The position numbers and the translations under genes are program-made. A DNA stretch of 64,000 nt from Liolophura sinensis (lineage: Eukaryota; Mollusca; Polyplacophora; Chitonida; Chitonidae): contig NC_088302.1 in NCBI RefSeq assembly GCF_032854445.1, positions 15,247,338-15,311,337 on the forward strand. Reading direction: 5' to 3'. Below are positions 1-64,000 of the stretch, piece after piece (positions within the stretch are counted from its first letter, which is position 1; the number at the start of each line of letters is the position of its first letter). The notes under the pieces were generated by a model, which worked only from the letters and a program-made list of their open reading frames with translations, did no database searches and was not told where the DNA came from.

Positions 1-277
1 ATGAAATTGTTAAGCCATGGTCTATCCACTGAGCTAGTAAATGAATGACACGAATCACTGATACTTAATTTCCACAAGCACTCAACAAACTGCATGTCTC
101 AACCTAAGTGAAGGGTTGAAAACTGAGCATAGTAATAAAGTTTTCTAAACATAGAACTAAACAGGCATAAATGTGCATATCAGCTTAAAGATATCATTAT
201 TCAAAGTAAATAAGATTTAACTTTTTATGTCAAAATTTCATTTCAGTTCAAAAATTCGAAATTAAGAAGTGTCTTAC
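1..277. other. AT-rich non-coding edge
   Basis: No open frame or repeat is recognisable. If the exon at 278-347 is real, this is the start of its first intron on the minus strand. Confidence 0.4.
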
Positions 278-347
278 CTGATCGAGCTGAGATTGCACAA
301 TCTGTAACAAGGGCAGGAGGAGTAAGACAAGAAGCAGAGAGATCCAT
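278..347 (-). CDS. Possible first coding exon of a minus-strand gene
   Basis: Read on the minus strand, an ATG at 347-345 lies in a good Kozak context (A at -3, G at +4). It is followed by an open stretch of 23 codons ending at a strong donor (CAG|GTAAGAC, intron from 277 downward). A TATA-like hexamer on the same strand lies at 565-570. The most protein-like reading is a different frame of the same exon: a leucine-rich run (SLLLVLLLLPLLQIVQ) resembling a signal peptide or membrane anchor. That frame has no ATG after its upstream stop, so either an upstream exon supplies the start, there is a frameshift, or the resemblance is chance. No downstream exon is inside the window. Identity unknown. 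Confidence 0.25.
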
Positions 348-528
348 GGTTCAACGGAGAATTCCGATGTTGACCGGTGGCTGGAAATATCGGACCGTTA
401 CCCCGGTCAACGACGTGTCCACGGTCACTAAGTTGACTGATGGCGGTGTCTATGTAGTGGTCGCGTTAAGTTTGATGTCTGGTACAGGCCCTGAGCATAG
501 CCAGAGCTGGGTGGACGTCTGGGCGTAA

Positions 529-1189
529 TGAAGACGGCTGTAGCTTACGAGCTAGCTCAGATGATTTATAAAGAAGGAATGAATTTCCCCCGACCAGCTG
601 CGTGCATCATGGTGACATTCTTTCAGAAGGGACCGAAAAGGACGGAATGTGCTGGGACAATCCCTGGTATAGGCGTACGTACAGCCCACAAACTGCATCT
701 TTAACATCATATATAGGAACGCCAAGTGCAGTTTTATTTTAAGGAGGAAATTTTATGAGGGAGAACAGTGTATCTCTGTTACTCATCACTACATCATGCT
801 GTTTTCTCAAAACCCCATCCTTAGATCTGGAGAAAATAACGGCGACCCGTGGGGGAGGTCCCAAACAAGACCACATTCAGCTGGTGACGGTGCGTATAAA
901 CATCACGATACGCAAACGGACTCCAGGGAATATTAGAAATATTCAAATGTTAGACTGAATAATTTCGCTGTTCTTGTTATTATTTTCTGTCTGACGCCTG
1001 TTGGAATCGCAAGTTTATTAACTGCTGTTTGTTGTAGTCATTTGTGTCATTATCTACGTCAATTGGAACATTATTTCGACCATATCAAGCCGGTGTCTGT
1101 TTGTGACGACTTCTCAATGAATACCTCTTTTAAACGTCATACAGAAGGCGGAGAAACCAAAGGACATCCAGTCGATAGTAAGGACTGCT
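529..1189. other. Non-coding stretch
   Basis: No supported gene. It contains a TATA-like hexamer readable on the minus strand at 565-570 and otherwise only short chance frames. Confidence 0.5.
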
Positions 1190-1265
1190 TATATTGAGAT
1201 ATTGTATAAGTAAAATATTCCTGAGTACGGCGTATAACACCAATGGCATAAATAAACAAACAAAA
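1190..1265 (+). repeat. SINE family 2, 3' tail fragment
   Basis: The segment matches the tail of the full copy at 22460-22710: a variant of 'aaatattcttcagtatggcg' followed by 'taaaacaccaatg' and an ATAAATAAA tract. The tRNA-like head is missing, as expected of a truncated or decayed insertion. Confidence 0.6.
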
Positions 1266-1407
1266 ACAGAACAATCATCAAACCTTGTAAAACAAAACCA
1301 ACACATGCTCTTCCTTGCATAGTTCGTAACAGCTTAACGCTAAAAGGAAACAACAAAGAATTCTGTTCAAATGTAGTTAATACTGGCTGCAAACTCTACA
1401 TGATGCG

Positions 1408-2860
1408 ACACTTTGTGTACACCTATAGGTCCACTTCCATGTACAGACTTTTTGTACATCTATAGGCCCCCTTCCAGAGACCTTGTGTTTCTCTGTAGGT
1501 CCACTTCCACATACACTTTTTGTGCTCATCTATAGGCCCACTCCCATGTATACAGGCTTTGTGATCATCTATAGGCCCACTCCCATGTATACAGGCTTTG
1601 TGTTCATCTGTAGGCCCACTCCCATGTATACAGGTTTTGTGATCATCTATAGGCCCACTCCCATGTATACAGGCTTTGTGATCATCTATAGGCCCACTCC
1701 CATGTATACAGGCTTGTGATCATCTATAGTCCCACTCCCACGTATACAGGCTTTGTGTTCATCTATAGTCCCACTCCTATTGTATACAGGCTTTGTGATC
1801 ATCTATAGGCCCACTCCCATGTATACAGGCTTTGTGATCATCTATAGGCCCACTCCCATGTGTATAGGCTTTGTGATCATCTATAGGCCCACTCCCATGT
1901 ATACAGGCTTTGTGATCATCTATACGCTCATTCCCATGTGTATAGGCTTTGTGATCATCTATAGGCCCACTCCCATGTATACAGGCTTTGTGATCATCTA
2001 TAGTCCAACTCCCACGTATACAAGCTTTGTGTTCATCTATAGCCCCACTCCCATGTGTATAGGCTTTGTGATCATCTATAGGCCCACTCCCATGTATACA
2101 AGCTTTGTGATCATCTATAGGCCCACTCCCATGTATACAGGTTTTGTGTCATCTATAGGCCCACTCCCATGTGTATAGGCTTTGTGATCATCTATAGGCC
2201 CACTCCCATGTGTACAGGCTTTGTGATCATCTATAGGCCCACTCCCATTTATACAGGCTTTGTGTTCATCTATAGGCCCACTCCCATGTATACAGGCTTT
2301 GTGATCATCTATAGTCCCACTCCCATGTATACAGGCTTTGTGTTCATCTATAGTCCTACTCCCATGTATACAGGCTTTGTGATCATCTATAGTCCCACTC
2401 CCATGTATACAGGCTTTGTGATCATCTATAGGCCCACTCCCATGTATACAGGCTTTGTGATCATCTATAGGCCCACTCCTATGTATACAGGCTTTGTGAT
2501 CATCTATAGGCCCACTCCCATGTGTATAGGCTTTGTGATCATGCTTTGTGTTCATCTATAGTCCCACTCCCATGTATACAGGCTTTGTGATCATCTATAG
2601 TCCCACTCCCATGTATACAGGCTTTGTGATCATCTATAGTCCCACTCCCATGTATACAGGCTTTGTGATCATCTATAGGCCCACTCCTATGTATACAGGC
2701 TTTGTGATCATCTATAGGCCCACTCCCATGTGTATAGGCTTTGTGATCATCTATAGGCCTACTCCCATGTGTATAGGCTTTGTGATCATCTATAGTCCCA
2801 CTCCCATGTATACAAGCTTTGTGATCATCTATAGGCCCACTCCTACGTATACAGACATTG
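1408..2860. repeat. Minisatellite, 39-bp unit
   Basis: About 35 head-to-tail units follow the pattern cccactcccatgtatacagg plus ctttgtgatcatctatagg, with few substitutions. Because 39 is divisible by three and the unit has no stop in some frames, long frames run on both strands: a 13-residue repeat YRPTPMYTGFVII on + and HGSGPIDDHKACI on -. The open frames are therefore explained by repeat arithmetic. No splice sites, start context or non-repetitive flanking coding sequence was seen, so I call it non-coding satellite DNA rather than a repeat protein. Confidence 0.9.
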
Positions 2861-3665
2861 TGTTCATCTGTTGGTCCACTCTCATGTATACATTGTGCTC
2901 ATCTGTTGGTCCACTTCCATATACAAATTTTGTATCTGATTTCCATATACAGACTGTGTTTATCTGTAAGCCCACTCTCATATATACAGATTCTATGTTC
3001 ATCTGTTGTTCTTCTCCACTTCCATATAAAGACTTTGTATCTGTAGGTCTACTTCCATATACAGATTTTGTATTTGGAGGTCCACTTCCATATAAAGACT
3101 TTGCATGTGTAGGCTCACTTCCATATATAGACTGTATCTGTAGGTCTACTTCCATGTATACAGAATTTGTGTTCATGTGTTGGTTCACTTCCATATAAAA
3201 ACTTTGTATTTGTGGTTCCACTTCCACATAAAATCTTTGTATGTGTAGACCCACTTCCATATACAGACTTTGTATTTGTGATTCCACTTCCACATAAAAA
3301 CTTTGTATCTGTAGGTGCACTTCCATATAAAGATTTTGTATGTGTAGACTTTGTATGTATAGGTCCACTTCCATATACAGACTTTTGAGTATCTGTAGGT
3401 CCACTTCCGTGTACAGACTTTGTATATATACGCCCACTTCCATATACAGACATTGTATTTGTTGGTCTACTTCCATATACAGACTTTGTATCTGTAGGTC
3501 CACTTCCATATAAAGATTTTGTATGTGTAGGACTTTGTATGTATAGGTCCACTTCCATATACAGACTTTGTGTATCTGTAGGTCCACTTCCATGTACAGA
3601 CTTTGTATATATACGCCCACTTCCATATACAGACTTTGTATTTGTTGGTCTACTTCCATATACAG
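2861..3665. repeat. Degenerate continuation of the 39-bp minisatellite
   Basis: The array continues as diverged units of about 30-45 bp built on 'ggtccacttccatatacaga' and 'ctttgtatctgta'. Unit length varies, so frames break more often than in the homogeneous part. A multi-unit block at about 3360-3490 recurs at about 3541-3660, showing a recent internal duplication. The sharp boundary with the homogeneous half suggests that the 39-bp half is a younger expansion. Confidence 0.85.
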
Positions 3666-4065
3666 TTTAAATGTGTAAACTTACTTTCCGTTGAAGTACC
3701 GATACGGGCTATGTGAGTTGTGAAATATTTTCTGTAATAGCGAATGCGGATAAACTGAACAATGTTTATTATGCACTGACCAGAGTAATCAGGCGTGCGG
3801 GCAGTGAGGTACATAGACAAGCGGAATGGCCATCCCAGTAAATCATAAGGGTTCAGGGGCCGCCCAGACCCCGGAAGCTCCCAGATTCCCGATTTCCGGA
3901 GACTTATTCTAAATGCATTTTCGAGCAATTAAAGGAAATTTTAAACCGACGTACGGAGCCGTTAAACCTGAAAATACTGAAAATTTGTGTGCTAATTTTG
4001 TGGGGAAGCTACAACCATCCACACAATCGCAGAAGGGAATTCCTGTTCAGCATTATGATAAAAAC

Positions 4066-4182
<117 letters not shown>

Positions 4183-5089
4183 TTTTTACAAAACATTTCA
4201 TTGCTCAGAATGAGAATGGCATAAAGCACACAGCCCAGAAATATATATGTGTACAGGAATGAGTGTGGGCCTCCATAGAGGGCCTACTAAGTTTTCGTAA
4301 AATAAGCCCACACTAACAGTGACTAATTCATGTAAGAATGAATGAATGAATGAATTTGGGTGAAAGCCACATCGGCAATGTTTCAGTCATATTGTACCGA
4401 AATTTATGAAAAGATGCATGTTAAATATGCATACTTTGTGTCTTTCATACTGGCAAGCTTGCAGATATAGATCTATATAAACACGCACAAGTACATGTAG
4501 GCCTATCACTTAAAAGATTGACGAGTCCCTATATAGGTACATGTATAAAGACAAATTATGGTACACGTTTTCTTTTCATTTCTGTCACATACTTTTTTCA
4601 AGATTAAGAAAGCAATAATTTCAAAACTCGACATTTAAGATCTTGAAACATCTTTACATTAGCTTATATGTTTTCACTTGATGAAATGGTCTACTAACAA
4701 ACATCAGAAGGGAGATAACTCTTGGGGTTTTACAAGGTAAGGTCATATCTGCTCGATAAAACATAAGGTTTGGGAGAAGCAAGAAAAGGCAGGAATTTTA
4801 TAAACCGTGACACTGCGTTGCGGTGCGGTCTCAACGAACCATATTTTAATCTATGTGGAAGTGATTCATGTGCTGTTGTTGTTTGCTTACATTTGTAGGC
4901 AGAGTCCTCCCTGCCCAAGTCTTCGGACGACAATAGCGTTACCAGATCACAAAGACCCCAGATTTCGACACAACGGTACACGAAATATTCACGCCTCAGT
5001 TTCATGTCACGAGGTTTCTCAGTGCGTCTGATGAAAGGCGTTGGTATCCACAGTCTCTACCAAGACATTCCGGCACTCATATAAACCTG

Positions 5090-5230
5090 TCAATCGGTTG
5101 GACACATACCGGTATGCGAGGTGTGGGTTCAAACCCGGCCATGGACAGAGAATTTGTAGATTTCCCCAGTTCTTATCGTTCGAGGGGCCTTTGCGACAAA
5201 AAGCGGTCAATGACGCTCGTATGACCATTT
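5090..5230 (+). repeat. Possible tRNA-like SINE head
   Basis: A B-box-like sequence (GGTTCAAACCC, 5126-5136) follows an A-box-like 'tcggttggacacatacc' at the spacing of a tRNA promoter, with no foldable full tRNA visible. This fits a tRNA-derived SINE head of a family different from the other SINEs here. No second copy was found in the window. Confidence 0.3.
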
Positions 5231-5304
5231 ATGTACTCTAACGTTTGTTGAATACCCTGAATACGATTAAGCTTCCTGTATGGTATGTATATCTGTAGGC
5301 CTAG

Positions 5305-5520
5305 ATACATGTATACGTCACATGTGGAAAAGTTCGTCAGTAGCTAACCAAAGGTTGGTGGTTTACCCTTGGCACTCGTGTTTCATCCACTCATAAAACT
5401 TACTGCCACCCGATCGCATAGGCCCAAGTGAAAAACATGATGTGAAGCAACGATCAAAGAAGTAAGTAAGTAAGTAAGTAAATAAATAAACAATAAACAA
5501 ACAAGTAAATAAATAAACGA
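5305..5520 (-). repeat. Interspersed repeat family 3 copy with (AAGT/AAAT) tail
   Basis: It contains the family hallmark 'gtcacatgtggaaaagttcg' followed by a 'ggtggttta' block. The same sequence appears in the opposite orientation at 51585-51725 and 61120-61255, and the motif recurs at the very end of the window. It ends in tetranucleotide repeats at 5463-5515. The family looks like a decayed SINE or similar short element. Confidence 0.55.
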
Positions 5521-5541
5521 AGCTGTTCATAGTAAAATTGA

Positions 5542-6387
<846 letters not shown>

Positions 6388-6629
6388 AGGTATTGGCAAA
6401 TCCCTGTGGATATTTGTTCCTTACCAGCATGCTGGAATCATATCATGTTCGTGTATGACAGTGGAAAGGGCCGCTTATTCGTGGGGGATATTTCAGCGTG
6501 TGTAATTGTAACAGAATGTGTAACGTTTACAGTGTATACATGTCAGGGAATTCTGGAATAGGTACTGTGTGGATTTGAATTTAATTCAATATCATAGTTT
6601 TGTCATAGTGATATCATAGCTCCTCGGAG

Positions 6630-6900
6630 TCGATCATGAGCACACTCTTTAATCACATGACTGTAGTACTGAAGGTGAAAGCAAACCGAATTAAACGCAG
6701 GCGAGATAGGTCATGAATAAGATTTAAGAATGAAAAATATAGCTTTTAGGTTAGAATTTTTTTCTGCAAAAAACAATCAGAATCTTGTAGTACTTTAACC
6801 TGTAGAACTTGGCAAAATCAGGATTTCACCCATCTGGCTGCATGTTAGTTATCATCTCCTGGTCATTGCGAGGAACCCAGATGCTCAAAGCTATATGTAT
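6630..6900. repeat. Unnamed interspersed repeat family 4, copy 1
   Basis: About 270 bp align along their length with 40190-40490. Shared landmarks in the same order include 'agcacactct', 'gagtact(g)..ggtgaaa', 'gagatagg', 'tgaaaaatata', and 'gcgaggaaccc' at the end. It lies in the 3' flank of the C5orf63-like gene. No coding capacity or terminal repeats were recognised. Confidence 0.6.
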
Positions 6901-7325
6901 GAAATAAAAATGATGAATTTTTCTCTCCTGGATCACGCCCATGAATCAAGTTTTGTTTCTGGTTCATACTTTGCTGTAATCAATTATAATGTTTGTTCAG
7001 TGAATTGTACCGGTAGGCCCCCAGATAATATATAATAATATACAATTTCAGTAATGTGTGTTTTGTCTCGTCCACAGATTTCCAAGTGAAGAAATTATAT
7101 GTTCTTATTAAATTTTATTTATTTTTATAATGATTGTTTTTTTTACAAAAGTTTTCCACATAAACTTTTAGAACATATGCTACATGGACAGGTTATGTAC
7201 TGCCGCGTTGACAAATGCGACATATGTCATTAATTCACGCTTATTCGTCACGCTTGAACACACTACCGATCACAGGTTTACTGTTAAGCATAAAAAACGA
7301 ATAAATTAGTAACACACTTACTAAT

Positions 7326-8440
7326 GTGAATGAGGACCATGTCGTCGTAAATAACCATGGACGGGACAATCCCACGATTGATGACGAACTGCTCAAGGAA
7401 CCGCGTTATGTGAGGTCGGGCGAGGAACATGGGCGATCTCGGAAGCGCGTCTTATCCGAAGGCAGGCCCACTAAGTCCAGTGGTCATAATCAAGGATTTG
7501 ATAGTCATTCCAGCATGTCTCAGTCTGTCGGTTCTGTGGATTCAAGCCTTGTTTCTGCCAGTGAGTAAGATTCTGATTCAGATTCTAGTGAGTCTCGTTC
7601 GTCCGATGACTGTCAGTTCAAACGCAAAAAGCGCAAATAGAACACCCGCAAAGCTACTAATGCTAATGGTCATTCAAAATGTGATACCTTTAAACCGCAT
7701 GTATCCTGCTCCAGATTTGACCCCAAAAATGTACAAAAATCTGATTCGTCGGTGAGTTTACGTGAGGATTTGGACAAATATATTTCTGACGTTTTTTCAG
7801 ATTTTGAAGAGGATTCGGTCCTCAAGAAAACTGTTCAGGAAAACACCCCAGTCCCAGATAATGCTACCCGCAAAACTCCTCAAATAGATGGGTATATCAC
7901 TGATGTCTTCGGACACAATGGTAAATCCTTGGAAAAGTTTGTAGATAAGGAAATGTCTAAGGTCCAGTTTAGACTTGCTGTGGTCATGTTTGACAACAGC
8001 TTGATGCAATTAGAACTGGTAATATGGAGAACGAAGTCAATTTGATGGACATGCTAGACAAACTTGAAAAAACAGTCGTCTTGATGGGTCAGGTTAATGT
8101 GTAAGACAAAGACATTGATCAAAAAACATACTTCGGTACTCAATCATGCCGTCTTTGATCAATCCGGTCTATATCTCCTTGGAGAAAAGTTCTTTAAAGT
8201 CCGGTAGGCCCCTACATAATATATAACATGTTAGCAAACCAAGTCCTCAAAGAGGGTCCAACAACTAGCTGGGGATTTTAACCCACCAAAACGAAATCAA
8301 GGTCTAATCCATTCAATAATCAGCCCTTTTCAGGGAGATCTGCGTTTCTTTACCAGGGCCAGAGCAGACGGGTAGGAGGCCAGACCGTCCGTTTTACCAG
8401 AGGTGGGAGAGGCAAAGGTCGTGGTATTGGATGAGCAAGG
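7326..8440 (+). pseudogene. DIRS-like Gag, degraded
   Basis: Charged, serine-rich frames (7326-7568, then 7752-8045 with acidic DKYISDVFSDFEED and a related DGYITDVFGH repeat) are followed by an Arg/Gly-rich tail near 8330-8435 (RFTRGGRGKGRG). Stops and frame changes near 7568, 7640 and 8045 break it. Assignment rests on position before the reverse transcriptase and on composition. Confidence 0.6.
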
Positions 8441-8699
8441 TACGTTCAAAAGTCAGACTCACCAGGCCACAGATCCCAGATGATACGCAACCCTAATTCC
8501 TGCACCCACAAGAAACGATTACTGAAACAGGAAAACTCTGTACAAGTAAACTAGTCAGAGGCAAAATCCAAAAACTGTACTGTAGCTCACACCAAGGGAG
8601 ACAACTCCAACATAATTCTAGAAATTCTAAAACTGGAGTTTCAGTGTCCCGTCTCATAACTCAGAACATCTATATACAGATGTAGAAATACATTGGTAG

Positions 8700-9540
8700 A
8701 AGTTTTACCAGAAAAGGAGGCTATGGAAAGAACAACGTCTCAAAATGTCTTTCAAAGCGGGATTTTCTGTGTAAACCAAAACGACGGGGGCACAGTGCCC
8801 CCAGAGTCTACAATCATTTCAAAATGGAGGGGCTATACATACTAAAAGATATTCTGGTAAAAGGGGATTTTATGTGCAAACTGGACTTTAAAGATACTTA
8901 TCTCTGTGTGCCAGTAGCAACCTCAGACAGAAAATTCCTTACATTTGAATGGAAAAGGAAGTTTTACCAGTTCAAAACCCTTCCATTCGGCCTTTCATCG
9001 AGGCCCTTAGTCTTTACCAAGCTCCTAAAACCTGCTGTGTCAATAATCAGGAGATTAGGAGTCCGAATGATAATATATCGGAACGACATGCTTGTTGTAG
9101 CGGAAAATCAGTACAAATTAATCCAAGCATAAGCTTTCTTCGGGAGAGGCTGGGTTTTGTGATAAATTGGAAAAAAAATCTCCTCTAAATCCAACACATC
9201 AGGTAGAATTTTTGGGTTTTCTCATAGACTCAGTGAAGATGACTGTCTATCCCTACCTCATCAAAAGTTACAGAATGTAATAGACAAATGCCAGAAACTT
9301 CTATGAGCCAAGTCTGTAAAAGTGCGACACCTAGCCAGCTTGACAGGCCTTCTACCCTCGTCAATGAGAGCAGTCATACCAGGTTAGTTATATGCCAGAC
9401 ATCTTCAGATGGAACAAACGCATGCCCTCTTAAAAGACAAATGATAGGCCCAGATCTGTCTCTCCCGCGAGAGCCAGTTAGAATTTATTTCGTGGAGAGA
9501 GTATTAAAAACTGGAATGCAAAACGTCCAGACATGGTAAT
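8700..9540 (+). pseudogene. DIRS-like reverse transcriptase, degraded
   Basis: The frame at 8824-9132 carries recognisable RT blocks: HFKMEGLYILKD upstream, LDFKDTY (first catalytic Asp present), FKTLPFGLSSRPLVFTK and the YxDD region. The last reads YRNDML where the family has Y-x-D-D, so one catalytic aspartate is replaced by Asn. The reading frame is then lost at 9130. The blocks match the DIRS/Ngaro RT family better than LINE or Gypsy RTs because of the PFGLSSxPxVFTK signature. Confidence 0.8.
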
Positions 9541-9930
9541 TTGGACAGACGCATCAAATATGGGATGGGAGGGGGTGGGGGCACTTGCAACTTAACTCGA
9601 AGGGGGGGTGGGGGTGGGGTGGGGGGTGGTTGGCCACATCAAGAGGGCAAGATACACATATTCAGGAGATGATGGCCATAGATCTAACAGTTCGGGTTTT
9701 CACCAAACACCTGTCAGATATATTACTCTTGATAAAATCAGACAACATGACAGCTGTAGCCCACATCAACAGAATGGGGGTGGGGGGGGGGGGGGGGGAC
9801 GAAATCTGTGACTGTTCTTCAGGCATTCAAAAATGTCATGAGGTGTTGTCTGGCCAAGAATATAACAATGGTAGCAGAACATACCGGGCAAAAACAATTA
9901 AATGGCAGGCTGGGAGTCCAGGAATGTGAG
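9535..9930 (+). pseudogene. DIRS-like RNase H region, degraded
   Basis: A fragment reading WTDASNMGWEG begins an RNase H-like domain (first catalytic Asp in TDAS). Later pieces reading SDNMTAVAHINRMG and AEHTGQKQLN follow in other frames. Runs of G at about 9601-9630 and 9775-9798 sit at the frame breaks and look like slippage expansions. Confidence 0.65.
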
Positions 9931-10089
9931 CAACTTAACCTATTGGCAATTGAATTCAGTGATGTTCCAAACTCAGAAATTTGTGAGCTGGAGACCAGAC
10001 CCGGAGGCGATAGCCACCGACGCCTTTCTTCAGGATTGGAACTCACTTAAAGCCTATGAACTCCCTCCATTCTCGATAATAGGGAGGTG

Positions 10090-11300
10090 CCTGTCGAAAA
10101 TTCAGAAAGAAGGGGGGACATTGGTAATTGTAGCTCCAGTGTGGCAAGGACAACCGTGGTACCCTCTCCTTTTGAGACTACTGATAGAGATCCCAGTCCT
10201 GTTACCAATATCACTCGACCTTCTACAATCACCTACGTCGAGATTAGCGCATCCACTCCTCGTGAAAACACATTGCAGCTAGTGGTGTGGAGGGTTTCAA
10301 GCGAGGTGTCCTTGAGAAATGCATTTCAGAGTAAGTTGCCTCGCTGCTCACAGCTGCTTGGAAACCAGGTACAAAATAATTCTTACAACAGCACCTGGAG
10401 TAGGTCGTCTGCTGGTGTGCTGAACGATCGCTTTGTCCATTTCAGACCAATATGGTCAATATAATTGAATTTTTATCCCAGTTATATCAGAAGGGCAAAG
10501 AGTATCGGACTGTAAATCGGTATAGTTCAGCACTGTCAGCAATTCATCCCAATGTAAATGGGTGTAAATTACGTCTGCCCCCACTGGTGGTAACATTTAT
10601 GAAAAGGCTATGTAACACACGCTTCTCACAACCACGATACATACAGACATGGGATGTTGACACTGTCCTGATGTACATAAAAGGGCTAGGACCTAACGTG
10701 GCACTGTCTTGCAAAAACCTATCAGAGACGTTAACAATCCTTTTGGCTCTAACAGCTGTCGCTAGATCTTTGAGTTGAATGCAATAGACGTCAGGTATAT
10801 AACTGACATGGGGGACAGAATAGTCTGCAGATCCCAAAACCAACAAAAACATCTAAACCAGGTGGGGAAGCACAAAAACTTGTCCTTGATTCCTTTGAAC
10901 CGGATGAAACGCTTTGTGCAGTAAAGTGCATTAAATTTTATGTTAAATATACAAAATCTTGGAGACAGACTGGGGATAACATTCCCAATAACAAACTTTC
11001 TCTCAGTAAGGTCAAACCACACAATGAAATTGTCTCCAGCACGACATCAGATTGGCAGAAAAGCTTAATGGGTAAAGCAGGTATAGATACAAACGTCTCT
11101 GCTGCTACATGTAGCCTACTTCTAAAGCTCTAGCTCAAGGGGCCTCGGTCAGAGACATCATGCAGTTATCAAATTGGTCAAAAACATCAAACCTCCGCAG
11201 GTTTTAATAGCGTGGCACAGATGGGCACTGTTGTTCAGAGTAAAATATTACAGCAGACACAAAATTGCTCACCACACCGCTATTACATCTTAGGAGAAAT
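10090..11300 (+). pseudogene. DIRS-like tyrosine recombinase, degraded
   Basis: The frame 10452-10778 reads like the core-binding half of a tyrosine recombinase (FLSQLYQKGKEYRTVNRY, then SALSAIH). Downstream fragments at 10900-11230 (KPHNEIV, ALAQGASVRDIMQLSNWS) match the catalytic half. The expected catalytic His-x-x-Arg block before ASxxLA reads as a mutated VSAAT-type stretch near 11097, and frames shift repeatedly. The protein cannot be active. Confidence 0.7.
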
Positions 11301-11913
11301 TCTGATTTCATGAACAGAACCGAGCAAGATGCAATAGTCCCTCCCACCCTAAAACCCACTGATATGCAGAACACAATTTTGGGTAGGTTGCTTTATACAT
11401 GTACGTGTATTAGGTTCAGAATGCCATACACTAGAGGTTATGTTTGTTTTTTCTTGCATACAGTGATCCCTTAATTATGCTCACCTGTGGGAAGGACGAA
11501 CTGAAACTCATTTATGTGGAGTTAACCGTTTTATTTGACAAACAAAACCAAAAAATTATGTATTTCATTGGGTTCAATACATGGTATTTAATCGATACAT
11601 CTTGTTTGTTTTATTTGGAGCATATTTCTCTTCACCAGCTGATGGCACGAAGCCATTTTGGAGAAGGAAATTATGGGAAATTTTCATTTCCGGTTTACTT
11701 GAAAATAGGCATTGATAGTATTATTTGCAGAATATCACTTTTACCTGAATGGCTTAATTCCCTAATAATAAGACAAAATCATTCTCACATATTGTGAATG
11801 AACACTTAAAACGGAGCGTGTGTGGTGTCTATTGTGGAAAATCAAGGCGCCTCACACATGCCATTCTCCACACTTCGGAGCTTGCCGTTAAATACCGAAT
11901 GCGGGAGAATGCG

Positions 11914-11921
11914 TGACGTCA
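11914..11921. promoter_or_regulatory. Consensus CRE (TGACGTCA)
   Basis: A perfect palindromic CREB/ATF site about 1 kb upstream of the MARCH 5' exon, in the region where that gene's promoter could lie. No other promoter evidence was seen. Confidence 0.35.
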
Positions 11922-12516
11922 TGGTGTTTTGACAAGTAAGAGAAACCGGCAAGTGTGATGCGACTTTCCTCTCCAAATATCAAATGAACAGCACTGTCCT
12001 GGTTCGTGTCGAGACCCCAGGATTACATGTGGGTTATTTGTGAATACAGCTAGCCGTTTTTTCTTATTGACAAAGACAGAGACAAAGCCAACAAACTTCT
12101 CGAAGTGTTAACCAGGAATGGCGTTCGATGGGTTGGATACAACAACAACAGCCGGGTAAAACGACGGTAACTGGAACCACATGGGTTTCTTTCTTACGCC
12201 ATTTCATGTTAATATGATGGATAACGATAAGTAAATTATAAGTGTGTGACCTTTTATCTGTCTTTTGCCGCTGTCACATGTACTATACTCACTAAACTGA
12301 AGAATGTGTTTGAATGAGTCATTATAAACACCAGGTCAAGGATTCATTACCTACTGTTCTGACGTTTGATTTTCCGACTATTAAATGTCAAACAGACCAG
12401 CCAGTAATAGCAGAAAGCGAGTTGGAATTTACTATACTATAAGTAGCTTTGAGGAATCGATTGAAAAAGTATAGTTGGAACTTTAAATCATAGTACTGGC
12501 ACTGTATTTCACCAAG

Positions 12517-12560
12517 AGTTTGGTACTAGTATGTGCATTTTAACATACTAGTACCAAACT
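12517..12560. repeat. Perfect 17-bp inverted repeat (hairpin)
   Basis: Arms agtttggtactagtatg (12517-12533) and its exact reverse complement (12544-12560) are separated by a 10-nt loop. It lies upstream of the MARCH coding start, probably in a 5' intron or the promoter. Confidence 0.9.
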
Positions 12561-12952
12561 TTTCAGAAAGGTATTAAACTGATACTTTGAATGTCGACAC
12601 TGAAGTTTTTTCTGATAAGAAATTAATCAAACTTTACCATCAGACTTCACAAACAGCCCTTTTAAGTGGTCCTATGAAGTAGATGAATCAATCAGAATCT
12701 AGCCAAATGTATCACTTGGAAAGTGCACTAGAGGTGAAATACAGTATTTTGGAAGACAGTAGGTATTCTGTTCATGAAATGCTTGCATAATAAACTTTGG
12801 AGGATGGCTGTTAAATCCAAGCCTCTATCTAATTATATCTCATTATAATTTACATATTGATGTATACTTATGACTGTTTTTTCTTAAAGTGTAAAATAAA
12901 CAGATAAGCAAAATGAAATGTCAGTTTTATATTTTTCGCTATTTTTTTTTAG

Positions 12953-13062
12953 GGTAGCAATTAATGTGGAATATGAGGAAATAGTTGACTTGTTTGAAAA
13001 TCCTCATGATGTCAGTGATGGATGTCTAACTTTTAATCCAGTGAAGTGTGAATTGGAGAAAT
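12953..13062 (+). CDS. Coding-looking 36-codon segment (terminal exon or 5' UTR)
   Basis: After a strong acceptor (TTTTTTTTAG at 12943-12952) a frame of 36 codons runs to TAA at 13060-13062. Its composition is normal for protein (acidic, with VEYEEIVDLFENP and NPVKCELEK) and its codons look natural. It is out of joint with the MARCH start at 13127, so it may be the last exon of another gene or an upstream frame in the MARCH 5' UTR exon. No upstream coding exon was found. Unrecognised. Confidence 0.3.
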
Positions 13063-13126
13063 AAACTACAGAGAGGATTTAGTTGGAAGATATTTTTTCT
13101 GTGTATCGCTGAAGTTTTACAGACCT

Positions 13127-13491
13127 ATGGAGACAACAGGAGAACACGAGAAGGAAAATCTCCATGAAGCATTACTGCCTGAGATAAGTGGAGCAGAGAC
13201 TGAGCTAAGTGGAGCAGAGGCTTTACCTTCGCATGCGTTACATACAGCATCAGGGGCCAGTGCTTCCAATTCACTGTTCAGTGATGGGAAAGACACCGAA
13301 GCTCCACCAGACCAAATTGCTATCGACTCACACTCTTCTATGGAGAATAAAATGATGTGCCAACCTTTGATCAGCAGTTTTACACGTGCTTCTCAAATCA
13401 ATATTGAAATGGATACAATTGTTACAGTAGAAGTAAACCAACAAAACAGACCAGAAAGAGATTCTAGAAGTCTATCCACAAGTGTACTCAG
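13127..13491 (+). CDS. MARCHF2/3: MARCH exon 1 (coding)
   Basis: Encodes residues 1-121 plus two bases of codon 122 and ends at CTCAG|GTCAGT. It is low-complexity and Ser/Glu-rich with no domain, except that its end (RSLSTSVL) resembles the LLSTVI segment just before the RING in human MARCHF2. The ATG at 13127 has G at +4. Confidence 0.75.
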
Positions 13492-16400
13492 GTCAGTGGG
13501 AATCTTCTTTCCTCTTTCCTTTGTCTATAGAGATAGGGGTCACATACATATTACATGCCATGTCTCTTTAACTTGACATCATATGCCTAAATATATTATA
13601 TATATAAGTATGATTTTGTATGCTTGATTTCCATGTTTTTAATCAAGCATTTAACTTTGACAGAGGAATGTGCAAATGTATATATCGGTATGTGTATCTG
13701 AAAACAACGGTCATTTTAAGGCTGATAAACAAAGGTGAAAAAAGCTGTGTAAAAATATATCAAGTGAGCTTTCAGGAGCCTCTCATCAATGTGGTCGCTT
13801 TGAGTTCAAGGCCAGCTCATGCTGGCTTCCTCTTTGTAATATGTGTGGGTGGGAAATACTCTTGAGTACAGCATGAACACTAATCAGATAAATAAATAAA
13901 TCAAAGCATTTGATTAACTGCATGGCTTCATTTGAAAGATCCATGTCCTTAGATTGAACATGCAGGGTATTGGTAGTAAATTAAATACTTCTTAGTGTTC
14001 TGATTTACATTATTACATACTATCTCATCTTAATGTGACCAAAACCTATGGAATTGTACATTGATGAGAAGTTAACCAAGTCTGTTTACTGTTCCTGGTG
14101 TAGCACCACAAGTGACGGTGCAATCTGTCGTATCTGTCACGATGGGGAAGAGAATGAAGACCTGCTGTCACCATGTCATTGCACCGGCACCGTGGGGCTG
14201 CTACACCTGAGCTGCCTGGAGAAGTGGCTGGGATCCTCTAGCAGGACACGCTGTGAGCTGTGTGGCTTTGAGTACACAGTGGACACCCAGCCTAAACCGT
14301 TTATTGAAGTAAAATTGCATTTCTTATATATACCTGTATGTGTTACACATAATATATATGACTGAAAAATTGTTAAAACGTTAAAACCAAAGCATACAAA
14401 ATATATTGAAAAAAATGGGCATTAGCTGCAGTTGAGCTGAATTAACTTCTTTATTTATTTGAAATTGATTCCTGTTTTTAAAGCAAACTCAACAGTACTT
14501 TTTTGCTTTCACTTTTGGTTGTAAATATGGTAAAGTTCAGATGATTCATACCAACTACAGATTGTATAAGTTAGTTCTGAAATAATAGTTCTAGTGTAAC
14601 TTTCAAAAACTTGATTTCCTACTCGTATAACCATCTCTTTGTTTTTGTGTCTCCAGTGGGTACGCCATCCGTCCTCTGTTAGTGACCGTCGAAATGTGAT
14701 CTGTGATATGTGTTGCTTCTTCCTGCTCACACCACTGGCTACCATCAGCTCCTGGCTCTGTCTGGTCGGGGCCAAGTATTATTCCTACTGGACAGGTCGC
14801 TGGGAAGTGCCTGGGCTGATCTCACTCACAATCTTCCTTATCTTCATCTACCTCACCTGGTGTCTGGTAAGTTATCGCAACTCTCACGGTCCTCCTCATC
14901 TGTGTCTACCTCACCTGGTGTCTGGTAAGTCATCGCAACTCTGACTGTCTTTCTCATCTGTGTCTACCTCACCTGGTGTCTGGTAAGTCATTGCAACTCT
15001 CACTGTCCTCCTCATCTGTATCTACCTCACCTGATGTCTGGTAAGTTATCGCAACTCTCACGGTCTTCCTCATCTGTGTCTACCTCATCTGTGTCTACCT
15101 CACCTGGTGTCTGGTAAGTTATCACGACTCCCACTGTCTTCCTCATCTGTATCTACCTCACCTGATGTCTGGTCAGTTATCGTAACTCTCACGGTCCTCC
15201 TCATCTGTGTCTACCTCACCTGGTGTCTGGTAAGTTATCACAGCTCTCACTGTCTTCCTCATCTGTGTCTACCACACCTGGTGTCTGGTAAGTCATTGCA
15301 ACTCTCACTGTCTTCCTCATCTGTGTCTACCTCACCTTCTGTCTGGTAAGTTATCGTAACTCTCACTGTCTTCCTCATCTGTATCTACCTCACCTGGTGT
15401 CTGGTAAGTTATCACAACTCTCACGGTCCTCCTCATCTGTGTCTACCTCACCTGGTGTCTGGTAAGTCATCGCAACTCTCACTGTCTTTCTCATCTGTGT
15501 CTACCTCACCTGGTGTCTGGTAAGTCATTGCAACTCTCACGGTCTTCCTCATCTGTGTCTACCTCATTTGTGTCTACCTCACCTGGTGTCTGGTAAGTTA
15601 TCACAACTCCCACTGTCTTCCTCATCTGTATCTACCTCACCTGATGTCTGGTAAGTTATCGTAACTCTCACGGTCCTCCTCATCTGTGTCTACCTCACCT
15701 GGTGTCTGGTAAGTCATTGCAACTCTCACTGTCTCCCTCATCTGTGTCTACCTCACCTTCTGTCTGGTAAGTTATCGCAACTCTCACTGTCTTCCTCATC
15801 TGTGTCTACCACACCTGGTGTCTGGTAAGTTATCACAACTCTCACTGTCTTCCTCATCTGTATCTACCTCACCTGATGTCTGGTAAGTTATCGTAACTCT
15901 CACTGTCTTCCTCATCTGTATCTACCTCACCTGATGTCTGGTAAGTTATCACAACTCCCACTGTCTTCCTCATCTGTGTCTACCTCACCTGATGTCTGGT
16001 AAGTTATCGCAACTCTCACGGTCTTCCTCATCTGTGTCTACCTCATCTGTGTCTACCTCACCTGGTGTCTGGTAAGTTATCACGACTCCCACTGTCTTCC
16101 TCATCTGTATCTACCTCACCTGATGTCTGGTCAGTTATCGTAACTCTCACGGTCCTCCTCATCTGTGTCCACCTCACCTGGTGTCTGGTAAGTCATAGCA
16201 ACTCTCACTGTCTTCCTCATCTGTGTCTACCTCACCTTCTGTCTGGTAAGTTATCGTAACTCTCACTGTCTTCCTCATCTGTATCTACCTCACCTGGTGT
16301 CTGGTAAGTTATCACAACTCTCACGGTCCTCCTCATCTGTGTCTACCTCACCTGGTGTCTGGTAAGTCATCGCAACTCTCACTGTCTTCCTCATCTGTGT

Positions 16401-19400
16401 CTACCTCACCTGGTGTCTGGTAAGTCATTGCAACTCTCACGGTCTTCCTCATCTGTGTCTACCTCATTTGTGTCTACCTCACCTGGTGTCTGGTAAGTTA
16501 TCACAACTCCCACTGTCTTCCTCATCTGTATCTACCTCACCTGATGTCTGGTAAGTTATCGTAACTCTCACGGTCCTCCTCATCTGTGTCTACCTCACCT
16601 GGTGTCTGGTAAGTCATTGCAACTCTCACTGTCTCCCTCATCTGTGTCTACCTCACCTTCTGTCTGGTAAGTTATCGCAACTCTCACTGTCTTCCTCATC
16701 TGTGTCTACCACACCTGGTGTCTGGTAAGTTATCACAACTCTCACTGTCTTCCTCATCTGTATCTACCTCACCTGATGTCTGGTAAGTTATCGTAACTCT
16801 CACTGTCTTCCTCATCTGTATCTACCTCACCTGATGTCTGGTAAGTTATCACAACTCCCACTGTCTTCCTCATCTGTGTCTACCTCACCTGATGTCTGGT
16901 AAGTTATCGTAACTCTCACTGTCTTCCTCATCTGTATCTACCTCACCTGGTGTCTGGTAAGTTATCACAACTCCCACTGTCTTCCTCATCTGTGTCTACC
17001 TCACCTGATGTCTGGTAAGTTATTGTAACTCTCACTGTCTTCCTCATCTGTATCTACTTCACCTGATGTCTGGTAAGTTATCGTAACTCTCACGGTCCTC
17101 CTCATCTGTGTCTACCTCACCTGGTGTCTGGTAAGTTATCACAGCTCTCACTGTCTTCCTCATCTGTGTCTACCTCACCTGGTGTCTGGTAAGTCATTGC
17201 AACTCTCACTGTTCTCCTCATCTGTATCTACCTCACCTGATATCTGGTAAGTTATCGTAACTCTCACTGTCTTCCTCATCTGTATCTACTTCACCTGATG
17301 TCTGGTAAGTTATCACAACTCTCACTGTCTTTCTCATCTGTGTCTACCTCACCTGGTGTCTGGTAAGTCATTGCAACTCTCACTGTTCTCCTCATCTGTA
17401 TCTACCTCACCTGATGTCTGGTAAGTTATCGCAACTCTCACTGTCTTCCTCATCTGTATCTACTTCACCTGATGTCTGGTAAGTTATCGTAACTCTCACG
17501 GTCCTCCTCATCTGTGTCTACCTCACCTGGTGTCTGGTAAGTTATCACAGCTCTCACTGTCTTCCTCATCTGTGTCTACCTCACCTGGTGTCTGGTAAGT
17601 TATCGTAACTCTCACTGTCTTCGTCGTCTGTGTCTACCTCACCTGGTGTCTGGTAAGTTATCACAACTCCCACTGTCTTCCTCATCTGTATCTACCTCAC
17701 CTGGTGTCTGGTAAGTTATCACAGCTCTCACTGTCTTCCTCATCTGTGTCTACCTCACCTGCTGTCTGGTAAGTTATCGTAACTCTCACTGTCTTCCTCA
17801 TCTGTGTCTACCTCACCTGATGTCTGGTAAGTTATCACAACTCCCACTGTCTTCCTCATCTGTATCTACCTCACCTGATGTCTGGTAAGTTATTGTAACT
17901 CTCACTGTCTTCCTCATCTGTGTCTACCTCACCTGCTGTCTGGTAAGTCATCGCAACTCTCACTGTCTTCCTCATCTGTGTCTACCTCACCTGATGTCTG
18001 GTAAGTTATCACAACTCTCACGGTCCTCCTCATTTGTGTCTACCTCACCTGGTGTCTGGTAAGTTATCGCAATACTCACTGTCTTCCTCATCTGTATCTA
18101 CCTCACCTGGTGTCTGGTAAGTAATTGCAACTCTCACTGTCTTCCTCATCTGTGTCTACCTCACCTGGTGTCTGGTAAGTTATCACAACTCTCACTGTCT
18201 TCCTCATCTGTGTCTACCTCACCTGATGTCTGGTAAGTTATCGCAACTCTCACTGTCTTCCTCATCTGTGTCTACCTCACTTGGTGTCTGGTGAGTTATC
18301 GCAACTCTCACTGTCTTTCTCATCTGTGTCTACCTCACCTGGTGTCTGGTAAGTTATCGCAACTCTCACTGTCTTCCTCATCTGTGTCCAACTCACCTGG
18401 TGTCTGGTAAGTTATCACAACTCTCACGGTCCTCCTCATCTGTGTCTACCTCACCTTCTGTCTGGTAAGTTATCGCAACTCTCACTGTCTTCCTCATCTG
18501 TGTCTACCTCACCTGGTGTCTGGTAAGTTATCACAACTCTCACTGTCTCCCTCATCTGTATCTACCTCACCTTCTGTCTGGTAAGTTATCACAACTCTCA
18601 CTGTCTTCCTCATCTGTGTCTACCTCACCTGATGTCTGGTAAGTTATCACAACTCACTAACCATGTTTACAGTTCTGTCATTGTCTCCCATATCTGTGTT
18701 TACCTCATCTTTTATCTGGTATAAAGTGATCAATTTTTAACAGACTCACTGTCTCTTCATCTGTATACAACTCACCTGTTGTCTCACATTAAGTTGATTT
18801 GTCAAGGCATGCAGTTTCACCTCTTATTGTCAATCCATCATACCAAATTGGCATCTTGACATTTTTATTTTATTTTCTTGCCTTTTATTAGCATATTTTA
18901 GGTATAAAGACACTTCTGTTATTCATATATTAACTCTGTTTTGATTGTCTGGGTTCATAGGTGGTGGTCAGATATCACTATCGTATCTGGCTGGAGTGGA
19001 AGCGTCACAACCAGATTGTGCGGATCCGTGCTGTCAGACGAGGGAATGTAGTTAGGCGGAATCTGACTTCATCCACAGGGAGTCAACTCCTCAATTGTGA
19101 CAGCAGCCTGAGGAGCAGGACCAGCCCTGTCAGGGAGCCTCAGGCTGAAGACAACAATAACAATGCCTCTATATTGCTGGTGGACGAGGAGGAGGAAGAA
19201 GATGTCATTGTCGAGGTTACTGGAGGTGCTGGGCAGAGAGGATCCTACCGTCTCCTGTCTGACTCCAGTAACCTTGTCTGCAGCCCGAACAAACTGCCCC
19301 GACACCGACACAGCTCCTCATCCAGTCAAAGGTCTAAGTTACACTCCACCAGCTTCAGCCCAAGCCGACCCAACCCCCGGAATTCCAGTACGTCGTCAGC

Positions 19401-19638
19401 AGAAGGGGAGATAACTGCGCCCCTCCTGGGAGCTACCTCGGGTAGAGAGCCCTCCTGGGGCAGACAGTGTGTCAGTCGCTCTCTAATGCTTGACCCAGGG
19501 TTCTCAGAGCCACAGTCAATGTCTGTTCACTCCACCGTTGTCACCTACCAGCACATTACCGATGATGTTTTCACAACTCTGACAGACCCAGACAGGTTCA
19601 CAAGAAAGACAGGCAGAGTCAAAGAGAGTTTTGTGTAA
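13127..19638 (+). CDS. MARCHF2/3: MARCHF2/3-type RING-CH E3 ubiquitin ligase (4 exons)
   Basis: Joined exons 13127-13491, 14104-14308, 14657-14866 and 18961-19638 encode 485 aa. The RING-CH domain at residues 130-175 has all eight zinc ligands (C130, C133, C146, C148, H156, C159, C172, C175). Two membrane segments follow (about 204-228 and 242-262), then a basic juxtamembrane stretch RYHYRIWLEWKR. The last four residues, ESFV, form a class I PDZ ligand like the ETPV/ETVV ends of human MARCHF2/3. The family places ubiquitin on membrane proteins in endosomes and the plasma membrane and directs their trafficking. Human MARCHF2/3 are about 250 aa; the extra length here is a 121-residue disordered N-terminus and a Ser-rich C-terminal tail with an acidic DEEEEED patch. 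Phases at all three junctions agree. Confidence 0.92.
13767..13900 (+). repeat. SINE family 2 fragment in MARCH intron 1
   Basis: Shares 'aggagcctctcatcaatg', a B-box-like 'tttgagttcaagg' and 'cagctcatgctggcttcctc' with the copy at 22460-22710, then a shortened tail and ATAAATAAATAAA. Confidence 0.7.
14104..14308 (+). CDS. MARCHF2/3: MARCH exon 2: RING-CH domain
   Basis: The acceptor GTTCCTGGTGTAG|C restores codon 122 as Ser. The exon encodes residues 122-190 with the entire zinc-binding domain and the conserved KPFIE exit. The donor is GAA|GTAAAA. An upstream AAG acceptor candidate at 14090 would break the frame. Confidence 0.93.
14657..14866 (+). CDS. MARCHF2/3: MARCH exon 3: both membrane segments
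   Basis: The acceptor is GTGTCTCCAG|TGG. 70 codons (residues 191-260) hold TM1 (CCFFLLTPLATISSWLCLVG) and most of TM2 (LISLTIFLIFIYLTWCL). The donor CTG|GTAAGT is the first of a long series: the last 40 or so bases of this exon are the ancestor of the tandem repeat that fills the next intron. Confidence 0.93.
14867..18655 (+). repeat. 58-bp tandem array copied from the exon 3/intron boundary
   Basis: About 64 head-to-tail units, mostly exactly 58 bp (gt positions 14867, 14925, 14983 and so on), with a few 75-bp variants that double an internal 17-bp stretch. Each unit ends in 'tacctcacctggtgtctg' followed by 'gtaagt', which is the 3' end of MARCH exon 3 plus its 5' splice site. Upstream similarity to the exon extends through 'tcttcct'. 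Variants include CTGGTCAGT (near 15170 and 16130) and CTGGTGAGT (near 18290). The array is pyrimidine-rich on the sense strand. It sits wholly in the intron, whose true acceptor is at 18960. Confidence 0.95.
18656..18960 (+). other. Unique 3' part of MARCH intron 3
   Basis: Decayed repeat units (to about 18790) give way to T-rich intron sequence ending in GGGTTCATAG, the acceptor of exon 4. Confidence 0.8.
18961..19638 (+). CDS. MARCHF2/3: MARCH exon 4: cytoplasmic tail
   Basis: 225 codons (residues 261-485) begin VVVRYHYRIWLEWKRHNQIV, which aligns with the LVSFRYHCRLYNEW segment of human MARCHF3. They continue with an acidic patch and Ser/Pro-rich disorder, then end in KESFV and TAA. The exon is more GC-rich than its flanks, as expected of coding DNA. 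Confidence 0.9.
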   Translation: MVVRYHYRIWLEWKRHNQIVRIRAVRRGNVVRRNLTSSTGSQLLNCDSSLRSRTSPVREPQAEDNNNNASILLVDEEEEEDVIVEVTGGAGQRGSYRLLSDSSNLVCSPNKLPRHRHSSSSSQRSKLHSTSFSPSRPNPRNSSTSSAEGEITAPLLGATSGREPSWGRQCVSRSLMLDPGFSEPQSMSVHSTVVTYQHITDDVFTTLTDPDRFTRKTGRVKESFV

Positions 19639-22459
19639 CTTTCTCATGAGCATGTTTTAAAACCATGCATAAAATTGCAGTTAAAAAATTCATACATGCC
19701 CATCCAGACTTGTCCCTGATATGTATATACAAGTGGTTGGATTTTGAAACTGCACCAGGTCACATGGCTTGCTTATTGTAACCAAGTTTTTAAACATGAC
19801 AGCATGTCCTGAACAACAGTGATATTTCTTGTTCTAATTTGCACACTTTCTTATTTGCATTTCTATCTTTTCTTTTTTTTTCTGTTTTATTTTTCTTTAG
19901 TTTTGGTTGAGTTTGTTGAATGTACATGTATATATATATATGTGTTGGTTTGAAACTAAGAGATTGAGTTGCATGGTGAAAAAAAAAATCAACAATATTG
20001 CCATACATATTTTGATTTCAATAATTTTGTGTACAGAATAGAGGATGATTTGTTTTTTTTTTCTTCTTTCTATTGCATTTGTTAAAAACAGAAAATTTAT
20101 CAAAAAATAAGAAAAACTTGTGATGCAAATTTGTGAATTTCATGTTTAGGTTTTCGTCTGCTAATTTTAATACAAAATGAAACAAAGTTTAAGACTTTAA
20201 GCTGAAAGAGGAATGCCAAATATACCATTCAAAATCATATACACCTCTAACACAGGTAATGAATACTAGTCAACTTGTTTTTATATATTTATATGTCCTT
20301 AGTCCGTTATTTACTAAATTTCTTCTATTTTTTAAATCTTGGAGCTCATATTAAACAAAGTTTACATTAAATATGCTTTAAAGAGCTTTACCTGTGCCTT
20401 ATGCTTTTGGTGCATGGTTGGGAAGTTGTATTTATAATAATTATCATATAATTTTCGTCTGTGATGCAAAATATTTTGAATCTGTGATAAAAAATTTCTG
20501 AATTTCAAAGTAAAGCTTGTTTTATCCTAAAAACGTGATGCCATTGTCCTGTGATTTTGTTGGTTTTAAAGTTAAAAAGATAAGGCTACAACTGCATTTG
20601 CTTTGCATTCAAGGGAGAATACTCTTGCGGTCAAATTTACCTCTTCTGACAACCGCTGCTGTTGAACACGCCCGAAGAATTGTTTTAAAACTGGGGCGTT
20701 TGAGAAATACGTACGAAGTATATGACGCACGTCGCTGTCGCTACTGATACTAATTGCTTGTTTGGATCCGACTCTTCCAGTTTTGGATACAGGAATATTT
20801 TATTATTGCAAAAATGCATAGTTGCGGTTTTTGAAGTCTGTGGACATACATGTAAAGCTAGATGTACTGGTACATAGCATAGCGAGCTGAAAGAAAGAAT
20901 TTTTCTTTTTTCTTGCTGCAGTAGTATAAAAATAAATCTCCGAACGTTAGGTGTATGATTTTTACTAGTGTCTTGTCTTAATTGATCATAGTTGGACAAT
21001 TAACACTTCAAGAAGCAGATAGTACCAAGCCGTGTACTTAGGAGTTGATAAAATTGTTTTCAGGCTGTTCTCTCTCTTTCAACACAGTATGTTGTCCGAA
21101 GTGTTCCAGAATATTCTAGATGATAATTAAACGCTAATGAAATACATCAAACGGCAGCGGAAATTATTACAAGGGTGAAAGAACTCTATTAAGGCGGAGG
21201 GATGAAACAGAGGGTAGTGATCCGTCCACGTACAAAACGCCATTCTTCCAGTCCCGAGTTTTGTGACTTGCTCAGTTGGCCGTTCGATCGAACCTCGCGT
21301 AATCTTGCCACCACGTGCGCAGCGGATTTCCATAAAAATTATCGGAGATATTCTTTCTCAAAAGCTGCTGCAAATGTAGCCCATTCAAGGCAGGCGATTA
21401 TAATCGTCGATGGGATACTTGAGTCGCATTATCAGGCCGGTTTTCCCTGAAAAGTGGGTCCAGAAATTTATAGCTTCACAATAAAGTTCATTTCATAAGG
21501 CTTTTGAATACTCCTTCTATTCAAGAGGAGCAAGCTGGGCACCTTTTTTTGTAGCTGTTCACCGTTTCACTGGGGCACACGTGATTTGGTTAAAGGGATG
21601 CATTGTAGTCTGTTATATCTCTTCGTACATGGCCCTTTGAAGGCATTTACAACACACTCGCATATAAAGCACACATGATTAATGTTTGAAAAATCAATTA
21701 TTACTTATACAAATGTTACACAAGAGCCCATTGGTGGTGTCGAATTGTTATATGAATGGAATCAAGGCTCTTTGACACTCAGGGTTATTGCACATAGGCC
21801 TATATACAAATTTGGTTTAATATTGTCTGTATCTCTAGATTGCACGTGTTTGGCGCTTGGACAAGAGGGCCTTAAGTCATGAGACAAAATAACTAACAGC
21901 ATAAAACGTACGAGTTTCAGCTAATGATTAATGCAAACAGCGTATTGCCAGGCGACTGTGTCATCATCTGGAGTCTGTCTACATTTTTGTCTAGTGAATT
22001 AAAAGAGATCCCATATATATTATAGGTTATTTTGGTGTATTGAATAGGGTATTTTTCCTCACACTTTCTTCATACATTTGACCTGTTTTATTGCCAGTAA
22101 TATATACATCAGTCACATTTTACCGGAATTTGAAACTGTGAACTATTCAGTGCATTGTTGTTGGTATCCTTATTATTTAACTCCTAAATTACTAGCTGCT
22201 TGCTAATTTGTTTAATGAGCTCCCCCGTCTTGCAAAGACTTTAAGCAAAAAAACACAAGGGCGATATTCCCTCGTTGATGTCTTATGAGCATATATTTTA
22301 TTATTTACCGTATATTATTAAATTCACGACTTAACGTCTGGTTAACATTTATAGTGCTCAACACAATTCTTAATTATGTTCACTTGGCTTAAATAGTGTT
22401 TAGTAACAATATTTTCAAATTATGTTGTAAAGTATTAAACTTCTAACACTTAAGAAAGT
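19639..22459. other. 3' flank of the MARCH gene and intergenic DNA
   Basis: AT-rich with poly-T/poly-A runs. It probably includes the MARCH 3' UTR at its start. ATTAAA variants occur near 20349 and 20366, but no clear polyA site could be chosen. No gene seen. Confidence 0.5.
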
Positions 22460-22710
22460 GAGGCGGTTAGCTTTACAGCCCGGCGCAATGACCCAGGAGC
22501 CTTTCATCAGTGTTATCGCTGTGGGTTTAAGTTCAGCTCATGCTGGCTCCCTCTCCTCCCTACTTGGGAGGGTCTGTCAGCATCCTGCGAATTGTCGTGG
22601 ATTTCCCTCAGGCTCTGCCCGATTTCCTTCCACCACAACGCTGGCCGTGGAAATATAAGTGAAATATTCTTCAGTATGGCGTAAAACACCAATGAAATAA
22701 ATAAGAAAGT
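22460..22710 (+). repeat. tRNA-derived SINE family 2, near full length
   Basis: Starts with a tRNA-like head (gttagctttacagcccggcg, B-box-like gtgggtttaagttc). It continues through 'cagctcatgctggctccctc' and a body ending 'ggcgtaaaacaccaatgaaa' with a short ATAAATAAG tail. Other copies on both strands are at 1190, 13767, 22713, 29215, 30110, 45575 and 47688. Confidence 0.8.
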
Positions 22711-22712
22711 GA

Positions 22713-22800
22713 GGTTGTTCGCGTGCCAGTATGGCGCAACGACCAAGGGGCCTCTCACCGATGAGTTCAAGTCCAGCTCGACAATAAATAACTCCACAAT
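22713..22800 (+). repeat. SINE family 2, head-only copy
   Basis: Directly behind the previous copy, a second head begins (gttcgcgtgccagtatggcg, ggcctctcaccgatgagttc) and stops after 'aagtccagctcga'. A SINE truncated at the 3' side is unusual and suggests a tandem insertion or later deletion. Confidence 0.6.
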
Positions 22801-24589
22801 AAATAACTTGATAGCCTAACATTATAAATGCTGCATTTCGCATTATTAATGTTATAACATTTCGGTTTGAAGAGAGTATCATTTGGTCTATACTACTACA
22901 GATATACATGATGAAAAACCGCTGAATCTTGATAGGAAAAATGTCATTTTCGGTGGTGGACACACTTCTTAATTCTACGTATGTACATGTAACTCTGATA
23001 TATCTTTCATTTTTAAATCAAAAACTTTCGCTACTCACATTTAGTTAACACTTTAACTTCGATCAATGAAAATTTGCATTCATTTGCCAAGGTGTTTGGC
23101 TTGTATGCACCAAATGGCCTGTAGTTAACAAAGTATCTTGTCAAAAGACACATACAAGTTCTAAACTTAAAGGTTATTCATCACAAGGAATTAAATAAAT
23201 TATTGCTTAATACCACAATGACACTATTTCAGCCATATCAGTGGCGACACCGGAAGCTCATGGAATTGATTTGACAGGTTGGTGAAGTGAGGTCAAATGT
23301 TAAAAGCCGCGTGTATTGTTCCATAGAATTGAACTTGACGTCCCTTGGTTATAATTTTCTTTTTGAAAAAAAAAAACAAAAAACCCCCCAAAACAGAAAA
23401 AAAAACGGGAAGCGTGTACAATTATTTTCATGCTGTCTTTTTAGGCGGGTCATAAAACATTCATTCTTCTATCCTGCAATGCTCTTGGAAGTATTAGGCC
23501 AACAGCTCTTCTGTCCAATTTTTCATTATTATTTTATTCACTGACAAAAGAGTCCATGAATGCTTGTCTAATTCTACAAAAGACATCTAATGGAAACGCC
23601 TAATTCATACTCCGATAAAATTTGCATTATCATTTCAAGACCCCTGGTAGAAACATTGATAACAATTCGTTCCACAAATCCGCGCGCCTCTGGGGTTTAG
23701 GGCATGAGTTTTCGTTCATAACATGGATTAGGCCGCTTGTAAGGCTAATCAGTGAATCAAGCTACCGGTACAGGCTATCAGACCTTCCGCGTCATCAAGA
23801 GCGATGTCTAATCAAGCTGGATTCTCACAATCGTTACATTTACATATGGGAGACAGAGTGGAAAATCATGGAATAAGTGTGGATAAATGTTGATAACCAA
23901 CGTGTCAACAGCATGGCGATAAGAGGTTGAATAATTAGCACGTTTAGACCAGTACTATACATTTCCTCGAGTGATTTTCTATAATTGGACTTCCATTTAC
24001 AGCCCTGCGTGCTGTCGTTTCCTTCCTCTCTGCCTTTGGCGATCATCTCGTTAAAATTCGGTTATCTCCGGATGTTCCCGGACACCTACTTCTGTTGACC
24101 GCTGCTTTTCTTGGCCGCCATTGGCACATTCGTAATTATGTCCGAGTTACCAAATGGATATATCCTTTCTGGCCAAGAGGCCATTTAACCATTTAACGTG
24201 ACATATAAAATGATCAAGTCGAATGTATGAACAATTACAGATAAAGTGCAACGGAGATACGTATCTTATAAATTATCATGGTACACGATAAGAGCACATG
24301 GTTTAAATGTATACGCACCTAGAACATCTTGGGTGTTATGTAAAGCCGTTGACTGCTTCTTTTTGCAGGACCGTCCTAATTTCTTACTTTATTATACTAT
24401 TCTGTAGACATTGTTTTGGAAATTGCTTTTGCAGTTATTCAAGAGGAATTGCATTTAACGAATGTGTAGGCTATTATGAAGTCTAGATTCTAACGGACAT
24501 TTCTGTTGTTCGAACCTATCAGTGCTTGACTCTTTCTTGACATACAATCAGATCTGCCCCATATGGCTGTTTTACCTGTTTCATCATAA
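22801..24589. other. Non-coding stretch
   Basis: No gene, long repeat or splice-flanked open frame found. A short A/C-rich tract lies at 23366-23407. Confidence 0.45.
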
Positions 24590-24873
24590 GTGAGTAAGTG
24601 AGTGCTTGGGGTTTAACGTCGTACTTGTAACGTGCCTCCTTGTTGCAGGACGGATTTCCACCGCTCTTTTATCTAGCTTTACTGAGACGTCTTACCGAAG
24701 GCAAGAAGGTTGCCCCGCACAAGCTATTATACTGATACGTCAACCAGCAGTTGCATTGTTCCTTTCTTACTGAACGCCATGTGAAACTCTTTTAAGGTCT
24801 TAGACCCAGGATTGACCCAGGATCTACCGCTCCCGAACCGGACGCTCTACCAACTGTGTTATCTGGACCGGTT
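24590..24873 (-). repeat. tRNA-derived SINE family 1, full-length copy
   Basis: On the minus strand it begins with a tRNA-like head (cagttggtagagcgtccgg, B box near gatcctgggtcaatcc) and runs through 'tgcaactgctggttgacg'. It ends 'cgacgttaaaccccaagcac'. The same body occurs on the + strand at 26188-26522 and 39570-39802. Confidence 0.85.
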
Positions 24874-25083
24874 TTTATCATAAGACATATGAGAGTGTAC
24901 ATGTATAAGAGGGTATAAGATACATCGTATAATGTCTATGTGTGAAATATTTCTTCTTTGCGAACAGAAATAAGAAAAAAAATGAGGACAACCTTCTCGC
25001 TCAACTATTGATTAGACATCTGTACAGATTGATATTTGTAAACCATTGGATTATGGACATAAAGTCTGAACTTTGATGTAAAT

Positions 25084-25133
25084 ATATTATTATTATTATT
25101 ACATTTTATTATTTTTATTATTACATTTATTAT

Positions 25134-25176
<43 letters not shown>
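25084..25176. repeat. (ATT/TAA)n microsatellite
   Basis: An interrupted ATT tract runs into a clean TAA tract. Confidence 0.95.
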
Positions 25177-26187
25177 TAGTGACGTGATTCAGCGATCGTA
25201 CATATACTGGATCGATAACATAATCAGCTCCCCACTCATCGACCCTGTGGGAAGTTTCACGTCCCACCCTGTCCTATATTCATCAGTAGCCAGACATGTC
25301 GGCTTTACTGTGACATTCCCCGATTGACCATCTGCATGGCAGCTTGCCAGATTAAATACATGATGTACACCTATACCTCACACTTTCCCAGACCATTCCT
25401 ATGATCGGCGGGAAGTCATTTATCAAGTTTCCCGTCCAAGATATCACAAAGGTTTCAGATAAACGCGAGGAAATCGACAGTACTCGACTACCTTCCCAAT
25501 TTCACGCTAATTTCGTGCCCTTGCGTAAATTATCTTCCATGGCGAGGGAACTATTAACACGTTATGAGAGCGAATTAAGGTTGGAGATTAAAGACACGTC
25601 GCCTTTACAAATTGCGATAGATATCATGCATCAAGATGAAATTACCCTAAAATTTGTGGTCGTCATTTAAAATAGGCCATCACTGCATAGCGCGCATATA
25701 TCAGTTTATTGTCAATATACACCAATATAATGTTATTTGATAGATTTATTACAAATTGTAGTAATCATTATCACTTCCACAAATTTGTTTTTGACCTGAC
25801 AGAATTTATCACTCTTTGTTCTCACATAAGTTTAAATTATGATACACAAGTCTTAATGTCATGCGCATTATGTTTTCCAATTTTAACCCCTATATACAAT
25901 CCAAAATGTGGGTAAAAATTCAGTTTCAGCGTGAAAGGGGTACAGAATCGATTTTGATTGTCTGGTGTGAGAGGTAGGCAAGTCTAGGCTATACCCAGCC
26001 TGGCTAAATTTTAAGTATGTTACATATTTATTCAAGCGTGACCAAGGTTGCAAGATTTAACCCAGAAAACCCATCTCCACGGTCAGCCAATCAGTGTCGA
26101 GCCTGTATGACTTTAAGACTTAAGCCAAAACTTGCTTTGTATAATCATTACCAGGTAAAATATATCGTAAGTCTTAGGTTAGAAATA

Positions 26188-26522
26188 CTGACCCTGATGG
26201 CTCAGTTGGTAGTGCGTCGGCTTCGGTGGCGGTAGATCCAGGTTCAATCTTGGGTCCAGTCACCTTAAAGAGGAAGTTGTACCTTCCTCGCGTTCAGCAT
26301 TAAGGGGAAGTGCAACGACTGGTCGACCCGTACCACTATAATGGAGGGTGGGGGCCACTTATTTTCCTTCTGTAAATAATCTCAGTGAAGAAAAGTGAAG
26401 TAAAAAAGCGGTGGAAATCTGTCCTGCAACAAACAGGCACATTGCATGCACTTCACCGACTCCTTCGTCATCATATGATTAAAAAATTGTTAAGTACAAC
26501 GTTAAACCCCAAGCCCTCAGTC
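26188..26522 (+). repeat. tRNA-derived SINE family 1 copy
   Basis: The head 'gatggctcagttggtagtgc' and B-box-like 'atccaggttcaatc' are followed by the family body (gttcagcattaaggggaagt) and the conserved 3' end 'cgttaaaccccaagccctc'. It is similar to the minus-strand copy at 24590 over its length. Confidence 0.85.
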
Positions 26523-26984
26523 TTACAATACTAATGCAGAATAGCATTATAGCAAGGATGACCATTCCTTTCGCAGTAATGCCAAGTACTTGGTCTAATT
26601 ACCTTCTTCCACTTTGATGCTTATCATTATTAATATTTTTTTAGGCTTAAAGCTAGAAACCAATTGCTTTTTCTCGATATTATAAACTTATTGTTTTCGG
26701 ACAGTTTTTTGCCTTTTATCTGGGAAGGTCATGTTACGCTGACGTTCCTGTAATACATGATAATGACTCGCGCTTTGATATACCATTGTCATTTGGTATA
26801 CAATTTCTGTAATTTCCTGCAACTTCTGTATGTTCAGAAATGGGTGAATTTATCTTTTGATTATCAACTTTCGCTTTCGTCGCGGCGTTTCGTATCTCAT
26901 CGGTTTTTTTTTGCAATTGTGTACGGCGGAGTTCTTGCAAGCAGAGCTAAGGTATTGTGCAGTAAGTTATCATATATATGTGTA

Positions 26985-27205
26985 GCCTACTCGATACAGT
27001 TCCCGAGGGGCAGTTGGTCTACCCGACGGTTTTCCGGGGAATAAATTTAACAGTAAGTCTACTCGATGCAGCTCCCAAGAGACCTAGTTGTTCCACCTGA
27101 TGTTTTTCCCGGGGGATAAGTTTATTCGTAAGTCTACTCGATGTAGTTTCCTAGAGACGTGTTCGTTCTACCCGATGATCTTCCCGAAGAGTCATTAAGA
27201 GAAAT
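26985..27205. repeat. Three-copy tandem repeat, about 73-bp unit
   Basis: The motif 'ctactcgatgcag' recurs at 26987, 27059 and 27134. Each is followed by 'gttc(t/c)accygatg' and a 'tttcccgggggataa'-like block. Units are diverged, so it is an old small array. Confidence 0.8.
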
Positions 27206-27474
27206 TGAACATTTTAGTCCATTTCTGCCCGCAGGGATTTCACTTTGTCAGTTCTGCCGTAAAGCCGCTGCCCAAAGTTATCCAAGCAATCTTTTTACGT
27301 CTTTACTTGCTCATTTTACTTAAGTGTTTGTGTTCCTAGTTAAGGGCATTATCATTCCAATAACTGGATAATTACATGCTCTTGAACAGTGGTCTTCTAC
27401 CTCATGGTTGGTAACTTAACCCGGATAATGAAATCTCCAAAATAAAGGTTGCTTGTTCCTCACTATAATCAAGA

Positions 27475-27545
27475 CTACGATGGCGGTTAGTTTCATGGAG
27501 GAAACCAGTGAGCAAAGACATAAACCGTCGATCTTTGGTAAGTTA
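27475..27545. repeat. Repeat family 3 fragment
   Basis: Contains 'cggttagtttcatggagga' and 'accgtcgatctttggtaag', a diverged form of the family 3 core at 51585 and 61120. Confidence 0.4.
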
Positions 27546-27546
27546 C

Positions 27547-27670
27547 ACTAAAAAAATAATCAAATTAATCAGTTAATTTTAACAGAAAGTCTGAGTGATG
27601 CTTTACTAGAATGTATCTTGTTGTTAGAGCGCAATATTCTGTCATATATTCAACATTGTATCTTGTTTAT
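27547..27670 (+). repeat. Unnamed repeat family 5, copy 1
   Basis: Shares 'actaaaaaaataat', a near-palindromic cagttaattttaacag, 'aaagtctgagtgatgct' and 'agaatgtatcttgtt' with copies at 46661 and 47994. It is short, AT-rich and non-coding. Confidence 0.65.
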
Positions 27671-28544
27671 GTCTTTATGTATCATGACGTACAGTTGGGC
27701 ACACCAGTTTGGTCAGAGACAAGTGGTTTTCAACAAACCTTGGGCTGCTCTATCGGCAAACGTCGTCGACCGCTAATTATGACCAAGGAATACACAAATT
27801 CCATGTTCCTATCTGGGGAGAAATCCTCATCCTCCGTTGTCGTAGGAGTTGAAAGATGAGCATCTTAATTACTCTGCAAAAAAGAAAGAAAGAAAAACGT
27901 TTCATCTGCGTCGTCTTTCCAGCTGCTATATGAAGTTTCCATTTTATTTCCGATCTACTAGGGAACGTCATGTTGTGGGATCAACGCTCCTCTTGGAGAT
28001 ATGTCGCCAAAGTATATTATTATAAAACTCATACTCTTATTTGCTTATAGGGCGTTCGTAGTGTGAGATAACTGAGTTGTGATATAAACGATAAACATTT
28101 GCGTAATAAAAACATTATAAATGTTATGCAGTTTTACAATGCGTATGTAGATATGGTGATACGTTCAATGTGACAAGGCTGGTAACTATTTTACTCGCCA
28201 TTGCGGCGTAGGATATTTAGAGAGATTATACAAATACATTCCGTTATTTACGACTGTCTCCTCTGATTCAATCTTACCCGCGTGGCCAAATAGTTCGGTT
28301 AATACAGCCCGTTTATGAAGTAGCCTATATTGATCTGATGTGCCCTCTGGACCTCAACATGTGTGCAAACGAAAAAAGGGAGAAAGAACAAAATTAGCTT
28401 TAAATTTGACTGTTGCCGAACCTAACGATTTGTTGAGAGGGTGTAAGTGGAGAGAACAACTGGCTTTCACCGTACATCAGTCTTTTGTGATATCCGACAA
28501 CCTTCCAATCATCTTGTCACTCAGTTCCTGTCGACCGCTTCCCA

Positions 28545-28580
28545 GCGCATGCGCTGATTATGAGTTGCCGGAAGATGGCG
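28545..28580 (+). promoter_or_regulatory. Promoter-like cluster: NRF1, ETS and YY1 motifs
   Basis: Within 36 bp lie GCGCATGCGC (28545-28554, the NRF1 palindrome), CCGGAAG (28568-28574, ETS core) and AAGATGGCG (28572-28580, YY1 initiator-type site). This combination is typical of TATA-less housekeeping promoters. A donor-like CGA|GTGAGT follows near 28625, which could end a short non-coding first exon. No coding exon of such a gene was recognised downstream. Confidence 0.35.
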
Positions 28581-29214
28581 TGCGTTTACGATTATTATCT
28601 CGTCGCGGAGGCACATTAGTCGAGTGAGTGGTGATCCGTCCAGCTATCACCCCCCGTCCACCAGAATTCGGTAACAATGCACAAGGGAAGGCATTTCTCA
28701 TTACTCTTGTCTCCCTAGAGCCGTGTAAAGATTTATCCCGTGAGAGCAATCTTGCTGTCTAAACGACCCCCAGTTTTGTTCCTAGCACGACAGAACAACG
28801 CGCTCCCCGATGAAGAATGAAATGACGCCGGGTCGACTAGGATCATAACATCTGCCATGAAATCTCACACGTTAACTTCGTTACTCACCCTGCACATCAG
28901 TCACTTGGACCCATGATTAACAAATTAGCTGACTAATTACTGTGTTTCTTTTAACTGTGCTTATTTTGTTTACTTTGTTAAATATAGCCATGCATGAATT
29001 GCTAGTGGTTGGAAATGCATTCGTGCCAAATTCCCACAAACCCTTAGAGTCGGTAATGTATTTAGTGTCCTTCCAAATGGTTACAGAAATGCCATGATTT
29101 CTGAAATTCTTTCGTCATTTATAAAGAGTGCAGGTCTTCTCTCGGCTATATCGGAATACTGGGCTTTCGAGTTATGACATTACCACATCATGGTGACGTC
29201 TTCTAGATTTATCT

Positions 29215-29315
29215 TATTTATTTTTTTTTTACGCTGCACTCAAGAACAGGCCTATTTCACTTATACGATGGCGGTGAGAGGCTTCTTGGTTATTGCGCCG
29301 CGCTGGCGACGGCCT
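29215..29315 (-). repeat. SINE family 2 fragment
   Basis: A minus-strand match to the SINE 2 tail and head ('ttttacgctgcactcaagaa', 'gtgagaggcttcttgg', 'ttgcgccgcgctgg') with the middle deleted. Confidence 0.6.
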
Positions 29316-30109
29316 TTTGTACTGTAACGTCGTCTCTTTAATGTTCGATAGGGCAAATCAATGACCCATAGTTGATGATTTTTATTTTCTGAAATTTTTT
29401 ATTTTATAAAGTATATAACAGGATATATAATGCAATCATTTACATTATTGCATACGCGATACAATAAACGGACCATGCCGTAACGTCGATACTCATTGTG
29501 CTTTGGAACAGCATTGATGAAATTATTCCCGTGTGTGCGTACATTCCTGTTTCATGCAAACCTATGTTATATATACATATATACACACGCGCACGCACTC
29601 AAAAACACACAATTCTATCTAAACCATCCCATTCACTCTTTAGTCATGTAATCTTCAAGAAATTTTGTTTTACGTGTTCACGTGGGGAGCCTGATGATCA
29701 AAGGTCCCTTTATCCCGTATGTTGTCAGTAATTTATCAATATCGTATCTGATAATTCAACAGCATGATTAGGTTAGATTACGCTTGTGTAGCAGCTGTTC
29801 TCTCTAAATCTCAGATCCAGACATGATAGTATAAAAAACCGAAATAAAAATGAATCCTTTCATCTGGATTGTTTTTTTATTTTCGGATTGTGTTTAGGTA
29901 TTAATACAATGTAACAAATACAACATGCAATATAGATTTTGAGGGCAAGCGTTTATACTTGTAGTTAAAAGACATCCTTAAAAGACAAAACAAATATTCA
30001 TTTGAATATGAATACATAATACTCCTATTTGAACGACAAAGGGTGGTGGTTTACAATGCATATTGGGGTTTTACTCCCACTTTCCTCCAAACTAGCCGCC
30101 ATCATATAT

Positions 30110-30335
30110 TAATTTATTTATTTCATTGGTGTTTTACGGCGTTCTCAAGAACGTTTCACTTGTTCAAAAGTGGCCAGCATTATGGTGGGAACTAAGAAGA
30201 GTCCCGGGGAAATCAACAACCATTCGCAGGTTGCTTGTAGACCTTCCCGTGTACGACGGGAGAGGAAGCCAACATGAGCTGGACATAAACTCAAAGAGAC
30301 GATATTCGTGAGAGGCTCCTGGGCCATTGCGCATC
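30110..30335 (-). repeat. SINE family 2, near full length
   Basis: Minus-strand copy: 'cattggtgttttacggcgtt' tail, 'gccaacatgagctgg' middle and 'gagaggctcctgggccattg' head side. Confidence 0.8.
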
Positions 30336-30404
30336 GCATGCGTGCAAACCAAAACAAATATTAACTTGAATATGAATACATAATACTCCTTTTTTAGTGA
30401 CCGA

Positions 30405-30585
30405 TAAACGACAGCGGTTTACTCCGGGTATTTCGGGTTCTTCCAACTGTGAAACTGATGGCCGCCATGATATACATGTAGGCGACAAATGACTGAATGT
30501 TTTGCGTTAAAACAGTTAAATAAATAAACAAATAAACAAACAAACAAATAAATAAATAAATAAATAAATAATGAATGAATGTCAG
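30405..30585. repeat. Family 3 fragment followed by (AAAT/AAAC)n
   Basis: A diverged 'gcggtttactccgggtattt' block of family 3, then AAATAAAC/AAAT tetranucleotide repeats at 30519-30573 and GAAT repeats. Confidence 0.6.
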
Positions 30586-30599
30586 ATGTTTGTAGAATG

Positions 30600-32271
30600 A
30601 AGGTTTTAATCCAGAAGCATCGCACTATATAAGCTTCTGTCAAGGTCATTCATAAGGCTAGATGGTTGGATGAATTTATACAGCACATTACTCATGGATA
30701 GCACTGAGCCATAGGAAATCCCTATCTATAAAGGTACGAGTTTGTTATCCATAAGTAATCTAGCGTCCTAATTATTCAACAATGTTATCCATTAACGGAC
30801 ATCCTATTGTCGTAAGCAATTTCTACTCTGCTCCTTTATGTCAGTAATCGTTGCGTAAACAGAATCTTTTCGGTTCGCTGACGCTTCAGTGTGTTTCCTT
30901 ACTGTATTATCCTTTAATGCATTAAATGCAATGAGTTGTGAAACATTAAATATTGTGTTGTGTTTTACTGTCCATCACGCTAGTATATATCTGTCCTCGT
31001 GCTTGAGTTTCGTGTGTTCGGCAGTGCTTTGTAACATACTGAAACAGATTTCATAGTACCCAGTATGCTAGTTTATCTGTTTTCGTCCTGTGAACCTCCT
31101 GAAGGCGGTAGTCCTTTGTTATATATTGAACCAGATTTCATTCACACATGTACACTTCATAAACCCTGGCGTGATGCTTTGAGAGCTTTATGGTACGTGT
31201 ATTAGGCTGTACTGGTTCGTGGTGTATGAGAATGTAGCTGGTATGTAAAGGGGCCACTGTCTCTGTATGTGCATAGGCCGAGGTAGCGTCTCAGAGCCTG
31301 GTTGTGAGGAAACACAAACCAAACCATGGTAGGCTGTCTGGAGTTTCGCCGTGTTAGCTCACCAAAGACTCACTCCACCGCAAAAAAAGCCAGCCAATCG
31401 ACGACACAAGGTCGTCATGTTCCATCTGAGCACGGGGTTCGATATGTCTGCCATACTCCATACAAATTACTCCTTAGAACGCGTCACGATCTGTCAAAAT
31501 GGTCGAATTCACAGTGAAATGGTTTTATTGGTGACAGAGATTTGCGATCTGGAGCACTTTTGACCGGCTCTTGGCTCCGCAAACACACTCGTTGGAACGA
31601 GTTGACAGACGAGTGTTGCTGGAGTTAAACAATCAATAAAAACCTCAAAGTAGCCGTCTATTGGCCATATTATATCGACCAGTTTCTTCCCTTGCATTCA
31701 AAGATCGCATCTTTGGACCCGATTATGGTTATAACTTTGAATGTGGAACACAAGCGTACAATCCTGTTTACGAATTAATTTGAGATGCTGTTTAATCTTA
31801 GGTTATCTTGAATGTAAAGTAATGCTCAAACCAAATTCCAACCTTCTGGTTCTTATATATCATATCTGGTTGTTTTACTCGCGAATTATGTGCCTAACTT
31901 AAAAATGTGTTGAGGATTTTCACTCCGAGGCAGATTTTTGCATAATTTTTGAAACGTGTTTTTCTGATACCATTTAACCTTGTGAGTCTATAATTTATAT
32001 GATAAAAAAGCTCCAATCGTTTGTCGTTTGCCTAACAGACAAAAACATCTTAACACTGTGAAAAAGTTTTATCCAATCGAAAGCAGAAAATCACACTCCG
32101 CTCAACTTCACGTTTCCATGTCATTGTGAGTGATGGCTCAGTAATCTAAAACGTTATTCTCGGTTCAACCGGTTGGCCCTAGACACAAACTCGAATCCAG
32201 TTGTCCTGTCTTGACTCCGACTTTAAGTTAGACGGTTTGTCACCTAGGCCACAATTAGGCCACATCTGCTA
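30600..32271. other. Non-coding stretch
   Basis: No gene or recognised repeat. The open frames at 31326-31563 have no splice or homology support. Confidence 0.45.
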
Positions 32272-32283
32272 TAAACAAACAAA

Positions 32284-32342
<59 letters not shown>

Positions 32343-32345
32343 ATA

Positions 32346-32376
<31 letters not shown>

Positions 32377-32379
32377 ATA
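32272..32379. repeat. (AAAT)n microsatellite
   Basis: About 26 AAAT units with one imperfection near 32343. It lies behind AT-rich DNA and is possibly the tail of a decayed retroposon. Confidence 0.97.
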
Positions 32380-35300
32380 GTAAAATTCCTCTAGTTAGAC
32401 GGTTATATCTAGACGTGTGTGTGCTACATGAGTATAAGTTTAAATCGCTTATATGCTTTATTGAGTACGTTTGCTTGGCTTTTTAGGTTCTCGCCCCATC
32501 CACGACTCATATGAAGCTTAGCTGTTTTGGTGTCTATGGTACTACGGGGACATGTGAGAAAATTTTCTTTTGTAAGCAAGGAAAGACAACCGCTCACCTT
32601 TGGCGATGTTTTTAAAATCGATAGGTTATCTCCATATTACGCAAACAAAACCATTATTGTTCATGTCGCACGCGTTGCACCGTGTATAGCTGTAAAGGTT
32701 ATGCTCCTTCTGCACATATGAATAGAGAAATTCCCAATCACATCGGCATCCTTTAAAACGCGCCTAAATCATAATCTACAGAAAGCTGATCTCCCTCACA
32801 CCTGGCCTGCAGGATTAACCAAAGATTTCCGACAGTTTCTTGATTGATATACGAAATGCACGATCTTTAAAATATGACTCGTACATATTCCTTTACGCCA
32901 TCACGTGCAGGCGTGGACTCGGACAGATACTGTTACCTCTGTCTAAGAAAAATGATACTCTTTTGATTGGTTACAGCACGCTCAGGATCGCCGTTCTGTT
33001 TGATTTCAGATTATTTTTAGAATTAGTTTTGCGCGGCTACATATGTTGTTTGATCACAATCTCAAATGACAAAGTTGGGCTGTAACATCAGCAGCATTGC
33101 TTAAAAACAAACCCCACGCCATTTACTAAAATAGCCTCATGTAATATTATGTGGCGTAGGCACAGAATTTAGAATGTGAACCAAGAGAGTTTTTCTAAAA
33201 AAAAAAACCAGGAAAGTAAAAAAGTCCATAAGTGACGAATTTAACGTACCAATCAGCGGAGGCAAAAGTGCTGTTGTCGTTATTAAAATACCATAACATT
33301 ATCGGGTAATTAGGAACTTGAATATGCCTACATCTAATTCGGCGCTATAAATCACCAAAGCCTAAAAAAAAGCACTCGCAGACGTTATCAGTGATTTATA
33401 ATATTGTCTCCCCTCGAATAAAATTGTTGAAAGGGATTTCGGGTAGAGTGAGGGGGTGGAGGTGGGTGGGTAGGAGACGGAGGGGGGGGGGGGGCTGGTG
33501 AGGAGGAGATTACAGAGATTACAGAGATCTGACATAACGGTGATGATAATAATGACAAAGGCAACCATGATGTGGATATATATGATATATATGATGATGA
33601 TGATGATGGTACCAGCGATACTGAATGATCATGAAGCCATACTGACAATATAGATAATGGCAACAACACTGTCTGTAATGATCGTGACGGTGGTTGGAAT
33701 GACGATGGTGATGATGATGACGACGGCAGTTTTCTTGCTAATGATGGCACTGACATTAATGATGTTCATTTTCACAATTATGGTAATAAGTTTGGTCTGT
33801 GTACAGAAAATCATCTGCTACGCTTTGAATTTTGCAATAATGTATATATTCTTATCACTAACCCTACTTCCCTAGACAGTAATTTGCTATTAGACGACGA
33901 ACTATTTCTATCGAGCGGGTATATGTGCACAGGGATAGAAAAGTACATGATCGTATGATATTGTACGGGTAGAAACACACATAAAATTCCCATCAGCCGA
34001 ATGTTATATGAGATTTTACGTCATTGCCAGTCACACAAAATTTGATTTCATCTGATGGGCGGATATGTGATATTTGATATATATGGCTTTCTGTGCCTAT
34101 TTGTAGTTCAAATCTGCCTTTTGCCTGGCGTGGTTTGCCTGGGTACTACTGGGGGATTGATCTCCCTTTGTCTTACTGCGATCTCCGCATTAGTGAATTC
34201 GGAGGGCAATTGCTCAATTCCCCTTCCGCCCTATTTGATATCCGGTCCATCATATGCGAGCCAAGACAGGGTATATAGATTCGACAATCTATACAAGTGT
34301 CCAGCTGAGTTCTAGTAACCCGAATTCTGACGGCAATTGAATTGATTGACATTCCGCAGTGTTAGTCACCAGTCAGTGGAACAAGCGCGACCCTGGGCCT
34401 GTTTCAATTACAGCATTAGCCAATCATGAAACAAAAGCCAGTTTAAACCCACTAGTCTGAGACTATCCAGTTGCGCTCCTCAATCTGATCTTATCCAGTC
34501 CCAATTACATGTCTGGTGCCAGATCCGGGAACCTTCCAAAATCTGCCAGAAGGCTAGATCCTTAACACACTGGGAAAGACAAGAAGAAAACTAGGAATAG
34601 ACAATAGGCATTACCCCGGCTTCACGGTAAAGCACATTTCGTTGCCGACATCTCTACAATGATGCTTTTGATGCGGAAATCCAAAATCAGTGTTTAGTTC
34701 TTTTCATTGTCATGGTGCGCTCCGAATGTAATACCGGGTAAAATTTAGTAAGCTGCCTAAAAAGAGTAAAGACAAAGGCTGTTAAAATAGAATTAATTGA
34801 ATTTTGTAATGGATTGAAATTATAATAATGAAATAAACACCAGCGATGTTTGGTGCTCTGGAGAAGTAAAACATACGAGAGGAAAACAAGATTATTATGA
34901 GTTCTGATACATTCTCCACATTCTAAATTATATACCTTTAAGCATCATTGTTTAAGGGCTACTTATGTTGTTGCGTATTTTGCAAAAAATATATCAACAG
35001 CAAATTTAATTGAGCCACAGCTCTTTGTCAAAAAGGAACTCACGAGGTCGAATTCAACATTTTTTCATTTGTCGAAACTGACTGAGATAGTAATTTTGTA
35101 TGGTGCACACAGCTTTCTCACCCTGACTAATTTTCACCACATTTTTATATCGAGCCAGATTTTACAAATGTTGCTATTGTAGAATATTCGTAGCGTGTTT
35201 TTTTTCACACATGGACGAAAGTGTGGAAAAATGCGGCGTAGTTTTAAATGTATAGGCGTCTCAATGTCTCTTCTTACAGAGTCATATTCTGTGCTTAAAA

Positions 35301-38300
35301 AGTGACTTTGCGTTGCAAAACCCCCCAAAATACTTTCGCAGCATAACATTTCTACATATCTTTCATTGCTTGTATTTCACACAGCCATGCCCGTTGCAAA
35401 TAAACCATTGGTCAGATTAACACTTAGAATTACTTGGGGCGAATCGTCGTGCTGGTGAGGAGCGCTATAGCGTCAACTAGGCTAATGTTTGACACAAATA
35501 GACTTTCTGCTGGACTGGCGTCCAATACGGCATCTGGGCAAACTCACACGCATGCTCAGCCCACCGCGAAACTACACGAACGAAGACGGCTTTTGAGGGG
35601 TTTCCAAGCGTGAACATTTCATCAGCAACCCGAAGTAAAAATCGATAGTCGCTGTGCCTTCTTTAGAAATCTTGGACTTGTTTGCAATTAGGCAGCGAGT
35701 ACTCGTGGACGGTGAAGAGCAGTGAGGTAGGAAGGGGTTGAGGCGTTATTAACCCCGGGATGGGGCGAGGCATTGTCGAGAGTAAGTGAGATCAAATGTT
35801 TCTCGACATCCCGTAACGAAAACGTATGTCCACAATTTCTCAACATCAAGAAATAGTGTCCAAAGGTGATATTAAGCATCATTTTTTGTCACCTTATATA
35901 CTCCAGTTTAAAGCCGATGCGGAGCTTACCTTGAGTGCGGAGCTACATGCGCCTTGCCTAACGACGATGACGTGAACATAATTCACTAGAGACGGGGTGA
36001 CCTGGGTTCAAAACCGAGTTAGGCCAGTTCAGTTCAGACTGCCTACATCTTCTCCCTAATAAGGGTCCCCAATGACGGTCTAGTTGTGGCGCTTTACTGG
36101 ACTTGTGAAAAACTGGAAAAAAGTATTCTTTTGTTCAGTGATGCTACCATGGTGATATCAATAAATTTCATTCAAACAGCCTTTAGACAAGGCTTTTTCT
36201 TGTTTCCAAGAGATTTCCAAAATGAGTTGACAAATCAGAACTGTTCTACATTCTTCCAGGAATGAGAATATGTGAGCTACACTAGGTCAGACATGCGTAA
36301 AGAGCATACGCATTAAAGATACATGAACTGTTTGGTCTTTGTTTCTTCCTGTGTAGATTAAGATGGGTATGAACATAGAAAATTACACAAAGACTTTCTT
36401 TGCAGGGCGTTAAAATGGCTTTAAACTACAAGTGTTCTAAGGTCTTAGCCGCCAGTCTGCAAATTAGGCACTCTACAGTCGTGACGTCAGCGGTGATAGC
36501 TGTCAAAACAATTCTGTGGAAGAGCCCTAATGAAGGGCTCTAAGTTGGTCCAGCGTACCCAATATTATTATAAAGTTCATTGATGACGCCATTTCCGACC
36601 ATTGACCAAAAATGTACATAAAGTTGAGGGGTTATTAAGAGATAAAGTTTATCTTTTATTTTGGCATAACTTTTTTCATCAACCATAAAACCATACTCTT
36701 CGGTTCAGAGTCCCTTTCCATGCATCTTTTCAAACAGTTGATGGCATCAAAAGTCTTGCTACTTCAATAAGAGTAGCCTGGGACTAAACACAAGTCCAAG
36801 ATCATTATTTCATTTTCCATAAGATGACCAAGATGCATACTCGACTTAATAAAGTCTTTTTTTCGCAAATCATAAACAAAAGGGTAAAGAGCAGAGTTTT
36901 CAACCATCCATGAATCAAAAAAAAATATTAATCAAGTAAGCACAGCCAGAGACAGCAAGGGATCAATTTTGTAATCCGAGTAAAGCGATCTGTACATATG
37001 TCACTGTCACGCCCGTGACAAACTATATTCAGGTGATTTCATGACTCCTTTGATCCGTTTATTATATGTTATATCAGGACGGTCGTTTGTCAGTGAACCA
37101 GAGACTGTGAGTTCATCCAGCCGGCAGATGTGCCTGATCCATTCATTACACGTGGAGGCAATCAGTCTTTATGCGCTGAAGACAAAACCCCACCGTTCCC
37201 TCGGTGTATCAGGTGTTAATTTCAACAGTGTCATAATTACCCCTCCTGCAGTAGGACTAAAACTGACAAAGTGTGTACAGCTGAATATCAATAATATGGT
37301 TACCGGGGTTCTTGCAAGAAAGCGAACAACAAAATGTTGTTGACCAAGGCTATACGTTTTTAATGATATTTTGTTCTTGTGTGCAAATTTTTTTATACAC
37401 ATCCGAGTTTATTTTCAATGCAAATAACTAGAAGCACATATCGTTAAATAAACTTCAATGTTATTCACTGCTTGTAGTATCTGACATATTCACACTTCCG
37501 CAAACTAAGTATTGTATGATTTTTTCTCTAATATATCCACCAGAACATCCCTGTATAGTTGCATACTACAGCTTATACATCTTTGGCTTACTGTTTAATT
37601 TATCAAGAAATTTACGTTTAAAACAATTTCAGTCAGGTCAACAAAGGTGCATATATTGAAAGGTCTGCAGGCATTCTGCAACATTCATTAGCCATCTATT
37701 TAAACAGATGTACACTTGGAAAAAAAAAACTTAGTCATTCTAGGTAACACATGACAAAAGAGGAAGAAACCTGAGTTTCCTATGGCTTCGTATACATAAA
37801 ACGGGCAATAATGTTTCTCGGCAGTATTTCCTTTTAAATACCGATGCACTGAAAATCTGCTCAGGTCCTGTTACCAGTTTCACCTGCTATATATTCTTTA
37901 AGTATATGGAAATCGTGAAGAGAGAAGGCCATCGCTCCACTGACATACATGTATAGTTACAATCAATGACTTCCACAACAAGGTTTTCATGCTTAATTTC
38001 ACCTAGTTTATCTGTCCATTCCCCACCCATGAACAGTTTGAGTGGTCGCATTGGCATTGGTAACACGGGCTGTACAAGTGACCAAACGGGGGAGTGGGGG
38101 GGGGGGGGTGTGTGAATGGAGAGACCTATCCTTAAAGACTAATCACATTAACGAAAAGCCATTGTAATCAATCTCTGCCAGAGCTAGTTAACTGACCCTA
38201 ACGTTTTCTAACTAATGTAAGGCATCGCCGCATGAGTCAATTTGCCTAATTCAATTTGTGACCACTTGGCTCTGTAACTCTTAAGAGACAGTAAAAGAGT

Positions 38301-39569
38301 CTGGGGCTGATGGTCAGTTGAGCTGATTACAAGGGAAGAGACCTTAGATATTTCACATACAATACCCCGGGGCACTGGAAGAACAGCACTGGCGAGTTTA
38401 ATTATTTCTATATAATGAATAAAACCGATACTTTCTTCATAAATATATTTACATTTTAAATCACTGGACATAACAGAAGCGCACAAGTACTGTTATCGTC
38501 GAGAAACGAAAGCTTTATTTTGATTCAATATTTCAGCATTTCGTTTAGGCATCGTCATGAGTATTACAGGAAAGTTGTCATCGGATCTACTGGATTTTCC
38601 AACTGACATCTTAATAAATCCTTTTTGTAAACAATATTTTATTAAAACAAATGAACAGGATTGACAAACATTGTCTCGCCACGTAAATTATTGTTCACAT
38701 CAAGCGCTGAATACAAGTTGACTAAATGATGTTAAATTACTGATAATAGGAATAACAAAGCAACGGTGAAAACTGTGTTTCTGGCTTATATATGTTTATA
38801 CATATACACATACGGACATACACGCACGCACACACTTACATGTACATTCAAATATATTTTAATACAACAGTGTACCTGGTCCAGCTTTGCGAGGCAATAA
38901 AGAGAGGTACGCTACAATAGAAGTGAATTAAATCACAACACTGTACCCAGCCCAGGTTTGCGGGGCAATGGAGGGGGCTACTTGACAGTGAAGGGGGCCA
39001 AGCTAAAATAAGAAGTAATCGTTAATTAAATCTTCTGGACGCAAGAATAAAGTCTTGTACCTTTTGAAATATTGCAAGGTTTTCATAAGTTGCTAATAAA
39101 TGGTTACTGTAAATAATTCTATCTGGAATAGTCTCGGTAGGTCCGAAAATGTCTAATCTATATGCTGCATACATACGACAGTTATGAAGCATTCTAAGCA
39201 TTCTTTAGTGTGATGTCCACAGGCGCAACATGCACATTCAGAAATGTGTCTTGCGAACGTGTGCTTTTAGGGAGGAACAACCCAGGTATGCTAAGCGTGG
39301 ATAATTTCAGCTTTTCTGTTAGGCCTATAGTAATATTTTGGAACCTTTAAGTAAACACAAAATCTGCCACTATATATACATAGAAAAAAAAGATATAGGA
39401 CATAATTATCACAGAAAAATATGTAAAACATGCCATATTGTGGATATGGCACTGATGGACAATTCACTCCGAGTAGCCATGTTGTAGAAGCCCTTATGAA
39501 CCTTGCCATAAGCGTCACGTGATAATTGGCTGCCACGTCAGAAAACCTATTAGCCCTCGATTGTTATTG
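32380..39569. other. Long non-coding stretch
   Basis: No gene could be supported over about 7 kb. It holds G-rich tracts (33430-33497, 38090-38112), ATG/GAT low-complexity DNA at 33535-33780, a CREB-type TGACGTCA at 36482-36489, and an 8-bp stem hairpin at 36521-36541. It may be intron of a gene whose exons lie outside or are too short to see. Confidence 0.4.
33535..33780. repeat. GAT/ATG-rich low-complexity tract
   Basis: Imperfect GATGAT trinucleotide and related repeats. They create artefactual Met/Thr/Val-rich frames on + and Ile/Val-rich frames on -. Confidence 0.8.
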
Positions 39570-39802
39570 ACGGGCCCAGTTAGCACAGTTGGTAGAGTGT
39601 CCGCTTCTGAAGAGGTAGATCCAGGGTCAACCCCTGATCGAGTCACACCTAAGGCTTTAACAGAGGGCGTTAATTTCTGGCTTGTCGTTCAGCATGAAGG
39701 GGATAGTGCAACTACTGGTGGACCCGTATCAGCATAATGGCTCGGGCGGTGCTGCTTACTTGCCCTCGGTAAGGCGTCTCAATGAAGCAGCACTAGATTA
39801 AT
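39570..39802 (+). repeat. tRNA-derived SINE family 1, 3'-shortened copy
   Basis: The head 'ttagcacagttggtagagtg' and B-box-like 'gatccagggtcaacc' are followed by 'gttcagcatgaaggggatag' and 'taaggcgtctcaatgaagca'. The 'cgttaaacccc' end is missing. Confidence 0.8.
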
Positions 39803-39946
39803 ATATTCTTATATTGGAGGGACAGATATCTATGCAATAAAATGGATTTTACGGTTAGCTTTAGTTTAGCTAAGAGAGCTCCTAGGTTTTCTGATATCAC
39901 TCTAGATAGCTATAACATGGCAAAATGGGTGGCTAGGTACTGACGA

Positions 39947-40007
39947 TTAATGAGTAACAATTTTACACATTTTGTAATTAACTGGCATTTTCTGTTATAT
40001 TCATAGT
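39947..40007. repeat. 61-bp perfect direct repeat, copy 1
   Basis: Identical over 61 bp to 41281-41341, starting ttaatgagtaac and ending tgttatattcatagt. Copy 1 is bracketed by a 7-bp inverted pair (ctgacga and tcgtcag) not present at copy 2. Confidence 0.97.
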
Positions 40008-40189
40008 CGTCAGATTGTTTGCTATGTACTTTGTTGACAAGCGGTGTACAATTTTTAAAAATATTTTATAACATTTGTGGAATATCACTTTATTAATTAA
40101 TTCAGCTTTAGTGGCTGACTTTATGTTCACTTTAACGTCATCTTTAAATAGTGACCTATACAAAAATCACGAAATGTGGTTGTTCTAAG

Positions 40190-40490
40190 CCAGTCATCAG
40201 CACACTCTTAGGTCAAGTGACTAGAGTACTGGGGGTGAAAACAAAGCGAATTTAACCTAGGTGAGATAGGCAATGAAGAAGATTGGAGCATAAAAAATGA
40301 AAAATATACTTTAGGTAAGAAATTCTTTGTGGAAAAGTAATCAGAATGTATTTAGTCTTCAGATATGATAGTTTCAGTGTCCAGTGTTAAGCTCTAGGAA
40401 AAGGCAAAACCAGCATTTCGCCCATTTTACTCCATCTTATTTATCACCTCCTGCTCGCTGCGAGGAACCCGGGTTCTCTAAACTATGGAT
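40190..40490. repeat. Unnamed interspersed repeat family 4, copy 2
   Basis: Aligns with 6630-6900 across about 280 bp in the same orientation, with small indels. It ends at the shared 'gcgaggaaccc'. Confidence 0.6.
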
Positions 40491-41280
40491 AAAGATGTTC
40501 GGCAGTGGAGGAATCGCAAGTCTGAATCAATATCAACACGGGAGCTGACAATTAACTAACCGGATCCAACTTGTTTGGGTAGAAAACATCACTTCATTAG
40601 TTTTGTACAATGTTACTTCAGACTTGTGGTCATTCCTCTAAGACTTTGGGATTTAGTCAAGAGAAAATAAGTCTGATGGTCGACGTTCGTCACAGGCTAC
40701 GACCCATGCGCATATTAATCACGCACCCGACAATCACGAACTCGACGAACGCCTTCCGAAACTAGAAAAACAACAACGCCGTTCTCATAAAGAGCTGCTC
40801 GTCACAATTAAAAGGGAAAGACATTAATCGTCTGTACAGTGGCGCAAGGGTTTGAAAAAATATATTTTGATTTAAAATGTGAAACTTTCACTTTCTCAAT
40901 CAATGACTGAAAAATATATTCGGTGAATGCTTTAGCATTGAATATTATTTCATCGAAGTTTGAAGGGGTTAAATATACAATTTAATTACAGAACAACTTT
41001 GAGAGTGATATGAAATAAAAAAAATTTAAAAGAATATTATTGGCAAGCAAATTTCCCTTCAGTTTCTTGAAGAGAATAAAAATAAAAAAAAATACTGCGG
41101 CAGGCAAAATCTCGATAATCGTGACTTGTTCGGACTCAGCACTACATCCCCTCACCCCAGCTCCGTTTTTGCACCCAAGTCAACCGAGTCAATTAACCCA
41201 TTCACACCAATTCACTGAGGTTCACAAAAACCATCGAGAGAAAATTTCCTGAAAGCGAAATTACAATTAACCCATGGAAA

Positions 41281-41341
41281 TTAATGAGTAACAATTTTAC
41301 ACATTTTGTAATTAACTGGCATTTTCTGTTATATTCATAGT
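41281..41341. repeat. 61-bp perfect direct repeat, copy 2
   Basis: Exact copy of 39947-40007, 1,334 bp downstream, with unrelated flanks. Confidence 0.97.
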
Positions 41342-41948
41342 AATTAAAACTGCTTCTAAATCCAAGTATCGATATTTCTGTCTGTACTTTCTAAACCGTG
41401 CAAAAAATCTTAACGAAATCACATTTTTGTTATACAGTAAAAGACGTAATTTTAAAAATCAGCATGTTGTGGATGAACCCAAATCTGATTTAGACATTTT
41501 ATTTGCGTTACGTTGTCACACATTATATAACTAGTCCGTCTATAGAATAATCATATACAACACTAAATACACAGCTGATTCAGATAAATATTTAACACCT
41601 TTAATGGGTTCTACGCATGTTTCTGTACTAATGAATAAACTGAAGTAACTTTCATATTATTTCTTTTTCGTTACAAAAAAGATTGTATTGGCTATTCTAT
41701 TAAATGAGAACAATACAGTGAGCATTGTTTCTCTAAAGCAAAACTAAGACCACCACACATGTCTCCACAGTAGAGTTCGTTTCAAAAGAGCTATTTTTTG
41801 GTTTGAAAAAAAAATCGAAATGTTACAACATAAACAATTTAGAAAATAAACTTAGTCCTTTTTAATGTAGCAATAACTTAATGGACTACAATTCAGATCT
41901 ATATCTGGCTTATGACCATTGATATTGGGTACTGGCCCAACTTTGTCC

Positions 41949-42320
41949 TTAAGGCCAATTTCCACAGCACGCCGCTGTAAAATCCTCGCAGCACGCTGCA
42001 AGTTACGCCCCATACGTTAATTCCACTGCGCGCCGCGCCGCACGTCTGATGTTTCCCGAACGTCCCCGATGATAAACGAGCAAGTTGTTGAGACTAGTTG
42101 GCTGTTTCCTTCAACCACACCAACAAACAGGGAACTAAAGGCCAAACGATTGTTTTGGCAAATGACTGGTTTAAAATGACGCCGCACGTCTTGGAAACAG
42201 AAACAAAGCTATCGAAGTTCGCCGCACAAAAAGCCGCGCCGCGTATAGTGCAAATGGCAATGCATAACAAGAAGCGTTCTGTTTTAAGACGTTGTGACGT
42301 GCAGTGGGAATTGGCCTTAA
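41949..42320. mobile_element. Non-autonomous DNA element with TTAA flanks and TIRs
   Basis: Left end TTAA-GGCCAATTTCCACAGCACG and right end (read inward) TTAA-GGCCAATTCCCACTGCACG form terminal inverted repeats around a 364-bp body. TTAA on both sides fits a target-site duplication of the piggyBac type. The GGCC-starting, GC-rich termini also recall PIF/Harbinger MITEs, whose duplications are 3 bp, so the superfamily is open. No transposase is encoded; the open frame 42098-42613 crosses the right end and is spurious. Confidence 0.7.
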
Positions 42321-43413
42321 GGAGTTTTGTCAAAGACCTGCGTGGTGTTCAGAATAAGCTGGGGGAACGGAACCAAACATTTCCAAATTGGAGAGGATTC
42401 AGGGGCCTGCCTATGAAATATAGTTGCTCACCAGTAAAAAATGGGGCAGATACTCCCCCCTCTGACCCCCCCCCCCCCCCCCCCCTGCACCTCCCAGTCC
42501 CCTGTTCCGGAATCCGTGATAAGTCTGTCAATTTCCTGAGGTGTGTATGTATGCTTACATATTCAAACTCAACCTCTTTCTCTTTTATGAACGACATTTT
42601 CAGGACTATATAGCAGACATGTGATCGGCTTTCCAAGCCACGATTTATTTTCACTATAAGAGGGCTGTTTCCAGGACTTTTTAGACAACTGTTTGTTGTT
42701 TAGGTTGTTATATGTAAACGAGCTTCACTTTTTTATGCTCCCGTTATGTTGTTTTTCGGACTGATGTCAAAATTTGGCTGTTACCTCGCGTTGCCAACAC
42801 TATTCAAACATGCTTCGATTCAGAACAAATCGACAACTGGTCTTATCATGTATTTACGTACTTACGTTCATATAAATGTAAACTGATTGGAGAACTCTAT
42901 ATTACAGTGAACGCTGAATACGTGTATGTATAGGACATATATGGAACTTGGAAGTCAGTGATGTGAAATAGAGTTTTATGCGGTTTCATATCTATTAATA
43001 CTGTTTCCGCATTATCTATACATTCATAGTCCTAAAATCCGACATTACATAAATGTTAGTGAATTGGTTGTGCCTCAATTAAATTATACTGGAATGTTAT
43101 TTTTACTGTTTTTTTCGTTTTTGAAACACCATTTTTTAAAATATAGTTTAAATATTATCCAGGTCATATCGTATAGGTTTTGGCTGGTGACAGTGATCTT
43201 AGTATCTTGGCTTACTTTGCTCCCGAGGTGTCCGCTCAAAACTGAGCATCAAATTTATAATTAGCATTAATATAACCGATATAAGGAGAAAAATACCATT
43301 GCATCGAAACATTGCTGCGTAGCATCGTCAAGCAACACTATACGACCTTGTTATTTAGCAATGATGGTCATATACGGCTTCCATATGTCAACAGTGAATT
43401 TTGAAACCTTAGG

Positions 43414-45574
<2,161 letters not shown>

Positions 45575-45682
45575 CCCCGGGCTCTGTCCATTTGCCTCCC
45601 ACCATATTGCTGGGCCGCCGTTGTATTAGCGAAAAATATTCTTGACGGCGTAAAACACCAATCAAATAAATAAATAAATAAA
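45575..45682 (+). repeat. SINE family 2, 3' half
   Basis: Shares 'gggctctgtccatttgcctc', 'ttcttgacggcgtaaaacac' and an ATAAATAAATAAAT tail with the family; the head is absent. Confidence 0.75.
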
Positions 45683-46660
45683 TTTAAGTCAAAACTTGTT
45701 TCGTGGAATTGGCACAAGCATCTTATTCGTCTTGTGCCCCGATCAATTCAGTTCTGTTGCGTGTAAATCTGGTTAAAGCGACAAACACCGTATGTCTATC
45801 TTAAAACGAACTGTTTCAATAATATCTATTAAATGCTCAAGATGGTGAACCACTGAAATGGCATATCGCATTTCAGAATCCGCGATCTGTCTACTTCCCA
45901 TATCACAGCTGTGAGGGACATGCAATGTCTATTTACATCGAAATGCTCCAAATAATTATCCGTTTTCTGTCATGTGTAATAATATATAGGGTATTCATGC
46001 GCTGTTGTTGTTGGGTTCACCCGGTCAGGTTATCTACTTCTAGCAGCCGGCGCCCTTTTCGACATCTGTGTCACACCTCACAGAAAGCACCCTAAGACTC
46101 CTTATTGAGAATTATGCAAATTTCATATTGTGGATGTAAAACGCTGTCTTAGGTCAATACCGCTTGGTATTGAAACCAATATAGAGACATTGTCAATATG
46201 AATTACTATAGTACCATACAGCGTATAAAGAGTAACATTGGTGTAGCAACACTTTCTTGGCCCTATGAGTCTATGCAGAGTGTGTTGCATTATAATAGAA
46301 CTGCAATAAAGATAACAAAGCTGATCGGATATATCTTATTAGCAGTTTGCAGCATTTGCTTTTGTTTTTTTTTTTCTTCTTTTTTTTTCTTAGGCTTACA
46401 CTTCTTTAAGCAGAGGGCTACAGATGAGGACATATCGTACTACTCGCTGTAGACGCTGTTCACATCATCGCCCACACTACATTTTACCACATATACAAAG
46501 CAATAAGTGACGGACATTTAAAGCAAGTAAAGCGGGTGCCACATGGGTGATCAATCAACACCCAAGGTGCAAATTTGTCCAACATTAGCAACACTTTACT
46601 TTATCGAATTGGGAACACAAATGGTAGCTAACACCTCCTCTCTGTGGATTATTCCACCAA

Positions 46661-46790
46661 TACTAAAAAAATAATATTCTGTTAATTTTAACAGAAAGTG
46701 TGTTGTTTGAATGATGCTAGAATGTATTCTGTTATTATAACATACTACAGTGTTATATTCAACCTAATATCTTGTTAGGACCTTGTTTCG
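46661..46790 (+). repeat. Unnamed repeat family 5, copy 2
   Basis: Contains tctgttaattttaacaga (near-palindrome), 'gatgctagaatgtattctg' and 'tgttatattcaacctaatat', matching copies at 27547 and 47994. Confidence 0.7.
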
Positions 46791-47568
46791 TTCGGAATTA
46801 ATTTCGTGTTTTTATTTAATATGATCCATCGTTACTCTTCTTGTAATATAAAATGGGAATTTTATATGTCTATTTTGGTTTCACATTTTTCATCTGATAA
46901 TGCATATTGAACAGCTACTACATATAAAGAGAGCGAAAGTTATAACTATAAATATTATTGTCATGCAACCCTCTCTGCATGATAGTGGAACACGACCCTG
47001 TGACAGCTGGTCGGCCATTAGCGCGCGTGTGTCTGACTATGTATTGATTAGCTCGCCCGACCACCTGACATGAGCCAAGAATTGGCGCTAATCACCAGTT
47101 TGTCTTCCCGCAGGCACTACACGAGCGTTGTTGGCGTGCATATGCCATTATAATCAGAGTTATGAATCGAGCTCCGGATCAACCGCTCCTGTGTCGCATA
47201 TTCAGATACTATTATGGATATATTGTTATATAACTGTCCCAGATGCATTCTGGTTCTCTGCATAAGATCTGTCCAAACCAATACAGCAGCTTGTATTATA
47301 ATAATCAATTTATGTCCAGCGACTTGAAATAAACGCGCTTTTATATATAATAAGGACGCGCGTTCGCACCCAGTTCCTGCAACAGCTAACACTTGTGTTA
47401 CCAACTTTTTTTGTCGGGAGGCTTGTCAGAGCAATTAAGGCCTATTGTCTATGTACTGTGGTCTACTTAGTTCTATGTTCTTTTACTCCAAGCACAATAT
47501 GTATAGGGATTTGTGTACACGTATGATTTTGAGCATGGAGAGAAATATAAGCCTAAAAAATAAAATAT

Positions 47569-47612
47569 CTAAAATATAAAATATTAAATCTAAATATCTA
47601 AATATAAAATAA
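47569..47612. repeat. AAATATCTAAAATAT-type short tandem repeat
   Basis: Imperfect 8-12 bp AT-rich units in tandem. Confidence 0.7.
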
Positions 47613-47687
47613 ACATCTGGATGTATAATTTGTAACTATTTTCAGTGATCCAATACAAAATTTGGAAGGCATATATATGTGCATGTA

Positions 47688-47815
47688 TATTTATTTATTT
47701 ATTTGATTGGTCTTTTACGCTGTAGTCAAGAATATTTCACTTAAACGACGACGGCCATAATCAGTATCAGCTTATTAGTGACACTAATGGCGGGAGGACA
47801 CCGGGCCAAATGTAT
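47688..47815 (-). repeat. SINE family 2, 3' half
   Basis: Minus strand: TATTTATTTATTTGATTGG tail, 'ttttacgctgtagtcaagaa', 'acgacgacggccataatc', then 'gcgggaggacaccgggcc'. Confidence 0.7.
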
Positions 47816-47993
47816 ATGTTAGCCTCGATTATAACCAATGCGTTCCCAATACATAATGTAATATATATAGGATAATATAATACAAATGTGAATTAGTAAA
47901 CACCATAAAATAGTATCAGCTGTACGAGATGGTACTTCCTTACTACAATACATACGATTACTTTCCAATAATTTTAAGGTTGGATACAAATAT

Positions 47994-48200
47994 ACACTCA
48001 AAAAGTTAATCTGTTAATTTTAACAGAAAGTCTTTTGTCTGAGTGATGCTAGGATGTGTTGTGCTATTGCAGCAGATTGTTTTGCTAAATATAACACACA
48101 TATTGTATTAATTCAGCACAAACACTCTATTAGACTAACGGGATACTAAGTTGAATATGACAGAGTATTGTTTTATAATAACAGAATACAGGTAGGTCTA
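47994..48200 (+). repeat. Unnamed repeat family 5, longest copy
   Basis: The family core is followed by about 100 bp more of AT-rich sequence, ending near 'ttataataacagaataca', which partly complements the core. A MITE is possible, but the terminal repeats are not convincing by eye. Confidence 0.6.
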
Positions 48201-50290
48201 TGTTAGTCGCGCTTTGATCATAACAAAGCACAATTTAATGTAATAAGGACGAATGGCTACGCTCCCCGAGACTAATACTCTTCATAAAACAGATTTTTTC
48301 AAGAAATATATCTACAGATATAAGTAAAATTAAATGTATTGATAGGTTGAGAAAAACATCGTGTCAGTTAGTCTACCATGCAATCCATTACGTCTAATCG
48401 TAAACAGCATGTATGCATTATATATGACTGACCCATTGGCGACCCTAGCTGACCATTTAGTAGCGTATATTACCTAACGCATGTAGTGGAAGTCGGCTTA
48501 TTGATCGAACATTATATCTATTGTTCTGGTTGTATTACGTAACTCTGGAATCAGTGCTTATTGTACACAAGCAACAATCTACTCATGTATTGACTGAGTG
48601 TACAGTCTTGGACCATACGGCTAACGGGCTTATATTTGGTGAACATTCCATGTATGAGATAACCGTATTTTGTTCAAAGGATGATATAAATAATTAAATT
48701 TAAATTTGGGTGGCGCAGCGACTGGTATTAATACGGCTTTGCCGAGATCAGTTATTTTGATTCCCATTAACTGCCTTGAATCGTTTAAGATTAGCTTTAG
48801 GAAGACGTGGAATTTATGTAAGGCAAACTCACGGTTCAGAGCGAGATTCGCATGTTGTCACACAGGCATACCGTCTGCGGCCAAACCGGCTTTTTCATTA
48901 TACATACCAGCTTATTAGTGACACTCGTACCTTGCGCATGTTATAGGACACGTACAAAGTGTGATGGACACCGGAAATAAACTCGGCGAACAACATCTGC
49001 CCGCGTTCGACATTTCCACGCGATGACGTCACCGCATCAGAGGAAGTGCCCGGATGTAGATGTCGTCTGCCGACAGATAATTTCCTTTGCCAATCTTCGA
49101 ACTGACACAAATAAGCGAAAAACAAATCTCTTGCCCTATTGTCTGACAAGTGAGTGGGTAATCGTACTAGGGTTTTGTGTTTCGTATTTTACTGAGGTAA
49201 CTGAAACCTCTCAGTTCACATGCTTCTGTAGACAGCTATTATTAGAAACCCTTGAGATTGCGAGGAACAAAACCAGTAGTGCAGCCACTGAAAGAATGAA
49301 CGGACATCATTCTATTTCTCATTGAATAAAACTGTCAGTCATACAAAGGGATAGAAAAAAGACATGATATGACATTAATTAAGTTACATACACGTAAGGT
49401 TATTCAAGGAACACACATTGCCTCAATCTGTCCGTAACGCTAGTTGACAGTTAATACAAAATAGTACATAAGTTATCGACATTGAATGGATAAATTAATC
49501 AATCAATCACGCCATTCAAACAAATGGCCAGAAAATGCAGATAAAAATCGAGTCTGCATCGATCTCGAACTAGCATCCAAGAGACAAGACATGAGGTAAA
49601 CCAGTGGTCTCTCAAACTCAGATAAATCTTCAAACTTCGGACTCTTTTGAAATAGGGGTAGAAAAGGCCGGTTAACACTTTGTAGTACGTCTTTGCAACC
49701 ACGCGCTGTAGGCCCAATATATAATATCAGTTCAGTCATCTGGAAAGTATTTACCAATGGGTCTCAGTAGAGATTAGACACGCCTATTCCTATTAATACG
49801 CATGTCGGATTGACAACAGGCGGAGAAAAACATGTAGTTTTGTTTATACATGGCGAATAAATATAGGCCCTACATGAAATAGGTAAATTTGAATGAAATT
49901 TGGAGGAGTGATTTGAAATTTATATATCCTGAGTAAATGACTATTATTATACATTCGCTTAAGACGATATGGATCTCTTCCATCCACGTAATTACTTTTT
50001 GGACCTACTAGGTTATATGCCCCCCTCCTCCCTCAACAAAAGCCTATATGGGCTGTGTAATTGTCTTTAAGATAAACATACGAACATATGGTCTATTTTA
50101 AGGAGTATACTTCACGCTAGTTAAATCACAAACTGGAATCTTAAAAAAGTTCTGTTCCGCAAATTTTCGTTCCGACGTATGCTTAAGTAATGATTGGCTT
50201 AACAGCCATACGCAGGCTATTGCCCTCATGCAGTTTGCTGTAGTCTGGAACACAGGCTGTGTCACAAAATCCCTCTACAGAAACGCGCAT
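48201..50290. other. Non-coding stretch
   Basis: No gene supported. A consensus CRE lies at 49024-49031 within a locally GC-richer segment (48930-49080). Confidence 0.4.
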
Positions 50291-50873
50291 TTAAAGGAGA
50301 AGAAAACTTAAATATCAAACAAATACCATTGAAAAGAGTATGCATTTTCTCGCAGGTGCATGCCATAAAAATTCTAATATGTACCTCAAGTTGATAAATA
50401 ATACCTCAAGTTGATAAGTCAGCGCCAAAATCCGCTGTGGGCGGCTCCATTTTGTCTAAGGACTAGTCCTGAAGTCTTCTGTGTTAGGAGGAGAATTGTC
50501 ATCGGAAACCGCTGAAGTGCAGTTCGTACATTTCCGATAGAATTCTTCCCAGAAAGTATCGAGCAGTACAGTTCGTTTTTTGCCTGACGATCGGGAAACC
50601 GGAATGTTGGACGAAGGTTCCGAGTTTACACGAACAAGCCGACAGTTTTAACGACTTTCACAGGCTGAAAGACAACACACCCCCGGCATAAATTACTGAG
50701 TGATAAAGATGGAGGACGCGTGGACTCAGCGATTTATGCCAGCTTTGCGGTTTTCATGCTTTATGTATATGGTGAGGAAAAATCGCAAAATTATGCAGCA
50801 GGCACCACCAGATAGACAAAAATGTGCCCTTTTCAACCTATAGTTTCATTTTTAAACTTTTCTTCTCCTTTAA
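50291..50873. mobile_element. Non-autonomous DNA element with TTAA duplication
   Basis: TTAA (50291-50294) is followed by the terminal inverted repeat AGGAGAAGAAAACTTAAA. The right end carries its complement (tttaaacttttcttctcct, ending 50869) and TTAA (50870-50873). The body is 575 bp without a transposase frame. TTAA duplication suggests mobilisation by a piggyBac-type transposase encoded elsewhere. Confidence 0.75.
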
Positions 50874-51584
50874 GTCCAAAATGGATGGCGTGTGGCGCAG
50901 GTGTTGGTCCATGTAAGTTACCCTATTGTCATTACAGAAAAGCCATCCAGTTAGAAATGAAAACAGCGCCTTTGACATGAAAGTTATAAATGGCCTACTT
51001 AATCTATTTAAGTTGTCGTCTCTAACAGGCAGAAGCATAAGGATAATATTAAATGGGTGCCACTATTAATCTATGACCGTACGAGCACATCTTTCGCCGG
51101 TATTCGTTTTGATAACTTGATACAGGCTCATTAGGCTCACCCGAGAAATCCAAAAAGTCTTTTACATGTCCAACACAGAATACATATACATTGACATCTA
51201 TATTTAAAGCAGAACCTTGATTATGTGACCCGGATCAGGTTCAGAATCGGATTTTGGAAACAGAAAAGAATCTTCTTTTATACATAATATATCGATATAA
51301 ACATGTATGTCTATGACGTTAGTATCATAGCGGACATTTTGTTTGTAAAATTTATGTGTGTGTAACACACCAATTCACCGCTATGGATAAAACAAACAAG
51401 TGTTTTGATTTATGTAAATGTCAGTATTATATTATAGACTTGGTCAAAGCCTCTCATTATGATATCTGTAACCTATACTTCAAAAAACGCCACGATATAG
51501 ATGACATACTACCAATCATTCTTTAGTTCAGACACCGATGAGTAATTTATTTCATTGTTAGTTAACACCAAATTCATGAAATTT

Positions 51585-51725
51585 TCACCTATATACGATG
51601 GCGGTCGGTTTTTAGGGTGGAAGAAACCAGAGTTTCCGGCGTAAACCACCGACATGTGGCAAGTTACTGAAGAACTTTCCTGCATGCGAAGTACGGATTG
51701 CACGTCATACATGTATTTGTGGAAG
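51585..51725 (+). repeat. Interspersed repeat family 3 copy
   Basis: Contains 'tatacgatggcggtcgg', 'ggtggaagaaaccagagttt', 'gtaaaccaccgacatgtgg' and 'caagttactgaagaacttt', the family core. Confidence 0.7.
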
Positions 51726-53445
51726 ACAGGTGGTCAAGAAAGCCTCGCGTTTTCTCTGGTACAGCGTGTGTTCACAGACATCGCGGAATTTTCAGACAGG
51801 ATATGTTAAAAAAAAACACCACGTAATTTTGTATATAGGATAGGATATGTTCGTAGACACCACGTGTTCCCTGTATACACACACTTTCAAAAACACCAAA
51901 AAGATTTAAGTATCAAAACACTGATACAATAACCAAATGGATCAAATAGTCAGTTTATTCCGTTAGGCTTCAGGTGAAAATTACAACATTATTAAAAATG
52001 CGTAGAATGGGAAAGTTGACATATAATTTCCCCTGAGATACAACAAATCGAAAACTGAAATATTGATGACACAGAGATGTAACAGTGAATTCTTGACCAG
52101 ATACTATACATTACTTTACGAGCAGTAGAGGTTTCCGTTTGTCCGAATGTTCACCAGAAATATTTGATTCTTTTTTCGTGTCGCCCAACCCAATCTCTGA
52201 ATACATTGTTGTCAATATGAAGGTCTCGCGGTAATTATTGGGGTTATGCGAGAGCTTCACTCATTGACCGATCGCTAATCGTTAATGGGATATGCATACT
52301 TAGATGACGTCAGTGGATCCCCAGCTGACCGCCTCTGTGGTCAGATACGCGAATGGCGATTCCAAAGGGTCAAGCCATCACTGTAACTGTGTAGTCTTCA
52401 TCGACCGCTCTACACACCCAACATGAAGAGAAATGTGTTTTTTAGGCAGGGCGAGATAAAAAAGCCGGGGTTCTGAGAATCAGCCAAAACACTGAGGCTC
52501 TTATTCATGGAGGGAGAAAAAAGCTGGGCAAAAGATATCGTTGTGATACAAGGCGATGATACATTACCCGTAACGTCAACTTGCGGAGGCTGCGTATGAT
52601 CCAAGGCGTGTATGGGGTATTCGCCTTTCTATGCCTATCAAGCCATTCGAGTCCCAAGTGCTTTGTTTGGCAACTGGCTCGTGGAAACGAGGCGCGCGCG
52701 TGAGGCTGAAATCGATGACTCCTGAGAATATACGGTGTCGACTTCTCCCACTCTATTTGCTTAAAGCCATCATGCCGGGTGTCGACGACAAAAGTTATTT
52801 ATTGCAACCTGGTATTTAAACGATTAATTTATTTAACAAATTGTTACCAGACATGTACGAGTGTTCAATACGGTGGGGTTATTTCTGTGATAATAATAGT
52901 CAGTGTTGTGGGCGAAGCGGTTTGATATTTCTGTGTCTCTGTGTACGGCAAACTGTCAAGGGTACAAAGTACCACGTACTAAGCTTAGAGCTCAGCGGCG
53001 AAGCCCCTGTTCCGAATCACAGCTCGAGGCTAATACACAGCCACAGTTGTGTTGTCCTAAATGTTAACATTTGACTAGCAGCTAAAATTAGGTCCAAAGC
53101 AATTATGATAATTCTGGTGACTGGGATTGGAGTTTGACAACATCTGCCACTGTTCTTTAGCCGGTTTTTGCTCTGTATCAAATATACACTCATGCTGGAG
53201 GGCCGAGTGTAACACGACCATGGCGATTCCAAACGCACTGACCATGCGTCTTCTGTATGCACAGACCGCTGGCTAAAGGTCTAATTGATCCGAATTACTA
53301 GCGTATACAATAAGGTAACTGACTCCCATCACTGCCAGTCTGTGTTCACATTCGGAACCACTGGCCACTCTGCGTTAGCCTGTAATGGTCTCCAATACAT
53401 CTGACTGATGAAACTCAGGTTTTTTACTTTTCTTTCTAATTAAAG

Positions 53446-53580
53446 GTATTAAGGAAACGGCCCGGGGTCGGCATACGTCTGAAGGGAGCCTGAGGGATGC
53501 GGGACGACGGACGCTAACTCACAGGCCCCACCGATAGGGTATCCGGAGAACAAAGTGGGGGCAACAACAAAGGGCTAACA
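53446..53580 (+). other. Likely 5' UTR of the gene starting at 53581
   Basis: A long pyrimidine tract ending in AAAG near 53445 looks like a splice acceptor. The following 135 bp are GC-richer than the flanks and lead to the ATG at 53581. Confidence 0.4.
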
Positions 53581-54383
53581 ATGGAAATGCAGACGTTCGG
53601 GAGACGGCCCGTCCCAGAGCGCTCTGGGCGGCTGATGAGGCAAGACGAGAGAGACGACGGTCTGACTGGCGCTAACTTTATGAGAATAGGACACAGGCCT
53701 AACTATGAGCTAGCCCGTGGGGTTCCAGACAGGTCTCACATAGGTGGGGACATGGGGTTAAGAAGTGTTAGTGCTTCCAGTGGATACGGGACTCGAGAGG
53801 ATAGCAGTTCGTCCGAGGATATAGCTTTGAGAAGTTTACCAGGTGCTGTTGGCTGGACGGGACGTTCCGGGGACACGGAGTACCCCTATAACCCCCGGGA
53901 ACTACTGTTGGAAAGAAATGGCAACTATTACTCTACCGTGAAACCTTTGATAACTGTTGTGAAACCTAAGCCAGGAGTACAAGTCAGAGCGAGAATATCG
54001 CTACCCCCTTCTCCAACGGGAGAGGAGGATGACAACTACAACATCTCAAAACAGCCTGAGTATGGAAAACTCGAGGTAAACTTGGGAGACATGCTTGAAC
54101 GTCTTCAGTCCGACTTGGTCGGTTTGAGAGACAGCCTTCGGGGTGATATGAGAGACGCCGAACCCCTGCTGACATCAAGCATCAACGCTACAAAAGCCGC
54201 AAAACCCGAAAGAACTTACGAAGAATTGGAAGTTACATTGGTTAAAGGACGCGCCAAATCTGAATATTCCAAACCGGGACGGCCTAAGTTGACCTTCCGC
54301 CAGAAGTTTCTTCAAGAGCTGGGTTCTTTGGGCAAAAGCGGGTTTAAAACCGCCCTGCAGCCGGAAGCTAATCCCTGTGTAAG
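53581..54383 (+). CDS. First coding exon of an unidentified gene (267 codons)
   Basis: An open frame of 267 codons starts at an ATG in context AACAATGG. It ends at a probable donor (GTAAG|GTAGGT at 54383/54384, phase 2); an alternative donor TGT|GTAAGG lies five bases earlier. It is clearly more GC-rich than its surroundings. The product is hydrophilic and largely disordered, with an SASSGYGTREDSSSSED stretch, a proline motif LPPSPTGEEDD, two similar YEELEVTL/YGKLEVNLGD segments and a basic C-terminal part (KLTFRQKFLQEL). There is no signal peptide or membrane segment. It looks like the N-terminal intracellular or scaffold part of a larger protein. I do not recognise the family and found no later exon in the remaining 9.6 kb. 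Confidence 0.7.
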
Positions 54384-55985
54384 GTAGGTGGACCATCCTT
54401 ATTTTGCATCTGATAGTTTTGAAAATACAGCCAAATCCAATCGATCCGACGGGCTTATCCTGAGGTGCCCGGGAATCCGGATAGGTATGCTACCTGGCCC
54501 AGATAAAGCTCTGTCCATCGAAGTGCACCACTAAGGGAGATAATGCGGTAGGTTCAACAATTTGCATATAGCAGTATGTATGTATAAAGCTTGTATAGTA
54601 CGTTGTGTTTGCATGTATAGGAGGGAATTTCTTACGTCTTTATATGGATAACATAGATCGTGACCATATTATTGAATACTTTACTCAGTAATTCCCTAAG
54701 AGATTAACGTTTGAAATTGATTGTGGTTTCGATAATATTTTGATTGGTATATATGTGTACTGCTCATCCAGAACGCAACCGACGAACAACAGCAGGTATA
54801 TACAGCAAGTTCGCTTGCATGCAGGCACGGCAGGCACATTTGTGTGACGTGAGGAAGCGTCATTGGCATAACGTGTGCCATTGCCGTTGCCGGCGTATGT
54901 TGTTTTGTGGCAAATATGTAGACATTCAAGGTCACAATGCTGTATGCCATGGCATATAGATGTATGTATATGTAAATATATGTTGGCGAAGAAGTTCCAT
55001 TGTGGGAACCTTGTTTGTGATTCAAGGAGAACCAGTGAGGTTGATCAGTGCAACATTTCCGTGCTATCTGAAGGACACCCTTAGAGGACACGTGATAGGT
55101 GTATGGGGAGAAATACATTTACTTTGTCTTGTTTAACCGATGTTTTAAGGCGAAGTTAATGAAATTACACCTGTACCACGATGTCACCTTTATGGGCCAT
55201 GCCACTGAATTGTTAAAGACCTGTTGTCTCCAGCGAACTGCATTTACAGTATACCGAACCTGCAGTTAATATACAGTCATTTAAATTATAATGACAACAC
55301 AGCATTCTACGTAATTCTAGACCAAAGACGCCTAATAAGTTGCGATTAACATTAGTGTATTTTTTGTACCTAATTCTGCTTAGGTCATGGTGCTATGGGG
55401 CGTGTAATTTGCCACTATTTAAGCATTTACATGATCAGTTACAACAAAACCTTAACTAAGGTATATTGGCGAGAAACCGTATTTCACCGGTTACGTGTGA
55501 CCATTTGCCGCTGCTCTGGTTTAACTCTCTATACTGTACGTCTTATTTGCAGTACACCAAGCCTAGTGTTAATGTACAATCCTGTTGAAAGAAACATATC
55601 TCCCTGAGAAGTATACAAACACCAATGTCCGTAAGCGACCTTAGAACGTGGATATATGTAACAATTAAGTGTCTTCATTAGACCTAGCGCAATTCTTTCA
55701 ATACGAGAACTGCAGGTAAACTATGGAAAATCCCGTTGTTATTACATGTATGTGGTTATTAATATAGGTTTATGGAGATTTGTTGGTTGTCCAAGTCGGG
55801 TCCATACAGGCAGATGTATCCATGGTTATATATATGTTTGTGGCGATGTTGTTGACACAAGTCGATACTTGTCAGCTGCACCATGTATCTACGTGTTTCA
55901 CGTTGTTGTATACAGCCTATAGATCGCTGAGGTTCGATGACAAAATATTGTTCGCATAATATGTTAGATCTGACGTCAGTATCGG
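54384..55985. other. Probable intron 1 of the unidentified gene
   Basis: AT-rich, no coding exon seen. A CRE palindrome lies at 55971-55978. Confidence 0.4.
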
Positions 55986-56240
55986 AGTATGAACTGAGAC
56001 ACCGCGATATAGATGGATTTATCGGTATATTTGGATAATGATGTATAGACATTTGTCAGCATACTGATATGGACAGGGTTTTCTGTTTATTGAGGTTCCA
56101 GTGTAGACAGATTTTGCCAGTATCCTCAGATACTTATGAAGACAGATTTGTCGGCATACTCTGATACTCATGATGATGGCTTGGTCGGTATACCCAGTCT
56201 GTCTTCATAATTATCTGGGTATACCCTATATGAGTATACC
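55986..56240. repeat. Degenerate tandem repeat with hairpin
   Basis: Units built on 'acagatttgtcggcatactc' and 'tgatactcatgatga' recur four or five times with divergence. Inside is a perfect 11-bp inverted repeat (ggtatacccag at 56187-56197, ctgggtatacc at 56215-56225). Confidence 0.6.
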
Positions 56241-56769
56241 GATTAATCTGTGATTGGTGTCGGTATGTTCATAAAGGGACATTTGGAGCCAGTGCAACGC
56301 ACGTGGGTTTGTTGTAGGCTTAACCCCATAACTTTTGTCATTTCGTCGACATATGATCAAAATTCATCATCAATAATGTTTCATGTGTCGGTTAGAATGA
56401 TGCTATAGATAAAGAAAATGCACGTATAAATAAGAACAAAGGGAAGACATGATGAAATACGTGACACACCGTTTTCGACTGATTCGTCGGGATACTAGAA
56501 ATATCTACTAGAAAGGTTTATGTACAATACCCAGCGAAACATTTGTCGGTATTATCTGGTACCATCATATCATGACTGGATTTTACTAGTTTATAAATAT
56601 ACTGTACATGAACCTATTTTCAGAAAGTAATAAAGGAAATGACAGTGTCATTTTTGAACATAATCAGTGGTAAGTTAGCCAGTTACAAGTGTAACAAAGG
56701 TAGCTTAATGTATAGCAGTTAGCTTGAACAGATTTTTTTCACTATCTTCGCCATTGTGTATGTGCACCA

Positions 56770-57360
56770 GTTTTGGTTACTAGCTCTGCGGTCCTGGATA
56801 TGAATAGGTTTTTGGAGTCCACTTCCTCTCTATTGTGGATTAGGACATGTTTTTGGATTCTACCCTATCTTTTACAGATGTCGACGTAATTCTGGATTCT
56901 ATCCTACATGTTGTTGACTTGAACATGTTTTTGTATTCTATATTCCCTGTTGCGGATTTGGACACGATTTTGGATTCTATCGTCCCTATTGTCAGATTTT
57001 GATTTCTGTTCTCCGTGCTGCAGATTTGGACATGTTTTTTCCCTACCTACTTGTTGTTAATCTGGACATCCTTTTGGAGCCCATCTTACCTGTTGTTCAT
57101 TTTGACATGCTTTTGGGCTCTGTCCTATACCTATTGTGAACTTTGACATGCTTTTGGGTTCTGTCCTATACTTATTGTGAACTTTGACATGCTTTTGGGT
57201 TCTATCCTATACTTATTGTGAACTTTGACATGCTTTTGGGTTCTATCCTATACATGTTGTGAACTTTGACATGCTTTGGGGTTCTATTCTATACCCATTG
57301 TGGATTTTCACCTGCTTTTGGGTTCTATCTGCCCTATGCATGTTGGGTATTTGGACAACA
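56770..57360. repeat. Minisatellite, 41-bp unit
   Basis: At the 3' end the unit (gaactttgacatgcttttgg plus gttctatcctatacttattgt) repeats with exact 41-bp spacing at 57138, 57179, 57220 and 57261. Upstream units from about 56770 are progressively diverged ('tttggacatgtttttggatt'). About 14 units in all. Confidence 0.85.
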
Positions 57361-57987
57361 GATTTTTAGTGAGTATTCCCATTGCTATGCATTTGAACAC
57401 TTTCTTGGTGATACTTTCCTATCTGCATTGCGAATTGCGGGTAATCCACAATCCACGACTCAGTTGGCCCTCCGATTGCACTTCAGCTTTTGCCGACGCC
57501 AGTATAATATACTCCGTTAGCTGATGCTACGAAGATTACATTGTATGTATGTCGATTACATGTGTAATAAGCAGGATGCTGGGTTGTTGTCCCAGTGGCT
57601 TGGCGTCGCATTTCCTCATCGTGTGATTTGTTTGCCATTACCAGTGTCGCATGGACAAAACTCCCGTGTTGAATATACATTGACAACTGGCGACATTAGC
57701 CCAGGGTGAGCTGATCAATGAACAAGATCAACTCTATCACTCCACACGGAGCTTCAAAGGCCAGGCAGCGCATGCAATTGAGACCACTTACTATGTAAGA
57801 GGATAGCACGGAGACTGATCGATACGGTCGATCAATAACAGGTTAATCGCAGTATTTATCTCGAGGATAGTGCTCTGTCGTCTCCCAGCTACAGCTGTTT
57901 CCCTCACAGATCGTCTGCCTTTCCGCTGCTACTACATTAGACGTTAACATCAACCCGCCAAGGAAACCGCGACCCGGTGTGCGGTGT

Positions 57988-58042
57988 CACGTGTACAAGA
58001 CAGAGATCCACGTGGCCTCGCGCTGTGATGACGTCACACGTG
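57988..58042. promoter_or_regulatory. Cluster of three E-boxes and a CRE
   Basis: Perfect CACGTG sites at 57988, 58009 and 58037, and a perfect CRE TGACGTCA at 58029-58036 directly abutting the third E-box, all within 55 bp of GC-rich sequence. CACGTG is bound by USF, MITF/TFE and CLOCK-type bHLH factors, and TGACGTCA by CREB/ATF. This is a strong candidate enhancer or promoter; the target gene is unknown, and the unidentified gene at 53581 is the nearest. Confidence 0.5.
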
Positions 58043-58099
58043 TGTAGCAGGCAAGTCATACTCCTCACAGCCCAGGTACAACGTCAATCTTGTCTAGTG

Positions 58100-59525
58100 G
58101 TGTCAGTGATGTAAGGCCAGCGTAGAGAGTGGCACAGGCACTGATTATCATGTTGGCTAATATACGTCAGCTGCTGATGCAAATATCTGGTACTTGAGCT
58201 TTTCTGTCTGATATATTTGCTATAAATATTTAGATGGGGCTTTCGCTTTCATTGCTTTATTAGGAATATCAAGACAGTATTTCTATGTAACACCATTTTT
58301 TGTAATTCTACCTAATTAGAACAACATGCCAAAGACACCAGACATGATGAGCCTCTTTACTACACGTGTGTTAACAATAGGCTGACCGATATCTCGTATA
58401 TTCCCTGGTGCAGAATGCCATGCGAAATAGATCACCAGTCAAGTAATAAGCCGTACGCCTGATTTAATCAGTTGCATTCTAAGTTACCTGGGGCCACTTT
58501 TAGTAAATGAGAAGAAAAAAAGAAATAACACAACGAAATAACCACAGCGATTTGAGCCGGTTAAACATCCAAATTCGATACAATGAGCTATCGATATTAA
58601 TCAGAGCAACTTCATGTTGTACAATGTTTTGATTAAACCACAGAATGCCATATGTCTCAACAAGAAAGGGTCATAAGGGCGATCAAATCTGCTGGACTGA
58701 TATAAAGTTTTATGTGGATTAATAAACCTGGTTACATCTGTTGATGAGACTTCATGCTATATGACCTAACGTTATGTGCACCTGTTTTGGCGTCTAGGAA
58801 ACGCATGGTAGGATTTGCTCCTTCTGATAAACCATCTGAAGCCAGAGCAGTTGTATACTGTCATTTGAAAACAACAACATATCGGATATCGGATGAAAAG
58901 GCAAAAAGGACAGCACGGCACATCCAGGTTGCTTTGCATTAAATCGTTACTTTAAATCACTGCAAGAGCGCTAAATCAACCTTAGCCATTCTTTCTGTTA
59001 CCGAGTCCCGCGGAAGTGCCGAGTTTCGCTTACGAGCTCATCACGGAACGCACTGCATCATAAACACGACGTTTTCGTCCAATAACAGCTAATAAAAGCG
59101 CGGATTTTATAGGCATCACCGGAACCGCCAGCAAAGTAGCTTTACGACCCGGTCCGTCCACCGCGTTTTACGGCCGACAATAATTACGAGTTTCAAGGCA
59201 ACATTCAGACTCCGCTTTATCTGGCTTTCCCTCAGATTCACAACTGAAAAGGTCATGTGAACATGGAATACGACAAAAACACAATTATTCTAACTGTTCA
59301 ATGACCTGTACCTCTGTTCACATATAACGGCAATATTTCCCCCCCTAAACATTGATGCCATCATGTCTTAGTTATATATCTTATTTCTGGGTAACTGCAC
59401 ACTTCATATATATTTCTCCAGGTTTTTGTTTTGTTACATTTATGCTCAAAGATTCTGTTAGACGATCTGTCAGCCATGATATTTTCTGTGTTTAGAATAT
59501 GAGATATTGTGTTACAAAGTTGTCA

Positions 59526-59526
<1 letters not shown>
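58100..59526. other. Non-coding stretch with a GC-richer island
   Basis: No gene. A GC-richer segment at 58990-59200 with a CCAAT box (gtccaataac) could be a promoter, but no exon follows visibly. Confidence 0.35.

Positions 59527-59612
<86 letters not shown>
59527..59612. repeat. (TA)n microsatellite
   Basis: About 86 bp of uninterrupted TA. Confidence 0.98.
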
Positions 59613-59616
<4 letters not shown>

Positions 59617-61119
59617 TATGTATCACCCCAGATCAGTAGATCAGTCAGAAGGATTTAAGTTTTCTGACACGTGCCACATATGGTAAACAGGAAGTTCTTT
59701 CTGAACTAGAGGTGAAGCAGATCGTAGCTTAACAATGCCATGTTTTTACTGGATGACTTCCCAGTGCATGCGCACTACCTACTTCATTGACAACATTGTC
59801 GCAAAAACAACATAGAATACTACAGAATATAGAACAAAGGACATCGTCCATTGAACTCGACTTGCTTAAGGCGGATTTCCCCGTTGTTCCTGGAAACAAT
59901 CAAAGCTATTCAAAAGCTGTACAATAGTGCAGTTTGTGTTTGGAAAGAGGCAGCATATGAAATGTAATACTGAACGTTTTAATAAAACATGTATGTTTCT
60001 AACATTACAGGCAGAATCAAATGATAAAACAAACTATGTAGGTGATATCCTCGAGGAGTTATCTTTCCGGTGGTGGTAATTTATCGGAAATGTATTGGAA
60101 ATTCTTGTATTCATTGTGCAGTTGCTCTCCTTTATTTATGACATTTGTTTATTTTCTCCCACCAGTATACTCGAGGATGCAAGGTCGGCGCGTTACGGGC
60201 TGTAGCATACATGTATACTTATATATATATATATATACCCTTTCCAGCTTTATTTCTTATCCACGGTACTTTTCCGATGGAGTATGTATCGAAATTGTTC
60301 TCTGTACCGTGGTAAATTTTGTAAACCCTGTTTATTTGCCCACTGTCTGGTGCTAATGTCTGTTAATGTTTGCAGAAAATTTATGAATGCGTCGGCGTTG
60401 ATGTTGACAAACGTTATGGGTGAATTACGCTCCGTCGAATTAATTCTTCGGCATATCCGGACTAATGACTATCAACCTAAAACCTTTGGGTTATTTGAGG
60501 TAAACTTTGTATTGGCCATTTGCCAGACTCAGCTAAATCTCGGCTGATTTAGTTCATGCGTTTTCACTCTGTTGGAACGATTTCAAATTACTTCCTGGTA
60601 TATCACTCAAGCTCCGGACAACCCAGGGATCGTCTGATCAGCAAGTGGTTTCTCTCCACTAGTGAGGGAAGAAAAAAAAGCCTGAAAAAACCCGATTCTC
60701 TTATCAAGCTGCCAAATTGGATTACCTACGTGCATTGTTTAAGCTTGGATAACATTTATTTAGTGGGATCTATCTACAATTTTCCACTTAAACCAGTGTC
60801 TGAGGCCAAGAAGCTAAACTTTTATAAACGTCACATTCTGTTAGGGCTATCACCATTGTATGGCTATATGTATGGGATCTTTATCGCGATGTCTGCAACA
60901 TTCTGAAGGTGAACTTATTGCCCCAATTTAAAGTCAGAAATAGCTAGTTATGTGTTACATCACAAAGTAGTTGCCAGTCTGATTGCAACTTTCCGAGCAG
61001 ACGCCATTACACTGTGTGCCAAGTACATCTCTGCCTGAAACGTAGTATTTGATATGAATGTCTAGAGAGTGAATTCAGCTGAACGTTGCACACAGCCACA
61101 TCAACTATTTGTGGAACAG
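59613..61119. other. Non-coding stretch
   Basis: Frames at 60042-60906 are of modest length, lack splice context and match nothing known to me. Confidence 0.4.
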
Positions 61120-61255
61120 AATATTCATTTATTTGAATTCGTGGCATTCAAGAATAGTCATTTGATGGAGGTAAAAGGAGAGCCTAGAGTAAACCACCGA
61201 CCTTTGGCAAGTGACTAGGCATGCACTGTACGACGCACTGATTTTTGGAACACCG
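61120..61255 (+). repeat. Interspersed repeat family 3 copy
   Basis: Contains 'gtggcattcaagaatagtca', 'gagtaaaccaccgacctttg' and 'gcaagtgactaggcatgc', the family core in the same orientation as 51585. Confidence 0.65.
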
Positions 61256-63960
61256 CCTATAACAGGCCATGTGGACACTGTGGAATGCTTATTTCGACGA
61301 AGACTCGGGAAAACAGTGGAATAAACTAATTATGCATAACTACAGGGTATGACGTAAATGATATGAAGATTTTCGATCATTTTTGAATCTTGGCTTTAAG
61401 ACAGCCATTTCACATTTCGGGCGACGAGAATGAAGAACGTAAAAATTCTGCTGATTATTTGATTGATGGTTTACACTTTACATAAATCATGAATATTTTC
61501 TCTTACGACGTCAGTTCATATGACTGGAGAAAACCTTGTAAAAGTGACTGTATATTATATGGTAACTTCATTCAGTAGCTGTGTGCTGTGTCTGTGATAA
61601 CCTTGGTGAAATATCAAGCTTTAAACCATGTCTTTTGGTATTGAGAAGTAACATATTTTACCATACACTTGACTCTATTATAAAAGGTTGTCTGGCCTGT
61701 CTTAATTTCGAGTTGCTCAATACAGCAGACAGTCGTCATAAACTCAGATTTTTGGAAACGCTTTTAGCAATTCTGTCTCAAATTCTGTCGACCAGTCTAA
61801 AGGTTAAGGTAAACTCTGTAACAGAACAGGAACTGAACATGTTGTCTAACATGTATAGAACAGGCCGCGTGGACTAAGTTGCATACAGGATATCAACAGT
61901 AATGCAAATATATGCATATCAAGCGACAGCTGTGAATTAATAGTCGATTATTGTGAACAGGAGAGAGCTGGCAGTCAAACGGTTTAGCACCATCCATGCA
62001 TTTTAATGGGGACAAATCTGAGCCCACGACGCCCAGTGAGCCGACAGAGGGCGCTACCGATCCGTTCCAGAACCGACCGCCGACCAATGTCCTTTTCAGG
62101 AGGTCGAGACTCCATTAGTGTTTCTCTTTTGTCGCCATATTGCAAGTGTAAAACGCGTTATTTAGATGAACGTTATAATGGTGTTTGTGACAGTGTATTA
62201 GGTGTAAAACATAGTACATATACTTCTTTTGTTTTGTATTCATATCAGATTGGTGTTCAGGCAAAAGCATGGTGTCACATTTAATACCCATTTGAACAAA
62301 CTGGGACCTAGGATCACCTTGGAGGGATACCTTGTTTGAGTCCACCATATTGCATAGGTAAAACGCTACGTTTAATATTCGGACGCAAGCGACCAGTTGT
62401 TCCAAAGTGTACTAGTTGTGAAACCTGATATTAACATTATTAATATTATTATTTTGTTTGATATTCGGAACAGGCTGGTAATAATACAGAAGATGTTACC
62501 TTTTTTACATTTTTGAAGAAGGGAATGACAAATGAAAAGGAAAGCCCATATAAATCAAAATCTTCAAACAGAAAAATGTTATTTTATTTATCGTACAGAT
62601 GACATAATGCCCTTTAAATGTATAATTAAAGTTAACACTTTTATTTCATCAAACTGTTCTCTTGCTCGTACAGTAGTACTTGTGATCCAGACAATATGAC
62701 TACAATGTCTCTTGTCGAGAAATCTTGAGAGAAAGCACTGTGACAGAACTAGATATATGATGACATACCGATCTGTAAATGTGACATGACGATGGTAGAT
62801 AAGCACATAATACTCACACACATTCTCATTTTGTTGAAACGCTTTCGGCCAGTTATGAAGTCCACTGAACGGAAAATTGATGAATCAGAAAGTATATGTT
62901 CCATATACGAATTCAACATGATCGAAATTCCAAACTTTGATCTTAATATGTGGAATTAAGTTTGCAAACGGTGAGCTGTTTCTCCTTTGTCACTCAGAAG
63001 ATATGTTTGCATGTTTTAGTTTTTAAAAAATCCACACTTGTTTGACTATGTTTTGGAAAAAGTGGCCTCACACCGCGCCGAAGGAATTGTCTGGAATTAG
63101 CGCGATCTGAGAGGAGGGATTTGTCGCGTTTTTACGGTAAGGCGAGACACCTTGGCCTGTGAGGTAAATCCCTGGGAGGAGATAAATGCTGAACTGAAAT
63201 CCCCAAAACTGATTGGAAAATAGGCTCATGGCTTATACTTCCTCTCAGTAACACATCAGCCCGCGGGCAGACAGCGGGAGATGACTTACGTTGACTTAAT
63301 CCCACTGCAGTCGCGTCCAGCATTCAAAGATAAACTCAACACGCCAGAAAGATGGAGTAGGAAGACCTAGCGCCGACCATTACAGGCCACTGTACAAGGA
63401 CAGAGCTCCCACTTTACGATACAGATTAGTAGCGAAAACTTCTGTCAGTAATTACGGACTAATCCGAATCTGTCCTTAACTCCGTAAATGTAAAGGATCA
63501 GCCCGAAGTGTGTTGTAGAACAAGGCACGGACAACTGGTGTTAGGGCTTCGTCCAGACAACTGGATAATCGGGCTAATTAGGAAAGACGAAAACTAATTA
63601 GCCTTTGTCCTTGTAAGGTGAAGGAAGCGTGTGGTAATCAGCTGGAGAAAGTCCACAGGGAACGCTTCCGGCGAAGAGGATGAATGTCGATAATAAAATA
63701 ACGTTGATGCTGGATATAAATGTTCTGTACACAGAATACATAAAGGAGGAGAAATATCAGGGTTTTTGTTTCAGTGTATAGGTTCCGATTTACCCAGTAG
63801 CAATCATTATCTCTACTGAATCATTCTGAAAGTCTATGCTGTATATGACTAATTTATTTGAAGGTTGCTTTTAACACCATACGTTATGTCATACACTGTT
63901 TATCACAGAAAACCACTCGCATTTTTATCTATGAAAGACCACTTTTCTTCCACCAATATG
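61256..63960. other. Non-coding stretch
   Basis: No gene supported. Two related blocks ('cgccatattgcaagtgtaaa' at about 62131 and 'caccatattgcataggtaaa' at about 62342) suggest an old duplication. The GC-richer 63060-63370 segment could be a promoter or UTR but shows no exon. Confidence 0.35.
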
Positions 63961-64000
63961 GTATACATATCTCTACGTCACATGTTTGGAAGTTCGTCAG
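63961..64000 (-). repeat. Repeat family 3, cut by the window end
   Basis: 'tacgtcacatgtttggaagt' and 'tcgtcag' match the family 3 copy at 5305 in the same orientation. The rest lies beyond the window. Confidence 0.6.

Follow-up and report, generated by a model that had tools for sequence, protein, structure and literature searches.

The window, i.e. the whole stretch of 64,000 nucleotides of chiton DNA analysed here, contains a gene whose four coding exons are listed in Table 1. Joining them results in a single open frame of 485 aa, so the gene model closes. The RINGv domain and the hydrophobic segments, on which the name rests, suggest that the product is a membrane ubiquitin ligase as in the MARCH type. 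Exon 3 alone had no match in Pfam and no significant one in the PDB (best E 0.17). The intron between exon 3 and the last coding exon, which is in phase 0, harbors a minisatellite that starts within the end of exon 3.

Table 1. Features of the MARCH-type gene and its minisatellite (positions in the window)
Feature	Position	Strand	Basis or remark
Exon 1, coding part	13127..13491	+	Open frame joins exon 2
Exon 2, RINGv domain	14104..14308	+	Pfam PF12906, E 4.6e-16, on 14108-14314
Exon 3, hydrophobic segments; the repeat unit takes its exonic part from the last 42 nt (14825-14866)	14657..14866	+	Frame and unit alignment
Authentic 5' splice site of exon 3, CTG/GTAAGT	14867..14872	+	
Minisatellite of 58 bp, 65 copies including the exon copy	14825..18655	+	TRF, period 58, 65.0 copies, 86% matches
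TGA in frame with exon 3 on intron read-through	14942..14944	+	
Array block repeated at 16156-16945	15256..16045	+	7 mismatches in 790 bp; 900 bp further on
Decayed copy past the array edge, with GTATAA at 18719 instead of GTAAGT	18670..18735	+	17/25 anchor matches; extent by eye
Second decayed copy, donor lost	18743..18796	+	By eye only
Last coding exon, behind acceptor CATAG (end at 18960)	18961..19638	+	Open frame to stop

The repeat unit consists of 42 nt from the end of exon 3 and 16 nt from the start of the intron, the latter opening with GTAAGT. The array presents 65 regularly spaced donors, namely the authentic one at 14866/14867 and 64 intronic ones, with donor-to-donor steps of 58 bp in 60 and 73 bp in 4 of the 64 cases. 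The GT is kept in all 65 (62 GTAAGT, 2 GTCAGT, 1 GTGAGT), and 62 occurrences of the motif CTGGTAAGT were counted in the window, always on the + strand and between 14864 and 18644 (expected 0.64, maximum of 3 in 100 shuffles). Compared with the consensus of the intronic units (n = 64), the exon copy has 6 differences in its 42 exonic positions and none in the 16 intronic ones. The initial annotation had described about 64 tandem copies of a 5' splice site, a unit composed of the last 40 or so bases of exon 3 plus its donor, and a consensus donor in nearly every unit, all of which is borne out by the alignment; of its array limits, 14820..18655, the end is correct, the start has to be moved to 14825, and decayed copies extend beyond, at about 18670-18796. 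A search of the whole assembly (609 Mb) with two units yielded at least 30 matches, and the 30 listed are all located inside the array. Among the matches listed the 58-bp unit is thus no dispersed satellite, and the proposed origin from this very exon is supported.

The mean pairwise identity of the units (0.917) and the repeated block of 790 bp are indicative of ordinary tandem-array turnover. Other sequence features were sought in and around the array: no inverted repeats (length at least 16) were found in 14650-19000, and Rfam returned no match at gathering scores for the whole window. The intron contains many stops, its longest open stretches on the + strand comprising 104, 88, and 62 codons, and those on the - strand of the array are limited to 44, 44, and 41 codons.

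The same anatomy was encountered at other genes. A sample of 264 kb, composed of 20 stretches of 10 kb from contig C8 and the window, contains 39 minisatellites (period at least 20, at least 2.5 copies, score at least 100, overlapping rows merged) that cover 32,910 bases or 12.5% of the sequence; exon ends were read at those with donor words. One array (L018) has its start at the 5' splice site of an Ig-like exon (I-set, E 0.0055, under the curated cut-off), and another one (L026), present twice in inverted orientation, starts at that of an EGF-like exon (best E 0.0098, under the cut-off). On contig C1, 18 GGTAAGT-bearing arrays are listed up to 18.4 Mb, and 1 kb was read at each 5' edge. Nine of the 18 start at the 5' splice site of what looks like a coding exon, as judged by eye and not blind from an open frame, an acceptor, and a unit match. 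Homology backs four of these nine exons, with matches to DUF4457 (E 3.3e-15), the RNA polymerase III subunit RPC1 (9.8e-8), a cadherin (4.9e-5; 24.1 bits, under the Pfam curated cut-off), and N-acetylneuraminate lyase (9.2e-4); the Pfam match at L039 is weak (0.16).

The edge exons of five arrays were counted by eye only. A Pfam search of L031 returned RVT_thumb at chance level as its best match (0.076), L033 showed nothing in Pfam and a non-significant chitinase in the PDB (0.46), L036 and L044 were negative in both databases, and L040 was negative in Pfam, the one database searched for it. The tentative names TRPM-like, GCNT-like, and GH18-like for such edge exons are impressions. At the remaining arrays (L030, L035, L037, L038, L041, L042, L043, L045, and L046) the exon end is absent or doubtful, and some of them overran the stretch read. 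In the 12 arrays measured, between 1 and 51 nt of the exon are copied. The next RPC1 exon was not recognised in the 2.85 kb past its array. Judged from sequence, the anatomy recurs at unrelated genes, a polymerase III subunit included.

What would happen if the spliceosome used a downstream donor of the MARCH-type gene can be predicted from the reading frame. Splicing from the first extra donor would yield a protein of 310 aa with a foreign tail, and from any later one a protein of 285 aa, terminated at 14942 by the in-frame TGA. This stop would precede the last junction by 96 nt if the third extra donor were used, and by more for later ones in the cases computed. The initial annotation had correctly noted that 58 equals 3n+1, but its argument that three units keep the frame has no effect because of this TGA, and its tail isoforms give way to truncation of the predicted ligase by any downstream donor. 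The array would accordingly offer two truncated proteins rather than a ladder of tails. The predicted U1 duplex energy of the 65 donors is -9.1 in 61 cases, -10.7 in one, -9.2 in one, and -5.0 in two.

Conservation of the donors was investigated in the MARCH array and ten further arrays by ranking the variability of the donor 9-mer against the windows of each array's unit. Exact copies of GGTAAGT had served to select nine of the 11; the EGF array was left out, and the cadherin array, with 2.6 copies only, says little. In the MARCH array just 2 of 58 windows, the donor included, are as low in variability as the donor 9-mer, which shows 2 inferred changes where the average is 9.2 (permutation p 0.025). 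Its place among the least variable windows and the GT kept in all 65 copies count against neutrality. The fractions of windows as low or lower in the ten further arrays are 26/67, 46/56, 41/46, 8/25, 8/44, 35/41, 10/61, 9/23, 29/60 (the array of 2.6 copies), and 16/34. Over the 11 arrays the donor percentile has a mean of 0.45 (KS p 0.46), which corresponds to the expectation without selection, and a value as low as that of the MARCH array has a chance of 0.32 to occur among them. The donors are hence not preferentially conserved. This result is conservative, since selection by exact GGTAAGT favors arrays with conserved donors. The constraint seen in the MARCH array alone was dropped as a sign of function in view of the even spread across the 11 arrays; the functional role proposed in the initial annotation (U1 sink, splice buffer, tail isoforms) finds no support.

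Of the copies in the KATNIP-like array, 55% retain the G of GT, and the copy directly after the first donor reads CTAAAT there and GTGATT in the EGF-like array, i.e. the donor is lost or weak. In the RPC1 array the first donor, CAG/GTAAAT, has a predicted U1 pairing of -8.3 kcal/mol and is weaker than the next one, CAG/GTAAGT, with -12.9 kcal/mol; the predicted values in the L040 gene, whose exon was recognised by eye only, are -5.5 for the first and -10.5 for the next donor. Given that the exon body is joined to the first donor only, although this donor is the weaker one in two genes, the choice of the splice site by its position is likely to be the rule.

The most probable explanation, to which we assign a probability of about 0.82, is that the array represents a "mirage" minisatellite that has grown by tandem duplication and is tolerated. 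A 58-bp segment spanning the donor of exon 3 would have been duplicated in tandem, with the extra copies falling into the intron, and the array would have expanded by unequal exchange or slippage, in part through a block of 790 bp or more that was duplicated as a whole. Only the first donor, which is attached to the real exon body, would be used, and the array could be tolerated because splicing of the intron removes all copies. Youth or homogenisation of the array, rather than a need for each copy, would account for the intact look of the donors. The repeated block and the decayed copies at the 3' side support this reading, as they document turnover with excluded edges.

Mirages have been described in amphioxus as minisatellite-like tandem duplications over an exon-intron boundary with splice signals in many copies, homogenised interiors, and excluded cluster edges (PMC3087553, PMC3902484). 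Known cases are Adh3 (Canestro et al. 2002), the globins BflGb6 and BflGb9 (PMC3087553), and troponin C and PGBD5 (PMC3902484). The MARCH array shares the position of its unit across the boundary, the splice signal of its copies, and concerted evolution in the interior with decay past the edge at 18655. It differs in its host, a mollusc, and in its 65 copies, compared with the reported 3 and 6 copies in the two haplotypes of BflGb6; its unit of 58 bp stands beside 10-72 bp in Adh3 and 150-160 bp in BflGb6. Splicing in amphioxus was checked by RT-PCR, and the Adh3 data and the globin RT-PCR suggest that the copies leave it undisturbed (PMC3087553, PMC3902484), whereas the chiton array is known from DNA, with an intact frame for the first-donor transcript. 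A literature search, conducted on listings with most subscription papers out of reach, revealed no mirage outside amphioxus that we recognised. On the evidence of its sequence, the MARCH array can be regarded as a long mirage in a mollusc.

How such arrays are seeded is a separate question. Minisatellites of this genome might be seeded preferentially at exon donors, perhaps via transcription or splicing intermediates, so that mirages would exceed random seeding; this idea is compatible with neutrality, and we consider it rather unlikely. Apparent exon ends are found in 9 of 18 GGTAAGT arrays and at 5 of 20 GGTAAGT words outside arrays (Fisher p 0.18; by eye, not blind). Homology was sought unequally in arrays and controls: four of the five control exon ends were tried, in Pfam only, and none was significant. 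In the first 4.12 Mb of contig C1, the listed arrays include 10 with GGTAAGT and 8 with the reversed word, arrays being listed for this one control word, compared with 20 and 44 occurrences outside arrays (one-sided p 0.028). The three-fold CAGGTAAGT has 316 matches in the genome versus 171 for its reverse, counted as matches and not as arrays. Counted in the same way, the three-fold donor words have fewer matches in the whole genome (1192+1435, i.e. 2627) than the reversed word (1538+1534, i.e. 3072), and in the 264 kb GGTRAGT is present in 2 arrays; 300 permuted words average 0.68 arrays, and 58 of them equal or exceed the donor word. The support for donor-preferred seeding is weak and mixed. 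As minisatellites constitute 12.5% of the sampled sequence, near-random seeding in a repeat-rich genome may suffice for now. The broader proposal that mirage arrays form a genome-wide class in chiton genes with donors as preferred seeds, and that stronger donors behind a weaker authentic one (RPC1) reveal splicing by position and not by strength, is put forward as a tentative and somewhat doubtful one.

The human gene IFI6 (6-16) contains a minisatellite with a short unit at an exon-intron boundary. This repeat was the subject of a report by Turri et al. (1995), and two of its downstream units are employed as donors in IFI6 mRNAs (PMC4526556); by analogy the MARCH array could be a regulated splice device whose downstream donors generate a truncated ligase (285 or 310 aa) or an mRNA subject to NMD, thereby tuning the MARCH output. 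The shared predicted U1 energy of most donors, the position of the stop, 96 nt or more ahead of the last junction in the cases computed once the third or a later extra donor is used, and the little varied donor of the MARCH array alone would fit such a device. Use of downstream donors, described for IFI6, is hypothetical here, with truncated products predicted. However, the donors lack preferential conservation over 11 similar arrays. The like anatomy at unrelated genes, the polymerase III subunit among them, and the amphioxus mirages, for which aberrant mRNAs were reported to be absent (PMC3087553, PMC3902484), also make a regulatory device improbable. Still less credit is given to the proposal that the copies titrate U1 snRNP as a sink or shield the pre-mRNA against early cleavage: the presence of 64 intronic donors in 3.8 kb would fit it, but 11 arrays devoid of donor-specific conservation, with the G of GT kept in 55% of the copies of the KATNIP-like one, speak against it. 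An assembly artefact is very unlikely, because HiFi reads with a mean of 8,347 bp at 14X, as given in the published assembly report, are able to span 3.8 kb and further arrays of the same kind exist in the genome, even though tandem arrays can be misassembled and one globin mirage of the amphioxus draft was judged to be aberrantly assembled (PMC3087553).

The tolerated mirage favored here extends this type of array from lancelets to a mollusc and to unrelated genes, including one for a polymerase III subunit. With its dozens of near-identical donors behind a single exon, the gene amounts to a natural experiment on the way in which the spliceosome selects the first of many 5' splice sites when those that follow are equally strong or stronger. 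The gain of introns through tandemly duplicated AG/GT proto-splice sites has been discussed (PMC3087553), and the chiton array resembles this process in the tandem duplication of a splice signal, but it enlarges an existing intron instead of forming a new one. In these arrays one can also see a way for the ends of exons to become part of an intron. A rough extrapolation from the 18 arrays listed in the first 18.4 Mb of contig C1, half of them at exon ends, would lead to hundreds of mirage arrays under the tentative proposal of a genome-wide class.

The genome is rich in minisatellites, which make up 12.5% (n = 39) of the 264 kb comprising the window and 20 sampled 10-kb stretches of its own contig C8 (L010-L029). 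The mirage (minisatellite across an exon-intron boundary) in the RNA polymerase III gene RPC1 exhibits donors in the next copies that are predicted, from U1 pairing, to be stronger than the first donor, and degenerate copies of this array appear to continue into L058, a further C1 stretch. The array at the Ig-like exon comprises about 32 copies across L018 and L051, and the exon contributes only 4 nt to its unit. The same EGF-like exon with its array is present twice in L026, in inverted orientation and with a spacing of about 6.5 kb.

Arrays with splice-like signals, some with exons in their vicinity
Feature	Location	Strand
Mirage within RPC1	L047 and L052, C1 stretches (C1:14,888,800-14,890,352)	
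25-bp array starting at donor of Ig-like exon	L018 9496-10000 (C8:25,009,496 on), extending into the continuing stretch L051	
EGF-like exon with 51-bp array of exon end, first occurrence	L026 6906-7682	+
Second occurrence	L026 80 to about 430	-
Large minisatellite, unit 33-39 bp	window 1519-3665	
75-bp repeat carrying GTAAGT	window 26987-27186	

Inspection by eye recognised no exon at the edge of the large minisatellite, which displays acceptor-like TATAG and ACAG steps at regular intervals. The 75-bp repeat is followed downstream by what looks like a first coding exon, with its ATG close to 27480 and its donor at 27538. On C1, a 35-bp array carrying donors (L043) seems, as judged by eye, to be located directly upstream of the acceptor of an opposite-strand exon.
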